Virus record (IMG/VR): IMGVR_UViG_3300035070_001240
Coordinates: 1-59,141 of that record
Length of the DNA: 59,141 bases
Source: a virus
Direction: 5' to 3' (one strand)
The notes beneath the pieces are model-generated. The model had not been told where the DNA came from and made no database searches. It saw nothing but the letters and a program-made list of their open reading frames with translations. Shown in pieces: positions 1 to 59,141 of the stretch. Within the stretch, counting starts at the first letter, position 1, and each line of letters begins with the position of its first letter. The translations under genes and the position numbers were made by a program.

Positions 1-139
1 ATCCTCTATCTCTACCAGCTAAACCATATCCTGTAAGTCCACCAAGACCAGCCCCTGCTAACGCTGCTGTCGTTCCGGTTAAACCTAAAGCTGGTGGAAA
101 TAAAAATCCTACAGCGGCTGGAGCTAGAGTTTTGATAAT
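1..139. repeat. Imperfect terminal direct repeat, left copy
   Basis: Bases 1-139 align without gaps to 59003-59141 with four differences (positions 77, 78, 130 and 136 of this copy). In the ORF that spans them, some differences are silent and others conservative. The repeat therefore marks the circularisation point of the assembly rather than a functional element. It could instead be a true terminal repeat, but exact terminal repeats would be expected to match perfectly. The map length is about 59,002 bp when one copy is removed. Confidence 0.85.
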
Positions 140-208
140 ACCACCAAGACCGTACTCTTCTACTCCGGTATCTGGATTATAATTTTGACTATAATAATTA
201 TTGTTCAT
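1..208 (-). CDS. N-terminal part of 349-aa internal virion/tail protein (continues at right end)
   Basis: The gene starts at the ATG at 208 (first residues MNNNYYSQNYNPDTG) and runs off the left end still open. Joined at position 1/59002 it continues in frame to the stop at 58161, giving 1050 nt or 349 aa. This part holds a glycine/alanine-rich hydrophobic stretch (GGIIKTLAPAAVGFLFPPA, then repeated AGAGLGG-type turns) that could insert in or cross a membrane. Such segments are common in internal core or ejection proteins of short-tailed phages. It lies between a 102-aa gene upstream and the 146-aa gene at 57705. The function is inferred from position only. Confidence 0.8.
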   Translation of the reverse strand, partial: MNNNYYSQNYNPDTGVEEYGLGGIIKTLAPAAVGFLFPPALGLTGTTAALAGAGLGGLTGYGLAGRDRG

Positions 209-234
209 TTTTAATTATTCCCTTTTTATATTTA

Positions 235-543
235 TTAATATAAATCATTCCAGCTAGTACCGTCATAACCTTGGTGTTTGTTTGTTAATGTATTAAATCT
301 AATATCACCAGCTTGTGCAGTAACGGATGCTGCCGTATCTCCTACTTTTATTCTTCCATCTACTTGAATACTTTTATTTTGATCAATTAAAACATTAAAG
401 ATATTAAGAGATTCTTTTTCTTCCAATGAACGAACTAGACTTGCCGCCCATCTAATAATTCCATTCCAACCTTCCTCAATTGTTTCTGGAACAATACGAG
501 GAAAGTCTGGATAACGTTGAATATTTCTGTTACCAGTAGACAT
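235..543 (-). CDS. Small virion-region protein, 102 aa, unknown
   Basis: The protein is 102 aa and opens MSTGNRNIQRYPDFPRIVPE. The C-terminal half (VGDTAASVTAQAGDIRFNT, then HQGYDGTSWNDLY) resembles the short beta-rich ends of fibre-type proteins, which often finish with a 'yng/W' turn. It sits 4 bp downstream of the 621-aa nozzle-like gene and just before the 349-aa protein that crosses the junction, so it is probably a minor tail or fibre component. No enzyme motif is seen. Assignment beyond structural is not possible from sequence alone. Confidence 0.65.
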   Translation of the reverse strand: MSTGNRNIQRYPDFPRIVPETIEEGWNGIIRWAASLVRSLEEKESLNIFNVLIDQNKSIQVDGRIKVGDTAASVTAQAGDIRFNTLTNKHQGYDGTSWNDLY

Positions 544-547
544 TTAC

Positions 548-2413
548 TTAACGTTCCCCGTCTTGAACCATATCTAAACTAATAGTACCAAATCTCCAAC
601 CAGTATTTGCTTTAGTTCCTCTTTCAATTTTAATGATAGCATCTCTTCCTCTTCCACGCATACTAATCTTTTCGGTATTTTGAGATACGTTAAATGGACC
701 TTTATCAGTTTGTGTAGAGGATTGAGGATACTTTTTAAAACTTACTGTAATATTTGCATCACCACCAGTATTAAAGAAATCAAAGTCTGGAATGATACGA
801 TCAACAAATACTAGATTATTTCCAGATGTAGCTTTATCTAAGTCAAATGATCCGCTTTCAACAAAGGAATCAATAGCAGCACCATCACCAGTATACACAT
901 TATCTGGTTCATTATCATAAAGATATGAATCATTACCTGTAGTTAATATTGTATCATATAATTTCTTATCTTCCCATGTAGTCCATTTGGCTTCGCCATA
1001 GCTCCACCAGTTTTCAGCAGGATTATAAGTAACATATTTATTACATTCTGTGCTGCCATTACCAGGATATAACCAAGTTACTTCTGTAAACTCTTTATTA
1101 AATCCGGCAAATACTTTATCAAAGTATGAAGTATTAATATCATCAAAAATATATTGACTGACTGTACAGGGAAGAGCTTTTAATGCACCATCATACATAT
1201 AGAAATCTTTAAAAGACATCCAGAAGGCTCTGCCATCTGCTTCTACCGCTGCATGTAAACCAACAGCTCCACAGTTTGTTCCTAGTTGTTGGAATGAAAA
1301 CACAAATGGAACACCTACATAAGTCATGCTATGAAGAGCGTTATCAGTCCAAACTAGAATTTGGTTACGTGAGTTGATTGCTCCAACAATCTTTGAACCA
1401 TCACCAATTCTTTGTTCACCAGCAGTATTACCAACAGATGTAATCCAGTCGTTATAGTCTTCTTGATTAGACCAACGAATAAGCATTGGATCAAAAACAG
1501 AAGCAAGTGTCATTGTTCCAAAAGCAATAAGATGTCTATCCAATGGAGATACTCGTGCTAAAGTATTTTGTGTTGGACAACTTGTAATAATAGTAGACCT
1601 TTGTCCTGTTCCACCATTTTCATTCCAAATGTAAATAGAACCATTACGTGGACAAGCAATTAAATCTTCACCCCATTGTGACAAGGACCAGTTACGAGGA
1701 AGAACAGCAAATCCTGTACCTACAGAAGCTGGTACACCGTAGCCTTGTCCATTTGCTCTTGGTTCATTCCAAAGATACGTACCATAACCAAGGTCTTCTA
1801 CTTGTGTTTGGCTACCAGCATTTAAAAGAAATTTAAAGTTAGTAGCAGAAGTTCTATTAGAATCAGAGACAGCAGTTGTATTTGTTATAATTTTAAAATA
1901 ACGATTAGTAGAAAGATTAGCAGGAATAGAAGTTCTAAATTGTCCGTCTAAAGAAATACCACCAAGACTATCTCCACCGGAGCTAACAATAACAAAAGTA
2001 TTTTGTGTAAGACCAATTTGAGAAATATCAGGAGTTTGACTTACCCAATCTACTACAATCTTTGTACTTCCTGTACTTGTATACATAATAGGAGAAGTAG
2101 CGGAAGTTGTTGTAGAAGTATTTACAGGAGTAATGTCAAAGATTGCTCCACCATTATAAAGATATAACAGTTGATCAGTACCAAAGGCAGCATATAGATT
2201 ACCAGAAAGAGAAGCCCAGGACGTAATTGTTCTGGCAATTCCGTTATACTGAGTATTTAATTTTTTCTGCCAACCGCGAATGTTTTCTGGTTTACCGTTA
2301 CGAAACCTAATCCGGTTTCCATCATACCAATATCCACCTGTTGTATATTGTGTATTTTCTCGGTTAATACCAGCTTTGAAATCTATAGGTACTCGTTTAG
2401 TATCTGTAGACAT
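548..2413 (-). CDS. Tail nozzle / packaged-DNA stabilisation protein-like
   Basis: This 621-aa protein opens with PIDFKAGINRENTQYTTGGYW, followed by an 'RIRFRNGKPENIRGW' stretch. That beginning is characteristic of the large tail proteins of short-tailed phages related to P22 gp10-type stabilisation proteins and T7 gp12-type nozzles. The rest is beta-rich with regularly spaced aromatic and glycine residues, compatible with a propeller-like fold. It would cap the neck and hold packaged DNA in place. It lies downstream of the fibre and assembly genes and upstream of the internal proteins, which suits a tail hub. The family assignment is from pattern recognition; the exact class is uncertain. 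Confidence 0.75.
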   Translation of the reverse strand: MSTDTKRVPIDFKAGINRENTQYTTGGYWYDGNRIRFRNGKPENIRGWQKKLNTQYNGIARTITSWASLSGNLYAAFGTDQLLYLYNGGAIFDITPVNTSTTTSATSPIMYTSTGSTKIVVDWVSQTPDISQIGLTQNTFVIVSSGGDSLGGISLDGQFRTSIPANLSTNRYFKIITNTTAVSDSNRTSATNFKFLLNAGSQTQVEDLGYGTYLWNEPRANGQGYGVPASVGTGFAVLPRNWSLSQWGEDLIACPRNGSIYIWNENGGTGQRSTIITSCPTQNTLARVSPLDRHLIAFGTMTLASVFDPMLIRWSNQEDYNDWITSVGNTAGEQRIGDGSKIVGAINSRNQILVWTDNALHSMTYVGVPFVFSFQQLGTNCGAVGLHAAVEADGRAFWMSFKDFYMYDGALKALPCTVSQYIFDDINTSYFDKVFAGFNKEFTEVTWLYPGNGSTECNKYVTYNPAENWWSYGEAKWTTWEDKKLYDTILTTGNDSYLYDNEPDNVYTGDGAAIDSFVESGSFDLDKATSGNNLVFVDRIIPDFDFFNTGGDANITVSFKKYPQSSTQTDKGPFNVSQNTEKISMRGRGRDAIIKIERGTKANTGWRFGTISLDMVQDGER

Positions 2414-2431
2414 TCCATTCCTTTATTATTC

Positions 2432-2836
2432 TTATGTTCTTTTTTCTTTATTTTTAAATGGAATCTTAGGAGCTTGATAAGCATACAGTCCTGAGTAAAC
2501 AAACGTATCTTTAATTTTACCTTTTACAACTTGTGCTTTTTTCTTTTCGTAATCTACATAATCCATAACTATTGATACAATTTCAATTTGAATAGGATAG
2601 GGAGAAAAAATACATTGTCCAAATTGTACTAGCATTTTAACTACTAAATTAGATTGTTGATAACTAGCTGCATCTGCTTCTGCTATCGCTAACATTGATT
2701 TTTCATCTTTACAGAAAAAATTAATGTATGGAATTTGTCCTACTTTAAAACTTTCTTCAGCCTTTACTTTAAATGTAAAAACACTAATTAATGAAAAAAA
2801 TAAAAATCCAATGAATAACTTTTTAAACTTATTCAT
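2432..2836 (-). CDS. Exported 134-aa protein with signal peptide
   Basis: The N-terminus is a textbook Sec signal: positive MNKFKKL, a hydrophobic core (FIGFLFFSLISVFTF), then KVKAEE with an A-x-A-like VKA cleavage site near residue 26. The mature part has two cysteines (FFCKD, GQCIF) that could form a disulfide in the periplasm. The ATG overlaps the stop of the upstream gene (2836), so the two are translationally coupled. A secreted protein in the tail region could act in lysis, superinfection exclusion or inhibition of a periplasmic host factor. No family was recognised. Confidence 0.7.
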   Translation of the reverse strand: MNKFKKLFIGFLFFSLISVFTFKVKAEESFKVGQIPYINFFCKDEKSMLAIAEADAASYQQSNLVVKMLVQFGQCIFSPYPIQIEIVSIVMDYVDYEKKKAQVVKGKIKDTFVYSGLYAYQAPKIPFKNKEKRT

Positions 2837-3447
2837 TATTCTTTAGGCCAGTCATTAATTGGCGCATTACCTGTTGGTTTTCTATCTTCATCAACTGGTG
2901 TTACAAATAAAGCTTTGAATTGATCCATTGTTGAACAAGCATTAATGGCTGCTTCAATTTCATTGGCTTTTGCGCGAACAGCAGAACGATATACAGTAAT
3001 TTCATCAGGAACAGTACCACCTGTTTCAGTTGCACGAATTACATACCAATCTGATACAGAAAGTTTTGAGTAACAGGTTTGATTATTTTGATTCTTGTAT
3101 TGAGTCTTTAAACCAGTTTGTACCATTTGTTCGCCAGTGTTAGGATCAATAACTGCATCACCATTTTCATCAACAACAAGAATATCTTCTAAATTCTTGT
3201 CGGTATATTGAGTTACTCCAATCACTTCCGCGCCGTTATCACTAAGATTATTGACAACGCCACCTTCTCTTTGAAAACGAATATCTCCACCCTTTTGAAT
3301 AGAGTAAGGAACAAAACCAATACCACGTAACTCTTCTTTAGACCAAAGCTTAAAGATAGAAGACGGATATTGTGTTCCGTTTACAGTTACACCTCGATTA
3401 CCACGGACAATTCCTACAATCTGTCCATTTTCTACTTTAGCCCACAT
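2836..3447 (-). CDS. Tail fibre assembly / DUF4376-like protein
   Basis: A 203-aa protein opening MWAKVENGQIVGIVRG, a start typical of phage fibre-assembly or tip proteins that begin with a small beta domain. Its C-terminal third (SDWYVIRATETGGTVPDE, then a helix with regularly spaced A, E, R and M residues) matches the general form of DUF4376/tail-fibre-assembly chaperones, where 'sDWy..R..e.G...P..' precedes an alpha-helical segment. It is followed directly by the secreted 134-aa gene and lies just after the fibre cluster. It probably assists folding or attachment of the 809-aa fibre. Family naming is moderate confidence. Confidence 0.6.
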   Translation of the reverse strand: MWAKVENGQIVGIVRGNRGVTVNGTQYPSSIFKLWSKEELRGIGFVPYSIQKGGDIRFQREGGVVNNLSDNGAEVIGVTQYTDKNLEDILVVDENGDAVIDPNTGEQMVQTGLKTQYKNQNNQTCYSKLSVSDWYVIRATETGGTVPDEITVYRSAVRAKANEIEAAINACSTMDQFKALFVTPVDEDRKPTGNAPINDWPKE

Positions 3448-3449
3448 GA

Positions 3450-3635
3450 TTAATCATCCTTCTTAGTATATTTGTTAATAACATTTTTAACAGTTTCTGT
3501 TTCTAAAATTCTAATTACAACCCAAATTAAAGAAAGTACAGCAGTAATTTCTGGAACCATTTCCAGTATTGCACCAATGGTAACAACACCAGCACTAGCA
3601 TCAATAATTTGTTTTGTTGGTTCTTCTATTTTCAT
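3450..3635 (-). CDS. Small single-span membrane protein, holin candidate
   Basis: This 61-aa protein has hydrophobic segments around residues 14-29 and 31-45 (for example VVTIGAILEMVPEITAVLSL), a short charged N-terminus and a lysine-rich end (INKYTKKDD). Size, hydrophobicity and basic tail fit a small holin or pinholin. It is packed between a coiled-coil protein and the fibre-assembly gene. No catalytic residues are present. An alternative is a membrane-anchored tail accessory protein. Confidence 0.55.
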   Translation of the reverse strand: MKIEEPTKQIIDASAGVVTIGAILEMVPEITAVLSLIWVVIRILETETVKNVINKYTKKDD

Positions 3636-3638
3636 TTC

Positions 3639-3983
3639 TTATTTAGCTCCTACTGGTGGGTGACTACCGTTATGCATGCTATAAATTTTATCTAAATTTT
3701 TATGAACAACCCTCATTTCAGTTTGTAATTCAGCAATTGCTTTATGGTTTTGTTCTAATTTAGCTGGTGCAAGAATATTTGAAAATACTCCAACTTGATG
3801 TTTAATTACAGCTTGTCCACTTTCTATTTCTTCTAATCTACTTTCTAGTTTACTTACGTAGTTTTGTAGTTGTACTAAATCTTGAATAATTCTAGAAACT
3901 TGAGATTTAACAACTGCAAAAGCACCAGCAAGAGAAGCAAGTAAAGTTACAAACTGAATAAGTTCACGAATACCAAACTCCAT
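3639..3983 (-). CDS. Membrane-anchored coiled-coil protein, spanin/holin-accessory-like
   Basis: This 114-aa protein has an N-terminal hydrophobic segment (LIQFVTLLASLAGAFAVV) followed by a long heptad-rich helix with Q, E and L spacing (residues about 35-95). It ends in a short polar tail (HNGSHPPVGAK). One membrane anchor plus coiled coil is the architecture of i-spanins and of some holin-associated proteins. It is immediately upstream of the 61-aa membrane protein, so the pair may form a lysis cassette. No Lys/Rz homology can be shown by eye. Confidence 0.55.
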   Translation of the reverse strand: MEFGIRELIQFVTLLASLAGAFAVVKSQVSRIIQDLVQLQNYVSKLESRLEEIESGQAVIKHQVGVFSNILAPAKLEQNHKAIAELQTEMRVVHKNLDKIYSMHNGSHPPVGAK

Positions 3984-3989
3984 TGTAGT

Positions 3990-6419
3990 TTACCGTGCCC
4001 TCGCCTGCTCAACACCCTCGCCGCCGAATGGATGATCGGCAAATGCGAGGTAGATGAAGGTGCCGCCGGAGCCGTTTAAACCACCTGCGTGCCTTATCTT
4101 AAACCCATTAGCTGTGCCGTCGAGAACCAGAGACGTAGGGCTTGTATTTTCAATATCACTAGTGTCAGCTTGGAGATAAGCTTCCATCGGGTTATATGGG
4201 TCTGACGCTATATTCTTAACAATCCACGAACCCGTAGTATCGGTACGCTTAATCATCAACCAAGCAGGACGGAAGCCACTTGCACCGTCATCAACAACAA
4301 CATACGGCCCATCTGTATTTCCGTTGCCGGTATAGGAACCTATGCCGATTAAGCCGGGGGTACGGGCGAAGCAGTAAGTCAAATATGTACCGCCACTAGC
4401 GTTGTGGATACCGCTGTTGTCTTTAACTGAATAAACAGAAGATGTTGGTGCAGTGTCGTTCCAGTAGTTAGTATCCCCGCTGTCAACAGCAGCAGTGCTG
4501 TTTAGGAACATTGCATCGTGGTTAGTACCGAAATCTTTATGCCAGACCACCCAACCGCCACCTGTGGCACTGTCTGTGCGTTTGTTGATAATCATGTCGG
4601 GTGTTTGGCCTAAACCGTGACCAACCGTACCTGTCGAGCCAACACCGGTATAGGTTCCGATGCTAAAACCACTATGATCAGCAACGTTAACCGTGCTGGT
4701 AATTGAGCCGTCAGTATTTGATGAGCCGGAGCCACCAGCTTTGAGTTGGTAGGCCACAAAGTTTTCTGTGTTGTCGTTGTAACCACCAGCACCAGTACCA
4801 AGCTCAAACCCATCGGCATTGAAAGCAGTTACTCCGTTCGCGTCTGTGCTTTCTGCATTAGTGCTGTCTGAATTAAGTTCTTTGGTAACGCCACGAACAG
4901 CATCAACCCACTTCCATTCATCGGCTTGGTCGCGGTTCTTGATGATGACTAGATCAGGCTGGAACGTGCTGTTGCCCGTCTGCGTAATATCCCGTGAAGC
5001 CGTGGCGTTGCCGGTGTAAAGCGTTGTTTGGAAATATGCGCTTGGATCGGTGATGGTTGGCGCTGGTAGATTTTGGGTGGCAAGCTCTACACTACCTGTG
5101 ACGGTGTAAGTGTGGTCATCAAAATCCACATCGAAATCAAGGACCGCCGAGTTATACGAATTGGCGTAAGCGAACCATATTTTTGATGTGCTGAGTGTAT
5201 AGGTCGCATTACTCTCAGTGCTTGGGTTTCCGGTTGTACCGCCAGAACTATCAAACCATGTATCATTGACCCCGAACCATAATTTGCCGGATGCACCGTC
5301 ATAAACGATCTGACCAATATCGGTGCTGCCCGTGTCAAATCTCGGTGTTAGCGACCCGCCTAATTGCGACGAGTTGTTATATATCCGAGTTAAAGAACCG
5401 CTGTCGTACAGCCCATAATCATCAGCCCCACCAAATCCCGGTGTCGCTGTGTGAGATGTATCGTCAGAGCAAACACCAAAACCTTGAAGCGCCGCTGTGG
5501 TAAGCGGGAACTCTATATAAACTTTGCCAGCGGTCGGAAATGGGATGGTTGATAATGCGCGGCCATGAGCCGCAGAGCTTGTCGATAAGGTGCGGTTGCC
5601 GTTTGAAAATGTACGGTTGCTTGAGGTCGTGCCACCGCCTTGAGACAGAGGATTAAGCGTGGCGCGGTTACTCTTGTCCTCATTATCCATTGGATTGTCA
5701 TTTGTGGCATTGGCACTGGTAATACTATTCAGCGTGAAATCGTTACCGTTCCCGCTGTTGTCGCCCCCAAGATCAGCACTATCCGCAAAGTCGAGCCAGA
5801 AGCCGTTTGATCCGAATGTCAATCCAGAGGGGTCTTTAGGTATCCAAACGCCGTTACTATCAAGCTCTCCAAAATCAGAAGCATCGGTAACATTAGTGCC
5901 ATCCAGCGCGATTACTTCCGCCAGATACCCTTCATAATACTGACCAGCACCGTTCCTGCCGACATACTGGGCCGTGGCGCGAAGCCATCCGCCCATCGTG
6001 CCGCTTTCAGTATTGGTGGCAAAGTCAGTAATTTCGACACCGTCTTTCCACATACGGACATCAGTTGTGTCGTTGAAGGAGATGACCCAGTGTTGCCAAG
6101 CTGTCGTGTCGCGATAAAGCGCCGATGTTTTGACGGACCAATCGTTTCCATCATCTCCAATCGTCTCCATCGCGTCGTTGCTTGAAAAACGGATAAAGTC
6201 TGATTGCGCGGCAGTGGTGATGCCAGCGAGAACGGCACCAAAAGCCGTCAACCCCGAACGCTTCGCCCAAAAGGAAAAGGTGAAATCAGTATTTGACGAT
6301 CCGCTCGAGGGCGTCCAACTAAAATAATCTGCCGAGCCGTCCAACCAGACAGCCCCAGCAGGAACATAGCCGCCAGCACTGCCGCCTGTTAAACTAAAAG
6401 GTACTCTTACGATAGACAT
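3990..6419 (-). CDS. Large receptor-binding fibre/adhesin with LamG-like and DUF7483-type repeats
   Basis: The protein is 809 aa. Residues about 25-170 form a concanavalin/LamG-like jelly roll (FTFSFWAKRSG, then WQHWVISFNDTTDVRMWKDG). A SPRY/B30.2-like stretch follows at about 275-440 (AGKVYIEFPLT, GKLWFGVNDTW). After that come two to three copies of a domain with 'FQPDLVIIKNR...VDAVRG...NADGFELG...VAYQLKAGG' spacing, the DUF7483 pattern of marine phage fibres. The base composition is strikingly GC-rich against its AT-rich neighbours, which points to acquisition from another phage. It probably binds the host surface. Its 5' end is only 18 bp from the preceding fibre gene. Confidence 0.8.
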   Translation of the reverse strand: MSIVRVPFSLTGGSAGGYVPAGAVWLDGSADYFSWTPSSGSSNTDFTFSFWAKRSGLTAFGAVLAGITTAAQSDFIRFSSNDAMETIGDDGNDWSVKTSALYRDTTAWQHWVISFNDTTDVRMWKDGVEITDFATNTESGTMGGWLRATAQYVGRNGAGQYYEGYLAEVIALDGTNVTDASDFGELDSNGVWIPKDPSGLTFGSNGFWLDFADSADLGGDNSGNGNDFTLNSITSANATNDNPMDNEDKSNRATLNPLSQGGGTTSSNRTFSNGNRTLSTSSAAHGRALSTIPFPTAGKVYIEFPLTTAALQGFGVCSDDTSHTATPGFGGADDYGLYDSGSLTRIYNNSSQLGGSLTPRFDTGSTDIGQIVYDGASGKLWFGVNDTWFDSSGGTTGNPSTESNATYTLSTSKIWFAYANSYNSAVLDFDVDFDDHTYTVTGSVELATQNLPAPTITDPSAYFQTTLYTGNATASRDITQTGNSTFQPDLVIIKNRDQADEWKWVDAVRGVTKELNSDSTNAESTDANGVTAFNADGFELGTGAGGYNDNTENFVAYQLKAGGSGSSNTDGSITSTVNVADHSGFSIGTYTGVGSTGTVGHGLGQTPDMIINKRTDSATGGGWVVWHKDFGTNHDAMFLNSTAAVDSGDTNYWNDTAPTSSVYSVKDNSGIHNASGGTYLTYCFARTPGLIGIGSYTGNGNTDGPYVVVDDGASGFRPAWLMIKRTDTTGSWIVKNIASDPYNPMEAYLQADTSDIENTSPTSLVLDGTANGFKIRHAGGLNGSGGTFIYLAFADHPFGGEGVEQARAR

Positions 6420-6437
6420 TAATAACTATTCCCTTTT

Positions 6438-7319
6438 TTACTTAAAGTCTGCCTTTAGTTCTGCATCAATTGCTGTTGAAGTACGTACACTATAAGAAAG
6501 AATATCAACAGCGGAAGCAGTTGTAGTAAGAGTTGGAGCAGTCCCACTAGCAAACTTATAAACACTATTATAAGCAAGAGTACGACTACCAGTTCCATCT
6601 TGGTATACATAGATAAGTCCTGTCTGTCCTGGTTGTGCAGGAGTCATTGCTTTTAAAGTACGATTACCGCCTAGAGTTACAACAAAGTTATTTGCGTTGC
6701 TTGAAGAAACTGCAATACAAGCTGCATCTGTAAGAGTAATAATTGTACCTCGTGCTGCACCAGATACGTTTACAACATTATCAAAGTTTGTTACGCTAGT
6801 AAATGTTTTGGAGCCAGTAATTGTTGAATCAGAAGAAGTTTGAACATAACGAGCATCAGCAATTGAAATATCAGGAATTTCAGTTACGCTTGTTCCAATA
6901 TTTCGTGAAGCTCCTGTACCAAAAGCAGATCGTACAGAAACGCCATCACAATACATAATTGCAGCATAACCTTGTGGAACGGCAGTACCGTCTCCACCAG
7001 CACATTTCATTGTAACAGAAAATGCACCAGACGTATTGTTACGTACAAGATACTGTTTTGTTACAGAAGGAATGATGACATCTACACTTGATGTTAGTGT
7101 ACCGTGCAGTTCAAGAATTGCACTACGAGCTTGGTCAACAGAACCATTCTCTACACTAAGAGTTACGCTATCTGCTGCTAAAGCAATTGAGGTATATCCA
7201 GCAACAGCTTGGTCTACAAGTGAAAATACGTTGGAGTTAAGTCGGCTACCCCAAGTATTAGAGTTTTCACCCGTTGCTTGTTTCTCTAGTCGAATACGTG
7301 TGGTATATGTACTAGGCAT
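6438..7319 (-). CDS. Tail fibre-type structural protein
   Basis: A 293-aa beta-rich protein that opens with RIRLEKQATGENSNTWGSR, then NVFSLVDQAVAGYTSI. That start is shared by many podovirus and cyanophage fibre or virion-associated proteins. The middle has 'ADARYVQTSSDSTITGSKT', a common fibre repeat style, and the end is Ser/Thr-rich. It lies 2 bp downstream of the adaptor gene and 18 bp upstream of the 809-aa fibre. It probably acts as the fibre base or anchors the larger adhesin. No enzymatic motif is seen. Confidence 0.7.
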   Translation of the reverse strand: MPSTYTTRIRLEKQATGENSNTWGSRLNSNVFSLVDQAVAGYTSIALAADSVTLSVENGSVDQARSAILELHGTLTSSVDVIIPSVTKQYLVRNNTSGAFSVTMKCAGGDGTAVPQGYAAIMYCDGVSVRSAFGTGASRNIGTSVTEIPDISIADARYVQTSSDSTITGSKTFTSVTNFDNVVNVSGAARGTIITLTDAACIAVSSSNANNFVVTLGGNRTLKAMTPAQPGQTGLIYVYQDGTGSRTLAYNSVYKFASGTAPTLTTTASAVDILSYSVRTSTAIDAELKADFK

Positions 7320-7321
7320 TT

Positions 7322-7987
7322 TTATCTAGCTCCATCAATTAAAGTATCACCACTTCCTGCGGGTGAAGCTACAGTTTCCATATCGTCTCTGCGATTACGT
7401 CTTGCCTCGTTAACAAGGGTTAGTGAGGCTCGTTGATATTGACCATCCCAAATTTGTGCAGCAGTAAAGTTTTTCATGTAATAACATGCCTCTACCATAG
7501 TAGCATAGAACAATGCATTAGCACAAAAGTTAGTATAGTAATTAGTTTGTTTTCCTGTACTTAAAGTAGAAGGTTGAACAACATACTCTAACTCGACTAC
7601 ACTAGCTGATATAGGAGTTGGTACAATGATAAGTTTATCATTTCTAAATTTGGCATAATATTTAGGAACACCAACAGAAGAACGTACAGGCCAGTAATCT
7701 TCTGTAAATTCTTTTGTACGAAGAAGAAGCGATACACGGCTTCCACTTGAGTTAATGTAATTAACATTCTTTACAATAAGCGTATTGGAAGGCATACTTA
7801 AAAATGGATCAGAAGCAGTAAAGTTACTCGTAGCATATTCAGTTAATCCCTCTGAATCAAGTTCACGAGTTATACGATTTTCTGCCCGTCGAATAAAATC
7901 TGGAATAGCATTTACAAAATCTGTATCATCATTTTCAAGGGTGTCTTGAACTTGTGACACTAAAGTATTATAAGTTAATACTGCCAT
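7322..7987 (-). CDS. Neck adaptor / tail tubular protein A-like
   Basis: A 221-aa protein whose N-terminus (YNTLVSQVQDTLENDDTDF, then IPDFIRRAENRI) and centre (PKYYAKFRNDKLIIVPTP) match the general pattern of podovirus adaptor proteins of the T7 gp11 type. These form a ring between portal and nozzle. Helical ends and a central beta region are visible. A second adaptor-like protein is encoded at 9522. The two show little direct sequence identity, so they may form successive rings. Its start abuts the 260-aa gene. Confidence 0.7.
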   Translation of the reverse strand: MAVLTYNTLVSQVQDTLENDDTDFVNAIPDFIRRAENRITRELDSEGLTEYATSNFTASDPFLSMPSNTLIVKNVNYINSSGSRVSLLLRTKEFTEDYWPVRSSVGVPKYYAKFRNDKLIIVPTPISASVVELEYVVQPSTLSTGKQTNYYTNFCANALFYATMVEACYYMKNFTAAQIWDGQYQRASLTLVNEARRNRRDDMETVASPAGSGDTLIDGAR

Positions 7988-8770
7988 TTACGCTGCCCTT
8001 CTTCTTTCTACTGTCCAGGTTTCCGTTGTACCGCTGCCTAATTCTCTAGTCCAACTTGCACTACCAGTTCCTGGTTCTCTTGTCCAATTTTCTGTTGTTG
8101 CATTTCCACGTTCAATTGACCATAAACCAAATCCAGTAGAAGAATTTACAGTAAAGGTAACCTTTTGTCCTGTTAGAAGTACAAGAGCATTTCCAGTTAC
8201 ACTTACACTTCCTAAACTGTATTTAACTTGTTGGCCTGTAATTGGTACATTAACATCAACAACTGCTGTTGGAGTACCTAGTTCAAAAGTAGCTTGTTGT
8301 CCAGTTATCTCAATAGTAATACTAGCAACAATATCTACACTACCAACAGAGTAAACACTTTCTTGTCCGGTTGGTACTACAGTTGCACCAGCAAAAGTAT
8401 CTACAGTTCCGAGAGAGTAAGTTGCTTCTTGTCCTTGAGGTACAGCGGCATGATCAATAACTACAAGAGGAGTACCAACTCCAAAGATAGCTTGTTGACC
8501 ATCAATGCTAATTAAAGCATCACCAGTTACGTCAACTGTTCCTACAGAATAAGTAGCTTCTTGTCCTGTAATTTCAAAGATAGAACCAATTGTAACTACA
8601 ACTGATCCTAAACTAGATTGTATTTCTCCTACTAAATCAGCTTCACTATAGGCAAAGTCACCATAACCCCAATAACCATACCCTTGTGAATTATTTAAAA
8701 CAACGGTAGCATCCTGAGTATCAATTCCATACCCATAGTAACCATAAGGATTGCTGCCGTAACCAGCCAT
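7988..8770 (-). CDS. Beta-repeat virion protein, seven 'GQ' repeats
   Basis: The 260-aa protein starts with a Gly/Tyr-rich segment (MAGYGSNPYGYYGYG). It then has seven units of about 28-30 aa, each carrying [T/D/Q]GQ-x-x-x-[Y/F]-x-[VL]-G or a close variant (for example ITGQEATYSVGTV, IDGQQAIFGVGT, ITGQQVKYSLGS). The C-terminal tail has three W-T-[RV]-E units (ENWTREPG, ASWTRELG, ETWTVERR). Regular beta repeats of this sort suggest an extended fibrous or collar protein displayed on the particle. Repeats like these can expand and contract by recombination. No family name can be given with confidence. Confidence 0.65.
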   Translation of the reverse strand: MAGYGSNPYGYYGYGIDTQDATVVLNNSQGYGYWGYGDFAYSEADLVGEIQSSLGSVVVTIGSIFEITGQEATYSVGTVDVTGDALISIDGQQAIFGVGTPLVVIDHAAVPQGQEATYSLGTVDTFAGATVVPTGQESVYSVGSVDIVASITIEITGQQATFELGTPTAVVDVNVPITGQQVKYSLGSVSVTGNALVLLTGQKVTFTVNSSTGFGLWSIERGNATTENWTREPGTGSASWTRELGSGTTETWTVERRRAA

Positions 8771-8776
8771 ATATTA

Positions 8777-9199
8777 TTAAGCTAAACGTACAATTGCAGT
8801 TGTAGCACCAGCGGCAGGGAATTGAACAGTAAACGTACCGTTTGTTGCTGTCTTATCACCACCAAAGTCTACAACAGCTACAGTCTTATTTGACTGTGAT
8901 GAGTTATAAATTAGACAACCACGAGCCGTAAAGGTTGCACTTGTCCAAGATACATCTGCAAAGTCTACAATTGCTACACTACCATCTACAGTAACGTTAG
9001 TAACTGAAAGTGCTTCACCACCAGTTGTATAGCCATTACCATTGGCAATTTCAGCCGATGTAATATAAACAGATGTGCCATTACTTAATGAAGCTACACT
9101 GGAATAAAGAGCAATCTTAAATGTTGCACTTGTAAAATCATGTACAGCTTTAAGACTATCTTCTTTAAACCGAATAGCAATTCCAGATGAAATAGCCAT
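8777..9199 (-). CDS. Virion structural protein, 140 aa
   Basis: A beta-rich 140-aa protein opening MAISSGIAIRFKEDSLKAVHDF, then TFKIALYSS. The 'tFKiALy.s.a.l...t..Y....E..g.GY..GG..L' pattern is widespread in phage minor structural proteins. It ends TFTVQFPAAGATTAIVRLA. It is in line with the neck cluster and probably a minor capsid, neck or fibre component. No catalytic residues are apparent. Confidence 0.65.
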   Translation of the reverse strand: MAISSGIAIRFKEDSLKAVHDFTSATFKIALYSSVASLSNGTSVYITSAEIANGNGYTTGGEALSVTNVTVDGSVAIVDFADVSWTSATFTARGCLIYNSSQSNKTVAVVDFGGDKTATNGTFTVQFPAAGATTAIVRLA

Positions 9200-9226
9200 T
9201 TTTATTTATTCCCTTTTTCTTATCTT

Positions 9227-9517
9227 TTATGATGTTGTAAACATTGTAATACTTGTTGGAACATAGGTTGTCATACTAGGTTGCCAAGTTGCATCTCCAG
9301 TTGTTGCTAGAACTGTATCTGGACGAGCATCTTTTAAAACAATAAAATCAGAAATCCTTGGTGACTTGTTTTGTGGATGGTTTACTCTATCAAATTGTCC
9401 ATCAGATTCATTAGGACCAACTAACGTACCATCTGTTTCTTTTACTCTATCAGCGTACCGATAACGAAATCCACTTCTATCAGAAATAAACCAAGATTGT
9501 ATTCTTCTTCCTGCCAT
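9227..9517 (-). CDS. Small neck-region protein, 96 aa
   Basis: A 96-aa protein containing WFISDRSGFRYRYADRVKE near the start and a conserved-looking 'R.NHPQNKSPRISDF' segment in the middle. Basic and aromatic residues at the N-terminus resemble small packaging or neck proteins that contact DNA or protein rings. A 27-bp gap precedes the 140-aa gene and 4 bp follow the 223-aa adaptor. No named family was recognised. Confidence 0.6.
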   Translation of the reverse strand: MAGRRIQSWFISDRSGFRYRYADRVKETDGTLVGPNESDGQFDRVNHPQNKSPRISDFIVLKDARPDTVLATTGDATWQPSMTTYVPTSITMFTTS

Positions 9518-9521
9518 TGTT

Positions 9522-10193
9522 TTAAACTCTAAAGAATGGTCTTATATATAAACTTTCTCTATCCCTGTCAGATTCAAAAGCTTCATTAAATACTTGATCG
9601 TAAATTTGTTTTAGCAGAGCTACACGAGAATCTGGAACTCCTGGACGTTTTAATGCCATTTTAAAAGCTAATCCTGCCGTAAGAGCAGGAAGCATATGAG
9701 TAGGAACATCCGCATTATATCGTGAAGCAGAACTATCCTCAGTATATCCAAAATAACGATAACGGAAGGTATAAGTAGCTACATCTGGTAAAGGCCAAAA
9801 ATAAACAGTTGGTCCCGCGATTGTGGTTGATTGAACAGCATATTGTAAGGGACGACCTGTTTGAGATTTATTTGGAATCTTTTCGTATTCTTCCATAGTA
9901 ATTCGACGCATTTCAATGTCGGTACTACCAGAACGAATTGTTCCAATAATTAAATCAATTACATTACTTCCAGGTTGAAATGTAGTTTGACCAGTAGATA
10001 GTGTAGTTTCTTCAGTACCTGTTTTCCAAAGTGAGTATCCACGGTTCTGCCATTCACGAAGAAGTAGATCAAGACTACGACGAGCCTCTCTTACATCATC
10101 ACCAAGAGTTACTTCACCGCCAATTTGAGAGATAGCTTCTTCAATGATTTCATCAATTTGTAGATTAAAACTTGTTGTTCCTGAAGTAGCCAT
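9522..10193 (-). CDS. Head-tail connector (gp4/adaptor-type) protein
   Basis: A 223-aa protein with an N-terminal helical region (IDEIIEEAISQIGGEVT, then REARRSLDLLLREWQNRG) and a beta core (PTVYFWPLPDVATYTFRYRYFG). It ends in a helix rich in R and E. This is the usual form of the connector that binds the portal in short-tailed phages. The 'A...ARRSLNLLL.EW.N.G..LW' pattern is very common in marine podoviruses. It lies two genes downstream of the major capsid protein, as expected. Confidence 0.8.
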   Translation of the reverse strand: MATSGTTSFNLQIDEIIEEAISQIGGEVTLGDDVREARRSLDLLLREWQNRGYSLWKTGTEETTLSTGQTTFQPGSNVIDLIIGTIRSGSTDIEMRRITMEEYEKIPNKSQTGRPLQYAVQSTTIAGPTVYFWPLPDVATYTFRYRYFGYTEDSSASRYNADVPTHMLPALTAGLAFKMALKRPGVPDSRVALLKQIYDQVFNEAFESDRDRESLYIRPFFRV

Positions 10194-10197
10194 TTAA

Positions 10198-10485
10198 TTA
10201 AATATAAGTTACAAAACCAACAACGTTGGTAGCTACGGAAACATAAACACCGTTATAGCATTTAATACCGCTTAGACCATTATAAGTATGAGTTACTTCT
10301 CCACTTGTGGGAACAGTTAAACTAAAACGACGATTACCTAAAGAACCGTCAGAAGCTAAATCATAAAAAGTAACCTCACCTGGAGATGCTGATTTATTAG
10401 TAAAAGTAAAACCGGAAATACGAACTGAGTCTGCAACTACAGTTCCAGTAGCGGTTACAACAACAGGGGATAATTGAGTTGACAT
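10198..10485 (-). CDS. Small beta-rich virion protein, 95 aa
   Basis: A 95-aa all-beta-looking protein (SPVVVTATGTVVADSVRISG, then NGVYVSVATNVVGFVTYI). It has the length and composition of small capsid or fibre decoration modules. It is the first gene after the terminator-like hairpin that follows the capsid gene. A good ribosome-binding stretch (AAAAAGGTG) precedes the ATG. Function beyond structural is unknown. Confidence 0.6.
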   Translation of the reverse strand: MSTQLSPVVVTATGTVVADSVRISGFTFTNKSASPGEVTFYDLASDGSLGNRRFSLTVPTSGEVTHTYNGLSGIKCYNGVYVSVATNVVGFVTYI

Positions 10486-10509
10486 TCTTTATTCACCTTT
10501 TTATTTATG

Positions 10510-10552
10510 AAAGGTAGGGTAGAAATAACTGCGAACAGCTATCCCTACCCCT
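10510..10552 (-). terminator. Hairpin terminator with UUCG loop after the major capsid gene
   Basis: On the minus strand GGTAGGG (10549-10543) pairs with CCCTACC (10519-10513). An inner stem (ATAGCTG/CAGTTAT, one G-U pair) is closed by a UUCG tetraloop at 10535-10532, and TTTC follows the stem. Strong hairpins just after the capsid gene are a usual way to keep capsid mRNA abundant and reduce read-through into neck genes. Confidence 0.7.
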
Positions 10553-10596
10553 AGTCTTTCAGAAAATCTAATGTTTAATCATTAGATATTTATTGA

Positions 10597-11526
10597 TTAG
10601 ACTTCAGCGCCAAACCACTTGCGCCAATCTGACCAACCAAAACTATAACGCTCACGAGCCTTAAAGCGAAGGTTGCCGGTATCAAAGTCTGGCTCCATCT
10701 TGGTAGCAAGAGGTGCACGAACGAACATCTTGGAACCGTTTGGAACGTCAGTCTTTACGAACCAGTTGTTAGCATCAGTGAAGCGACGGTTTACATAGAA
10801 ACCATCGGGGAATAGACCCATGTTACGAACTGGGTTAATATCGTTTGGAGCGATACCGGAGGTTGGATATGCAACAGTACCGTTTGGTAGACCAGCGGAG
10901 TGTAGAAGCATATCAGTCTCAAAAGCTAGTTCAGGTGGAATGTGGATTGAAACTGGTGAAGCACCAATTAGAATGCCACGATCATCCTTTAGCTTATGAA
11001 TGGCAGTAACTGCTGTTTCAATGGTTGAGATTGAAATTGCAGAAGTACCAATCTTGTTGCTTTGAGTGCCATCACCAATGGTTGGGTGAGAGTCAGAAAT
11101 TAGAGCCACACCGTCGCCACCAACATAGCTGGCAGAGAAAGCATTGTTAAAGGTGTTAGCAGCCTTAACTTGCTTGGTTGAAGCCATAGCACGAGCAAGA
11201 CCCTTGGCACGAACCTTGGCGAAGGTGTCGTAAAGGTTGTCTTCCATAGCTTCTTCAGTGACAGCAAAGGCAAGAGCAACTGTCTCGTGAGTGTAACGAG
11301 AAGTGTAGCTTTCCTTAGCTGAGTCGTATTGTACGGCAGCGCCTTCTGATTTAGTTGGAGCTTCACCGAACATAGTGAATAGAACTTCTTCTTCAAAAGC
11401 CCGATCTGAATTTTCAATTTCGTATAGTGGTGCATGCTCGTCTTCAACAGCACCATATTCTAGACCGAAAATAGCATTTAGACCTGGGAGAAGTTCCTTT
11501 GAAATATCTGAGCGATTAATAGCCAT
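10597..11526 (-). CDS. Major capsid protein
   Basis: A 309-aa protein opening MAINRSDISKELLPGLNAIFG. Markers are EHAPLYEIENSDRAFEEEV, a 'SYTSRYTHETVALAFAVTEEAMEDNLY' region and the C-terminal 'RYSFGWSDWRKWFGA'. The 'f.vTeEa.eDNlY' stretch and the 'D..NWfvk' segment are typical of HK97-fold major head proteins of this marine podovirus type. The length suits a single HK97 unit without a large delta domain. It sits between the decoration protein and a strong terminator. No separate protease gene is seen beside it; the scaffold is a separate gene at 12718. Confidence 0.88.
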   Translation of the reverse strand: MAINRSDISKELLPGLNAIFGLEYGAVEDEHAPLYEIENSDRAFEEEVLFTMFGEAPTKSEGAAVQYDSAKESYTSRYTHETVALAFAVTEEAMEDNLYDTFAKVRAKGLARAMASTKQVKAANTFNNAFSASYVGGDGVALISDSHPTIGDGTQSNKIGTSAISISTIETAVTAIHKLKDDRGILIGASPVSIHIPPELAFETDMLLHSAGLPNGTVAYPTSGIAPNDINPVRNMGLFPDGFYVNRRFTDANNWFVKTDVPNGSKMFVRAPLATKMEPDFDTGNLRFKARERYSFGWSDWRKWFGAEV

Positions 11527-11541
11527 CTTTCATTCTCCCTA

Positions 11542-12126
11542 TTAAATTGGCCCAACAACGCAAGCAACAACGTCATATTGTTGGTTACGAAGGATACGGA
11601 CTTCTACCTTTGTAGCTGCATCGCCAAATGCATTATCAGGTTGCTCATAAAGAGCTACTGGGCGAACCATAGCAGTGGTAGCAACACGAGAAGCTGCCTT
11701 AATACCAAAGCCGGAACGACCAGTGAAGGTGCTGCCTGTGCCTAGAGTTACATCAAAGTTTAGGGCAAGATCACCGATTGTTAGAGATGCATCAGCCTGT
11801 ACAACGTAAGTTGAGTTAGGATCATCATCTACTAGAGCGTAAGTAATGCTGTCATCTGAAGAAACAGATGCAGGAATATAAGCAGCCCATACAGGTTGCT
11901 TAGAAGTTTTATCGACATATTCTACACCCATTAGTACGCCTACTGCATAGTCAGTAGTTGTGGTAATTGGAGTAACGTAACCACTGTCCATCTTTACTAG
12001 ATCACCTTGGAACATTGCGGAAGAATTGTTCTGGGCAATTTGATAACGACTGAAACCAGTGGAGTTAGCTGCACTACCACGTTTGCGTGAAGGGTGAAAG
12101 CCGGTTAGGTTCTTAGTTGAACTCAT
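11542..12126 (-). CDS. Head decoration-type protein
   Basis: A 194-aa beta-rich protein with a basic, Ser-rich N-terminus (KNLTGFHPSRKRGS) and 'YQIAQNNSSAMFQGDLVKM...YVTPI...YAVGVLMGVEY'. The last is characteristic of the small proteins found next to capsid genes in many marine podoviruses. The tail is VEVRILRNQQYDVVACVVGPI. It lies directly upstream of the capsid gene (15 bp gap). It probably decorates or stabilises the shell. Confidence 0.65.
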   Translation of the reverse strand: MSSTKNLTGFHPSRKRGSAANSTGFSRYQIAQNNSSAMFQGDLVKMDSGYVTPITTTTDYAVGVLMGVEYVDKTSKQPVWAAYIPASVSSDDSITYALVDDDPNSTYVVQADASLTIGDLALNFDVTLGTGSTFTGRSGFGIKAASRVATTAMVRPVALYEQPDNAFGDAATKVEVRILRNQQYDVVACVVGPI

Positions 12127-12194
12127 TTTGGTTTCTCCTTTTTGTTTATTTTTTTTAACTTAGTCTTTTTTTACAGAAAGAAACTAACTATTAA

Positions 12195-12701
12195 TTAGTT
12201 ATCAAAATCAACTGAACGATTACCTACAGTAACACGAGATTTACTAGCGTTAGAGATAGGCATACGACGATCCTGCATTGACATTAGACGTTGATTAATT
12301 GCTTCATTCATTTCGATATTTCGATCAATACCCCGTTGTTTCCTGGCTTGCCAGATGTCATGAGGAATTTTAGCTAAAGCAACATCACCACGAACAATAC
12401 AATTTTGGAACCTATCGTTTTCCTTATGGTATCCATAACCCATTGTCATCTCTGGTACTTCATCGGAAGTTACGAACTCCCATCCTTCGTTAATTTTCTT
12501 ACCAACTGACTTAAAATCTTCATCACCATTAATAAAAATTCGTAGCCATCCTAATTTGAAATTTTGGTCTAGGAAATTTTTTTCAATATGGGGAGGAATA
12601 TCTAGCCAGTTTTCAGAGTCATAGTAAGTTCGTTGTTTGGTATCCCTCGTTGAGGCTTCACGAGCTTCACGAGTAACTGCATCATTAATTTTATTAGTCA
12701 T
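12195..12701 (-). CDS. Conserved head-region protein, 168 aa
   Basis: A 168-aa charged protein opening with MTNKINDAVTREAREASTRD. It includes WLDIPPHIEKNFLDQNFKL and 'GWLRIFINGDEDFKSVGKK'. The C-terminal half is helical and rich in R, M and Q. Similar proteins are frequently encoded between scaffold and decoration genes in marine podoviruses, but their role is unknown. A 68-bp AT-rich gap separates it from the decoration gene. Confidence 0.6.
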   Translation of the reverse strand: MTNKINDAVTREAREASTRDTKQRTYYDSENWLDIPPHIEKNFLDQNFKLGWLRIFINGDEDFKSVGKKINEGWEFVTSDEVPEMTMGYGYHKENDRFQNCIVRGDVALAKIPHDIWQARKQRGIDRNIEMNEAINQRLMSMQDRRMPISNASKSRVTVGNRSVDFDN

Positions 12702-12717
12702 TAGTTTCTATCCTTTA

Positions 12718-13803
12718 TCACGCACGTTTAGTTTCAATAGTTGTATAATTGCCGTTAAGGTTATCTACCTTATGTTTTTCTGCGGCATACCTGTCAAGTG
12801 GAATCCCCCATTTCTTAGCAAGGTCAACATCTTTTTGAGTTAACTTGACCTTATTACCTTTGGGAGAGGATTTACGTGATGTTCCTGCTACCACTTGAGA
12901 CGGTTTTTTCGCATCCGTCCCACGATTAAATTTATTAGGTAGTTCTGCTTTAAGCAGCCTATCTATTTCATTATAAAACTCTTTTGTCTGTGGATCATAG
13001 CCTTCATTCTTTAATTTTTGATCCAAAGCTAAAGCAACAGTAGTTGCAACTTCATCTTGTCCAAACCAACTAGAATTTTTTTCAAACCATTCTGAAGCAA
13101 GAAGGTCTAAATTCCTTTGTGCTTGAGGTTGAGTTTGTTGTTGTTGTTGGTGTTGTGCTGGACGTTGCTCTTCTTGATATGTTTGATACTGTTCTAATTC
13201 TTTTGTATATTTTGATTCTTCTTGTTCCCGTGCATCCTCTAGCTGGGCCTTACGAGCTTGAATAATTTTAAGATCAGTCTTTGCATCATTTAAAACATTC
13301 TGTGCTTCTAGTAATTTTTCTTTTTCACCGTCATCATAGGCACGAAGATAATTTGATTCTGCCATTCTGATTCGTTCATTTAATTCATTTTCACGAGAAT
13401 ATAAAGAAGAAATCTCATATGACTTTGTTGTTTGCTGTGTCTTAATAAGTTCTGAACGAAGTTTATTTAGTTCAGAAGACATATCCTCAAGTTGAGCTTC
13501 ACGTTCCTTACGTTGTTGAACAAGTTGACGAATACGTTTTTCGGCACCCTTACTGTTAATACCTTCTAGCTCTGAAATTTGTTCCTTTTCAGAAACCTCT
13601 TGTACATTTTCACTATTATCTTGTTCGTTATCTTCCGAAACAATCTCATAATTAGATTCATTATCTACATTAGTTTTTGTTTCTACCTCTTCAGTATTTT
13701 CAACCTCATCTTCTAAATCGTAAGATACTTCTGGTTCTTTAGCTACGGCAGCTTTCTCAGGATCAATACTGGTCCAACCACCGTTATCATTTTCTGTTGA
13801 CAT
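12718..13803 (-). CDS. Capsid scaffolding protein
   Basis: A 361-aa very acidic, Gln-rich protein. The N-terminal third is Glu-rich and disordered. A long coiled coil (about residues 85-215) has heptads and a poly-Gln stretch, and the C-terminus is basic (KGNKVKLTQKDVDLAKKWG, then RYAAEKHK). Acidic, disordered and helical with a basic C-terminal helix is the classic scaffold layout, with the basic end contacting the capsid protein. The position just before the head genes agrees. There is no recognisable protease motif. Confidence 0.75.
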   Translation of the reverse strand: MSTENDNGGWTSIDPEKAAVAKEPEVSYDLEDEVENTEEVETKTNVDNESNYEIVSEDNEQDNSENVQEVSEKEQISELEGINSKGAEKRIRQLVQQRKEREAQLEDMSSELNKLRSELIKTQQTTKSYEISSLYSRENELNERIRMAESNYLRAYDDGEKEKLLEAQNVLNDAKTDLKIIQARKAQLEDAREQEESKYTKELEQYQTYQEEQRPAQHQQQQQTQPQAQRNLDLLASEWFEKNSSWFGQDEVATTVALALDQKLKNEGYDPQTKEFYNEIDRLLKAELPNKFNRGTDAKKPSQVVAGTSRKSSPKGNKVKLTQKDVDLAKKWGIPLDRYAAEKHKVDNLNGNYTTIETKRA

Positions 13804-13841
13804 AAGTCACTCCTTTTATACGTAGGCAACGATACTACGAG

Positions 13842-14267
13842 TTACGCTGCATTAGCTGAAAGATTAAACATAATGTCTAAACTCTCTGGGCTTTCAACTT
13901 TCATGATTACTTGGTCATCAAAGATAAGTAGAAGGCGAACACCCTTATACATAAACTTATGACCTACATGCCGACCATATGCAATATAATCTCCCTCTTT
14001 ACACCAAGGACCATTAGGAAACTTATTTTCATCTTGATAAGCACTTTGTCCTACAGCTAAGACTTTACCCACTGTAGTAAGGTATTTTACATCTTCTTGA
14101 AATTGATCAGGAAGAAGAATGCCGCCTTTAGTTTCCTTACGAATTGAAACAGGGCGAATGAGAATATGGTATCCAGGAAGTGCTGGAAGTGGATCAGGAT
14201 CAGGTACTAGCTTTTCCGTAATCCAATCATCATTCTTAACGGCTCCACTATATTTAACGTTCTGCAT
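13842..14267 (-). CDS. GroES-type co-chaperonin
   Basis: A 141-aa protein whose residues about 30-125 match the Cpn10 plan: GYHILIRPVSIRKETKGGILLPDQF (first beta strand and mobile loop, with I50-L51-L52 as the GroEL-binding triad), TTVGKVLAVGQ, GDYIAYGRHVGH and GVRLLLIFDDQVIMKV at the end. It is longer than bacterial GroES (about 95-97 aa) at the N-terminus. T4 gp31 is the known phage co-chaperonin needed to fold its capsid protein with host GroEL. The location between small head genes and scaffold suggests the same role here. No groEL is present, so the host supplies it. Confidence 0.88.
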   Translation of the reverse strand: MQNVKYSGAVKNDDWITEKLVPDPDPLPALPGYHILIRPVSIRKETKGGILLPDQFQEDVKYLTTVGKVLAVGQSAYQDENKFPNGPWCKEGDYIAYGRHVGHKFMYKGVRLLLIFDDQVIMKVESPESLDIMFNLSANAA

Positions 14268-14472
14268 CTTCTAGTTCATCCTTTAAATATCTATGTTTAA
14301 GATCATCAACAATTCCAATTAAAGTACTGATACCATCATATACTCCAATTAGATAACGATAGTCATCGTATGATGAACAAGAGCCAGATGCAAGGTTATT
14401 TTTAACATTTTCTAAAGCAGTATCTAATTCTTTTTCAATATAAAAAGAATCAATTAGTTGACTAGGTTTCAT
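14254..14472 (-). CDS. Small helical protein, 72 aa
   Basis: A 72-aa acidic protein, mainly helical (SFYIEKELDTALENVKNNL, then IVDDLKHRYLKDELED). The stop overlaps the start of the GroES gene by 14 bp and its start overlaps the upstream 38-aa gene's stop, so translation is coupled. No family recognised. Confidence 0.55.
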   Translation of the reverse strand: MKPSQLIDSFYIEKELDTALENVKNNLASGSCSSYDDYRYLIGVYDGISTLIGIVDDLKHRYLKDELEDAER

Positions 14473-14588
14473 TACTTTTTCTTTTTAGGTTTTCCCTTAG
14501 AAGCCTTACCTTGTTGTGGGGCAGTTTCTGAAAACCATTTGTTTCCACCCTTGCCACCAGCTTGCCATTCTTGTTTAATTGCAGCCAT
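14472..14588 (-). CDS. Lysine-rich 38-aa protein
   Basis: Reads MAAIKQEWQAGGKGGNKW on the minus strand and ends in PKKKK before TAA at 14472-14474. The TAA shares bases with the ATG of the 72-aa gene. Gly-Lys-rich mini-proteins like this occur repeatedly around the portal and terminase genes here. It may bind nucleic acid or be a minor head component. Confidence 0.5.
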   Translation of the reverse strand: MAAIKQEWQAGGKGGNKWFSETAPQQGKASKGKPKKKK

Positions 14589-14589
14589 T

Positions 14590-14787
14590 TTATTTTTTCC
14601 TTTTTTTCTGTACGTTTCTTGCTTCACTCAAAGCAATAGCCATTGCTTGTTTTTTAGATTTTACTTTTGGTCCTTTCTTTGAACCAGAATGTAATTTACC
14701 AGCCTTATACTCACGCATAACCTTAGAGATTTTCTTTTGTCCTGGCTTGGTAATTTGTTGAGAAATATTTGATCTATTGATAGTCAT
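14590..14787 (-). CDS. DUF6496-like lysine-rich protein, 65 aa
   Basis: Begins MTINRSNISQQITKPGQKK and carries KVMREYKAGKLHSGSKKG followed by VKSKKQAMAIALSEA. This is the spacing of the small DUF6496-type phage proteins ('K.MREf..G.LhSG.k.GP.Vk...QaiAIAlseA'). I chose the ATG at 14787 rather than the upstream one because the recognised family start begins here. It overlaps the end of the portal gene by 14 bp. Function unknown; basic charge suggests contact with DNA. Confidence 0.6.
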   Translation of the reverse strand: MTINRSNISQQITKPGQKKISKVMREYKAGKLHSGSKKGPKVKSKKQAMAIALSEARNVQKKRKK

Positions 14788-17700
14788 AAGATAACACTCT
14801 AATACGATTAGCAACTTCTCTAGCTCTGTTTGGAGTCTGTTTTAACCAATCAGATTCTCCACCAGATTTATTTTTTAAAACTTCTTCAGCAGCTTCTTCA
14901 AATTTTCCTTCTTTATATAGTTTTAAAGTTTTTGTAAATTCTTTAACTTTTGGTTTACCCATTTGATAAATCATTTCTGCTAAAGGCCTAGCTCGTCTAT
15001 CTTTAAATCCTGATAATTCTTCAGCATCTTTAATAGCATTAACCCAACGTTCTTGGCTTAAATTATCTACTAAGTCAGAAGAAAATTTATCTCCAACTTT
15101 AATATTTTCTTTACCAACTAATTTTTTAAATGCATCATCTACTAAAACACCAGGACCAACAGTTAATTTTTTTCTAGTATCTCCATAAATAACGTATTCA
15201 TTTGATGCCTTATCAAAATATTTTGGGTTTTTATAAAATTCTGTATTAAATTCATTTGGTTTAACAATAAGATTAAAATAATCTTTGTTAGTATTAAAAT
15301 TTAAGGAATCGCCTTCACCGGCTTGTTCTATAGTTTGATTTTCTTTTACTAAATCAACCAATTCAGAAGGTAACATTTCTTCTAAAGTAGGTCCACGAGT
15401 AATATCTGAATCCATTTTTACTTCTTCTTGTGGAAGATATGTTTCTTCTAATTCAGGTACATAAGGAATTTTTTGTTCTTGTTGTTCTTTCAAAAGAGTA
15501 TCTACAAAATTTTGTAACTCTGGGCTAAGTTGAACATCTCCACCTTCAGCAAATTGTGGAGTAAGGTCTACTTTTTCTTTTAATTCTTCCACGCTAGTTC
15601 CTGTTTCCTTCATAAGAAGTTTCATGACTTCAATAAGGAACTTATCATCACGATCTTTTGTCTTGTTAGTATCACCAGAACGTAGCTTGGCTATTTTTTC
15701 AGCGGCTGAAATCTCTAGATCATCACGTTGAAGATCAAGTTTCTCTTCATCAATAGCAATCTTAGCAGCAGACTGTAGAGACGATAGTTTCAGTTTTTCT
15801 TTTTCTAGGTCTAGTTGTTGCCGTTGTAGTTCAAGGGTCATACGCTCTAGGTCTTCTACAGTACCCATCTCAGCCATACGTTCATTGTTTTGTAGAATTT
15901 CTTGAGCAGCGCCTTGAGTGATTGTAGAAATAGCAGATTCATCACCAGAACCAGCTTGTTCAACACCGGAACGAAGCATACCAGCCATTTGTTCTTCATA
16001 TTGCATAATCATATGGTCACGAATATTTGCTTGAAGAATTGGAACAACTTGTTGCATTAGCGGGTTTTGTCCAAGTGTAGGATCAGCAATAAAAGATTGT
16101 TTTACAATAATGTGAGATTGATGATCTTGACCTGAAAAAGCTTGAATAGGTTGTCCTTTTACAGCTTGTCGAATATCTGAAACTGGATCAAGAGGCTGTG
16201 GTTGAGGCATATCAGGATTAAGGAACCTATTTGGATCAGTGATATTTAAAGCCTCTAGAATTGTACGATTAACTTCCTTCATGTTGTACATACCAGCAGG
16301 AGATTGAGAAGCTAGTTGTAAAACAGTTTGTGCCATTGCAATACGATGGGCAGAAGAAGGAACGTTTGGATCAGATACAGGAATAATATCAATACGACCA
16401 TCGAAGTCTGCTTTAAAGATTTGACCTGTAATCATAGGAATATCAAAAGGATATTCATTTGGCAGATAATCATAGTTAATACGAGCTAGAATTTGAAACT
16501 CGTTACGTTGGCTATGATGTAGACGTTTATGGATTGCACTAAAGAATTTAGTAGAAGCTTCTAGTAGAGCAAGTGTAGTACCTACTGGACCATAGTTAGT
16601 AGAATCAGCTACAACTTGTTCCGTTGTATCAGCAAACTTTTGACCAGTTGCAGATACAAAATTAAGCATTTGCATAAGAGTATTTGATGGCTCTTTATAA
16701 GGTAGAGGAATAATAGCTTTGCTAAGATCAACACCAGTTGCTTCTACTTCTCTAAACTCGCCTGGAGCAATAGGATCGTTTGCACCTACAACTCGTACAC
16801 CACGAGCTTTAAAACCACCAGGAAGATTTGCGAATTGACCTGCATCAACTAGGTTTCGCATTGCAGCCGTAGCTGTGGCTGTAAGGTTTCCAAGAAAATG
16901 GATGTAGCCTAGACCATAAAAACCAAAGCCAGGAACAAACTTATAATGAGTGAACCAGCAAAGTTTTTCTTTTCTTTCATCACTTTCTCTCCAGTTACGA
17001 CGAATTGAAAGAACAGTACGAGAATCAAGATCAACAGTAACAATATAAGGAAGTGCTACTGTAATTTTATCTTCTTCCTCACTCTCATTTTCTTCTTCAA
17101 TCTCCAAATAACAATGATGTTCAAGAAGAGTATATTGTGGATCACTTGTATAGTTTGGAGACATACCAAGAATAGTATCCATCTTCTTACGAAGACTTGT
17201 TGGAGTTACTTCTGTAGGTTCTGGTAATTCTGAGTCAATATAGTCTGGCAGACCATAGAATCCAGTAACAATATCACGCTTTAAATCATTTGGACTGCGA
17301 TAGATAACATGAGTATATCGGTCTGCCTTACGTAGATCAGGAGCATTGTTTGAAACAACGAATTGATCAATAGTTACAAACTCAGAAACAGGACGTTCTA
17401 AAGAAGGATCATAGTAAATCTTTTTAAATGCAGAACCAAAAATTGGTAGATGGAACAACATACGTTCCAGTTCATCAAAATATTCAGTCATTTGGTCTGT
17501 TAGCTGATAGTTCATAAAGTTCTGAACACGATTAGCTTGTTGCTCCTTTTCAGGAGTAGAAAGACCAACAACTTGAGCCTTTACTGGACCTTTTGATGGA
17601 AATAGTTCTTGAATAGCTTTTGATTGAAACTTAACGGAAGATTCAATAATAAGGGGATGAACGGCTGTGCAAGCACCTTCAAATGGTTCAGAAGCTTCTT

Positions 17701-18013
17701 CTAGTTTTAGACCAAGAAGATCAAAGCCACGTTCAAAAGTATCTTCCCAATCTGCACGGCTTTCACGATCTGCTTCATACTCGTCAATTACTTTGTTAGC
17801 AATTTCTTGAAGTTCATCTTTATCTAAAGAAAAGATTAGATTCTCATAATGATCATAAGTTAATTCTTCCATAATTTCATGAAGATCACTCTCAACATTA
17901 TCTTCTTCCATTTCAATTTCTAATTCAAAAGGCTCACTATCAGTCTCTACATTAAAATCAATAATGTTAGAGTTACTTCCTTGTTCTGCAAAAGGATTAC
18001 GTTCAATAGCCAT
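14774..18013 (-). CDS. Portal protein with C-terminal lysozyme-like domain
   Basis: A 1079-aa protein. Residues about 60-690 are the podovirus portal ring (ASEPFEGACTAVHPLI, YGLGYIHFLGNLTATATAA, DSTNYGPVGTTLALLEAS). A long coiled coil follows at about 700-780. The last 180 residues carry a phage-lysozyme signature: GDTRKKLTVGPGVLVDDA, RRARPLAEMIYQMG (residues about 1006-1019), then a KxFTKTLKLYKEG helix and DWLKQTPNRAREVANRI. This matches the C-terminal lobe of T4-type lysozymes (the 'QTPNRA' region). The catalytic Glu-8-Asp-5-Thr segment is not clearly preserved, so activity is uncertain. An ejected muramidase would help DNA entry. The stop overlaps the next gene by 14 bp. Confidence 0.85.
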   Translation of the reverse strand: MAIERNPFAEQGSNSNIIDFNVETDSEPFELEIEMEEDNVESDLHEIMEELTYDHYENLIFSLDKDELQEIANKVIDEYEADRESRADWEDTFERGFDLLGLKLEEASEPFEGACTAVHPLIIESSVKFQSKAIQELFPSKGPVKAQVVGLSTPEKEQQANRVQNFMNYQLTDQMTEYFDELERMLFHLPIFGSAFKKIYYDPSLERPVSEFVTIDQFVVSNNAPDLRKADRYTHVIYRSPNDLKRDIVTGFYGLPDYIDSELPEPTEVTPTSLRKKMDTILGMSPNYTSDPQYTLLEHHCYLEIEEENESEEEDKITVALPYIVTVDLDSRTVLSIRRNWRESDERKEKLCWFTHYKFVPGFGFYGLGYIHFLGNLTATATAAMRNLVDAGQFANLPGGFKARGVRVVGANDPIAPGEFREVEATGVDLSKAIIPLPYKEPSNTLMQMLNFVSATGQKFADTTEQVVADSTNYGPVGTTLALLEASTKFFSAIHKRLHHSQRNEFQILARINYDYLPNEYPFDIPMITGQIFKADFDGRIDIIPVSDPNVPSSAHRIAMAQTVLQLASQSPAGMYNMKEVNRTILEALNITDPNRFLNPDMPQPQPLDPVSDIRQAVKGQPIQAFSGQDHQSHIIVKQSFIADPTLGQNPLMQQVVPILQANIRDHMIMQYEEQMAGMLRSGVEQAGSGDESAISTITQGAAQEILQNNERMAEMGTVEDLERMTLELQRQQLDLEKEKLKLSSLQSAAKIAIDEEKLDLQRDDLEISAAEKIAKLRSGDTNKTKDRDDKFLIEVMKLLMKETGTSVEELKEKVDLTPQFAEGGDVQLSPELQNFVDTLLKEQQEQKIPYVPELEETYLPQEEVKMDSDITRGPTLEEMLPSELVDLVKENQTIEQAGEGDSLNFNTNKDYFNLIVKPNEFNTEFYKNPKYFDKASNEYVIYGDTRKKLTVGPGVLVDDAFKKLVGKENIKVGDKFSSDLVDNLSQERWVNAIKDAEELSGFKDRRARPLAEMIYQMGKPKVKEFTKTLKLYKEGKFEEAAEEVLKNKSGGESDWLKQTPNRAREVANRIRVLSYDYQ

Positions 18014-18026
18014 GATTTATTTCTTT

Positions 18027-18296
18027 CTAATCTTTTAAATTCTTTTTACCAGCATTTTTAGTTCTACTAAAAGACCTATTCTTACTTGCTGGTTTGACAG
18101 CTAAATTTTTACTTGTAGTTTTGCCGCCAACGTGATGAACATCATTTCCATCACCTTTTGAAACTTTACCTAAACGAAGCATCTTCCGTCTGGCGTTATT
18201 ACGCCTAGCACGATCTTTTTTACTTTTAGATTGAGACTGATATTTACCCTCACCGTTCTTACTGTAGTCTCTTTTGTAATTAGGAGAAGATGGCAT
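18027..18296 (-). CDS. Basic HNH-like/structural mini-protein, 89 aa
   Basis: Begins MPSSPNYKRDYSKNGEGKY and is lysine/arginine rich, with the stretch GDGNDVHHVGGKTTSKNL followed by a 'KNRSF' segment. That arrangement (DVHH, then N-L, then a basic NRS) looks like a Cys-less HNH fold. The ATG shares one base with the preceding stop (TAATG), giving coupled translation. Proteins of this sort often lie beside portal genes. It may be a nicking nuclease or only a DNA-binding structural protein. Confidence 0.55.
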   Translation of the reverse strand: MPSSPNYKRDYSKNGEGKYQSQSKSKKDRARRNNARRKMLRLGKVSKGDGNDVHHVGGKTTSKNLAVKPASKNRSFSRTKNAGKKNLKD

Positions 18297-18592
18297 TAGC
18301 GGCATCTCCAACGTTTACGAGCTTGCCGTAGACGGCTATTAGGGTCTTTTGCTGCACTTGGAAACTTCTTCATTTGTCCTTTTGATCTAGCACAAAAACT
18401 CTTACGCCGTTTAGCACGTTTACCAGTTGGATTAGCTTCCGTAACGGCGGTTTGTAGTTTACTTCCTGGGTTTTGGCGACGATACTTTGCAACACCTTTA
18501 GCAGTTAATCCTGCACCTTTTTTAGTGGGACGTTTATCTCCACTACCAATGGTCATGCCTTTCATGCCCTTACCAGTTTGCTTACGTGCCAT
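18296..18592 (-). CDS. DUF6321-like basic protein, 98 aa
   Basis: A 98-aa very basic protein with 'GAGLTAKGVAKYRRQNPGSKL', followed by KRRKSFCARSKGQMKK, then KDPNSRLRQARKRWRC. That order (GLTaKGraKY, KSFCaRm.GM, arDPnSRi.kalrkW.c) is the DUF6321 pattern found near phage terminase and portal genes. Two cysteines near the middle and end could bind metal. It is likely a nucleic-acid-binding or packaging accessory protein. The activity is unknown. Confidence 0.7.
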   Translation of the reverse strand: MARKQTGKGMKGMTIGSGDKRPTKKGAGLTAKGVAKYRRQNPGSKLQTAVTEANPTGKRAKRRKSFCARSKGQMKKFPSAAKDPNSRLRQARKRWRCR

Positions 18593-18595
18593 CTA

Positions 18596-18754
18596 TTATT
18601 TTCCCTGTCCACGATACTTTTTGTAAGAACGTCTTTTACTTTTATTAAGATTACTTCTTTTAATCATAGAAGAATTATTTCCAATAGTAGTCTTTTTTCG
18701 TACTGAACTATGTTTAATCTTTAAACCAATTGTACCTTTAGGAGCTTTAGCCAT
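18596..18754 (-). CDS. Basic 52-aa protein
   Basis: Translation from the ATG at 18754 gives MAKAPKGTIGLKIKHSS and ends KSKRRSYKKYRGQGK before TAA at 18596. It is about one-third Lys+Arg. It is too short for automated gene finders but sits in a tight run of genes with normal spacing (9 bp after the upstream stop, 3 bp before the next ATG). It probably belongs to the nucleic-acid-binding small-protein set. Confidence 0.5.
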   Translation of the reverse strand: MAKAPKGTIGLKIKHSSVRKKTTIGNNSSMIKRSNLNKSKRRSYKKYRGQGK

Positions 18755-18763
18755 TTTTTAAAA

Positions 18764-18931
18764 CTACTTCTTTACTTTCTTTTTAGCTGCTGCGCTTAAA
18801 TCTTTATAATGAAATACTTGTTTTGATGACTTGCTATGTGTAGCACCACTGTGAATTTGACCATTCATCTTATGTGTTTTACCGGAATACTTAGTCCCGT
18901 TCTTAAAATAATGCATTACATTAGCAGCCAT
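18764..18931 (-). CDS. Basic 55-aa protein ('KMNGQIHSG' type)
   Basis: From the ATG at 18931 it reads MAANVMHYFKNGTKYSGKT and continues HKMNGQIHSGATHSKSS, ending AAKKKVKK. The 'Yf.nGk.y.G.tH.m..G.lHsG..hs..Sk.l.H' pattern recurs in small phage proteins. One base is shared with the stop of the upstream 82-aa gene. Function unknown. Confidence 0.55.
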   Translation of the reverse strand: MAANVMHYFKNGTKYSGKTHKMNGQIHSGATHSKSSKQVFHYKDLSAAAKKKVKK

Positions 18932-19179
18932 TATTTTACCTTTCTATATTTCTTTACTTTTTTAGCAATACGTGCTGGCTGTTTTACAAATTGCTTACCA
19001 GACTTTGTTCCTTCTCGCTTTGCTTTAGTTGTAGCAGCATATTCTGAAGGTGACAATGCTTTTATAGCAGAAGAAGGTAAATATCTTTCTCCAGTTTTAC
19101 TAGAAGGTTTACCAGACTTGGTACGCCATTTCTGTTTAGTCCAAGCTTTTAAACTTTTTTGACTTTTTTTAAGAGCCAT
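18931..19179 (-). CDS. DUF5872-like basic protein, 82 aa
   Basis: Reads MALKKSQKSLKAWTKQKW, followed by RTKSGKPSSKTGERYLP and AIKALSPSEYAATTKAKR, then GKQFVKQPARIAKKVKKYR. The order 'SLKkWtkQkWrTKSGk.S..tGERYLP..AikaLs..EYaaTt.aKr.g...gkQf..qP..ia.kv..yr' matches the small DUF5872-type protein common in phages. It is strongly basic. It overlaps the next gene by one base. The role is not established, though often near packaging genes. Confidence 0.72.
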   Translation of the reverse strand: MALKKSQKSLKAWTKQKWRTKSGKPSSKTGERYLPSSAIKALSPSEYAATTKAKREGTKSGKQFVKQPARIAKKVKKYRKVK

Positions 19180-19181
19180 TT

Positions 19182-19961
19182 TTAACTCTCATTTTTAATA
19201 TAGATTATTTCAAAGTCAGCAAAGACAAGGTTATTAGACCCTGAACTATATGCTCGTGCCTCAATATCAGTTTTTTCTGAAAAAGCTACTGGTACTTCAA
19301 AATTAAAAGCTATTTCACCAGTTTGAAGAGTTACCTTTGCAGCGGTTCTAAATACACCACCAAAGGGACGTTGAACAAAACGAGCGACAAGATACTGGTT
19401 TGTGTTTGGTGTGCCTGTGCCTAAATTACCTTTAAGAATATAACCAGTATATCCCGCTGGAATAGTCCAAATAGCCATAAGTGTTTGGTTTTGACCTAAT
19501 GTTATTTTAGCATAAATAGTAGCTGGAACACCCGCAGTTACTGTACCAGTACCTACATAAATATCGCCAGCGGCTGTTCCACCACTTCCTGCTGTTGCAA
19601 CATAAGCACGGTTTACGCGAATAAAAGTTGTTGTCGTTAAAACTTCAGTTTGTCCATTGAGAGAAACAGTTTCAGATGCTTCATTCCAATTTTGATCTAA
19701 ACCAGAAACTACAACAGTTCTTGCACCAGTACCAGCAGATGTATCATTTGTACTGCTGCTGGATACCTTCATTTGAATTGCAGCAGCGGGATAAGCATAA
19801 ATACCACCAGCATCCCAAATCGTTTCTTCTGTACCATTAACGTCTGAATTAAACCCAAACTTAAAAATAGCTTTATGATAAGGAATTTGATCACGAGCTA
19901 TTTGAAGATTAAATGGTTCATATGTTGCTAAACGAGTAATGCTATGAGGAAAATTTACCAT
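19182..19961 (-). CDS. Beta-rich virion protein, 259 aa
   Basis: A 259-aa beta-rich protein that opens MVNFPHSITRLATYEPFNLQI. It has 'TVVVSGLDQNWNEASETVSLNG' and 'FIRVNRAYVATAGSGGTAAGDIYVG' motifs, which are common in marine phage capsid-associated or fibre proteins. It ends in VFADFEIIYIK. It is oddly placed among tiny basic genes near the terminase, away from the fibre cluster. It is probably a head fibre or decoration protein. Confidence 0.65.
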   Translation of the reverse strand: MVNFPHSITRLATYEPFNLQIARDQIPYHKAIFKFGFNSDVNGTEETIWDAGGIYAYPAAAIQMKVSSSSTNDTSAGTGARTVVVSGLDQNWNEASETVSLNGQTEVLTTTTFIRVNRAYVATAGSGGTAAGDIYVGTGTVTAGVPATIYAKITLGQNQTLMAIWTIPAGYTGYILKGNLGTGTPNTNQYLVARFVQRPFGGVFRTAAKVTLQTGEIAFNFEVPVAFSEKTDIEARAYSSGSNNLVFADFEIIYIKNES

Positions 19962-19963
19962 AA

Positions 19964-20173
19964 TTATTTATATCCTCCTCCAGCTTTTTTATATTCAGCG
20001 GCTAATAGTTGTGCTTTACGTGCTGACCATTGTCCAGGCTTACCGCCTTTTCCGCCAGCCTTAATACTTTCAAATAAACGCTTACGCATTCCTGGCTTTG
20101 TGTAATTACCAGCTTCGTTTACTTTACTCTTCTGTTGAGTCTTCTTTTGAGTTGTCTGTTTTCTTACAATCAC
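19964..20173 (-). CDS. Basic conserved small protein, 69 aa
   Basis: The recognisable core is GNYTKPGMRKRLFESIKAGG, then GKPGQWSARKAQLLAAEYKKAGGGY. It is a widespread Lys-rich phage protein of unknown role. I place the start at a GTG at 20173, six bases after a GGAG. A GTG at 20185 is the alternative. The 5' end overlaps the preceding Cys-rich gene by 50 bp in another frame. Confidence 0.55.
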   Translation of the reverse strand: MIVRKQTTQKKTQQKSKVNEAGNYTKPGMRKRLFESIKAGGKGGKPGQWSARKAQLLAAEYKKAGGGYK

Positions 20174-20243
20174 AACTATCTCCACAGTTTACACAATTAC
20201 AATCTGGTCCACATTCTTTACAATTACAATTTTTACAGGACAT
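20124..20243 (-). CDS. Metallothionein-like Cys-rich peptide, 39 aa
   Basis: The ATG at 20243 gives a 39-aa peptide with nine cysteines in the first 26 residues, in C-x2-C-x-C-x2-C-x3-C-x-C-x2-C-x3-C-x-C order, then an acidic tail ending in DSTEE. Cysteine spacing with repeated CxC pairs and no aromatic residues is that of metallothioneins and other metal-buffering peptides. It begins a few bases after the 153-aa gene and overlaps the next gene. It may hold zinc or copper in the infected cell. An alternative is a structural Zn knot. Confidence 0.55.
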   Translation of the reverse strand: MSCKNCNCKECGPDCNCVNCGDSCDCKKTDNSKEDSTEE

Positions 20244-20247
20244 TTTA

Positions 20248-20709
20248 TTAAATATTCTTCTTACTATAGTTTGCTCGACCATAGCCACGCATGGCTTTAC
20301 CACAACCACGAACAGAACCACCCATATTATATTTTTTAATATGTCCACCTGATTTATTTACTGACATTATTTCTTCCAACCAATCAGGTTGGTCCTCATC
20401 AATTTCAAATAGACCAAGAAACTTCTCACGAGTCTTTTTAGGAGCTTTTACTTCTGAACGTTCTAATGCTTCTTGTGAAGGTGAAGAAGCACGACGACTA
20501 GGCATCTCTATATCTGACCGTTCTAAAGCTTCTTGTGAAGGTGAAGAAGCACGACGAACAGACTTTAATTTATCAATAGGAGCTTTTCTAATTGTCCTTG
20601 GTTTTCTGCTTTTTTCAATTAGCTTTTTTTCTTCTTCAAAAAGCTCATCTGCTTCTTTTTTTGCTTTTGCTTTTTTTCGTTCTTTTCTTAATGTTTCCAT
20701 AAGTGCCAT
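20248..20709 (-). CDS. Repeat-containing basic protein, 153 aa
   Basis: I start at the ATG at 20709 (MALMETLRKERKKAKAKK), which gives 153 aa. The N-terminal half is a charged helix. There follow two tandem copies of a 20-residue unit (RRASSPSQEALERS-type). The C-terminus is Gly-rich (YNMGGSVRGCGKAMRGYG), which recurs in many small phage proteins near terminase genes. The duplicated unit is a 60-bp direct repeat (20456 and 20516). Function unknown. The first bases overlap nothing and end in the terminase stop region. Confidence 0.6.
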   Translation of the reverse strand: MALMETLRKERKKAKAKKEADELFEEEKKLIEKSRKPRTIRKAPIDKLKSVRRASSPSQEALERSDIEMPSRRASSPSQEALERSEVKAPKKTREKFLGLFEIDEDQPDWLEEIMSVNKSGGHIKKYNMGGSVRGCGKAMRGYGRANYSKKNI

Positions 20710-20713
20710 TTTA

Positions 20714-22297
20714 TTAAAATCTCCAATATCCAATTCGTTTCTGGTTTGAATTATTATTATTATCTTGCATTTCTTCTATGAGGTAAGCATCCAATGGATG
20801 CTCTACTCTCCAAGAATCCTTCAAATATAAAATAGCCATTACCATCGCATCAACTTGGTCATCATATGTTGCGTTGGGAAAACTAACGGCTTCGTTAATT
20901 AAATCCTTTGCAAAAGGTTTATCTGGAAGATAGACCCGACCAGATTCTAGAATAGGAGTAGAAGCATTAACACGAGCTACTTTATCTCTATCTGGATTGT
21001 ATTCAAGAACAGGCAATCCAGCCCTTCGCATATCTTGAATAAGCGACTGACCGGATGCCTTTTTTTCAATTATAACAACGTCTGGTTCATATCTATCATA
21101 CATCTCTTGAGCAGTCATACGCAACTCTGGATATTCTAATCTATCTCTTTTATTTGAAAGAAGAATTAGATTATGAGTAAGATGTTCAAACCCGCCACTG
21201 TCTATTTGAATATTTTTAAAAATTCCCCACGTTTGAATAACAGAATAATCCGCTGAAGTTCTAGTTGAAAAAGCAGTATCATATGTTTGAATAACGAAGT
21301 CACAGTCTGGCGGCTCATCCATAAACTCCCAAGTTTTAAACCAATCCTTTTTAATGATTCCACCTTCATCTGGTGTTGGGTCTTGCATGTAGAGAGATTG
21401 CCAGTATTTGGTTCCGTTCTGTGAACGAATTTCAATCTCGTCCTTTTTTAAAAGATCGTTTGGTTTCCATTCAGGAAAATAAGAAGAACCAATTGGAAGA
21501 TTTAAAAGATTAGCTGAATCTTCATCCAACCAAGCTGGAATTTTAACAACTTCCCATTCATCAATTTTTACGTTGTCTTTGTCATCATCATCATCACTAA
21601 ATATATTTTCTTTTTTATGTTTAGCTTGTGTCTCTAAAAGCCAGCCGCAAATATCATCTTCATGATACCTTGTGTTAATGATTACGACACTACCATTAGG
21701 CATCAAACGTGTTCGTAGACCAGCGGGATACCATTCCTTGATGTATCTACGACCAGCTTCTGAGAATGCATCTTCTTCTGACATAACATCATCTAGAAGA
21801 GCAATGTGTGCACCTCGACCAGCAATTTGTGATCTAACGCCAGCAGCAATATAAACACCATTCTGGTTTGTTTGCCATTTACCAGCGGCACGTACATCTG
21901 ATCTAAGTGTAGTTTGTGGAAAGATTTCTTTATATAGTTCGTTGTTTACAATATCACGAACAGATCGTCCAAAGTCTGCTGCTAATTGGTCAGAGTGAGA
22001 GACAGAAAGTATTTCATGATTTGAATGTTTACCCATATACCAAGCAGGGAAAAGCTTAGAACAAATAACAGACTTAGAGGAACGAGGAGGAAGAAACACC
22101 ATAAGTCTTTTGATTTTTCCTTCATGTACTTTTTGAAGCTTGTCAGCAAGTAACTCAATATGCCTTCCTAATTTAAAATCAGCAATGAGTGAAGGAGCTA
22201 ATAGTTTAACGAATGTAAGAAAGTTTGAGCGAGATTTTAAGATAGCTTGCTCAAACAGTTTCTCTCGCAATTCCAGGTAGTCTTGTTTTTTTGACAA
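20714..22297 (-). CDS. Terminase large subunit
   Basis: This 527-aa protein has a Walker A variant (LPPRSSKS, residues 69-76), Walker B (LLDDVMSEED, 167-176), then a C-terminal RNase H-like nuclease with DTAFS..TSADYSVIQTWG and 'YDDQVDAMVMAIL' near the end. These give ATPase motor and headful or site-specific cutting activities. It works with the TerS at 22644 and the portal. The 118-aa gene lies between the two terminase genes. The length is normal for the family. Confidence 0.93.
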   Translation of the reverse strand: MSKKQDYLELREKLFEQAILKSRSNFLTFVKLLAPSLIADFKLGRHIELLADKLQKVHEGKIKRLMVFLPPRSSKSVICSKLFPAWYMGKHSNHEILSVSHSDQLAADFGRSVRDIVNNELYKEIFPQTTLRSDVRAAGKWQTNQNGVYIAAGVRSQIAGRGAHIALLDDVMSEEDAFSEAGRRYIKEWYPAGLRTRLMPNGSVVIINTRYHEDDICGWLLETQAKHKKENIFSDDDDDKDNVKIDEWEVVKIPAWLDEDSANLLNLPIGSSYFPEWKPNDLLKKDEIEIRSQNGTKYWQSLYMQDPTPDEGGIIKKDWFKTWEFMDEPPDCDFVIQTYDTAFSTRTSADYSVIQTWGIFKNIQIDSGGFEHLTHNLILLSNKRDRLEYPELRMTAQEMYDRYEPDVVIIEKKASGQSLIQDMRRAGLPVLEYNPDRDKVARVNASTPILESGRVYLPDKPFAKDLINEAVSFPNATYDDQVDAMVMAILYLKDSWRVEHPLDAYLIEEMQDNNNNSNQKRIGYWRF

Positions 22298-22303
22298 AGA
22301 AAA

Positions 22304-22660
22304 TTACTCTTTTAATTTTTTTAAATTTTCTTCAAATTGTTCTTTAGAAGGAATAGTATCAGATAACAATCCAAGTAATGCTACAGCGGGTATTCTACTA
22401 CCTAGCTTACGAAGTATGGAAGATAGTCCAGAAGGTGAGGAAGTTTTTACTTCATTATTTGCTTGGGCTTTCTCAAAATCAGACATATCAATTGATTTTA
22501 GACCCTGGCTTTTCTGCCATTCATTAATCTTTTTAAGTTGTCGATATTTTTCTAAATCAACAGGTCCACCTTCTTGATAATTATTATTTAGATAAAACTT
22601 TAAACCATCTAAAATTTCATCATATGTTAACGAATGTGAGCCTTTACTTTTTTCCGCCAT
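22304..22660 (-). CDS. Small protein between terminase subunits, 118 aa
   Basis: From the ATG at 22660 it reads MAEKSKGSHSLTYDEILDG, then an acidic and Lys-rich helix and a hydrophobic stretch (RIPAVALLGLLS), ending ENLKKLKE. The gene starts inside the 3' end of the TerS gene (17 bp overlap). A GTC-TTG upstream could be an alternative start but the ATG is preferred. The hydrophobic segment is possibly membrane-associated. No family is recognised. Confidence 0.55.
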   Translation of the reverse strand: MAEKSKGSHSLTYDEILDGLKFYLNNNYQEGGPVDLEKYRQLKKINEWQKSQGLKSIDMSDFEKAQANNEVKTSSPSGLSSILRKLGSRIPAVALLGLLSDTIPSKEQFEENLKKLKE

Positions 22661-23465
22661 CGACAACTCGCAGTCCTACCATATCGGCTAGGTCTTCAAT
22701 GTCTTTTGAAATCTTTTCTTCTGCATCTGAATCAGCAAAATGAGACATCTTGATCTTTTGTTCAGACTTGTCAACAAACATACCAAGGTGCCGAGCAATG
22801 GTTTCTATGCTACGATTGGCGTTGGTGAAGTCCTGTTCGGTCATGGCCTGTTCATACACAGCCGCAACCTTTTCTAAAACCTTTTCAGCATTCCAACTCA
22901 TTCTACGTAAAGCCTCCTCCTTGAGATGTTCAATTCGTCTTTTGATCTTCTTGTTATTATAAAACAAATTCTTAGCAGCTTGCAAAGTTAATTTATCTGT
23001 TTTCATTTTTGAATAACCAGCAGCTAAATATGCATGAACCAGATTACCAGTAGCAACACATTCCATAGCAAACTTTTCCTGCTTTGCCGTCATACCACCA
23101 ACAACTCTTGACCGTTTGGCGTAGTTGCTTTTTACCTTATCCGTATCTTCTAACATTTTTGCAAAATCCTCTGGTTCATCCTTTACATAGTCAAAATGTT
23201 TCTTTGATCGTTTTTGCCCCTTGACATGCTTAACTTTTCGTCTATTATATTCCTTACGCATGGAATGCAAGTCCTTACCAGCGGAAGCCATAGAACGAGT
23301 AGCAGCAGTTTTCTTGATAAGTTCCTTTAGTTCTTCAGTCTCCATGTGGCAATAGAGAATTTGAGCCTCATGATCTAAATTACTTTCATAATCCTGATGT
23401 GTAACAGGAACAGTATAATTCTCATTAAAATGTTTTAGAATCTTATCGTTTTTTGTTATAGGCAT
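22644..23465 (-). CDS. Terminase small subunit-like
   Basis: A 273-aa protein with a basic N-terminal half and a terminase_2-like helix-turn-helix (GGMTAKQEKFAMECVATG, then AYLAAGYSKMKT, residues about 124-155). It is followed by an oligomerisation region (IKRRIEHLKEEALRRMSWN, and 'IARHLGMFVDKSEQK'). The order 'lT.KQ..F..eyv.tGN...Ay..AGYs' is typical of small terminases, which recognise DNA ends and feed the large subunit. It is the first gene of the late operon, just before TerL. The start ATG is at 23465. Confidence 0.85.
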   Translation of the reverse strand: MPITKNDKILKHFNENYTVPVTHQDYESNLDHEAQILYCHMETEELKELIKKTAATRSMASAGKDLHSMRKEYNRRKVKHVKGQKRSKKHFDYVKDEPEDFAKMLEDTDKVKSNYAKRSRVVGGMTAKQEKFAMECVATGNLVHAYLAAGYSKMKTDKLTLQAAKNLFYNNKKIKRRIEHLKEEALRRMSWNAEKVLEKVAAVYEQAMTEQDFTNANRSIETIARHLGMFVDKSEQKIKMSHFADSDAEEKISKDIEDLADMVGLRVVDGGKK

Positions 23466-23501
23466 ATACGTAAACCAAAATTTTTTTTTAAAAAAAACTT
23501 G

Positions 23502-23530
23502 TTGACTTTTATTTTATGGTAACATATAAT
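23502..23530 (+). promoter_or_regulatory. Sigma70-type promoter for the hsp20 gene
   Basis: TTGACT (23502-23507), a 17-bp spacer, then TATAAT (23525-23530), which is close to consensus. A 93-bp leader leads to the hsp20 ATG with an AGGAG ribosome-binding site. This is the clearest sigma70 promoter in the window. It points away from the terminase operon, which starts on the other strand 37 bp upstream. Confidence 0.8.
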
Positions 23531-23623
23531 CATACATGGATGCCATAAAAAAAGGGATAACTAAGGTTTTCCTTTCGGGTCCAAATGAAAATAAATTTTG
23601 CTAATCAATAGGAGATTTATAAA

Positions 23624-24139
23624 ATGACTAGCTTACTAAAACAAATCAACGACTACATGGAAACACAGAAGAACGAGATGATGTCAATCACAAACATGGT
23701 TGACTACATGAATAATCTGTTCTTCAACTACAATGACGATTCTCGTCAAATTGCTAACATGACTAATAAAGCTTTAAAGAAACTACCATTTAACGGACTA
23801 AAGAATGAAATTGTTCATTATGGTGGTGATTACGTAATTACCAACTCACTAAAAGACGATGACAAGGACTACATTATGCACTTTGTTCTTCCAGGTCATA
23901 ATCACAAGACCGTTGACGTAGCAAAGCGTGATCGTAACATTATCATCAAGTCAAAAGAATTAAACAAAGATGATGCAGATTATAGCTCAACTTCCTATTA
24001 CTTCTATAAGTCCATTCCTCTTATCAAGAAGAGTTTTGAAGTTCAATCCGTTGTATTCAAAGATGGCATTCTAAGTATTGCCCTCAAGGATATGGAAGAA
24101 CCACCAAAGGAAGAACTACTGGAGATTACTCAGGGCTAA
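23624..24139 (+). CDS. Hsp20/small heat-shock chaperone
   Basis: A 171-aa protein with an alpha-crystallin domain at about 80-157 (KDYIMHFVLPGHNHKTVDV, YKSIPLIKKSFEV, FKDGILSIAL). The last is the conserved G-x-L signature of the fold. The N-terminal extension (NLFFNYNDD) is shorter and less hydrophobic than in bacterial IbpA. Phage Hsp20s are known mainly from T4-like marine phages. It prevents aggregation of proteins during infection. It has its own promoter, lies alone on the plus strand and overlaps the stop of the neighbouring sulfotransferase gene by 14 bp. Confidence 0.85.
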   Translation: MTSLLKQINDYMETQKNEMMSITNMVDYMNNLFFNYNDDSRQIANMTNKALKKLPFNGLKNEIVHYGGDYVITNSLKDDDKDYIMHFVLPGHNHKTVDVAKRDRNIIIKSKELNKDDADYSSTSYYFYKSIPLIKKSFEVQSVVFKDGILSIALKDMEEPPKEELLEITQG

Positions 24140-24800
24140 ATCCAAATCTTTCTATCTCTTGTTTAAAAGAGCTGGTTACAAGGTCGATCAATTCGTTGTC
24201 TCGACCAAAGTAACTGGCTCTTTTTATTTTTAAATCCTTTTGAGATGGAAGACCTTGAAAGCTTGGTAGAGTTATTCTTGACAATTCAAACAGCTTATTC
24301 AACAAAGGCGTAGTTTGTTCCATACAGAAAACATCATTCACTTCAGATAACCAAACCATTTGAGAAGTTAGTCTAGGTCCACAAAATGGAGATGAATGAA
24401 GGTAGTCATAATCCCTATCATTCAACAACCAGTTTCTAAAGCCTCTACTTTTAAGCCTGTATTGTTCCTTTACGGCATCCTTTGTTTCCTTTATACCTCT
24501 ACACCAAGCCACACGATCCGGTGGACCTTCTGTAAAAAACTCATACATGTCAATCAAATAATCAAAGGGACTACGAACAATACCAAAGGTATAGTTGTTG
24601 TTCCACTCATCCTCGCCAATAGCATGTTTGATATTCAAAGAATAACAAAGATTAGGAAGAATATTCTTTTTATTCTTATATTCGTTTACCTCACTATCCT
24701 TGCCACCAAGAATGTAATGACGAATGTTTTCTGGAATAGCAGAAACAATCAAAGGTGTGTAAACAAAGATAAAGTTATATTTATTGTTATGAAAAAACAT
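24126..24800 (-). CDS. Sulfotransferase-like protein
   Basis: I start at the ATG at 24800 (MFFHNNKYNFIFVYTP), giving 224 aa. The N-terminal strand occupies the place of a PAPS-binding 'IPK.aGTS' loop but reads YTPLIVSA, so the sulfate-donor loop is degenerate. The second motif, FGIVRSPFDYLIDMYEFF (about 72-90), fits the 3'-phosphate-binding 'RnP.dr..S.y' pattern. Internal cysteines and tryptophans are typical of the carbohydrate sulfotransferase fold. It follows Gmd with a 1-bp gap, suggesting a shared glycan pathway. It could also be a non-sulfating relative. Confidence 0.6.
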   Translation of the reverse strand: MFFHNNKYNFIFVYTPLIVSAIPENIRHYILGGKDSEVNEYKNKKNILPNLCYSLNIKHAIGEDEWNNNYTFGIVRSPFDYLIDMYEFFTEGPPDRVAWCRGIKETKDAVKEQYRLKSRGFRNWLLNDRDYDYLHSSPFCGPRLTSQMVWLSEVNDVFCMEQTTPLLNKLFELSRITLPSFQGLPSQKDLKIKRASYFGRDNELIDLVTSSFKQEIERFGFSPE

Positions 24801-24801
24801 C

Positions 24802-25902
24802 TTATTTAAATAAATTCCTTTTAATTTGTTCAATATCATTTTCAACCATATCAAATACAAGCTGCTTGAATGAAATAGATGGTTGCCAATTTAGATTTTC
24901 TCTAATCTTTGTACTGTCTCCTAGTAAATACTCAACATCAGAAGGACGATAGAAACGAGAATCAATCTTAATCAAAACTTCCTTTGTCGTACCATTCTTG
25001 TTAACAGCATATTCATACAGTCCCTTTCCTTGCCAATTTAGAATAATTCCAATCTTCTCAAAGGCCATATTGCAGAAATCCTTGACACTGTATGTTTCAC
25101 CAGAAGAAACAACATAATCCGTAATCTTACTTCCAGAAGTATTCAACATCAAATGCATTGCCTTGACATAATCCCTAGCATCTCCCCAATCTCTACGAGC
25201 ATGAACATTTCCTAACATGATTGGACCTTTGTTCTTGCCCGTAGCATATTGAGCAACACCATTGGTAATCTTTCTTGTTACAAAGTCCAATCCCCTACGA
25301 GGAGATTCATGATTAAACAGAATACCATTGACTGCATATGTGTTATATGTTTCACGATAATGTTTCACAGTTAGAAAAGCAGATAACTTGGCAATGGCAT
25401 AAGGAGACGTAGGCTTAAATGATGATTGTTCAGATAAACTTTTTTCAGTCCCTGTAGCTTCGTTACCAAATAATTCAGACGTAGAAGCTTGATAAAATCT
25501 AAACTGTTTTTTAAATACCTCTGTAAAGGCTTCCAGAAGCCCTACAACAGCAACTGCATTAATCTGGTGGGTGAGTACAGGAATTTTAAAACTCTCTCCT
25601 ACGTGGCTCTGAGCGGCTAGATTATACACTTCAATATAATTATCCATGATTGTCATGTAACTTGTCACGTAAGACTTAATAGTTTCCACAAATGATTTGA
25701 TAGAACCGTTATCTAAAAGATCAAGATTGATCAAAGTTAGATTAGGATGATCAATTAAATTGTGTAAACGAGTGTTATTGGATAGTGGAATGGATGTACG
25801 TCGAATACCAGCATAGACCTTATATCCGTTTTCTAGAAGATATTCCGCAAGATATGAGCCATCTTGTCCTGTAATACCAGTTATAGCAGCTAGTTTTTGC
25901 AT
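24802..25902 (-). CDS. gmd: GDP-mannose 4,6-dehydratase
   Basis: A 366-aa short-chain dehydrogenase/reductase of the extended type: NADP-binding GITGQDGSYL (9-18), the 'YNLAAQSHVG' stretch, catalytic STSELFG and YxxxK (YAIAK), and substrate-binding NHESPRRG (the family's 'fNHESP.RG'). It turns GDP-D-mannose into GDP-4-keto-6-deoxy-mannose, the entry to GDP-fucose, GDP-rhamnose or perosamine. The length is normal. It forms a pair with the sulfotransferase-like gene. No fucose synthase or epimerase gene is seen, so the host or another gene finishes the pathway. Confidence 0.92.
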   Translation of the reverse strand: MQKLAAITGITGQDGSYLAEYLLENGYKVYAGIRRTSIPLSNNTRLHNLIDHPNLTLINLDLLDNGSIKSFVETIKSYVTSYMTIMDNYIEVYNLAAQSHVGESFKIPVLTHQINAVAVVGLLEAFTEVFKKQFRFYQASTSELFGNEATGTEKSLSEQSSFKPTSPYAIAKLSAFLTVKHYRETYNTYAVNGILFNHESPRRGLDFVTRKITNGVAQYATGKNKGPIMLGNVHARRDWGDARDYVKAMHLMLNTSGSKITDYVVSSGETYSVKDFCNMAFEKIGIILNWQGKGLYEYAVNKNGTTKEVLIKIDSRFYRPSDVEYLLGDSTKIRENLNWQPSISFKQLVFDMVENDIEQIKRNLFK

Positions 25903-26253
25903 ATTTATTAAATACTCCTATGGGTACCCTAAAAATAAAATAGAGGGGTGTTTTCCTAGAAACAAAGAATAGAGGTAGTTTGTAGAATTGGCAAGAGCAG
26001 AAAAATACAAAAAAAAATTTAGAAGGTGGTATATATATACTTTTTGTGTGGATATAAAGAGCTAAAATTTTGAAATTTATGTCTGTTCATATACGACACC
26101 GACAGCGCCGCCAAATTTTTCCCCTCCCCCTACTCAAAACCAAAGAGTGGCCGCAAGGCCTCCGTTTGCGAATTAGAATTATTCTAAGGTAGATTTTAGA
26201 CAAGAAAACGCCCCGCTCTTAGGCGAGGCGCTTCCTCGTTGACTAGGTGAAGC
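25903..26253. other. Gene-free spacer with palindromes and low-complexity runs
   Basis: This 351-bp stretch between the gmd start and the 99-aa gene stop contains an A/T-rich part (poly-A run near 26010, TATATATATA near 26032), a C-rich run, a TTAGAAT-T-ATTCTAA palindrome (26173-26187) and the terminator of the 99-aa gene (26204-26230). The gmd ribosome-binding site (AGGAG, at about 25915) is in its left end. I see no convincing promoter for gmd, though the alternating T-A stretch is a possible -10 region. Confidence 0.6.
26204..26230 (-). terminator. Intrinsic terminator of the 99-aa gene
   Basis: On the minus strand CGCCTCGC (26230-26223) pairs with GCGGGGCG (26216-26209, one T-G pair) around a 6-base loop, followed by TTTTC. 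It lies directly after the stop of the 99-aa gene. The stem is GC-rich like the gene itself. Confidence 0.75.
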
Positions 26254-26553
26254 TTAGATAAGCTTGCTCAAGTTAACTGCGTTCGGCTTGGCTGTCGGCG
26301 CGGCGTCCTTGCCCCGCTTGGCCCGGCCTTGTGCCGTCGGTAGGATGACACGGCCTTTTGAGATAAAAGCAGGCACTTCGTTTTTGCCATGGGTCATGCA
26401 CCCGTTAACCAAGTAGGGGAGATTGAAATAATCCCCACCAGGAGCCAGTGTGAGAGAATTAACGTCAATCTCAAACGTCAATGTGACCTTGCCAGTACCG
26501 GCAACAGCGGTGGATGTCTTAACGGGGGTAGTCTTGATTGTCTTGCGAGCCAT
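26254..26553 (-). CDS. GC-rich self-contained gene, 99 aa, unknown
   Basis: A 99-aa protein beginning MARKTIKTTPVKTSTAVAG, with a beta-rich core (GKVTLTFEIDVNSLTL) and a basic, Ala/Pro-rich C-terminus (GRAKRGKDAAPTAKP). It is plainly more GC-rich than its surroundings. It has its own promoter (26616-26643) and terminator (26204-26230) and sits alone on the minus strand beside the presumed origin. This is the 'moron' arrangement. Possible roles include regulator or DNA-binding protein, judged only by charge. Confidence 0.7.
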   Translation of the reverse strand: MARKTIKTTPVKTSTAVAGTGKVTLTFEIDVNSLTLAPGGDYFNLPYLVNGCMTHGKNEVPAFISKGRVILPTAQGRAKRGKDAAPTAKPNAVNLSKLI

Positions 26554-26584
26554 GATAAAGGTTCCTTTCGTGGTTCGCGGTTAT

Positions 26585-26607
26585 GGCGTCGGGTTCATCC
26601 CGTCGCC
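26585..26607. repeat. GC-rich inverted repeat in the leader of the 99-aa gene
   Basis: GGCGTCGGG (26585-26593) and CCCGTCGCC (26599-26607) form an 8-of-9 inverted repeat around TTCAT. It lies between the promoter and the ATG of the 99-aa gene, so it could be an operator or a leader hairpin that affects translation. Confidence 0.45.
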
Positions 26608-26615
26608 TGATGATC

Positions 26616-26643
26616 AATATAATGATTTTTTTCGACATATCAA
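26616..26643 (-). promoter_or_regulatory. Sigma70-type promoter of the 99-aa gene
   Basis: Minus strand TTGATA (26643-26638), a 16-bp spacer, then TATATT (26621-26616). The leader to the ATG at 26553 contains an inverted repeat and an AAGGAACC ribosome-binding region. Good match in spacing and sequence. Confidence 0.6.
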
Positions 26644-26733
26644 GAAAAAAAATGGCTTAGTTCACCATGCATAGGACTATACCGTTAGTCATACTCCTAG
26701 TCTATGACCCATATTATTACCATAATTTTCATA

Positions 26734-26844
26734 TGATTTCCCGACAAGTGTACGAAACAACAACACAATTCACCGACACGTTATTGAATTAACAATACAA
26801 TTAACCGACACGTTATTGAATTAACAATATGATTAACCGACAAG
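26734..26844. repeat. Four 32-bp iteron-like repeats
   Basis: Copies start at 26734, 26766, 26798 and 26830. Copies two and three differ by one base; copies one and four are partial or diverged but keep ACCGACA or CCCGACA at the same place. The period of three helical turns puts the same face of DNA towards a protein, as in plasmid iterons. Confidence 0.75.
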
Positions 26845-26989
26845 AACATCTGAAGAACAAATCATAAATGAAACGTGAATGTTGTATATACCTTATGTAA
26901 GTTATTGATACTAATACGTTATTTATATGGTTATTACCTTGGTTATGTCAAGAACTATTAAGATATATGCGTAAATAAAGGGATTTTAA

Positions 26990-27061
26990 TGCAGTTAAGC
27001 TAGATAATATGGAATATTTATGCAGTTAAGCTAGATAATATGGAATATTTATTCAGTTAAG
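26990..27061. repeat. 31-bp tandem repeat, two identical copies plus a third partial
   Basis: Two perfect 31-bp copies (26990-27020 and 27021-27051) each begin TGCAGTTAAGCTAGATAATA. A truncated third follows (27052-27061, TTCAGTTAAG). It is close to the 32-bp iterons but has a different sequence, so a second protein or a DNA-unwinding role is possible. Confidence 0.75.
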
Positions 27062-27232
27062 GGAGGAGAATTAGATAATTTGTTTGTGATATGCAATAAA
27101 CGCATAACAAATACGCATATACATTCCTTAAATACATAACAAAAACAACGTACATAATATATTCATGGTCATATTATAAAAGTATTATAAGTAATTACGC
27201 CGATCCGCCACTCCTGAACGGGGTTTCGCAGC

Positions 27233-27259
27233 TTGGAACCGTTCCAAGGTTTTGGCCAA
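27233..27259. promoter_or_regulatory. Palindromes upstream of the early promoter
   Basis: TTGGAAC-C-GTTCCAA (27233-27247) is a perfect 7+1+7 palindrome, followed at 27252-27259 by TTGGCCAA. They precede the early promoter by about 35-60 bp and sit in a GC-rich patch. They look like repressor or activator sites. Confidence 0.45.
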
Positions 27260-27290
27260 GCCATTGAAATCGCTGGCAAAAAAAAAATCG

Positions 27291-27319
27291 TTGACAGGCT
27301 GGCTGGACCGTGGGATTAT
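27291..27319 (+). promoter_or_regulatory. Candidate early promoter
   Basis: TTGACA (27291-27296), a 17-bp spacer, then GATTAT (27314-27319). The -35 is perfect; the -10 matches 4 of 6. The ATG of the first plus-strand gene is 67 bp beyond with a strong AGGAGG site. It would start the plus-strand block. Confidence 0.6.
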
Positions 27320-27385
27320 ACTGGACCAAGCCGGGGTTCCGACCCTATTATTAATCATCCTTACTATTATTAGGAGGAAACAACT

Positions 27386-27565
27386 ATGACTAAACTTACT
27401 GAACAGCAAAAGCTTGCGTTGTACAGGATTTATTCTCGTGATTGGAATAAACCTTCTAGCTATCTAGCGTTTCGGCGTACTGTTCAACAAGGGTTTGATT
27501 GTATCATGGTGCCATACTGCGGTATGTGGCTTGGCATCGAAACAGATGGATATACACACTCTTAA
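27386..27565 (+). CDS. Early small conserved protein, 59 aa
   Basis: A 59-aa protein starting MTKLTEQQKLALYRIYSRD and ending CGMWLGIETDGYTHS, preceded by a strong TAGGAGGAAA. The 'YR.y.RdW......yl.FRRtVq..FD.i.v.ycGMWLGIe..G' pattern recurs in early regions of marine podoviruses. The function is unknown. As the first gene after the presumed promoter it is likely very early. Confidence 0.65.
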   Translation: MTKLTEQQKLALYRIYSRDWNKPSSYLAFRRTVQQGFDCIMVPYCGMWLGIETDGYTHS

Positions 27566-27579
27566 CATAGGAGGTAATC

Positions 27580-27753
27580 ATGGATAGCCTATATCGTTTC
27601 GCATTCAACGGTCGTAAGAATGAATACGATGAATATGTTATTAAGGCTTGGCGTAATGGTAAGCGTTATGAAAAGGGTGACTATTACACTGATAACTACG
27701 ATGACGCTGTAAATACTATGAACTTGCTTCGCAAGGAGTATTACGATGACTAA
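27580..27753 (+). CDS. Small early protein, 57 aa
   Basis: Reads MDSLYRFAFNGRKNEYDEY and ends in NLLRKEYYDD. It is acidic, with several tyrosines and a helix-rich look. AGGAGG precedes its ATG, and the end overlaps the next ATG by 8 bp. No family recognised. Confidence 0.5.
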   Translation: MDSLYRFAFNGRKNEYDEYVIKAWRNGKRYEKGDYYTDNYDDAVNTMNLLRKEYYDD

Positions 27754-27949
27754 AAATTTCTATCAAAAATCACCTAGCATTCAGTTGTTTCTTAAATCAA
27801 TATCTGTGGGGGATATTGATAAAGGCGAGTGTCCTACCTGTGGTGATAAGATAGGATCATTTAGGGATACATTATCTGAAAAAGAATATTCTATCTCAGG
27901 TATGTGTCAGTCATGTCAGGATAATGTTTTTGGATTGGAGGAAGAATAA
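27746..27949 (+). CDS. Zinc-ribbon protein, 67 aa
   Basis: Two CxxC pairs 33 residues apart (CPTCG at about 29 and CQSCQ at about 55) make a clear zinc ribbon. The rest is polar and acidic at the end (EEE). Small Zn-ribbon proteins of phages bind nucleic acid or host RNA polymerase. One base is shared with the next ATG (stop TAATG). Confidence 0.65.
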   Translation: MTKNFYQKSPSIQLFLKSISVGDIDKGECPTCGDKIGSFRDTLSEKEYSISGMCQSCQDNVFGLEEE

Positions 27950-28566
27950 TGACTAATATGCATATAACTAAACTTACTGGCAAGCTTGATGGGTTTCGTT
28001 CGTTGTCTTCAAATACAACAACTAATCCTTTCTGCATCAAGATGAACGCAACGACCAAAGATAACATTATCTGCAAAGAATGTTATAGCATGTCTATGCT
28101 CAAAGGATTTCGTAAGAATGCTGCACCAGCCTTACAACGAAACAATGATCTATTAGCTAGTCGTATTCTTGAACCCCATGAAATACCTACGATCCTTGAT
28201 AGGTTCTTTCGTATTCATGCTCATGGTGAAATCCTAAACCTTACACATGCTATTAATATTCTGAACCTTGTTAAAGCTAATCCGCATACTACATTCGGTT
28301 GGTGGAGCAAGCGTAAGGATATTATCAACAAGCTATTCTCTCCGTCTTATGGTGGGTTTGGATTTAAGAAACCATCCAATCTAATCATGATCTATAGCAA
28401 TCCTAAGATTGATGATGTTATTGATACGCCACCTAAATGGTTTGATAAGACGTTCAACAACGTTACCAGCCATCCGTCTGAGAACTGTACTGGACAACGC
28501 TGCAAGGATTGTCTAGTCTGCTACACCAACAACGACACCAACACTATTATTGAGAAGGTAAAATAA
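27949..28566 (+). CDS. GP88-like Cys-rich early protein
   Basis: A 205-aa protein with 'KLDGFRSLSSNTTTNPFCIKM', 'NIICKECYSMSMLKGFRKN' and, near the end, CTGQRCKDCLVCY. The 'TNPFC..m......IC..CYs..ml...r' spacing is the gene product 88 family seen in diverse phages. Up to eight cysteines suggest zinc or iron-sulfur sites. The gene sits in the early run and may act on host nucleic acids, but there is no characterised activity. Confidence 0.6.
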   Translation: MTNMHITKLTGKLDGFRSLSSNTTTNPFCIKMNATTKDNIICKECYSMSMLKGFRKNAAPALQRNNDLLASRILEPHEIPTILDRFFRIHAHGEILNLTHAINILNLVKANPHTTFGWWSKRKDIINKLFSPSYGGFGFKKPSNLIMIYSNPKIDDVIDTPPKWFDKTFNNVTSHPSENCTGQRCKDCLVCYTNNDTNTIIEKVK

Positions 28567-28568
28567 CA

Positions 28569-28757
28569 ATGATTATAGATAGTCAACTAGAACAAGGTCG
28601 TATTGTAGCTATTAAAGCTCTACGTACTTTGATTGAACGTGACGAGTGGAATCCGATTGAAGCGTTGGATCATGTTATTATTGAATATGGTTTAACGCCA
28701 ATGGAAATTGTAGAGTTTGAGAAAAAAGTAAAGGAGAAATACCATGATTTTATCTAA
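28569..28757 (+). CDS. Small acidic protein, 62 aa
   Basis: A 62-aa protein, MIIDSQLEQGRIVAIKALR..., mostly helical with Glu-rich surfaces. It overlaps the next ORF by 14 bp. No motif is recognised; acidic early proteins of this size often inhibit a host enzyme. Confidence 0.5.
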   Translation: MIIDSQLEQGRIVAIKALRTLIERDEWNPIEALDHVIIEYGLTPMEIVEFEKKVKEKYHDFI

Positions 28758-28923
28758 TCTTGAGCTTTCTATCTTCAATAATATTAAAGATAAAAAGCCT
28801 GAGATTACGTTTTGTTCTCGATTACATGACAATGAGTTAACAATCTGGAACAAGATGATTTTCAAGTCTATCGTCCTAGAATACTGGTATGAGGAGTATC
28901 CTGAGTATGTCGAATCCCTTTGA
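28744..28923 (+). CDS. Small protein, 59 aa
   Basis: From ATG 28744 it reads MILSNLELSIFNNIKDKKPE and continues to EEYPEYVESL before TGA at 28921. AAGGAG precedes it in the end of the previous gene. It overlaps genes on both sides (14 and 17 bp). Unknown function. Confidence 0.45.
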   Translation: MILSNLELSIFNNIKDKKPEITFCSRLHDNELTIWNKMIFKSIVLEYWYEEYPEYVESL

Positions 28924-29170
28924 TAAAGAACGTGAAGCTTACAACGCCTATGCTGTGTATGTTAATCCATTAGACTTAGCTGAATACAGGATCATTAAAA
29001 CATTCGATGATCCTAAATTGGAAAACGATAACAGTAACTGGCTAGTCGTAACTCGTAACATGTGGAGTGGTGATTATGATGATGTAAAAAAGATTAAGGC
29101 AAGAGAAGTAAAAAACTATTCTTTCCTGTTATCCTGTACAGACGATTGGAGTAAACACTATGCGTCTTGA
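28907..29170 (+). CDS. Small protein, 87 aa
   Basis: I use the ATG at 28907 (MSNPFDKEREAYNAYAVYV), which follows GAGGAG at 28891. An upstream ATG at 28889 would overlap further. It contains Trp-rich regions (NWLVVTRNMWSGDY). Unknown function; the frame overlaps both neighbours. Confidence 0.5.
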   Translation: MSNPFDKEREAYNAYAVYVNPLDLAEYRIIKTFDDPKLENDNSNWLVVTRNMWSGDYDDVKKIKAREVKNYSFLLSCTDDWSKHYAS

Positions 29171-29261
29171 TGACAAGATTGAACTAGTTATTATCCTAGC
29201 CGTAGTTGCTATCGTTGTTTCAACTCTTCTGATTATGAAAGATCACACATGGCCTATCTGA
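29160..29261 (+). CDS. Membrane mini-protein, 33 aa
   Basis: Reads MRLDDKIELVIILAVVAIVV and ends MKDHTWPI. A single transmembrane helix (about residues 9-25) follows an acidic start. It overlaps both the previous gene and the next. Such early single-span peptides can inhibit host processes or act as superinfection-exclusion factors. Confidence 0.45.
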   Translation: MRLDDKIELVIILAVVAIVVSTLLIMKDHTWPI

Positions 29262-29320
29262 TGCTAAAACAAATAGCTATCATCTCTATCTGTGTAACTA
29301 TTCTAATCCTTCTAACATAA
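29249..29320 (+). CDS. Membrane mini-protein, 23 aa
   Basis: ATG at 29249 yields MAYLMLKQIAIISICVTILI then LLT. Almost entirely hydrophobic, one transmembrane helix. It overlaps the previous mini-gene by 13 bp. It is too short to be sure, but the pair of neighbouring membrane peptides is suggestive. Confidence 0.35.
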   Translation: MAYLMLKQIAIISICVTILILLT

Positions 29321-29334
29321 ACTAATAGAGGAGC

Positions 29335-29514
29335 ATGAAACTTATGACTAGTGCCATTAAAATCTACAACAATTATGAGGAGATTCCTTGGATAGTAACA
29401 GACTACATTCTATCTGTTAGTGACGCAGATAATATCTACGAAATACCCCTTGACGAAATCAACGATTTTCTATACAACTTAGAAGATCACTATGAAACGG
29501 CTAATCAGGAGTAA
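29335..29514 (+). CDS. Small acidic protein, 59 aa
   Basis: From the ATG at 29335 with GAGGAG before it, reads MKLMTSAIKIYNNYEEIPWI and ends in HYETANQE. It is very acidic with helices. Unknown. It precedes the DUF932-like gene closely. Confidence 0.5.
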   Translation: MKLMTSAIKIYNNYEEIPWIVTDYILSVSDADNIYEIPLDEINDFLYNLEDHYETANQE

Positions 29515-29521
29515 CATAGCC

Positions 29522-30454
29522 ATGAACAACATCGTAAATCTTAACAACGTCATCATGAACCCGTTTGAACAGAGCTTTAATGGAAGCGTCTTAGACTTCA
29601 GCATCACAACTGGTGAAGTATTTACACCAATGTTTGAAGAGTCTTCTGGTGAGAAGAAGGCTGTAATCAAGATGGATGATAATGGTAATCCTGTTGATTG
29701 GTGGGTAGTGGGTAAAGACTACTACGTAAAATCACATAGGGATTTCTTTGGATCAATCGAACGTGAGCTTATGAATAACATTGATCCTAATCATCTGTCT
29801 GGTGTTGAGATTACGACAAAGTCTAGTCGAGGTGGGCGTTGGGGTATGCGTCAATATGTTTTCCCCAACGTTACTTGTCCCGTTGAAACCAATACAGGAT
29901 TTACAACTGATATTAATCTTCGTATTGTTTCCTGGTCAGGATTGGATGGAGGTACTGCAAACAATTACATCATCGGATTGTTTGATGGGTACTGTCTAAA
30001 CGGTTGTGTGTTTACTAGAGCAGCTAATAAAAAAGATGCTTATGTAAAGCGATACAAGCGTAACAGTAAGAACTTCAATCTTGATTTCTTCTGCGCTGAT
30101 ATTATGAATGCTGTAGAGGTATTCTATGAACAGTCAAAAGAGTTTCAGTTGATGGCTCAAAAGCCTCTATCCCTTCAACAAGGATGGGATTTTATTGAGA
30201 ATATCAAAACATTCTCTGAGGCTAAAAAAGAGTCAATGAAGGAGTTGTTTACTCGTGAATTAACTGTACGGGGTAACAACGTATTCAGTCTGCATAGTGC
30301 CTTCACTAACTATTCTTCACACAAGAATGATGATCTGTTTCGTAGTCGTACTACTAAACACGAAGATGTAGAGGCAGAAATCCTCTTCAAGCGTGAAGAA
30401 GAAATTACTAACATTCTCAACAGCAATAGCTGGCGTGAATTGTTAGCAGCCTAA
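29522..30454 (+). CDS. DUF932-like phage protein, 310 aa
   Basis: I start at the ATG at 29522 (MNNIVNLNNVIMNPFEQSF), preceded by AGGAGTAACATAGCC. The centre has 'DPNHLSGVEITTKSSRGGRW', then 'GLDGGTANNYIIGLFDGYCLNGCV' and a helical C-terminus. This gives the general form of DUF932 (phage/plasmid-like TIGR03299) proteins, whose role is unknown, though they are frequent in early regions and linked to host takeover. The family assignment is moderate. A hairpin follows the stop at 30466-30500. Confidence 0.5.
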   Translation: MNNIVNLNNVIMNPFEQSFNGSVLDFSITTGEVFTPMFEESSGEKKAVIKMDDNGNPVDWWVVGKDYYVKSHRDFFGSIERELMNNIDPNHLSGVEITTKSSRGGRWGMRQYVFPNVTCPVETNTGFTTDINLRIVSWSGLDGGTANNYIIGLFDGYCLNGCVFTRAANKKDAYVKRYKRNSKNFNLDFFCADIMNAVEVFYEQSKEFQLMAQKPLSLQQGWDFIENIKTFSEAKKESMKELFTRELTVRGNNVFSLHSAFTNYSSHKNDDLFRSRTTKHEDVEAEILFKREEEITNILNSNSWRELLAA

Positions 30455-30465
30455 TCTTACAAATA

Positions 30466-30500
30466 GTCTAGGCCAGTCTGTTATTCGGGCTGGCCTAGAC
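30466..30500 (+). terminator. Perfect 11-bp hairpin after the DUF932-like gene
   Basis: GTCTAGGCCAG (30466-30476) and CTGGCCTAGAC (30490-30500) pair perfectly around a 13-base loop. No T-run follows, so it may be an attenuator, RNase processing site or protein-binding site instead of a classical terminator. It contains the CTAGAC half-site found in the palindromes at 31.8-31.96 kb. Confidence 0.5.
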
Positions 30501-30546
30501 ATGTAATCTAAACATTTTATGGAAGTTAAAGAAAGACAACTAAGCA

Positions 30547-30663
30547 ATGAGTATCATCAAATGTTCTAAATGTGAAACAACTGCAACTGTAATTCTGGAC
30601 AATATGTATTATTGTTCAGTGTGTGGACTTAAAAAAGTAAAAGGAAACCATCGTCATGACTAA
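30547..30663 (+). CDS. Zinc-ribbon mini-protein, 38 aa
   Basis: ATG at 30547 gives MSIIKCSKCETTATVILDNM then YYCSVCGLKKVKGNHRHD. Two CxxC pairs (C6, C9 and C23, C26) form a rubredoxin-like zinc knuckle. The 3' end overlaps the next gene by 8 bp. It likely binds nucleic acid or a polymerase subunit. Confidence 0.55.
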   Translation: MSIIKCSKCETTATVILDNMYYCSVCGLKKVKGNHRHD

Positions 30664-31093
30664 TCCAATCAAGCGTGTTCAAGTCTATTGGAACGTTCAC
30701 AAAGAATGCTGGTCAGTACGTGATAAGAAAACAAACAAAGTAATTGCTCATACTGATTCTATCATGTTGGATAATGCTAGATTTGTAGTACATGAATCTG
30801 GTCGTAAACGTGTGCTACGTGAACAGCGAAAGAATGTACATGCCTATGTAGAAGGTGATGTTTGTATTCGTAGCTATACTAATACAGATTATGCCATCTA
30901 TAAAAAGATGGATAATCCTGTACAAGTACGTTATAATCCATACCAAGGTAATAGCTTCTATCTAAACAATCCTAACTTCCATAACGATAAGATTAAAAAA
31001 GCTATTACTGAAGCTAACTCTACCGTTGTTATGAAAAAGTCTAATAACGGCAAAGGTAAAGTCTACATTGATTATAACAAGGAGTTTATCTAA
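30656..31093 (+). CDS. Conserved early phage protein, 145 aa
   Basis: A 145-aa basic protein beginning MTNPIKRVQVYWNVHKECWSV. It contains 'RDKKTNKVIAHTDSIMLDNARFVVHESGRKRVLREQRKNVHAYVEG', a stretch shared by early proteins in many marine podoviruses. The later part is tyrosine/asparagine rich. Function unknown; the basic charge suggests nucleic-acid contact. Confidence 0.55.
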   Translation: MTNPIKRVQVYWNVHKECWSVRDKKTNKVIAHTDSIMLDNARFVVHESGRKRVLREQRKNVHAYVEGDVCIRSYTNTDYAIYKKMDNPVQVRYNPYQGNSFYLNNPNFHNDKIKKAITEANSTVVMKKSNNGKGKVYIDYNKEFI

Positions 31094-31097
31094 GCAC

Positions 31098-31256
31098 ATG
31101 GATACATCAATACTATATCCTTCGTATGTTGAACAGTCTATTCGCAAGTCTGATGGTGCTGTCTGTACTTGGGTAAAGGCATATGCTGTATTACCTAAGC
31201 ATGAAATAGTAAACTATTCCAGCGAATGGATTCTTGTGAACGTAAAGAAACCGTAA
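31098..31256 (+). CDS. Small protein, 52 aa
   Basis: I take the ATG at 31098 (MDTSILYPSYVEQSIRKSD). An upstream start at 31068 would overlap the previous gene by 26 bp. It includes CTWVKAYAVLPKHEIV and ends NVKKP. No motif. Probable but weakly supported. Confidence 0.45.
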   Translation: MDTSILYPSYVEQSIRKSDGAVCTWVKAYAVLPKHEIVNYSSEWILVNVKKP

Positions 31257-31267
31257 GAGTAATAACT

Positions 31268-31672
31268 ATGACAAAGATATCTTCTTTGTCTAAGGGAATA
31301 GAGGCGGCTAGGTTAGTCGCCTCTTTTTCTGATAGGCATAAACATAAGATGGGTAGTGTAATAACAGATAAAAATAATAATATTATATCAATGGGATGTA
31401 ATAGTACTAAGTCTCATCCTATTCAATATCACTACGCAAAACATATAAATAACAAGAAGATATATCTACATGCTGAAATATCTAGTATTATTAAATTAAA
31501 TAACAAACAAAGCTCTAAACCTTATAGGCTATTTGTTACTAGGCTTTTAGCCAATGGTAATATATCCATGTCTAAACCCTGTCCTATATGTCTAGCAGCT
31601 ATTATAGAAGTTGGTATAAAAGAAATTATATATACTGACAGCAATGGAATTATTAGGAGGATCGAACTATGA
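31268..31672 (+). CDS. Deoxycytidylate/cytidine deaminase-like
   Basis: From ATG 31268 the protein has 134 aa. HAE at 68-70 and PCPIC at 104-108 are the zinc ligands (H68, C105, C108) and catalytic glutamate (E70) of the cytidine deaminase superfamily. It is shorter than T4 dCMP deaminase (193 aa) and lacks the usual regulatory insertion. It would supply dUMP to ThyX, which is encoded 3 kb away. It could also act on tRNA or other cytosine substrates. Confidence 0.75.
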   Translation: MTKISSLSKGIEAARLVASFSDRHKHKMGSVITDKNNNIISMGCNSTKSHPIQYHYAKHINNKKIYLHAEISSIIKLNNKQSSKPYRLFVTRLLANGNISMSKPCPICLAAIIEVGIKEIIYTDSNGIIRRIEL

Positions 31673-31857
31673 AAATAGATATAACAAAGATACCTAACGT
31701 TGGTTATAAGGTACACAAAGTACGTATGTCAAAGGATATGTTTACAAAGGATAGTCCATATAAACCAAAAACATATAATGGGAAAACAAAGAAGAGTATA
31801 TCTAAAAAACAATGTAGGAATAATCTTAAAAGAATATGTCTAGACATATCTGTATAA
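31669..31857 (+). CDS. Basic protein, 62 aa
   Basis: A 62-aa lysine-rich protein starting MKIDITKIPNVGYKVHKV. It has SKKQCRNNLKRICLDISV at the end, with two cysteines. The last codons overlap one of the TATGTCTAGACATA palindromes. Unknown. Confidence 0.5.
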   Translation: MKIDITKIPNVGYKVHKVRMSKDMFTKDSPYKPKTYNGKTKKSISKKQCRNNLKRICLDISV

Positions 31858-32147
31858 TTATTTATAGAGATATGTCTAGACATATGTCTAGAGAATAAGA
31901 TTATAAAGATAATGTATAAAGAATAAGATTATAAATATAATGTCTAGACATATGTCTAAACATTATCTATATAAATATTTCTATAAATATCTATATAATA
32001 TTCTCTTCCCTTCGCCTCCTTCCCCATCCTAGCATACCCGACACGGGTTTGTCAAGGGGTTGACAAAAATTTTTTTTGGGGGTAGGTTTCGCCGTGTCAC
32101 CAAAACATGTTCAATCTTTAAGCTAACTTAACTGGAGAAACAAGGAA
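31858..32147. promoter_or_regulatory. Intergenic control region with repeated palindromes
   Basis: 290 bp with no gene. The left half is very AT-rich and holds palindromes TATGTCTAGACATA at 31871-31884 and close relatives at 31939-31952 and 31951 (first copy at 31835, within the preceding gene), plus a 28-bp direct repeat (31893 and 31921). The right half holds the TTGTCAA inverted repeat and -35-like hexamer at 32049-32088. It looks like a promoter with several operators. Confidence 0.5.
32049..32088 (+). promoter_or_regulatory. Candidate promoter with overlapping operator
   Basis: TTGACA (32060-32065), 17-bp spacer, TAGGTT (32083-32088, weak -10). The -35 is the right arm of TTGTCAA-GGGG-TTGACAA (32049-32066). 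A repressor here would block polymerase. It serves the gene at 32148. Confidence 0.4.
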
Positions 32148-32450
32148 ATGACAACTACTTTTGATTTTAAGAACGGTAACGGTCCAGTTCCTGCTCATAG
32201 ACACTCTAATGGTGGGGGTTGGATAGCAGATACAGCCACAGTAGCAGATACAGCTTATGTTGGTCCTGATGCTCAGGTCTATGACAATGCTTGGGTCTAT
32301 GGCAAGGCTAGGGTCTATGGCAAGGCTAGGGTCTATGACGATACATGTAATCGACTCTCTGACCGTGCAGAAAAGTCTGATACCAATGAAAACATCTTTA
32401 TTGAAATGAATGACAAGCGATACAAACTTGTAGAGGTAGAAAAATCATGA
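32148..32450 (+). CDS. Short hexapeptide-repeat protein, 100 aa
   Basis: Residues about 25-60 form left-handed beta-helix hexapeptides (AYVGPDAQVYDNAWVYGKAR, and YGKARVYDD). Nucleotides 32295-32330 hold a perfect duplication of an 18-bp unit. It is much shorter than the usual left-handed beta-helix enzymes and has no acyltransferase end. It may be a trimmed remnant or a small structural protein. The gene ends 4 bp into the next one. Confidence 0.6.
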   Translation: MTTTFDFKNGNGPVPAHRHSNGGGWIADTATVADTAYVGPDAQVYDNAWVYGKARVYGKARVYDDTCNRLSDRAEKSDTNENIFIEMNDKRYKLVEVEKS

Positions 32451-32932
32451 ACATCTTCTATTTACATTCTGATCCTGTTACATGTGCCGAATGGCATTGT
32501 GATAAGCACGTAGTCAAGATGATCCTTGAATACGCTCAGTTGCTGTCTACAGCTCATCATGAACTTGATGGTACACCATCAGTCAACTGCTACAAATCAA
32601 CGCACAGAAACCATCCTAGTGCCATCTGGGTCAGGACTAATCGCAAGAACTATCGTTGGTTATGGCGTTTACTTGATGCTACAGCCACTGAATACACTCA
32701 TCGCTATGGTAAGGTACATGCTACAAAACTAAAAGGCATTGTAGACAGTCTTAAATCCTGCCCATATGAATTATTAGAAGGTATCTCAATGACACCTATG
32801 CCTCAATGTATGCCTGATGAATACAAGGTTGACAACGATCCAATTCAAGGATATCGTAACTATTATCTAAATGATAAAGCATACATGGCTAAGTGGACTA
32901 ATCGTAAACAACCTGAGTGGTGGGCAGTATAA
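32447..32932 (+). CDS. Conserved phage protein ('CDKHVVKMILE' family)
   Basis: A 161-aa protein beginning MNIFYLHSDPVTCAEWHCD followed by KHVVKMILEYAQLLSTAHH. It later has NHPSAIWVRTNRKNYRWLWRL and TPMPQCMPDEYK. This is a widely distributed phage family of unclear activity. The His-rich first half could bind metal, and a distant relation to pyrimidine-dimer glycosylases has been suggested by fold; I cannot confirm it from sequence. It is coupled (TAATG) to the next gene. Confidence 0.55.
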   Translation: MNIFYLHSDPVTCAEWHCDKHVVKMILEYAQLLSTAHHELDGTPSVNCYKSTHRNHPSAIWVRTNRKNYRWLWRLLDATATEYTHRYGKVHATKLKGIVDSLKSCPYELLEGISMTPMPQCMPDEYKVDNDPIQGYRNYYLNDKAYMAKWTNRKQPEWWAV

Positions 32933-33453
32933 TGTTTGAAAAAATATTTAGCATTTCAAAAGATTTTCTATCAACAGAACAACGTGACAAGATGCTTGTT
33001 GATTTGTTTATCAACAAGAAGTTTTCCTTTCCACCTAAGTCTGACATTGGTAGAGAAATAAAGAATATAATCAAGGATCATAACAAGTCAAACAACTGGT
33101 ACTTCAATCTAGATCGTATTGAACATATTAAACTGTACTACATGGATAACGATAAGCCTTCTTCGTTTCCTATTATGCTGCCTTCTCTTGAAGTACCAAA
33201 GTCTATGCAGTATCATCAGAAGCAACGAAAGATTGTTGCATTTAGCAAGATCAACGATAACGTAGAAAATGTTATGGGTGGTGATCTTTATATCAAATCG
33301 TTTGATGGTATTAATCTAAATCTTACAGAGGTATCTAAACCTGGAGATTTGATTATCTTCCCTTCCTTTGTACCTTTCAACATTATACCCGTAGGTAAGA
33401 ATGAACGTGCTGTTTATCTACAGTGTATCATTCAAGGATTATCGTTTAGATAA
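32932..33453 (+). CDS. 2OG-Fe(II) oxygenase-like, degenerate (pseudoenzyme?)
   Basis: The ATG at 32932 shares bases with the preceding TAA. The 173-aa protein has the C-terminal half of the double-stranded beta-helix: MGGDLYIKSF, GDLIIFPSFVPFNIIPV and ERAVYLQ. Compared with the next gene it lacks the H-x-D pair. The distal His position is Phe (VPF149 in place of VPH162) and an Arg (R159) remains. It is probably inactive or uses a different iron site. It may act as a partner of the neighbour. Confidence 0.6.
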   Translation: MFEKIFSISKDFLSTEQRDKMLVDLFINKKFSFPPKSDIGREIKNIIKDHNKSNNWYFNLDRIEHIKLYYMDNDKPSSFPIMLPSLEVPKSMQYHQKQRKIVAFSKINDNVENVMGGDLYIKSFDGINLNLTEVSKPGDLIIFPSFVPFNIIPVGKNERAVYLQCIIQGLSFR

Positions 33454-33465
33454 AAGGATTGAAGA

Positions 33466-34023
33466 ATGTTTATTGACCCATTTTATTATATTCAAAGATC
33501 ATTCATTGACAATGATGAAGCGGAATATCTCGTTGATATTTTAAATAATAATTCCAATAATAAATTAAAAGCTTCAATAGAAAATGGAAGTGATTATAAC
33601 ATTAGATCAACTAATGTTTATTTTATGCCAGATGAAATATATAGTGATTTCAATAATATGTTCTATACTTATTGCCTTAATATAAATAATTTATTGGGAT
33701 GGAATTTTGATATTACTAATACTGAAACAGTACAATTACTTGAATATAAACAAGGTGATTTTTATAAACAGCATATAGATATATTAAATAAGAATAATAA
33801 AAATCAACAAAGAAAAATTACTGTAGTTGTTTTTCTTTCTAGCCCCGACACGTATGAGAGTGGCGAGTTTGTTTTGTTTGACGGCGGTGACGAGTTTTCT
33901 TTTCGGCTTGACAGGGGCGATGCGATTGTGCTACCGTCCTTCGTTCCTCACGAAGTTCGACAAGTTAGTAGTGGAACAAGATATTCTTTAACAGCCTGGA
34001 TCAGTGGACCCACATGGAGATAG
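33466..34023 (+). CDS. PKHD-type 2OG-Fe(II) dioxygenase
   Basis: A 185-aa protein with the whole iron triad: H103-x-D105 (KQHIDIL) and H162 (VPHEV), plus R172 (GTRYSLTAW) for 2-oxoglutarate. It matches the small PKHD hydroxylase-like enzymes common in marine phages. The first two-thirds are AT-rich. The stretch from about 33840 to 33960 coding residues ~125-165 is GC-rich, suggesting recombination. Its substrate is unknown (protein, nucleic acid or antibiotic-like). Confidence 0.78.
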   Translation: MFIDPFYYIQRSFIDNDEAEYLVDILNNNSNNKLKASIENGSDYNIRSTNVYFMPDEIYSDFNNMFYTYCLNINNLLGWNFDITNTETVQLLEYKQGDFYKQHIDILNKNNKNQQRKITVVVFLSSPDTYESGEFVLFDGGDEFSFRLDRGDAIVLPSFVPHEVRQVSSGTRYSLTAWISGPTWR

Positions 34024-34026
34024 GAT

Positions 34027-34410
34027 ATGAACGATGATGATCTTTTGGAAATACCAGACTTTCTAAAAAGAAAGTATGATCCTTCTAAAAAATTTAAAGA
34101 ATATAAAATAGAAAAGCGTACATGGGTCATGCCTGATATGGAATCGTTCAAGCGTGAAAGGGAAGAAAGAGAAAAAAGAAAACATGAAATCATTATAGAG
34201 AAGCAAGAAAGAAAACAAAGAAAGAGAAACAAGTTTAAGATTGAAGGATATGTTATTGAAGCTATGTCAAAAGGACATAACACTTTTGGACAAATTAAAA
34301 ATAACATTCCTTCTGATATTGAAGATAAAGATATTAAGACAGCTATAACTAGACTTATAAATAAAAATAAAGTAATCAAAGTAACAAGACGTATTTATAA
34401 ACTTAAATGA
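34027..34410 (+). CDS. Basic coiled-coil winged-helix-like protein, 127 aa
   Basis: The protein has an acidic N-terminus, then a long basic helix (REREEREKRKHEIIIEKQ-type heptads), then a winged-helix-like C-terminal region (IEGYVIEAMSKGHNTFGQI, ITRLINKNKVIKVTRRIY). The last resembles HTH domains of phage transcription regulators. It may bind DNA. The family is not recognised. Confidence 0.55.
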   Translation: MNDDDLLEIPDFLKRKYDPSKKFKEYKIEKRTWVMPDMESFKREREEREKRKHEIIIEKQERKQRKRNKFKIEGYVIEAMSKGHNTFGQIKNNIPSDIEDKDIKTAITRLINKNKVIKVTRRIYKLK

Positions 34411-34426
34411 AAGTAAAGAATAAGTA

Positions 34427-34666
34427 ATGATAAAATATGCTCTTGTTATTTGGATGGACGCAGCGACAGTAAATGATTGGCATGATTCAAAAGATGACGG
34501 CCCAACTATTGTTTATAGCTGTGGCTTGTTAATCAAGGACGAGCCAGAATATATCACTTTGTCATCCTGTCAGGAACAAGACGACATGACAGTCAACGGA
34601 AGTATTTCAATTCCACGATCTTACATTATTAAAATGGAGACACATGAATGGAAGTTCAAGTCATAG
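34427..34666 (+). CDS. Small protein, 79 aa
   Basis: A 79-aa acidic protein, MIKYALVIWMDAATVNDWHD, with a beta pattern and a late SISIPRSYIIKMETHEW. 'W.da.....W.d........v.s.G.l..d....i.ls' is frequent in phages and seems beta-rich. Unknown. It overlaps the thyX start by 19 bp, so the two may be coupled. Confidence 0.5.
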   Translation: MIKYALVIWMDAATVNDWHDSKDDGPTIVYSCGLLIKDEPEYITLSSCQEQDDMTVNGSISIPRSYIIKMETHEWKFKS

Positions 34667-35316
34667 ACTTTATGGGTTCTGATCTTACTGTAGTGAATGC
34701 AGCAAGAGTCAGTTTTGAAAAAGAAAGTGAAGCAGAATATTGGGAGTATCTAGATTTAGGACAAACGTCTGGTGACCTTGTAGCTGTCTTAAATGAAAAA
34801 GATCAGAAGCTTATTAAGTATCTAGCAAAGCATAATCACTGGACACCCTTTGGACACCCTCAAGTTACCTTCCGTATCAAAGCACCTATCTTTGTAGCAA
34901 GACAGTTAGGTAAGCATCAGGTAGGTATGGTATGGAATGAGGTTAGTCGTAGATACGTCGATAGTAAACCTGAGTTCTACCGACCATCTTCTTACAGACT
35001 ACGTGCGGATAATGTAAAGCAAGGGTCAAGTGACGAGACTACAGCGTGGATAAATAATGATTATTATGATACGTGTACATATGAATATGAGATGATGATT
35101 GAGGAGGGCATCTGCCCTGAACAGGCTCGTATGGTGCTGCCACAATCTATGTACACCAAATTCTTTTGGACCGGAAGTTTAGCAGCTTGGATGCGTGTGA
35201 TTAACTTACGATTGGATAGTCATACTCAGCAAGAGACAAGAGAAGTTGCGGAACAGATTGCAGGTCACATAAAGACCTTATTTCCTGTTTCCTACGAGGC
35301 TTTAATAAATGTCTGA
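34648..35316 (+). CDS. thyX: Flavin-dependent thymidylate synthase
   Basis: A 222-aa protein with the ThyX signature region K89-H90-Q91 then NEVSRRY (97-103). The family motif is RHR-x7/8-S; here the first Arg is Lys and the third is Gln. It also has GDL, PFGHPQVTFRIKAP, RQLGKHQVGM and LPQSMYTKFFWTGSLAAWM. It methylates dUMP to dTMP using FAD and methylenetetrahydrofolate. The gene is full length. The next gene is a homing endonuclease and then a second ThyX C-terminal fragment. Confidence 0.93.
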   Translation: MEVQVIDFMGSDLTVVNAARVSFEKESEAEYWEYLDLGQTSGDLVAVLNEKDQKLIKYLAKHNHWTPFGHPQVTFRIKAPIFVARQLGKHQVGMVWNEVSRRYVDSKPEFYRPSSYRLRADNVKQGSSDETTAWINNDYYDTCTYEYEMMIEEGICPEQARMVLPQSMYTKFFWTGSLAAWMRVINLRLDSHTQQETREVAEQIAGHIKTLFPVSYEALINV

Positions 35317-35653
35317 TATGTACACTGTGGCGTGGTTAGCTGGTTTATTTGAAGGCGAAGCTTGTTTCTCTATGTCTGTGGATAAAAGGTCAGGAGTACC
35401 TAGTTGTCGTATCCACTTCGAATCTACAGACTTGGATATTGTTAAGCGAGTTAAGAGCAACTTTAGAGGTAACTACTATGAAAATAAGGCCCCTTCTAAA
35501 CCCAAGCATTATCAACGTAGTTGGCGATGGCAATTAAATAAAAAACAGGAGGTATATGATCTTCTTATCTTAATAAAGCCATATATGTCTGTTAGAAGGA
35601 GGAAGCGTATTAACGAGTTACTTGTGTGTCTTAAGAAGAAGGGGGTAGATTAA
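35309..35653 (+). CDS. LAGLIDADG-type homing endonuclease
   Basis: A 114-aa protein with one LAGLIDADG-type motif (WLAGLFEGEACF at 9-20), so it would work as a dimer. It continues with CRIHFESTDLDIVKRVK, YENKAPSKPKHYQRSWRWQL and a lysine-rich C-terminus. This is the single-motif intronic or free-standing homing endonuclease form. Its ATG overlaps the thyX stop and its stop overlaps the start of the ThyX fragment. It would cut intron-free or allele-different thyX. Confidence 0.82.
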   Translation: MSDMYTVAWLAGLFEGEACFSMSVDKRSGVPSCRIHFESTDLDIVKRVKSNFRGNYYENKAPSKPKHYQRSWRWQLNKKQEVYDLLILIKPYMSVRRRKRINELLVCLKKKGVD

Positions 35654-35805
35654 TGTATTGGACTGGATCATTGGCAGCATGGGCTAGAGTATGTAAGCTA
35701 AGGCTTGACCCACATTCACAGAAGGAAACCAGAGAAGTAGCTGAAATGGTTTCCGGTTACATGGGTGATTTGTTTCCGGTTAGTTGGAAGGAGTTAATGA
35801 AGTGA
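35653..35805 (+). pseudogene. Detached ThyX C-terminal fragment
   Basis: An ATG-started 50-codon ORF encodes MYWTGSLAAWARVCKLRLD continuing to PVSWKELMK. Thirty of 50 residues are identical to the C-terminus of the intact ThyX upstream, which is about 60% identity, but the DNA differs. It cannot fold as a ThyX. It may be a remnant of a split gene or be translated as a bystander. Its ATG shares a base with the endonuclease stop. Confidence 0.8.
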
Positions 35806-36038
35806 GTATCAAGATTACTCTAGAGCTTAAAGAAACTGATATGCAGGATCAGATTACTGTACAGGTATTACAGAAGATTGTGTACGATACTAAAGCTGAT
35901 CTAAAAACCTGTTGGCATACAAACGATATTAAGCGTAGAAAGAAAGTATCTAAAGCTGCGAAGTATCTGCTTAAGAATTGGTTACTTGACCAGTCAGAAG
36001 CAGACAAGTTTGAACGTGACCTTGAGGAGGTAGGGTAA
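35802..36038 (+). CDS. Small basic helical protein, 78 aa
   Basis: I start at a GTG (35802, overlapping the ThyX fragment's stop) preceded by AAGGAG. It reads VSIKITLELKETDMQDQIT and has a helix-rich basic middle (DIKRRKKVSKAAKYLLKNW). Unknown; possibly nucleic-acid binding. The stop is shared with the next gene (one base). Confidence 0.5.
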   Translation: MSIKITLELKETDMQDQITVQVLQKIVYDTKADLKTCWHTNDIKRRKKVSKAAKYLLKNWLLDQSEADKFERDLEEVG

Positions 36039-36424
36039 TGGATTATTGCGACCAGTGTACTGATCATGAAGAATGTCGTTCCGCAGGATGTTCAAATCCT
36101 CGGAGACACCCCCAACAATTATCAAATAATGGAAACATCGTATATCCCAAACGGGGTACAACGCAACAGGAAGGTGACAAATTACTATTCTGTCATCAAT
36201 GGATTGCGGAACAGGCAAGAAATATCGAACGCCTACAGCAGATCATTGCCGAGAAAGACGCCCAGCTTGATGCCTTTGGTATAAAGTACCCTCAAATGCT
36301 CGACAACGTGTACAACGATGCACTGGAAAAAGCAGCGACTATTGTCGAAAGCAGGGGTGTTGATGGAACTCGCTACACAATCGCCGGGATCATACGAGAT
36401 AATAAGCGGAAATATAGAGGGTGA
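36038..36424 (+). CDS. Cys-rich N-terminus protein, 128 aa
   Basis: A 128-aa protein starting MDYCDQCTDHEECRSAGCSN, four cysteines in a zinc-finger-like order, then a coiled-coil region (ERLQQIIAEKDAQLDAFG). The gene is GC-richer than the phage average. Unknown function; resembles small regulatory or anti-host proteins. Confidence 0.5.
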   Translation: MDYCDQCTDHEECRSAGCSNPRRHPQQLSNNGNIVYPKRGTTQQEGDKLLFCHQWIAEQARNIERLQQIIAEKDAQLDAFGIKYPQMLDNVYNDALEKAATIVESRGVDGTRYTIAGIIRDNKRKYRG

Positions 36425-36428
36425 CGCA

Positions 36429-36629
36429 GTGAAAGACGTTGAGGCCGTACACAGAGAGAATGGCATCGCTCTGTTTAACGATGGGACAACGGCAGAGATC
36501 ATCGACTGGTACGATGACAGCGGAGACTACTGCGAACCGGAAGACGCATCTTTCGCCATCGTCGGAGATATCAGGACGGGGTACTGGACTATTGATCTGA
36601 GTAAATTTGAGAAAGTGAAGACACAATGA
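36429..36629 (+). CDS. Small acidic protein, 66 aa
   Basis: The start is ambiguous: a GTG at 36429 (VKDVEAVHRENGIALFNDGT) preceded by AGAGGG is the most likely, and a longer frame begins at 36318. It ends DLSKFEKVKTQ and has a beta-type core with many Asp/Tyr. Unknown. GC-rich patch. Confidence 0.45.
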   Translation: MKDVEAVHRENGIALFNDGTTAEIIDWYDDSGDYCEPEDASFAIVGDIRTGYWTIDLSKFEKVKTQ

Positions 36630-36853
36630 CAAAATGTAACCAATGTGATGATGGTACGCTTCCATGCTCTTGTAACAAAGCCCAGTTGCCTACACCGCAC
36701 CCGCAGCCAAGCCTAATAGATCGTCTTAAATTTCAGCGCAAAAGTGCATTAGAAAAACTGGCCGATATCGACGAAGCAATGAGATTGCTGGCTGACAATC
36801 CTGATCTGGAAAAGGCGTTCTTGCGGCTAAAAGAATTAGATGAGAGGTGGTAA
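36626..36853 (+). CDS. Small protein with CxxC motifs, 75 aa
   Basis: A 75-aa protein beginning MTKCNQCDDGTLPCSCNKA with four cysteines, then PHPQPSLIDRLKFQRK and an acidic helical end. It looks like a zinc-knuckle protein with a helix. Unknown. Confidence 0.5.
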   Translation: MTKCNQCDDGTLPCSCNKAQLPTPHPQPSLIDRLKFQRKSALEKLADIDEAMRLLADNPDLEKAFLRLKELDERW

Positions 36854-36873
36854 TAAATGAGCGAGGACGAGAC

Positions 36874-37098
36874 ATGAAAGAAACTGTTCTAAACGGCCCG
36901 ACGGTACAGCAGATGATCGACCACCTATCCCAATACCCGATGGATGCGCCGTTGCGTATTGAAGACGCCGACACCTACTGGACGATCCACAAGATACACG
37001 TCAGCCAAGGAGGTGGTGTCGTCTGGCTTAAAGGCGAATACACCGAAATGAACAGCGGCGGTCGCTTCGATAACGTGCCGGAGCCGGAATCAAAATAG
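36874..37098 (+). CDS. Small beta-rich protein, 74 aa
   Basis: I start at the ATG at 36874 (MKETVLNGPTVQQMIDHLSQ), nearest after GAGCGAGGACGAG. The protein has PMDAPLRIEDADTYWTIHKI and ends NVPEPESK. 'P.dapl.i.d....w.i..i' is common in small phage proteins. It is GC-rich. Unknown. Confidence 0.5.
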   Translation: MKETVLNGPTVQQMIDHLSQYPMDAPLRIEDADTYWTIHKIHVSQGGGVVWLKGEYTEMNSGGRFDNVPEPESK

Positions 37099-37110
37099 AG
37101 GAATTTGACT

Positions 37111-37581
37111 ATGCCTAGAAATCTGACGAATATGGATACTATTGATATTCTTAAAAAGAACATATACGATCTACAGCTATCTTTGGCAAGGGCTTATAAA
37201 AGAATTAAAGACCTAACTAATAAAACTTCCATTGTCACTAGACAGTGGGGATATTATGAAGTCTACGATGATAAGTTAGGAGATAGCAGTGAAAAAGTTA
37301 AACTTAAAAAACTTGTTGTCTACCCTGGTAAAAAACTTTCTATGCAGAAACATAAAAATCGTGCAGAGCTTTGGTTCTGTGCGGAAGGGATTGCCGATGT
37401 TTACTCCCTCGATGACAAGGGAAACACCATCGAAACTTTTAACTTGACACCGGGGGAGACTGTGACTATCCTGCCGGAAAAGTGGCACAGGCTTACTAAC
37501 AATACATCTCATAAAGTGGTAATCATAGAAATTCAATATGGTAAAGAATGTGAGGAGAATGACATTGAGCGATATGTTTAA
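37111..37581 (+). CDS. Cupin: mannose-6-phosphate isomerase type II C-terminal-like
   Basis: I start at the ATG at 37111 (MPRNLTNMDTIDILKKN). Residues about 50-150 form a cupin with RAELWFCAEGIADVY, then ETVTILPEKWHRLTNNTSHKVVIIEIQYGKECEENDIERY. That order is the C-terminal domain of type II phosphomannose isomerase/GDP-mannose pyrophosphorylase. 156 aa. It would interconvert fructose-6-phosphate and mannose-6-phosphate, feeding the Gmd pathway. No nucleotidyltransferase domain is present. Its 3' end overlaps the next gene by 23 bp. Confidence 0.75.
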   Translation: MPRNLTNMDTIDILKKNIYDLQLSLARAYKRIKDLTNKTSIVTRQWGYYEVYDDKLGDSSEKVKLKKLVVYPGKKLSMQKHKNRAELWFCAEGIADVYSLDDKGNTIETFNLTPGETVTILPEKWHRLTNNTSHKVVIIEIQYGKECEENDIERYV

Positions 37582-38128
37582 TGATAGTGAAGCAAAGGAA
37601 ATAAAGAATTATTGTAACGCTGTATTTGATGGATTGAGAAAAGCGAAGGCTAAAGAACGAGTACAAAGTCCACATATGGATGGAAGACAAATTAATCTCC
37701 AAGGACTAGCAGCGGAGATTTGGTTTAAAAAGAAACATAAAATTCCATATGATTTATCCATCATTGATGATAAACCAAGGTCATATCTAAATGACATTGA
37801 TGTTAAAGTAAACGGAAAGATATTTGAATTAAAACAAACAGCTCACGAGAATGGCTGTTTATTTTTAAGACATGTAGATTGGTATGGTAAACCAATGAAG
37901 TTTATCGCTGATGTATATGTTCTTATTATCGGTAGCTTTCCAAACTATAAGAATGATTTATTTATAACTCGTGAAGAGTTTGTATCATTAAATCAAAAAC
38001 CTAGAATGCACAAACGTATTGGAAAATACGGGTTCTTTGTAGAACAATCCGACATGTATGAAACAATTGAAGAGGCTATGCAATACAATGTCATCAGAAA
38101 TAGTCAAGTCTCACCAACCATGTCCTGA
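37559..38128 (+). CDS. PD-(D/E)XK-type nuclease-like protein
   Basis: The ATG at 37559 (MTLSDMFNDSEAKEI) is likely. Then comes GLAAEIWFKKKHKIPYDLSI, NDIDVKVNGKIFELKQT, and a beta/helix tail. The 'G...E...' helix, D in NDIDV, then E-x-K in FELK, with correct spacing, match the catalytic core of PD-(D/E)XK nucleases. 189 aa. It may be a replication or repair nuclease or restriction-like factor. It overlaps the primase-helicase start by about 41 bp. Confidence 0.6.
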   Translation: MTLSDMFNDSEAKEIKNYCNAVFDGLRKAKAKERVQSPHMDGRQINLQGLAAEIWFKKKHKIPYDLSIIDDKPRSYLNDIDVKVNGKIFELKQTAHENGCLFLRHVDWYGKPMKFIADVYVLIIGSFPNYKNDLFITREEFVSLNQKPRMHKRIGKYGFFVEQSDMYETIEEAMQYNVIRNSQVSPTMS

Positions 38129-39788
38129 CTGTGGAAGCAGTGACGCCTTAGCGTACTACCCTGAAAATACCTATTGCTTTTCCTGTAAAGCACATAGACA
38201 TCTAAAATCTACAGGAGAAGTAGATCATTCAATTCCAGTAACCTACATTGAAAAAGGAACCTTTAAATCTATGGCTGCTGTTCAACAACAATTTAACTCT
38301 GATCGTTTAAATTTTTCTCCAATCATTGATCGTAAGATTGATGTAGATACTTGTAGAAAGTATGGAGTAAAACAAGGAACAACCAATGGAAAAGCCTGTC
38401 ATGTTTATCCTTACTACGACAAGGACACAAAGGAACACATTGTAAACAAGATTAGAATTGTAGATACAAAAGAGTTCTTCTCAGAAGGAGAGAAGCATAA
38501 AAAGACAGGGCTGTTTGGTCAGCATCTTTTCTCGGAAGGTGGTAAGTTTATTACAATTACAGAAGGCGAACTTGATTGCCTTGCTGCTTATCAAATGATG
38601 GGTAGTAAATGGCCTGTCATCTCTATACGAAATGGAGCAGCATCTGCTCTTAATGAAATTAAGTACAATCTAGATTATCTAGGATCATTCCAACATGTCG
38701 TACTTTGTTTCGATAATGATGAGCCTGGAATAAAGGCAACAAGAGAAATAGCTAATCTTCTTGAGCCTGGGCGTTGTAAGATCATGCATCTATCAAAGAA
38801 GGATGCCTGTGAATATCTGATGCATGGACAGACACAAAAGTTTGTACAGGACTTTTGGAATGCTAGAACCTATACACCAGAAGGTATTCTATGTGGACCT
38901 GATATTGAAAAGATTCTATTCTCTGAGGAGAAGATTGAAAGCTATCCGTATCCTTGGGACAGTTTGAATAGTATGACCTACGGTATGCGTAGAGGTGAGC
39001 TTGTTCTTGTTACAGCCGGTAGCGGTATTGGTAAGTCAAGTGTTATGCGTGAACTTGCACATTATCTAATGAAGACTGCTAATGAAAAAGTAGGCTGCTT
39101 GTTTCTTGAAGAGTCTGTACGTAAGACTAGTGATGGTATTCTATCTATTGAAGCTGATAAGAAGTTTCATATACCAGCATCTGAGCAAAATGTTTGGACA
39201 CAGGAAGAGCGTAAACAAGCATATGAAGGTATGAACAGACTAGAGAATGCTGTGTTCTGGAACCACTTTGGTTCGACAAGTTTAGATAATCTACTTAGCC
39301 GTATTAGATATATGGCAAAGGGACTAGACTGTAAGTACATTATTCTAGATCATATTTCAATTGTTGTATATGATTTAGGTGATGAACGTAAAGCAATTGA
39401 TACGGCTATGTTAAAGCTCCGTACACTTGTACAGGAGTTGAATGTCCATCTCATGGTTGTCTGTCATCTTAGCAGACCTAGCGGTACAGGGCATGAAGAA
39501 GGCGCATCTGTAAGCCTCAAGGAGCTACGAGGAAGCCATAGTCTAGCACAATTACCTGACATAATCTTCGCACTTGAACGTAACAACCAAGCGGTAAGTG
39601 AACAGGAACGTAGCCGTACTCTAATTCGTATTTTGAAGAACCGTTTCTCCGGTGAAACAGGACCAGTAACTATGCTTCTATGGAACAAGAACAATGGTCG
39701 TTTGACAGAGGTGCCAATTGATGATAGTAGTATTCTAGAAAATGTAGATGGTCTAGGAGAACTTCACGATGATAGAGAATTTGATTAA
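38088..39788 (+). CDS. T7 gp4-type primase-helicase
   Basis: I take the start at 38088 (MSSEIVKSHQPCPDCGSSD), giving 566 aa. Zinc ribbon: C12, C15, C30, C33. TOPRIM primase: ITITEGELDCLAAYQM and VVLCFDNDEPGIKATREI. RecA-like helicase: Walker A GSGIGKSS, Walker B IILDHISIVV, then MVVCHLSRPSG and LRGSHSLAQLPDII. The protein primes and unwinds at the T7-type fork. The end overlaps the DNA polymerase by 20 bp. Confidence 0.92.
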   Translation: MSSEIVKSHQPCPDCGSSDALAYYPENTYCFSCKAHRHLKSTGEVDHSIPVTYIEKGTFKSMAAVQQQFNSDRLNFSPIIDRKIDVDTCRKYGVKQGTTNGKACHVYPYYDKDTKEHIVNKIRIVDTKEFFSEGEKHKKTGLFGQHLFSEGGKFITITEGELDCLAAYQMMGSKWPVISIRNGAASALNEIKYNLDYLGSFQHVVLCFDNDEPGIKATREIANLLEPGRCKIMHLSKKDACEYLMHGQTQKFVQDFWNARTYTPEGILCGPDIEKILFSEEKIESYPYPWDSLNSMTYGMRRGELVLVTAGSGIGKSSVMRELAHYLMKTANEKVGCLFLEESVRKTSDGILSIEADKKFHIPASEQNVWTQEERKQAYEGMNRLENAVFWNHFGSTSLDNLLSRIRYMAKGLDCKYIILDHISIVVYDLGDERKAIDTAMLKLRTLVQELNVHLMVVCHLSRPSGTGHEEGASVSLKELRGSHSLAQLPDIIFALERNNQAVSEQERSRTLIRILKNRFSGETGPVTMLLWNKNNGRLTEVPIDDSSILENVDGLGELHDDREFD

Positions 39789-41535
39789 TGATAGAAGGGT
39801 TGTTGTATTTGATATTGAAACTGATGGGCTTCTAGATACCGTATCAACAATTTTTTGCATCGTTTGCAAAGAGTACCCATCAAAAACAACGACCGTGTTT
39901 CGTGGTGACGAGTGTTATAAGGAGTTTCTTGAATACGTAAATACCGATACAGTTTTGGTTGGTCATAACATTCTAAGCTATGATCTACCAGTTCTTTCAA
40001 AGCTTCTTAAATACAAACACCCAATCTCTAAAACTCTAGATACTTTGTTATTATCTCAACTACGTTTTCCATTGATTGAGACAGGACACTCTCTAGCATC
40101 TTGGGGAACACGACTAAATTTTCCAAAGATGGATCAACCATTATTTACGCATCTATCTGAAGAAATGGTTGAGTATTGTATTCGGGATGTTGATCTTACG
40201 TACAAAGTTTTTGATCTTCTCATAACAGACAAGATGAAGAAGTATTCAGATGATTGTGTTCTACGTGAACATAGGTTTCGTTATCTGATGGATCAACAAG
40301 AGCGTACTGGTTTCTACTTTGATCTACCTTATGCTACTGAGTTTCTAGCAATTCTAACAGACAAGTATCTTGAGATTGAACGTAATCTACAGAAAATCTT
40401 TCCTCCAACGATTATTGAAATGAATAGTTATTGGTGGGAAGATGATAACGGTAATCTTTGGAAAACCAAAAAGGAAGCACTAGATAATGGCGTTAAAAAC
40501 GTTGTTCCTGGTAAGTTGAAGACCAAGGAAATACCGTTTAATCCTGGATCAAGACAACAGATAGCAGAACGTTTGATAGAAAAAGGATGGAAGCCAAAGG
40601 AAAAAACAGAGAAAGGAAATATCATTGTAAATGAAACTGTTCTTGAATCTGTTGATATACCAGAGGCTCAAGCAATTAAAGAATACCTTTTGCTTCAAAA
40701 ACGTGTAGCTCAAGTCAAGTCTTGGATTAAGTTCTGTGATCCTGTTACATCAAGAGTACATGGTAGAGTTATGACACTTGGTACTGTATCAACTAGATGC
40801 AGTCACAATGATCCTAACGTTGCTCAAACTCCTGCTTCATACTCTCCTTATGGAAAGGAATGTAGAACTTGCTGGACTGTGGAAAACAAAAAAGATTACA
40901 GATTACTTGGTTGTGATGCTTCTCAACTTGAACTTCGTATTCTAGCTCACTACATGAAGGATGAAGATTACATAAAAGAAATTCTACACGGTGATATTCA
41001 TACAGCTAATCAAAGAATGGCTGGATTGGAAACCCGTGACCAAGCAAAAACATTTATCTATGCTCTGATCTATGGTGCTGGTCCAGCTAAGATTGCTAGT
41101 ATCATTGGACAATCTAAAGCCAAAGGAAAGCTGATCAGAGATAAGTTTCTCTCCAACGTACCGTCGCTCAACAAAGTGTTGACAAGCGTGAACGACTGTG
41201 CTACAAGGACGGGAAGGCTGCGAGGCTTGGATGGTAGGTATCTTCAAGTTCGTAGTTTACATGCCGCTCTGAATGTGTTAATTCAAGGTGGTGGAGCAAT
41301 CGTTTGTAAAGAATGGTTGATCCAAATTATGAAGGAAGTGTATAGATTAAAAATAGACGCCAGACCTGTTGCAAACATTCATGATGAAATTCAGTTTGAG
41401 GTTCATAAGGATCAAGCTGACATTCTTGGAGAGGTAACAAAGACGGCAATGAAGAATGTGGAGTCTGTTTTAAATTTAAATTGTCCACTTGACAGTGATT
41501 TTAAAATAGGCTATACATGGGCAGAAACGCATTAA
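39769..41535 (+). CDS. Family A DNA polymerase (T7-like)
   Basis: 588 aa. 3'-5' exonuclease: DIETDG (15-20), GHNILSYDLPVL and YCIRDVDLTYKVFD. Polymerase: motif A DASQLELRILAHYM, O helix RDQAKTFIYALIYGAG and motif C NIHDEIQFEVH. The residue equal to E. coli Pol I 762 is Tyr, as in T7. It is shorter than T7 gp5 (704 aa), mostly from missing thumb/thioredoxin-binding insertions. It replicates the genome with the primase-helicase. Confidence 0.95.
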   Translation: MIENLINDRRVVVFDIETDGLLDTVSTIFCIVCKEYPSKTTTVFRGDECYKEFLEYVNTDTVLVGHNILSYDLPVLSKLLKYKHPISKTLDTLLLSQLRFPLIETGHSLASWGTRLNFPKMDQPLFTHLSEEMVEYCIRDVDLTYKVFDLLITDKMKKYSDDCVLREHRFRYLMDQQERTGFYFDLPYATEFLAILTDKYLEIERNLQKIFPPTIIEMNSYWWEDDNGNLWKTKKEALDNGVKNVVPGKLKTKEIPFNPGSRQQIAERLIEKGWKPKEKTEKGNIIVNETVLESVDIPEAQAIKEYLLLQKRVAQVKSWIKFCDPVTSRVHGRVMTLGTVSTRCSHNDPNVAQTPASYSPYGKECRTCWTVENKKDYRLLGCDASQLELRILAHYMKDEDYIKEILHGDIHTANQRMAGLETRDQAKTFIYALIYGAGPAKIASIIGQSKAKGKLIRDKFLSNVPSLNKVLTSVNDCATRTGRLRGLDGRYLQVRSLHAALNVLIQGGGAIVCKEWLIQIMKEVYRLKIDARPVANIHDEIQFEVHKDQADILGEVTKTAMKNVESVLNLNCPLDSDFKIGYTWAETH

Positions 41536-41556
41536 AGCAAAGGAGATATTATAATT

Positions 41557-41787
41557 ATGCGTACTAATGAAGACCGACTACTGACAGCTTTACGTAAGCG
41601 TATGCGAGTTACTCGTAAGACTGCTATTGAGAATGGCTGGTGCGAGAATCTCACCGCCACTATTTCAGACCTTCGTAGAAAAGGGTTTGACATTCATACA
41701 AAGACTAACTATACAGAAGATGGTAAGTCTTATACCCGATACAGTCTCGTATCGGAACCACTAGAAAATCTATCAAACGTAATCTAA
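41557..41787 (+). CDS. Small HTH-like protein, 76 aa
   Basis: A 76-aa basic protein with MRTNEDRLLTALRKRMRVTR, GWCENLTATISDLRRKGFDI and YTRYSLV. The layout (helix, recognition-like helix, beta pair) fits a winged helix. It may control or accompany DNA replication. Good AAGGAG ribosome-binding site. Confidence 0.55.
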   Translation: MRTNEDRLLTALRKRMRVTRKTAIENGWCENLTATISDLRRKGFDIHTKTNYTEDGKSYTRYSLVSEPLENLSNVI

Positions 41788-41820
41788 CAACTTTATCATT
41801 CATATAGGAGTAAATGAACT

Positions 41821-42309
41821 ATGGCTGTTGTAAAAGGCAAATCACACTGGGCTAAACTTGATCGTGCAGTAAATGTATTTGATCCTTCTAAACCTCGCTG
41901 GTCTATTGATCTTCAACTAGACAAGGAAGGTATTAAGCAAATGAAGGAACTTGGTATTCCTGTAAAGAACAAGGACGATGATCGTGGAGACTTCGTTACT
42001 TTTCAAAAGGACCAGTTCTTATCCAATGGACAAGAGCTTCCAAAGCCTCGTGTTCTTGATGCTAAGAAGAACGATATTTCCGGTACACTAATTGGCAACG
42101 GTTCTATCGTTAAAGTATCCTTCTATCCAAAGGAATGGAAGTATGCTAATCGTACTGGAGTACGTGGCGTACTGAAGGATGTACAGGTCATTGAACTTGT
42201 AGAATATGCTCGTAAGGACGAGTTTGAAGAGGAAGACGGGTACGTTTCATCTACTCCTAATGTAGCTCAGAAAGTAGATTCTGTCGAAGATACTTTAGAG
42301 TTTGACTAA
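41821..42309 (+). CDS. Single-stranded DNA-binding protein (T7 gp2.5-like role)
   Basis: 162 aa. HWAKLDRAVNVFDPSKPRW is the opening of this type of SSB, then a beta-rich OB-like core (GSIVKVSFYPKEWKYANRTG, GVLKDVQVIELVEY) and an acidic C-terminus ending VEDTLEFD, as in T7 gp2.5, where an acidic tail with a terminal aromatic docks partners. It lies between the polymerase and nuclease genes. AGGAG site upstream. Confidence 0.78.
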   Translation: MAVVKGKSHWAKLDRAVNVFDPSKPRWSIDLQLDKEGIKQMKELGIPVKNKDDDRGDFVTFQKDQFLSNGQELPKPRVLDAKKNDISGTLIGNGSIVKVSFYPKEWKYANRTGVRGVLKDVQVIELVEYARKDEFEEEDGYVSSTPNVAQKVDSVEDTLEFD

Positions 42310-42335
42310 GAGAATACGGAAGGGGCATTATCGTA

Positions 42336-43175
42336 ATGGGTAAACTTGATAATTTAGTTTTAGATATTGGAAGAATATTCAAAGAAGGTAAACAACCTTC
42401 TGAGAAGGATTTGAAACAGTTTACTGATGATGTCTCTTCCGTTATTCGTAAGTCGTTTGAAACGAGAGATGTAGCTCCAGAAGAGGCAATTAGATTTTCC
42501 AGTATAGGAAAACCTGACAGGATGTTGTGGTACATTAACAACAATCCTGAGATTGCAGAGGAGCTACATCTTTCAACTCGTATTAAGTTTATGTATGGTG
42601 ACTTGATTGAACAGCTTCTCGTTCTGTTGATCAAAACTGCTGGATACGAGGTGACTGATCAACAAAAAGAAATAAACATTGATGGAGCTAAAGGACATAC
42701 TGATGGTCGAGTTAATGGTGTTGTTGTTGATTATAAATCTGCCTCTCCACATTCATTCAATAAATTTCTTAGTGGCGCTATTTTTACAGACGATCCATTT
42801 GGCTATGTTGCTCAGTTATCAGGATATGCAGATGGAGAAGATGAAGCGGCTTGGATCGTAGCTAATAAAGTAACAGGACATATTCATGTTCTAACTCTTG
42901 ATAGTCTTGAAATGATAGACTTCAAAGAAAGACTATCTCATGTACGTTCTGTTATTAAAAACGATACTCCACCAGAGAGATGCTACGAAGACAAACCGGA
43001 AGGGAAGTCAGGAAACAGAGTGTTGGCTATTGGCTGTATGTACTGCGACTACAAATATGACTGCTGGAAGGATTCAAACGAAGGTAAAGGATTACGAAAG
43101 TTTGTATATTCAAATGGTCCTAAGTTCTTTACAAAAGTAGAGAAAGAACCTAAAGTAGAAGAAGTGCCTTTATAA
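42336..43175 (+). CDS. RecB/Cas4-like PD-(D/E)XK exonuclease
   Basis: 279 aa. FMYGDLIEQLLVLLIK, GHTDGRVNGVVVDYKSASP (D then D-Y-K) and AQLSGYADGEDEAAWIV are the nuclease core (E helix, GHxD, DxK, QxxxY). The end has CMYCDYKYDCWK, three cysteines that with an upstream Cys may bind [4Fe-4S]. It probably trims or recombines DNA ends. It ends directly at the ATG of endonuclease I. Confidence 0.78.
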   Translation: MGKLDNLVLDIGRIFKEGKQPSEKDLKQFTDDVSSVIRKSFETRDVAPEEAIRFSSIGKPDRMLWYINNNPEIAEELHLSTRIKFMYGDLIEQLLVLLIKTAGYEVTDQQKEINIDGAKGHTDGRVNGVVVDYKSASPHSFNKFLSGAIFTDDPFGYVAQLSGYADGEDEAAWIVANKVTGHIHVLTLDSLEMIDFKERLSHVRSVIKNDTPPERCYEDKPEGKSGNRVLAIGCMYCDYKYDCWKDSNEGKGLRKFVYSNGPKFFTKVEKEPKVEEVPL

Positions 43176-43553
43176 ATGAATAACTACAGAAGTAAAGCAG
43201 AACAGTTTTTTGCAGAGTATCTTGAAACAAATTCTATTAAATTTGAATACGAAAATTTTAGTATTCCTTATGTTATTACTAAACATTATTATCCAGATTT
43301 TTTTATTGCTGATTATAATTTCTTTGTTGAATATAAGGGATACTTCAAACCCTCAGATAGAGGTAAACATTTACTATTTAAACAACAACATCCTAACATA
43401 GACATTAGATTTGTTTTTCAAAACGCGAGGAATAAGATAAACAAAAAATCCAAAACAACTTATGGCGATTGGTGTGATAGGCATGGATTTATGTGGGCAG
43501 AAGGAACCATACCTAAATCATGGCTACGAAAAAACAAAAAATTGAAACACTAA
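43176..43553 (+). CDS. Endonuclease I, Holliday-junction resolvase
   Basis: 125 aa with the T7 gp3 pattern: E9 (SKAEQFF), PDF with D41, and VEYKG with E52 and K54, which correspond to T7 E20, D55, E65 and K67. It ends TTYGDWCDRHGFMWAEGTIP. It cuts branched DNA at junctions and forks, needed to mature concatemers. It overlaps the next gene by 34 bp. Confidence 0.93.
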   Translation: MNNYRSKAEQFFAEYLETNSIKFEYENFSIPYVITKHYYPDFFIADYNFFVEYKGYFKPSDRGKHLLFKQQHPNIDIRFVFQNARNKINKKSKTTYGDWCDRHGFMWAEGTIPKSWLRKNKKLKH

Positions 43554-43948
43554 TTAGCTATAAAAATGAATACGTTAGTAGCGATTCATTATTATATCAA
43601 TATTTTTCTTCCGTAACTAGCGTAAGCAATGTTATTCTTAATCCTGTAGATGATGACAAAGAAGAGTCATCTCCAGAAAGATTATTATTTCTCGCTGTTA
43701 TCTATCAAGCAATCCTAGACGTAAGCCGTGAAGAATTACCGGATGAGTCTGATATTATCAAACGCCAGCGACGGGAAGCCCTAAGCTGGTTCTTCGATGA
43801 AAAATATATTGACAATCTTGACGAGATTTGCTATCTAGCTGGTATCAATTCTAGATGGCTTGTCAGAATTGTTAAACAAATCGTAGACGGTGAATTAGAG
43901 TTTGACCGTAAGCGTATTAACGTTCTTATCAATTCAACAAATACATAA
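43520..43948 (+). CDS. Conserved protein, 142 aa, unknown
   Basis: A 142-aa acidic helical protein: YKNEYVSSDSLLYQYFSS, RRREALSWFFDEKYIDNLDE, ICYLAGINSRWLVRIVKQIV. The C-terminal part looks like a helix-turn-helix. Many phages have such a gene beside endonuclease I. No known function. Confidence 0.55.
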   Translation: MATKKQKIETLISYKNEYVSSDSLLYQYFSSVTSVSNVILNPVDDDKEESSPERLLFLAVIYQAILDVSREELPDESDIIKRQRREALSWFFDEKYIDNLDEICYLAGINSRWLVRIVKQIVDGELEFDRKRINVLINSTNT

Positions 43949-43959
43949 GGAATAAAGAA

Positions 43960-44244
43960 ATGTATAATGTTCAATTCCCTTTGTTCGACGATAAAGAACC
44001 TTGGAATGAAGGTTCTGACAATGTAAACTCTCCATCACATTATAATAAAGGATTAGTAGAATGTATTGACGCCATTCAATCTACTACTGATGATGGATTT
44101 GAGTATTATCTACAAGGTAATATCATTAAGTATTTATGGCGTTACCGTTATAAGAATGGTGTAGAAGATTTAAGAAAAGCAAAATGGTACCTAAACAAGT
44201 TAATTGAAATCAAGGAGAAGCCTCTATGCACGGACCAGAAGTAA
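43960..44244 (+). CDS. DUF3310 nucleotide-kinase-like protein
   Basis: 94 aa with VNSPSHYNKGLVECIDAI, GFEYYLQGNIIKYLWRYRYKNG and EDLRKAKWYLNKLIE. This is the DUF3310 pattern, a small family often next to nucleotide metabolism genes. The role is not settled. It overlaps the RNR start by 19 bp. Confidence 0.85.
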   Translation: MYNVQFPLFDDKEPWNEGSDNVNSPSHYNKGLVECIDAIQSTTDDGFEYYLQGNIIKYLWRYRYKNGVEDLRKAKWYLNKLIEIKEKPLCTDQK

Positions 44245-45944
44245 AAGCATGTGATGATCTTCATGCTCAAAAATATAGATTACCTAATGAAAGTTTTGAA
44301 GAGGCTATGCACCGTGTCGCAGGAGCTTTAAGCGATGATGAAGAACATTTTAACGACCTTAAAGAAATTCTTAAAGACATGCGTTTCATGCCAGCGGGAC
44401 GTATTCAATCGGCTATGGGAAGTCCCAAGAACGTTACAGCATACAATTGTTTTGTTTCTGGTACGATTCACGACTCAATGGAAAGCATTATGGAAAGGGC
44501 TTCCCAAGCCGCTGAGACTATGCGTAGAGGTGGTGGAATTGGTTATGACTTTAGCCACATTCGCCCTAGCGGTGATCGTATTGTATCCCTTGACTCTCAT
44601 GCTTCTGGCCCTGTATCATTCATGTATATCTTTGATGCAATATGTAGGACGATTGTTTCGGCGGGACACAGGCGCGGAGCAATGATGGGTGTTCTACGTG
44701 TAGATCATCCAGATATTGAAAGCTTTATTCGCGCTAAACAAAATGACAACTCACTAACAAACTTCAACATCTCTGTAGGCGTAACAGACGAGTTTATGGA
44801 TTGTGTTATTAAACAAAAGCCATTTGAGCTAAAGTTCAATGGTAAGGTTTATAAACATATCAACGCCAACGCTCTTTGGAATGAGATTATGCGAGCCAAC
44901 TGGGATTGGGCAGAACCTGGAGTTCTGTTTATTGATCGTATCAACGATGATAATCCCTTGAGCTACATTGAAACTATTGAAGCAACTAATCCATGTGGTG
45001 AGCAGCCACTTCCACCATTTGGTGCATGCCTACTTGGTAGTTTTAATCTTGTTAAATATACATCTATCAACAGAGTTGGTAGTGATATAAAGTTTACATT
45101 TGACTTTAATAAACTACGTGAGGATGTTCCAATTGTTGTCCGTGCAATGGATAACGTTATTGATCGTACTCAATATCCTCTGAATGAACAGGAGAAGGAA
45201 GCTAAGAACAAGAGGCGTATGGGTCTAGGTGTTACAGGTGTAGGAAATGTTATTGCTCTTATGGAATTACGATATGGTGAGAAGGAATCTCTTAGCTTTA
45301 TTCGTAAGGTTCTAAAGACAATCTGTTATGCTGCATATGAAGCTAGTTCTGATCTTGCAAAGGAGAAAGGATCGTTTCCATTCTTTGATAAGGAAAAGTA
45401 CACAGCCTCTGGCTTTGTCTCCCGTCTTCCAGAAGACTTGATTGAAAAGATCAAGAAGCAAGGTATGCGTAACAGCCATCTTATGTCTATTGCTCCTACC
45501 GGCACTATCAGCTTCTGTGCAGATAACATTTCAAGTGGACTGGAGCCTGTCTTTGCACATGATCTTGATCGTACAGTCCTTACAGAAACAGGACATACCA
45601 TCGTTAAACTAAAGGATTATGTGTGGAATAAGTATGGTGTTCGTTCACAAACTACGGACAATCTTAGTGTAGACAATCATCTTGATATGCAGATAGCAGT
45701 ACAACCCTTCATTGACAGTGCTATTTCAAAGACTATCAACGTAGGTGATGCTGTAACGTTTGAAGAATTTAAGAATATCTATACCAATGCCTGGAAAGGA
45801 AAGCTCAAGGGTGTAACAACCTTTAGGCTTGCTGGTAAACGGTATGGCATTCTTAATAAGATTGACGCCCCTATCAAAGATGAACAAGAAGGGGCAGCTT
45901 GTTTCTACGATCCAGAAACAGGTAAAAAGGAATGTGATTTATAA
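44226..45944 (+). CDS. nrdJ: Class II (B12-dependent) ribonucleotide reductase
   Basis: 572 aa with YNCFVSG (first active-site Cys), RGGGIGYDFSHIRPSG, ATNPCGEQPLPPFGACLLGS (N-x-C-x-E with the radical Cys), MSIAPTGTISF and C-terminal Cys pair (AACFYDPETGKKECDL). No R2/NrdB gene is present, so it uses adenosylcobalamin to make the radical. It provides dNTPs. It probably depends on host B12. Confidence 0.9.
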   Translation: MHGPEVKACDDLHAQKYRLPNESFEEAMHRVAGALSDDEEHFNDLKEILKDMRFMPAGRIQSAMGSPKNVTAYNCFVSGTIHDSMESIMERASQAAETMRRGGGIGYDFSHIRPSGDRIVSLDSHASGPVSFMYIFDAICRTIVSAGHRRGAMMGVLRVDHPDIESFIRAKQNDNSLTNFNISVGVTDEFMDCVIKQKPFELKFNGKVYKHINANALWNEIMRANWDWAEPGVLFIDRINDDNPLSYIETIEATNPCGEQPLPPFGACLLGSFNLVKYTSINRVGSDIKFTFDFNKLREDVPIVVRAMDNVIDRTQYPLNEQEKEAKNKRRMGLGVTGVGNVIALMELRYGEKESLSFIRKVLKTICYAAYEASSDLAKEKGSFPFFDKEKYTASGFVSRLPEDLIEKIKKQGMRNSHLMSIAPTGTISFCADNISSGLEPVFAHDLDRTVLTETGHTIVKLKDYVWNKYGVRSQTTDNLSVDNHLDMQIAVQPFIDSAISKTINVGDAVTFEEFKNIYTNAWKGKLKGVTTFRLAGKRYGILNKIDAPIKDEQEGAACFYDPETGKKECDL

Positions 45945-45962
45945 GTAAAAAAGATTTAAAGG

Positions 45963-46013
45963 TTTTAAAGATAGGCTGTACGATAATTTTTATTGTATGG
46001 TCTATCTTTTTAA
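45963..46013. terminator. Bidirectional terminator between convergent blocks
   Basis: TTTTAAAGATAG (45963-45974) pairs with CTATCTTTTTAA (46002-46013), with an inner TACGATAA/TTATTGTA pairing. A/T runs on both sides make it active in both directions. It lies 19 bp after nrdJ and reaches the stop of the minus-strand 146-aa gene. Confidence 0.7.
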
Positions 46014-46450
46014 CGAGCATTCTTAACCATAGATGCACCAAAATACAGTCCTATGATAGCGGAAAGAAGGTGAGTATCAAGTGGTGTAATCACTAAGCCC
46101 GTTAAAGCTTGCCATTTAATTGCTTCCTTTCCTTCTGTAAAGAAAAGAAAACCTGGGTTCCATTCTGTATAACCAATGTTAACAGGAATCTCAGGCCAAA
46201 ATACTGATACAATCTTAGGCCAAACAATAATTGCAAATACAGCAGCGATGGCAATGATGCGGCGAGTAATCTGAAAGCCTTTGCTTTCGTATTTACGTGC
46301 ATCATTGATAGCCTTGCGTTGAGCGTATAGTCCGGTAATTGCTCTATCAAATGCTTGCTGTTTTGCTTCTTGACTTCTGCTCCACATTGTCATAAGACCA
46401 GACATAAGACCAGAGCCTAGCATTGTTATAAGTTCTAAAGGTATGCCCAT
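46010..46450 (-). CDS. Membrane protein, holin-like, 146 aa
   Basis: Hydrophobic segments at residues about 3-22 (PLELITMLGSGLMSGLMTM), 65-88 (IAIAAVFAIIVWPKIVSVFW) and 118-140 (ITPLDTHLLSAIIGLYFGAS), with a charged helix between. Three transmembrane helices and position at the end of the late operon fit a class I-type holin. Other membrane roles are possible. Confidence 0.6.
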   Translation of the reverse strand: MGIPLELITMLGSGLMSGLMTMWSRSQEAKQQAFDRAITGLYAQRKAINDARKYESKGFQITRRIIAIAAVFAIIVWPKIVSVFWPEIPVNIGYTEWNPGFLFFTEGKEAIKWQALTGLVITPLDTHLLSAIIGLYFGASMVKNAR

Positions 46451-46451
46451 A

Positions 46452-46757
46452 CTAATCGGTTTCCTCTGTTGCGTAAATATCCAAGAGATTCCGTCTATAA
46501 AGGGAAAGAACGGTATAAAGCCTACTGACTGAGATGCTTCCCATGATGTAATTGTCTGTTCTCCCTTCCTCGTTAAATAATACTACCATAGCTCCTGTTA
46601 TTTTCTTGTCGTTTCTGACACTCTCTAGAACATCGTCTAGGTTCTTTAACACAAAGCCATGTATATCGTCTATTTCCTTTTCGGATAACTCTTGATCATC
46701 TTGTACTGTTAGTAAGCTTTTTTTAAAAGGGATTACATTATCTATTTTATCATCCAT
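46452..46757 (-). CDS. Small acidic protein, 101 aa
   Basis: 101 aa, acidic: MDDKIDNVIPFKKSLLTVQD, KITGAMVVLFNEEGRTDNY, SISVSRLYTVLSLYRRNLLD. Possibly a small regulatory or assembly factor. It is 1 bp from the membrane gene and 5 bp from the GT fusion, so co-transcribed. No family recognised. Confidence 0.5.
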   Translation of the reverse strand: MDDKIDNVIPFKKSLLTVQDDQELSEKEIDDIHGFVLKNLDDVLESVRNDKKITGAMVVLFNEEGRTDNYIMGSISVSRLYTVLSLYRRNLLDIYATEETD

Positions 46758-46762
46758 ATTTT

Positions 46763-49045
46763 TTATTCACCATACAGAGATTTAAAATCTGGTTTTATTG
46801 TATAGTTAGACCCTCTAAACAACGAAGGGGCTACACCTTCTCCATAAACAAATATATCCATATCAACCTCATTCTCTCTGTTTAGCAAAGCCTCAAAGTC
46901 TTGAGACAAGGCTAATAGCTCACCAGTTGTATAGAATATATCTTCTTCCTTTGTCTTTGGATTTAGAATACCAATTTTAATCCATTTCTTCTTTCCATAC
47001 ATATCGACTTCATCAAGGTCTTCTGGAACACCTTCATGGCAGCAGTCCATACCAAAGATATGAAACTCTCTGAAGCCTAGTGTATGTCCGATACCAATTG
47101 TACGCATTGCAGAGCAAGTACCGCCAGTAATAAGTTCCTGATCCTGTAACTCTTGCATGTCAATAAGAGCGTTTGTGTAAGCATGCCAGCCAATAATGTT
47201 AGCCCCTTTCTCAACAAGATACTTTGTAACATCAATGTTAGTCATGCTTGCGACAAAGTACTTTACCTTTGGATGAGGATCAGCTAACAATTCTCTACGA
47301 ACAATACCGTGCGTAGATGTTCCATCAAATGGACGAGGATCAAGAATAACACAACCCCAAGGAATGATACCATTCTCAATCAATGTATTATGAGAATGCT
47401 TAACACAGAAAACCTTTGCTCCGTGCTTCTGAAGTTCCTTAATCTTATCTAGATTTTTTACAAGAGAAGGACCAGCGGAAGCTAAGACAAGTTTACCATG
47501 ATGCCAGTGGCAACGCTGTACCATATTATCATTGAACAACTTCATGTTTTCACGAACGTTGTTTTGAATGTTATCAGGGGGTACACAATCTCTTGGATTA
47601 ACTTGAACAGGAACCTTGTGTGTATCTGGTGGATTTGGAAGGCTAAGATCATTCAGAACAACAGCAAGGTTTACATGTCCACCACCGGCTACTCTATCGC
47701 CCGTAGAGATAATGAACCTACGTTGTTCACCCGTACGATCAGTACCACCTAGTTCCTTATAAATATCGTTGACGCCTAAAAACTCTGTAGGCATTTTTCC
47801 TTGTTCATCTTCTGTATAATAATCATCCAGAACGATAACAGGAATGTCCTTACAAAGCTCATAGTCACTACGTACAGTTTCAGTAGAATGTCCACCATCA
47901 ATGAAAACAAAGTCAGGCTTTACATTATACATATTACAAAGGCTAGGATCGTTTAGAATACTTAACTTACTTTTTGAGTCGCCCTTCATTAGATAAAATG
48001 TTAAAGTCTTATTTATCTTTGCGTACTCTTTAGCAAGATCAGTTAGCTTTAGTTCAACAGACTTCTTTGTATAATGCTTCTTTACATTAAACTCTTCCTT
48101 ATCTGTTTCATCCGTAGCGTCTTCAAATAGATCAATACCAGTGTAGTGAACAGTGTCGTTAGCCTCAAAGGCAGATTGGATCATTGCACAAGCTGTATCG
48201 CCATTCCATGTGCCAATCTCTAGAATGTTCTTACGCTTATAGTGTTTGACCATAGCACATAGATCAACATACCTACGTGCCTTGAAGTTTGGATTATTTC
48301 CAGAGCCGTACTTCTTGTTACCCTTTAGATGAACAATATGATTACCTAGAGGAGATAAATCAAAAGCATCTAGTCCTTCACAGTTCGGTGTAAGATCATG
48401 TGTAACCATGCCATGAGCTTCATGTAGAATGCGAAGACGATCAAAGACATAGTTATCAGCAAAGCATTGTAGCTTTAGAACCTCGTCTGAATTATAGTAG
48501 TTAACATAATCAGTCATGAAGACTTCTACTATGCCAGGATTGATATTATAACCAATAAGAGAAGAACATGTGGCATAGGCATTCTTACGGCCTAGATAGA
48601 CTATATCAGCTTCATCGTTAAATGTCTGGCTTAACAACTCTTCTGTGATAGGCTCATACGTTACACTGTCCGCATCCAACCAAATCAACCACTGTGCATT
48701 TCCACCATCACGGTCTAGAAGATAATTCATAGCCATGTGTTGAGCGTATACCTTGTGGCTAAACTTCACGGCATCTTGATAGAAGTTATACGTATTCTTT
48801 CCAGCCTTACCATCAAACTGTTTGTTACGTTCCTTAAATTCAATTAGCCGGTCATTGTCTAGTAGATCAAAGTAATGAATGTTATCGGCTTTAGGAGCGT
48901 TGTCTGGTAGGGGATAACCATCACAATAACAAAGAAGTTGAATATCCTTCGGCCAATATTCAATGAAGCTATTTAGAAAACGTTCACCATATACATCCCA
49001 ACTTTTAACTGGAAAAGATGTAACAATCGTGTATTTATTTGACAT
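46763..49045 (-). CDS. Three-domain GT - SAM methyltransferase - DUF115-like fusion
   Basis: 760 aa. Residues 1-250: a GT-A-like domain with a DxD in IWLDADSVTY (D124, D126). Residues about 268-470: class I methyltransferase with NILEIGTWNGDTACAM (SAM loop), YTGIDLFEDAT and PDFVFIDGGHSTE (methyltransferase_24 style). Residues about 510-740: DUF115/MptE-like domain, KLVLASAGPSLVKNLDKI and WGCVILDPRP. Such a fusion could build or modify sialic-acid-like or flagellin-type glycans. The substrate is unknown. It follows the smaller GT by 7 bp. Confidence 0.7.
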   Translation of the reverse strand: MSNKYTIVTSFPVKSWDVYGERFLNSFIEYWPKDIQLLCYCDGYPLPDNAPKADNIHYFDLLDNDRLIEFKERNKQFDGKAGKNTYNFYQDAVKFSHKVYAQHMAMNYLLDRDGGNAQWLIWLDADSVTYEPITEELLSQTFNDEADIVYLGRKNAYATCSSLIGYNINPGIVEVFMTDYVNYYNSDEVLKLQCFADNYVFDRLRILHEAHGMVTHDLTPNCEGLDAFDLSPLGNHIVHLKGNKKYGSGNNPNFKARRYVDLCAMVKHYKRKNILEIGTWNGDTACAMIQSAFEANDTVHYTGIDLFEDATDETDKEEFNVKKHYTKKSVELKLTDLAKEYAKINKTLTFYLMKGDSKSKLSILNDPSLCNMYNVKPDFVFIDGGHSTETVRSDYELCKDIPVIVLDDYYTEDEQGKMPTEFLGVNDIYKELGGTDRTGEQRRFIISTGDRVAGGGHVNLAVVLNDLSLPNPPDTHKVPVQVNPRDCVPPDNIQNNVRENMKLFNDNMVQRCHWHHGKLVLASAGPSLVKNLDKIKELQKHGAKVFCVKHSHNTLIENGIIPWGCVILDPRPFDGTSTHGIVRRELLADPHPKVKYFVASMTNIDVTKYLVEKGANIIGWHAYTNALIDMQELQDQELITGGTCSAMRTIGIGHTLGFREFHIFGMDCCHEGVPEDLDEVDMYGKKKWIKIGILNPKTKEEDIFYTTGELLALSQDFEALLNRENEVDMDIFVYGEGVAPSLFRGSNYTIKPDFKSLYGE

Positions 49046-49052
49046 TTATTGA

Positions 49053-49820
49053 TTAGTCCATTAAATGGTTGATGATAAAATTCTTTGGAATTGATTGTAG
49101 ATAGTCAATCCAAACCTCTCCAAAGTCACAGTTCTTGTACTCCTCAAACCAAGGTCCACCCTTTGTAAAGTGAATAGCCTTTGGCTTCTTTCCGTTGTTG
49201 GTTACACCAGGAACAAAGTTCCACTCTTCTGGTAAAGGACCAATGGCTTCATTTTTAGTCCATTTAAACTTATGAAGATGGGAACCTTTAGAATTATTTA
49301 CTGTGATATGATCTAGTTTCTGTACATCAGGATGGCTCAGATTGAACATCATCAATGATGACCAAAGCTTCTTTGTGTAACGAGTTTGTAAAACGTTATC
49401 CATTTTGTATCGTTCTTTTTCATCTGGAATCCAGTTAAACTTTACACACATTACAGAATAACGATCATCAGCTAATTCAAATAGCTTTTTGATGTTTTCA
49501 AGAAACACAACATCACCATCAACAAAGATAGCCCAGCCATCCTTTCCTTGTTGCCTACATATTTCAGGTACTAGAAATCTACTAAAGGAAAACTCAGTAG
49601 AGAAAGGCTTACTGTCGATAGTATCGAAGTACTGTCCAGTCTCTGAAATAAAAGCTTTACGATAGTAGAGTTTTTGTTGTTGAAGGTTTTTCTTATTGAG
49701 AAAGTCTACTGATACGTTATCATCACCTACTTTTAGATTTGAGATAATGCTGTATTTGCAGACAATAGAAGCCAGGGCTTCACGAGGGTCATAACCCACG
49801 AAGACATGCTTGTTTGACAT
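49053..49820 (-). CDS. GT8-like glycosyltransferase
   Basis: 255 aa with VFVGYDPREALASIVCKYSI, then WAIFVDGDVVFL (D101, D103 as metal-binding DxD), VMCVKFNWIP, and HFTKGGPW, features of GT-A fold glycosyltransferases related to GT8 or similar small families. It likely transfers a sugar to a surface or virion acceptor. A weak promoter lies upstream (49868-49895). Confidence 0.68.
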   Translation of the reverse strand: MSNKHVFVGYDPREALASIVCKYSIISNLKVGDDNVSVDFLNKKNLQQQKLYYRKAFISETGQYFDTIDSKPFSTEFSFSRFLVPEICRQQGKDGWAIFVDGDVVFLENIKKLFELADDRYSVMCVKFNWIPDEKERYKMDNVLQTRYTKKLWSSLMMFNLSHPDVQKLDHITVNNSKGSHLHKFKWTKNEAIGPLPEEWNFVPGVTNNGKKPKAIHFTKGGPWFEEYKNCDFGEVWIDYLQSIPKNFIINHLMD

Positions 49821-49867
49821 TTTGATTATGTATATTAAATTTAAGTTGTTAAAGACAGTAACGTAAT

Positions 49868-49895
49868 ATTATAAGGTATAAGGATTATATGCAAA
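49868..49895 (-). promoter_or_regulatory. Weak promoter before the GT genes
   Basis: Minus strand TTTGCA (49895-49890), 16 bp, TATAAT (49873-49868). The -10 is perfect but the -35 is a 4-of-6 match. It lies in the 83-bp gap after the 1935-aa gene and would let the GT genes be expressed separately from the virion genes. Confidence 0.35.
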
Positions 49896-49903
49896 TATTA
49901 ATT

Positions 49904-52900
49904 TTAATCTCTTGTAAGAAGTCCTAGCCTACGTAGAGTAGCCTCCTCTGCCATTGGCCGTGCATTCTTTCTTATGCTACGCATGGCTACACCCCTATCT
50001 GTTTGACCCAGAAGTTCTGTAGCAATTCTATTTCTTAGGGCTTCACTTTGAATATTAATAATTAAGTCTGGACGTTTTTCAGTTGCAGCCTCTCTATTAA
50101 GATCAGCTATTTCTTTATAAATATCCCGAACAATATCAGTTTGTTTTTTATAGTTTGACATATCACCCTTAGTATATTCCAGGTTAGCTAGATTGATATG
50201 CTTTGCAAGTTGTGAATAATAGTAATCTTGAATACCCTTTGTTTCACCTTGTAAGAATTTATAATATTGCCGTTGTTGCCTAGCTTCTGCAACAGACTTA
50301 GGAGTAAAGCCAAAAGCTTTAGCAAGGTTTTCAAGTGTTCCAATTTCTTTAGAAGGCATTAATACTCTGCCTTGAGTTGTACGTACTGGTTTATCAAGGA
50401 ATTGAGTAGCGGCTGCATCGTAGGCATTTCTAACACCAATGGGTAGGAAAGCAGTTGCAAATTCAACAGCATTAAATTCTTTTTGTTTTAACGCCTCACG
50501 TGCCTTACGAGCAGAATCAATAACAACGCTTCCAGTTGGTCCATATGCAACGGATAGATCACCAGCCATAAGATCAAATGGAATAACTTCACCAACACCT
50601 ACACGGCGTCTAAGGTCAATGCCGGTAAGCTGTCCAAATACACCGCTCATTAAGATGTCGTTAGCTACGCCTGTAATTCCAAAGTTAGCTAAGGTTTGTC
50701 TCATTCCGGTTTCAAGATCAAACTCATAGTCACTTACTTCTTTAGACAGCATTTGGAGAAGTTGTTTCATATTCTCCATCCAAGGAAGTCCCATAGCTCC
50801 AGCAAAGAAAAGCATACTTAAAACCATAGAACCTAGTAATGCGCTTCCTAGTTTCTTGTCTACCTTTGCAATTGATAGTGCTTGAGCATACAAACCAACA
50901 TAGTTAATAACATAAGGCATAAACTGTGTAGCAACATTCAAAAATCCTTTATGGAATAGCTCTGGCCTGTTTTCCTTACTAATTAGAAACTGTGTCTTCA
51001 TAACCATCATTTCAGCGGCTTGAGTTGGAGTTGTCTTACGAGTAGAATACACAGTATATTTTGAATAATCGTCAAGCTTCTTGAGATTACTTGGAGATTT
51101 CTTTGCTAATCTGTATGCCGTTAAGGCAGTTGTGATACGGTTAATTTGCTCTATCGCACCAAACATGAAAGAACTAGCTTCTAAAATTTTTGCACCAGCT
51201 TGAGCAGCGTTAGGTGGTAAGCTATTGTTCAACTCTCCCAATGTTCTTGTTAGATTGGCTCCAGAGTCGATACTTGTTACAGCTTGAATAATGCCACGAG
51301 AGTGAAGATCACGTAGCATGTTCCATTCATCTTGATTAATTTTACCTTTTACTTGTTGAGGAACTGTTGGGCTTTCAAAATTAAAACCATAAGTATCTAA
51401 ACGATCCTTAGAAAGCTTAAATAAAAGTCTAGCATCGTTCATTGCTTTGAGTAGTTCTCTTGTTGAGCCTTTTCCAACAACAACTTTTAGAACTGGAAGA
51501 GTAGCAACAAATAGCTGTGTTAAGTTAACAATAGCAGAACTAAAGTTCATGCCAATTGTATAATGGAATGTTAGTCCTTTTAAAACAGAACCAGCATCAG
51601 CAGGATCATTGATATTTTCAACTAGCTTTTCAGCAGTTGTAACTAGTTTATTATTTTTTCCTACTTTTTCTGCAAGGTTATTTAAAGCTGTTCTCATAGG
51701 ACGATAGTATTCAAGGTTTGAGGCAGTATCTGAACCTGTACGAATATAATTACTTAAAGAATATGCAAGATAATTATCAGCAGTAGCAGGAGTATAATAA
51801 CCATTAACGACATTTTTAGCTTCTCTAGTTTCAAGAAACTTATTAAAGCCATCTGTAGTAATCACTGTTTCTAACTGTCCAATAAATTTTTTTACTTCAT
51901 CACTATTCTTGTTATATCCAAAAGCATCTGCCAGTCTTTGAAGTATACCAATATCCTTAACATCTAATTTTTTTAGAATATCATCCTTAGCTTCTACTCT
52001 GTTGTCTATTTCAGATATTGTATATCTTTTTGAATCAGCATAAATACCACTTTCTTTTAGTTGTTTTAATCTTTCATTTAATCTCTTTCTTTGATCTCGG
52101 ATAAAACGAGGAGTAAAATCGCTATCTAAAATTCTTGGAGTACTGGTTTCATAGTGAATAATCTTTTTAAGTTTATTATCACGGACAGTAAAGAAAAAAT
52201 CTCCTTGACGTTGGCGAGGAATATAATATGGATTACGGGTTTTTGTTGTTTCGTAATCATTAATAAATTTAATAATATTAAGCTGAGATATTACATTATC
52301 TATTAAAAGATTTTCTCTACTTCCTTTTTTAAATGTATCTTTATTATCATCTTTAAATTTAGTTAAAATTTGAGTTGCTAGTTGATTACTATTTAAATCT
52401 TTTGTATATGATTCTAAATCCATAATATTAACAGTAATTGGATTTTTATTTCCTCTTGGAATAATTTCAAAATTTAAAGTAGAAAGAGGAACTAATTTTG
52501 CAAGATCATTTAGATACATACGAACTGACTGTCTAATCTTATCATTAAGAACAGTCATTGTATCTCCCTGTGCCTCTTTAATATTTCCATATAGAGGAGC
52601 TTTTTGTAAGAAGAAGCGAATGAAGCTACGACCAACCGTTTCATACATACGGTCAAATCCTTGTCTTGCTTCATTATATTTATCAAAAAGCTTTTTAGGT
52701 AAGCGAATGGTTCCAGGCTGAACATTAAGATTAGCTAGAATAGTTCTGTATTGATCTGCATCAATATCCGTAGATACTTCATTTGTTTCAGGATCAATCG
52801 TAGCAACTGGTTCTGGAGCAATAGTTAGAATTGCATCTCCAGTTTCTTTATCTACAGTTAATTTAACTTGTTTAGAAGTACCAAGAGCATCAAGAATAAC

Positions 52901-55711
52901 AGCAAACTTACTAAGTGTCTTCTGTTCTTCACCAGTTGTTTTAGTAAAGAAATCTCTTAACCCTTGAAAACCAAAGATATTCTTTTGTTCACGACTTGCT
53001 CGTCTTCCCAATATATAATCATAGAATTTTCTAAATGCTGGAACTTTTTCTGCAATTCTAGTTGGCAGAGTAAGGCTCCATGCATTTGACCATAGGGTTT
53101 TACCGCTTTTTGCTAAATCTAAACCTTCATAATATTCTTTTAATTGTGGTGCTGCTGCTGCTATTTCCTCTTCAGTTACTAGTTCTGGAGAAAAGAATAG
53201 TTTATTAGCTGGGTCTTTAATATCGTTTAAATATGTATCTTCGATATTATTTTGATTTAAGTCTTGAGATACAGGTTGAGCAGGATCAAGAACCTCTGAT
53301 ACAGACTGCATAGTTTTAATTTCATCAACTAGCTGTTCTTCAGAATCAGGGTCTTCTAGTAATTTAATTTTTTCTTTATCAACAAAAGCTTGTAAATCAA
53401 CATCAAGAATTACATCACCAGGAGCTTTAATCTTCTCTGGAAGAATAGAAACATTTGGATCATTAAGAGCAAACTTTGTATTGATGTTATCAATTCGCTG
53501 TTGTCTTTCTGGGCTTTGGCTGTCCATTTCAAAGTAAGGAGTAGGAATTACAACATCGTTTTCTCTACTAGTTCTTTTCCAAATACCAGATTTAAAAATA
53601 TTCTCCATACGTTTTAAACGATCTTGAATATTCTTCGACGCATTCTTTTGTTGCTCAGTTTGTTGAGTATTTGTAGCGTCATTGACAGCTTGTTGTTCTT
53701 CAATAAGTTTCTGTGTTTCTTTTAATTCAGTATACTCATTGGCAATATCTTGTGCAGATGCAAATGGTTTACCAGTACGATCATTCTGTAATCCAACTCG
53801 TTTAAGAACACCATCAAGAGAAGTCTTGATGCGATTAGGAAGAATAAAAGGTCTTTCTCTTTCTAGAATTTGTTTTTCTCTAGCATCTAAACGTTGAGCT
53901 AGATAATCTTGATATAATCCCTCACCAAGACGATATGTAAGTTTTCCAATTAGATTTGGAATTTGATCTTCTGAAATATTATTTTGTTCTGCAAATGTTC
54001 TAGCTTGTCCCTCTGTTGTTATGTAACTTGGAACAAAACCAGCTTGTTTTATATCAGTATATTTTATATCTTCTGGAGCAATCTGTCTTTGACGAGTGGC
54101 TTGCATATGCCATTCTGGAGATGGCTTATCCGTAGCTGCATAACGATACCTTTGTTGTTCTTCTTCTACAGCTTGAATTTCTCTCCGAAGTCTAGGAGCA
54201 GAACGCCCATCAGCAGTTTTTAATTGTCTTGTTAGCTCACCCTTTAATTGGCCTAAATCATAATATGTTTTTCTATCTTTCTCTTTATTTAGAGAAGCTT
54301 GATATTCAATATTAAATTCTTCTTCTGCTTTAGCAGTCCAATCTAAAAGATTTTTAGAACCTTTCTTTGGTTCGACATAACCTTCTTTAACAAGATATTC
54401 CGTTAAAGCTTCCTTGCTTTTCTTGTTTTCAAAACCAAAGATATTATCAAAATTCTTTTTAACAATCCAGTTATCTTTTTTAATTTCACTTGGATTTACC
54501 CAATTAAGAATACGATCAAGATATGGTTTAGCTTTATCACCACCAGCAGATAAATCTCTAAGAACTGTATTAAGTTCATCATCTGCTGAGATACTATCAA
54601 CGAATTTAAGTTGAGCCGTGGCAGAACCCATACCACGAACTTCTTCTGAAACAGGATTTTCTACAGTAGTCTCTCTGGCTTCAGTATCTTCCTGTCCCTT
54701 ATTACGAGACATTAAACCAAGGCCAATTTCAAAAGTACCGCCTGGAATTTCTGCTACACCTTCAAGAAGAATTTCACCTAGTTTAACATCTTGACCAGAT
54801 GCAATTTGTGCAGCAAATTCACCCGTACCTCCAAGAGTAGGCTGAATAACAAGAGCTTCCGTACCAACAGCAGCGGGTACTTTAAGTTTAGAATATGTTT
54901 TTCCTGCTTCTTCCGCTGCCTTCTTTGACCTTTGAACTGCACCTACTAATTTACCAGCAAAACCAACAGAAAGAGCATCAACGGCAGCAATTGGAATACC
55001 ACGTTTAACAGCAAAGGCTTCAAACTCAGCCATTCTGTCTTCATCTTTAAGAAGGTCTGCTACTAACTTATCATCTTTTAAAGGAGATTGTTTTCCTGTT
55101 TGTTCTACAAGATATTCATTCATAGCCTCAAGAGTAGAAGCACCTACTTCTGTTGCTAAACTACCAAGACCAGCTACAGAGGCTAAGGCAACAGGACCAG
55201 CACCACCAATTGCAGCTAAAGCTGTTGCGCCTAAAGCTGGAGCAAACGTAGCAAAGGATTCGCCAACAACAGTTCCAATAGCTTTTAGGCCAGCGGTTGT
55301 TGTAGCTGCATCCCAAAACTCTCCAACGCTTTCAGCAGTACCAAGAGCGGTGATAGCTTCTTCTACTTCTTCACTGTAAGGAACCTGAGCTAAATAGTTT
55401 TGATAATCTTGAATATCTTTTGCAGCATTTTCTGGATTGTCAAAACCAAGGCGAACTTGAGCAACATTAGCCATTTCCCCAAGGCGATAGAAACCTCGTG
55501 CAGCCCAATCAGGAAGGGATGAGAATGGATGATCAGGAGCTTCAGCTACTGTTTTAGCTTGATCTGCCGCCCAAAGACCAGAGGTATAATAAGGAATAAA
55601 TACATTATTAACATATCCTGCTTCTTTATCGCCGCCATCAGCATAAGCTTCTGGAATGTCAATTTGTACTTCTTTTTCTTCTGGGCCAATAAGATAAGTT
55701 TCAATTGGCAT
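49904..55711 (-). CDS. Giant internal virion (ejection) protein, 1935 aa
   Basis: 1935 aa, the largest gene. It has a hydrophobic N-terminal part (about residues 140-205, SFATFAPALGATALAAIGGA, then AGPVALASVAGLG), long charged helical parts rich in Lys/Glu/Gln, and another hydrophobic region near residue 1600 (LGSALLGSMVLSMLFFAGAM). The order fits a T7 gp16-type ejected core protein that crosses the cell envelope. No transglycosylase motif was recognised. Follows the 657-aa core protein directly. Confidence 0.75.
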   Translation of the reverse strand: MPIETYLIGPEEKEVQIDIPEAYADGGDKEAGYVNNVFIPYYTSGLWAADQAKTVAEAPDHPFSSLPDWAARGFYRLGEMANVAQVRLGFDNPENAAKDIQDYQNYLAQVPYSEEVEEAITALGTAESVGEFWDAATTTAGLKAIGTVVGESFATFAPALGATALAAIGGAGPVALASVAGLGSLATEVGASTLEAMNEYLVEQTGKQSPLKDDKLVADLLKDEDRMAEFEAFAVKRGIPIAAVDALSVGFAGKLVGAVQRSKKAAEEAGKTYSKLKVPAAVGTEALVIQPTLGGTGEFAAQIASGQDVKLGEILLEGVAEIPGGTFEIGLGLMSRNKGQEDTEARETTVENPVSEEVRGMGSATAQLKFVDSISADDELNTVLRDLSAGGDKAKPYLDRILNWVNPSEIKKDNWIVKKNFDNIFGFENKKSKEALTEYLVKEGYVEPKKGSKNLLDWTAKAEEEFNIEYQASLNKEKDRKTYYDLGQLKGELTRQLKTADGRSAPRLRREIQAVEEEQQRYRYAATDKPSPEWHMQATRQRQIAPEDIKYTDIKQAGFVPSYITTEGQARTFAEQNNISEDQIPNLIGKLTYRLGEGLYQDYLAQRLDAREKQILERERPFILPNRIKTSLDGVLKRVGLQNDRTGKPFASAQDIANEYTELKETQKLIEEQQAVNDATNTQQTEQQKNASKNIQDRLKRMENIFKSGIWKRTSRENDVVIPTPYFEMDSQSPERQQRIDNINTKFALNDPNVSILPEKIKAPGDVILDVDLQAFVDKEKIKLLEDPDSEEQLVDEIKTMQSVSEVLDPAQPVSQDLNQNNIEDTYLNDIKDPANKLFFSPELVTEEEIAAAAPQLKEYYEGLDLAKSGKTLWSNAWSLTLPTRIAEKVPAFRKFYDYILGRRASREQKNIFGFQGLRDFFTKTTGEEQKTLSKFAVILDALGTSKQVKLTVDKETGDAILTIAPEPVATIDPETNEVSTDIDADQYRTILANLNVQPGTIRLPKKLFDKYNEARQGFDRMYETVGRSFIRFFLQKAPLYGNIKEAQGDTMTVLNDKIRQSVRMYLNDLAKLVPLSTLNFEIIPRGNKNPITVNIMDLESYTKDLNSNQLATQILTKFKDDNKDTFKKGSRENLLIDNVISQLNIIKFINDYETTKTRNPYYIPRQRQGDFFFTVRDNKLKKIIHYETSTPRILDSDFTPRFIRDQRKRLNERLKQLKESGIYADSKRYTISEIDNRVEAKDDILKKLDVKDIGILQRLADAFGYNKNSDEVKKFIGQLETVITTDGFNKFLETREAKNVVNGYYTPATADNYLAYSLSNYIRTGSDTASNLEYYRPMRTALNNLAEKVGKNNKLVTTAEKLVENINDPADAGSVLKGLTFHYTIGMNFSSAIVNLTQLFVATLPVLKVVVGKGSTRELLKAMNDARLLFKLSKDRLDTYGFNFESPTVPQQVKGKINQDEWNMLRDLHSRGIIQAVTSIDSGANLTRTLGELNNSLPPNAAQAGAKILEASSFMFGAIEQINRITTALTAYRLAKKSPSNLKKLDDYSKYTVYSTRKTTPTQAAEMMVMKTQFLISKENRPELFHKGFLNVATQFMPYVINYVGLYAQALSIAKVDKKLGSALLGSMVLSMLFFAGAMGLPWMENMKQLLQMLSKEVSDYEFDLETGMRQTLANFGITGVANDILMSGVFGQLTGIDLRRRVGVGEVIPFDLMAGDLSVAYGPTGSVVIDSARKAREALKQKEFNAVEFATAFLPIGVRNAYDAAATQFLDKPVRTTQGRVLMPSKEIGTLENLAKAFGFTPKSVAEARQQRQYYKFLQGETKGIQDYYYSQLAKHINLANLEYTKGDMSNYKKQTDIVRDIYKEIADLNREAATEKRPDLIINIQSEALRNRIATELLGQTDRGVAMRSIRKNARPMAEEATLRRLGLLTRD

Positions 55712-55718
55712 TTATAAA

Positions 55719-57692
55719 TTATTCCTCTGGTTTTTTCTTAAATTCAAATGTAGGAAGTGTACCAAAATTTTTCTGATAAGCATTTACTAATGCTTGGTAA
55801 TAAATCAATTGTTGATCATATATTGCTTGAGCTTTTGAAGTATCTGTTCCAGGAACAGCTTTTGATATTTGTTCAGATGCTGTTTCAAGAATTGGTTTTA
55901 ATGCTTTCATTTGTTCAAGAAGAGTATCTCTATCTAAAGTCATTGCATCTCTGTTAGCTTTAGCCCTAGCAGCGCGTGTTTGACCTTCATAGTATTTATT
56001 AAGTCCTGCAACTTGTTGACGTTTTAGTTCAAGTTTTTCAGCTTCTGTTTCAGCTTCTCTCATTAGCTTTTTTGCACCAGCAAATTCTTTTAGACCAGCT
56101 AGAGCAGCAGTAGCTGTATCTTGCCCTGGTCTAGTAAATTGTGCGGCAGCTTGAAAATAAGGAAGTGCAGCTTCAAGATTAAAGAATGGTTTTTCTTTTT
56201 TATCGTCTTGATTAGGCTTACCACCTTTTTCTTCATCATAAGGAATATTTAAAGAATCACCCTCACCAGCTTGTTCCATAGCTTGTAACATTTCAGACGA
56301 TAGAGGAAGATCAGCTATATCCTCCATAGGAGTTTTTACACTATAATCTAAAGTTGATACATCAAATTCATCAAGTACAGGTATAATTCCTTCTTCCTCT
56401 GCCTTTATGTATCTTTGCCTTATTCTTTCATCACGTACTTCTCTTGGTTCGCTTATAAACTCAATCAATGGTCTAGTATACCAAGGTTTTGTTGATCCAC
56501 CCTTGTCATATTTCTCTACCATTCCACCATTGGCTAGTCCTACTAAGCCACCCTCGGCACCAAATAAAGGCTTACCAAGACCAGAGGCAATACCAGCAGC
56601 AACTGAACCAGCACCAAGAAGTTGTTGACCAAGGCTAGGTGGTGCTTGATAAGTAGCAGCAGTTTTATAAGTAGATGGTTGCATTTGGAATCCACGATAG
56701 ATACCGCTAAGGTCTTGAATTTGCTGTAATGGATAAGTTTGCTGTCTTGCAAATTCTTCATAAGCAATGTCAAGAGGCTGTTGTTGTAAACCACGTTGAG
56801 CTTCACCAGCAGCTTGTAAAGCACCTAGACCTGATAATCCAAGAGCTTGTTCTGATTGACCTAACTGAGCAAATTGAGTAGCTCCTGCCATTTTAGTAGC
56901 TTGATCTGCACGGAATTGTTGAAGTGCAGATTCATATGCTTTTTGAGAACCTGTAGCTTGAATATCACTTAATCCACGTTGAGTAGCTTCTTCACCAAGC
57001 ATACGCTCTAAAACATCACGACTACCACCAAAAGCTCGTGCCTTTCCAGCAAGAGCAGCGCGTTGTTGTTCACGCCTTGTAGCTTCTTTTGCAAATTCAC
57101 GTTTTTGAATATCTGTAACAGCTTGTTGAAAAGGTGACATATATTTTTCTTGAAGCTGTGTTGCACTAATATCACCAAGTCCAGCTACTCCTTGAGCAGC
57201 TAGTCCTTTAGCAATATCTAATTCTTGTTGAGCAGGGGCTTTGAAAGTACGTTCACCAGTTACAGGATCAACTTCAGTAAGAAAAGACTCAAGACCAGAA
57301 AAAGCTACACGTTGTTCTGGAGTTACTTCAGCGAGACGTTGACCAGTATAGGGTACATAAGGTTCTTCATAAGCTTCTTCTGCACGAGCAAAAAGACGTT
57401 CTACATATGGCTTTGCATATTCTGGAAGATCAGATACTTGTTTAACAACCTGTTCTGAAGCAGGAGGAGGAGGAGGAGGTGAACCGCCACCACCAAAGTA
57501 CTGAACAAGATTAGTACACTTGTTTACAGTACCTGATCCACCCATAGCACGAAGAACAGCGGCTTCATATTTATTAACATGAGCAAGTTCTGTGTCACCA
57601 TTAATACCACAATCAGCAATATCATTATAAAGCTGATTAAATAGTTTAATCTTTTGTTTAATTGTTAGCTTATCAAGAACGATCTTTTTCAT
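55719..57692 (-). CDS. Internal virion protein, 657 aa
   Basis: 657 aa with an N-terminal helical part, a GGGGSPPPPPPAS linker at about residues 70-82, a Gln/Ala-rich coiled coil (about 100-330), then a Gly-rich segment (LGQQLLGAGSVAAGIASGLG) and a helical C-terminus. The sequence QAGEGDSLN occurs at about residue 475 and also in the portal. Similar long Ala/Gln helical proteins are internal core components of marine podoviruses. Confidence 0.72.
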   Translation of the reverse strand: MKKIVLDKLTIKQKIKLFNQLYNDIADCGINGDTELAHVNKYEAAVLRAMGGSGTVNKCTNLVQYFGGGGSPPPPPPASEQVVKQVSDLPEYAKPYVERLFARAEEAYEEPYVPYTGQRLAEVTPEQRVAFSGLESFLTEVDPVTGERTFKAPAQQELDIAKGLAAQGVAGLGDISATQLQEKYMSPFQQAVTDIQKREFAKEATRREQQRAALAGKARAFGGSRDVLERMLGEEATQRGLSDIQATGSQKAYESALQQFRADQATKMAGATQFAQLGQSEQALGLSGLGALQAAGEAQRGLQQQPLDIAYEEFARQQTYPLQQIQDLSGIYRGFQMQPSTYKTAATYQAPPSLGQQLLGAGSVAAGIASGLGKPLFGAEGGLVGLANGGMVEKYDKGGSTKPWYTRPLIEFISEPREVRDERIRQRYIKAEEEGIIPVLDEFDVSTLDYSVKTPMEDIADLPLSSEMLQAMEQAGEGDSLNIPYDEEKGGKPNQDDKKEKPFFNLEAALPYFQAAAQFTRPGQDTATAALAGLKEFAGAKKLMREAETEAEKLELKRQQVAGLNKYYEGQTRAARAKANRDAMTLDRDTLLEQMKALKPILETASEQISKAVPGTDTSKAQAIYDQQLIYYQALVNAYQKNFGTLPTFEFKKKPEE

Positions 57693-57704
57693 TTTTATTA
57701 TTTC

Positions 57705-58145
57705 CTACAATTCTTTTTCGTAGCTATATCCTGTTACTTTCATATTTATTTTAGAAAGAATTTTACTCCAACCTTTTCTTCCGTTAAAAATTACAGATTT
57801 TTTACAGTTATTATCTCTTCCATATTGTGCTAGAGTTTCACAATGTTCAAGATAACAATCCATCCAGGAATTTAAATCCTTACCAGCGCATGATTCAATT
57901 TGTAAAATATTATCATAAATTCTCGTTTGAAGAACCATGACAACATCATTAAAATCTTTTTTATTCCAAGCTATCCAAAGTGTATGGCTTTTATTTATCG
58001 CTAGTTTTTTAAATTCTTCCTCTAAAGAAGAAAACCCTTGTCTTTCAATTAATCTTTCTAATAAAGGTGCAATGTTATTCCAAACTTTTAAAATATGTTC
58101 CGAAGGAATAATAGAAAACTCTGTTTCCATTTTTTCATTAGACAT
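57705..58145 (-). CDS. T7 gp13-like internal core protein
   Basis: 146 aa with SHTLWIAWNKKDFNDVVMVL, RIYDNILQIESCAGKDLNSW and CKKSVIFNGRKGWSKILSKI. The order 'w......v..i.....g......aGkdl..W........ya...gc..v...gR.gW.k.l' is that of T7 gp13-like internal proteins, which resemble an acetyltransferase fold without clear catalytic residues. It starts the internal-protein group. Confidence 0.68.
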   Translation of the reverse strand: MSNEKMETEFSIIPSEHILKVWNNIAPLLERLIERQGFSSLEEEFKKLAINKSHTLWIAWNKKDFNDVVMVLQTRIYDNILQIESCAGKDLNSWMDCYLEHCETLAQYGRDNNCKKSVIFNGRKGWSKILSKINMKVTGYSYEKEL

Positions 58146-58160
58146 TTAAACTCCATAATT

Positions 58161-59141
58161 TTAAGCCATCATGCCTCGTAGACCTTGAAGAGTTAGACTA
58201 TTTTGAGGCTGTTGTGTCTTACCAGTTTTGTTTAATCTAATATTCTTCATGAAAGTATACAACTTTTCTGCACCTTCTTTATTGCTTCCGTCACCTAATC
58301 TACTAACAGCATCACGATTAACAACAAACTCACCATCTGAAAGAGCGGCTGCACGTTTTCCATCAATCGTTGTTTGACGTAGATCATCCAATCCACCAGT
58401 TGGTCCTTTAACACCACCGCCAAGTGCATAGGAAGCTGAACCACCACCAAAAAGTTTGTTTAGACGGAAAATACCAGCATCTGTATTACCATCACCAGCA
58501 TGGGAAACAACATCAGCGGGTAATACAAAGCTACCACTCTCTAAACCTTCTCCTGGAATTTTACCACCACCAGCGGCAAATACTGGACCTTTGGTAGAAC
58601 CAATACCAACATTAGGAGCGGTATAAGGTGTTCTGCCAAGGCTTTTTAAATAAGCTTCTTTTTGTTCTTCAGTCATTCCACCAGTAGGTGCAGACATATC
58701 ATCACCAAAGGCTACACTTGATCCACCCATCTCAGCGGGAGTTTGTATAGATTGTCCAGCTAGAGAAAGAGGAGTAGCATATGGTAAAGCTCCTTCAGCA
58801 CTTCCTGTAATAATTGATTTTAAGCCACCTTCTTGGCCTAGAACACTTCCTAAACCTTCTACAGATGATTCAACACTTGGAGTAAACGCTACACTTTCGC
58901 CTATTTCTTCTCCTGGAAAGAAGTATTGACTTTCTGCTGTTCCAATACCACTTAGAGAAGCGCCACCATAGCCGCCTAAAGCACTTTTTACAAAATCAAG
59001 AAATCCTCTATCTCTACCAGCTAAACCATATCCTGTAAGTCCACCAAGACCAGCCCCTGCTAACGCTGCTGTCGTTCCACTTAAACCTAAAGCTGGTGGA
59101 AATAAAAATCCTACAGCGGCTGGAGCTAGAGCTTTGACAAT
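58161..59141 (-). CDS. C-terminal part of 349-aa internal virion/tail protein (continues at left end)
   Basis: Open to the right edge; joined through the circular junction to 208 it gives the intact 349-aa protein. This part has Gly/Ser-rich low-complexity stretches, GSFVLPADVVSHAGDGNTD and, near the end, GEFVVNRDAVSRLGDGSN. Such 'G.fV.p.daV..lGdGs' modules are seen in phage internal or tail proteins. A later in-frame ATG at 58730 is unlikely to be the real start, because the frame continues upstream without a stop. Confidence 0.8.
   Translation of the reverse strand: MVKALAPAAVGFLFPPALGLSGTTAALAGAGLGGLTGYGLAGRDRGFLDFVKSALGGYGGASLSGIGTAESQYFFPGEEIGESVAFTPSVESSVEGLGSVLGQEGGLKSIITGSAEGALPYATPLSLAGQSIQTPAEMGGSSVAFGDDMSAPTGGMTEEQKEAYLKSLGRTPYTAPNVGIGSTKGPVFAAGGGKIPGEGLESGSFVLPADVVSHAGDGNTDAGIFRLNKLFGGGSASYALGGGVKGPTGGLDDLRQTTIDGKRAAALSDGEFVVNRDAVSRLGDGSNKEGAEKLYTFMKNIRLNKTGKTQQPQNSLTLQGLRGMMA
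59003..59141. repeat. Imperfect terminal direct repeat, right copy
   Basis: The partner of bases 1-139, with four differences. The coding frame across the junction is kept, so both copies represent the same place on a circular or circularly permuted genome. The differences are consistent with strain-level variants in the sample. Confidence 0.85.

Follow-up and report, generated by a model that had tools for sequence, protein, structure and literature searches.

Why a phage should carry a complete gene for flavin-dependent thymidylate synthase (thyX), followed directly by a homing endonuclease gene and then by a second copy of just the ThyX C-terminus, is the question raised by the locus described here. 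It lies in a 59,141-nt virus record of a marine phage (the whole stretch that was analysed, hereafter the window), with a DNA polymerase nearest to that of the Pelagibacter phages HTVC104P/103P (45%) and a portal protein nearest to those of 023Pt_psg01, HTVC027P, HTVC023P and CRP-901/902 (40–41%). The features of the locus are as follows:

34648..35316, + strand: thyX, flavin-dependent thymidylate synthase, 222 aa, full length (Pfam Thy1)
34661..34979, + strand: resident-family 5' part of thyX, to about codon 110 (DNA identity to L003/L004/L005)
34980..35160, + strand: variable middle of thyX, holding the upstream recombination joint (sliding identity)
35161..35316, + strand: replacement 3' end of thyX, codons 172–222 (DNA identity to L003/L004/L005)
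35309..35653, + strand: LAGLIDADG homing endonuclease gene, one motif (AGLFEGE), 114 aa (Pfam, PDB profile)
35650..35656, + strand: junction between element and native sequence, with the endonuclease stop and the aromatic-residue codon preceding the WTGS motif (same codon in L083)
35653..35805, + strand: ThyX C-terminal fragment, 50 codons, frame open (Thy1 profile and identity to L005)

Layout of the thyX locus

The coordinates and frames of the three genes are exactly those of the original prediction, and Pfam matches agree with its reading of a thyX overlapped by a single-LAGLIDADG endonuclease and then by an ORF for a ThyX C-terminus. The 222-aa ThyX matches Pfam Thy1 over profile positions 2–191 of 191 (E 2.6e-47) as well as T. 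maritima ThyX (TM0449, E 9.6e-37), and the 50-aa ORF matches positions 149–190 of Thy1 only (E 3.1e-6). As predicted, the fragment is identical to the full gene's own C-terminus at 30/50 residues (60%; 40/50 positive, E 3e-22) and the DNA has diverged, to about 60% identity with the 3' end of the full gene. A simple recent duplication, for which near-identical DNA had been expected, is ruled out by this value and by the fragment-specific states not being shared, and the idea that the 50-aa ORF is an independent gene was discarded because all of its matches listed in the phage collection are annotated as thyX. The end of thyX and the start of the endonuclease gene share 8 nt (ATGTCTGA), which suggests translational coupling, and the stop of the endonuclease gene and the first codon of the fragment overlap in TAATG.

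The 114-aa ORF matches Pfam LAGLIDADG_1 with 27.9 bits (curated cut-off 23.1, E 4.4e-6), phrog_5046 (E 1.6e-16) and I-AniI (E 3.5e-9, PDB profile match using a four-sequence profile), so that profile matches support both the LAGLIDADG motif and the fold. The dN/dS values were 0.08 and 0.05 in two homologue pairs, and by this comparison the endonucleases are under purifying selection; site-specific cleavage and homing are putative activities of the protein, to which this selection and the insertion at a fixed codon lend indirect support. A group I or II intron was rejected, as there was no Rfam match at E 0.5 in 33000–38000, the RNA folds no better than shuffles (z-score +1.96) and thyX is complete without splicing; an intein was likewise rejected, the endonuclease being out of frame with thyX, with its own start and stop and no Pfam splicing domain.

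Among the 323 thyX loci fetched, a second ThyX end was seen only in the window and in L083 (seen again as L249), and both loci with this second C-terminus also carry an endonuclease of the window type, which argues that the combination of fragment and endonuclease is not due to chance. No record had a second ThyX match in the 50,697 phage records searched (1846 records with ThyX, 1846 places).

Elsewhere in the window there are genes for a GDP-mannose 4,6-dehydratase (24802–25902, Pfam E 1e-105) and a mannose-6-phosphate isomerase-type cupin (37105–37581, Pfam E 2e-18), which together suggest that the phage modifies sugars. The window also encodes a 760-aa protein with methyltransferase and MptE-like domains (Pfam) after an N-terminal stretch without assignment (46763–49045), and a predicted protein with an almost exact repeat (RRASSPSQEALERSDIEMP / RRASSPSQEALERSEVKAP; 20248–20733).

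Origin of the two thyX ends

Intact thyX genes lacking the endonuclease had been anticipated in relatives, and three such alleles (L003, L004 and L005) were found and used as native references. L003 is from approximately the same phage, with a right flank 98.2% identical over 2792 nt and a left flank 96.2% identical over 211 nt; its thyX is intact and the endonuclease is absent from the contig. The 5' part of the window thyX (to about codon 110) has a DNA identity of 88–90.6% to L003, 88–89.6% to L004 and 80–81% to L005, whereas the 3' end of the full gene (from codon 172) is only 57–58% identical to each of the three, of which the native 3' ends are 69–77% identical among themselves. The downstream fragment is 65% identical to L003, 70% to L004 and 84% to L005 in DNA, and the L005 C-terminus has an amino acid identity of 90% to the fragment vs 58% to the end of the full gene, with the homology between fragment and L005 spanning 35655–35808 and reaching the native stop. 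As the fragment is closer to the native alleles than the end of the full gene is, it represents the old end and the end of the full gene is foreign. On these identities the full thyX is a chimera, in which the first 110 or so codons belong to the resident family and the 3' end does not, and the downstream fragment is the displaced old thyX end of the resident allele family, in line with the prediction that the full 3' end was of different origin and that the old one had been left. The chimeric gene is predicted to be functional, apparently, and its replacement 3' end probably came in together with the endonuclease.

Sliding identity showed that from nt 511 of the L003 gene the native alleles return to about 90%, whereas the window gene stays low. 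Since codons 111–171 vary among the native alleles also, the upstream joint cannot be located precisely. In marine phage thyX these codons are far more variable than both ends among alleles which are otherwise 90% identical, and L004 and L005 are 97% identical in codons 111–171, yet 12% apart in their 5' ends, which points to frequent recombination inside thyX. Two thyX versions at the two ends of the 43-kb contig IMGVR_UViG_3300043410_000336 (L011 and L031, 82.7% DNA identity overall) have identical C-termini and different middles, and may represent either strain variants at the ends of a circular contig or another thyX recombination.

Compared with L003, the 5' part of the window thyX has diverged further (90.6% identity) than the flanks have (96–98%), and the window is also unlike L003 in the stretch between the upstream gene and thyX, which points to repeated recombination at the locus. 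Two observations suggest a second recombination joint at the thyX start: the initial codons of the window thyX (34648–34671, MEVQV) match those with which another small ORF of L003 begins (MEVQVLRSKEIEMKI), and the window lacks about 1 kb of small genes that precede thyX in L003 (L003 220–1300).

At the junction, codons 172–174 read TGGTACTGGACAGG in 5/5 native alleles and TTCTTTTGGACCGG in the replaced gene, so that the two sites differ at the centre, and a search for a palindromic cut site at this position gave no convincing symmetry. The junction lies ahead of Arg188, which aligns with the dUMP-binding Arg174 of T. maritima ThyX (expression tag not counted); an insertion upstream of Arg188 without a spare end would probably inactivate ThyX. 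The phylogenetic comparison of the fragment with the full gene, which had been put forward as a check, gave a divided outcome: the identities support separate origins, but in AU tests on 48-codon trees the sisterhood of fragment and proximal end was not rejected for the window (p 0.21 and 0.28), as the proximal end is a long branch without close relative, and this is a true limitation for the window. A donor of this proximal C-terminus was searched for and not found.

Related loci in other viruses

The only close relative of the window endonuclease in the viral collection (63% identity) is that of L083, a different virus, in which a full thyX, the endonuclease and a ThyX C-terminal fragment are found in the same layout and the endonuclease terminates at the same thyX codon. 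The 5' part of the L083 thyX and its fragment each have 81% amino acid identity to L251, the proximal end has 65%, and the fragment groups with the L251/L254 clade (support 100/91); L083 shows, by these comparisons, the same chimera pattern as the window. What the sequences show up to this point is the gene layout, a chimeric thyX, a fragment of native origin and a second virus with the same junction.

A wider endonuclease search identified a mirror image in L340 and L341, where a 46-codon thyX N-terminus is followed by a related endonuclease (35% identity to that of the window) and a full thyX, the start of which falls within the endonuclease gene. These two loci are about 4–5% apart and have this layout in common. 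The N-terminal fragment of L340 is nearest to the endonuclease-free L451 (83%), whereas the proximal N-terminus has 93% amino acid identity to L368, another virus with the same endonuclease ahead of thyX, and 65% to L451; the rest of the gene is 73% identical to L368. Between L340 and L368, dS is 0.95 for the endonuclease and 0.86 for the first 46 thyX codons, but 5.6 (saturated) for the rest of thyX, and the shared block runs from the start of the endonuclease gene and fades within thyX. Because the endonuclease and the replacement N-terminus have the same divergence while the rest of thyX is saturated, they moved together, and we regard the L340/L368 pair as direct evidence, at the sequence level, for joint transfer of the endonuclease with one thyX end. 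The proximal N-terminus of L340 groups with L368 (support 100/98), and the sisterhood of the two L340 N-termini is rejected (AU p 4e-5), the AU test being significant for L340 only and not for the window. An endonuclease between a full host gene and a fragment of its end is thus seen in the window and L083 (3' form) and in L340/L341 (5' form).

In a tree of 75 endonucleases, those adjacent to thyX form one clade (support 84/90) with a single label change, a group of which the query sequences are themselves members. Other clade members lie directly after thyX (L330/L331, L332/L333) or directly before it (L162, L166, L329, L351 and L368), and thyX fragments beside any of these did not score above shuffled controls. 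When the two flanks of each of 125 related LAGLIDADG loci were compared in six frames, in search of the same layout at other genes, credible adjacent cases emerged only at thyX: L365 turned out to have a duplicated endonuclease tail instead, and the matches in L445, L433, L434, L439, L413, L429 and L408 were set aside by orientation and position. The mirror arrangement at the 5' end, in which the endonuclease and an end of thyX are inherited together, and the single thyX-tied endonuclease clade are likewise shown by these alignments and trees.

One clade member, L162, is the isolate Rhizobium phage RHph_N3_13, with the endonuclease upstream of thyX. In RHph_I3_11 (L527) the endonuclease is absent and the corresponding position holds a thyX of a very different kind, between flanks 93 and 98% identical to those of RHph_N3_13, so the endonuclease and the whole thyX differ together there. 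With RHph_N3_19 (L528) included, these Rhizobium phages have two very different thyX classes at one place, within flanks of 93–98% identity.

A probable homing element with a spare gene end

Two known systems resemble the phage locus. In the yeast WHO elements of Torulaspora and Lachancea, which target FBA1 (Coughlan et al. 2020, PMC7282813), the endonuclease is proposed to cut a sensitive allele, upon which repair copies the resistant end of the donor together with the endonuclease, and the old end of the recipient becomes a downstream fragment and later a second homology arm (PMC7282813). The phage locus shares with WHO an endonuclease placed after a complete, chimeric host gene and before what used to be the 3' end of the recipient, fragments which begin at about one position, host gene 5' and 3' portions of conflicting history and, presumably, resistance via the changed sequence of the replaced end, as proposed for WHO (PMC7282813). 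In contrast, the yeast protein is a nuclear intein-zinc finger fusion with meiotic homing and an aldolase target, and cleavage was shown for WHO6 (PMC7282813), whereas the phage element, for which cleavage is a prediction, encodes a 114-aa single-motif LAGLIDADG protein, targets thyX and also has a mirror 5' form. Membership of the WHO family proper was rejected, as the 114-aa protein is LAGLIDADG only and lacks the intein-zinc finger fusion.

The second system is the mORFs of fungal mitochondria, described in the available part of Beaudet et al. 2013 (PMC3630166) for atp6 of Allomyces and atp6, atp9, cox2 and nad3 of Glomus, where a LAGLIDADG (or GIY-YIG) gene follows a foreign C-terminus fused to the native gene, and the native C-terminus is displaced downstream and is closer to relatives than the inserted one. 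The cases in that part of the source are C-terminal only and concern mitochondrial respiratory genes, whereas here both ends of a phage thyX are involved. The free-standing seg and mob endonucleases of phage T4 likewise adjoin a conserved gene, and flanking sequence is co-converted with them, but they differ in that they insert between genes or split them, and the available part of PMC2988022 describes no displaced duplicate of a host gene end. In the open-licence literature searched we found no report of phage elements of this end-replacing kind, and the match for LAGLIDADG, thyX and phage together concerns inteins. The working principle is known from WHO and mORFs; its occurrence in a phage and in a 5' form seems to be new.

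We consider it probable that the locus is a free-standing, thyX-specific homing element which brings its own replacement end of the host gene and does not require splicing. In a co-infected cell, a LAGLIDADG homodimer would cut the resident thyX at the conserved codons around W172–W174 (putative cut near codon 172 of native thyX, ATGTAYACNGARTGGTACTGGACAGG), and the break would be repaired from the endonuclease-bearing phage, where the 5' sequence of thyX would provide the left homology arm and the 3' fragment downstream of the endonuclease the right one. For the L340 endonuclease, the site would be expected at codons 45–48 (NK|HWSP) of L451-type thyX. The recipient would acquire the donor's thyX 3' end and the endonuclease, its thyX would be whole, now with a diverged and presumably uncuttable site, and its old 3' end, displaced behind the endonuclease, would form the new fragment and later the second homology arm; neither intron nor intein would be necessary for this cycle. 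Cleavage, its exact site, the immunity of the replaced end and the role of the fragment as an arm are what we infer, and a fragment serving recombination fits the second homology arm of the WHO model. Such an element appears able to invade thyX without breaking the gene, leaving the old end as a fragment. We also lean, with somewhat less confidence, towards the view that phages have a dedicated thyX-targeting LAGLIDADG lineage, which would spread by putting a resistant copy in place of the host gene's own 3' or 5' end.

The original prediction had proposed two steps: first a thyX split by the endonuclease, then an unrelated recombination through which the gene regained a complete 3' end ahead of the endonuclease. 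The end product would be identical, and split genes with an endonuclease between the halves are known in phages, with mobE in nrdA as an example (PMC2988022). However, the same coincidence would be required in L083 and, reversed, in L340, while in L340/L368 the endonuclease has diverged to the same extent as the gene end. Moreover, the check suggested with that proposal, an endonuclease inside an intron or a split gene, brought up no split thyX without a restored end among the 323 loci, and finding the same endonuclease and proximal end in several diverged thyX backgrounds would count against two steps, which is already so for the 5' form. No crippled intermediate is needed, since end and endonuclease move as a unit in L340/L368 and WHO elements and mORFs act in one step (PMC7282813, PMC3630166), and we therefore regard the two-step history as unlikely.

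A scenario in which the thyX 3' end was duplicated locally, in tandem, about the endonuclease insertion and the proximal copy then diverged fast is compatible with the AU result for the window, but a local duplicate should have most of the fragment-specific states, and these are not preferentially found in the proximal end: at differing sites it matches the fragment vs the native allele 10 v 8 times in the window, 8 v 10 in L083 and 13 v 10 in L340. With sisterhood rejected outright for L340, this explanation is already strongly disfavoured and improbable. It is more improbable still that an ordinary free-standing endonuclease came to lie beside thyX amid general phage mosaicism, with the fragment as incidental debris. 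Other clade members do adjoin an intact thyX without a fragment, and Rhizobium phages N3_13 and I3_11, which are 93–98% identical in the surrounding sequence, differ in all of thyX as well as in the endonuclease; this leaves unexplained, however, why the only two C-terminal fragments in 323 loci and the N-terminal one sit exactly at the far edge of the endonuclease, and why dS of endonuclease and gene end match. An assembly artefact merging two phage populations can practically be dismissed, for although all fragment-bearing cases (window, L083, L340 and L341) are metagenome contigs, two diverged viruses, each from a different metagenome, have the junction codon in common, L340 and L341 share their layout despite their divergence, and the reading frames are unbroken, with overlaps of a few bases.

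Bringing a spare end would be a third mode, besides introns or inteins and simple intergenic insertion, for phage homing endonucleases to coexist with an important gene. It would be a phage parallel to the WHO elements, thought to be the source family of the yeast mating-type endonuclease HO, and if the dedicated phage lineage exists, terminal-replacement homing has an origin separate from those of the yeast WHO elements and the mitochondrial mORFs, with a 5' form undescribed in the open-licence literature searched. The cultured Rhizobium phages with and without a clade member form a natural pair in which part of the model is testable. The model predicts allele-specific thyX cutting between co-infecting phages, a form of phage-phage conflict, which would drive rapid mosaic evolution of a nucleotide-synthesis gene and, if true, helps to explain the mosaicism of phage thyX.
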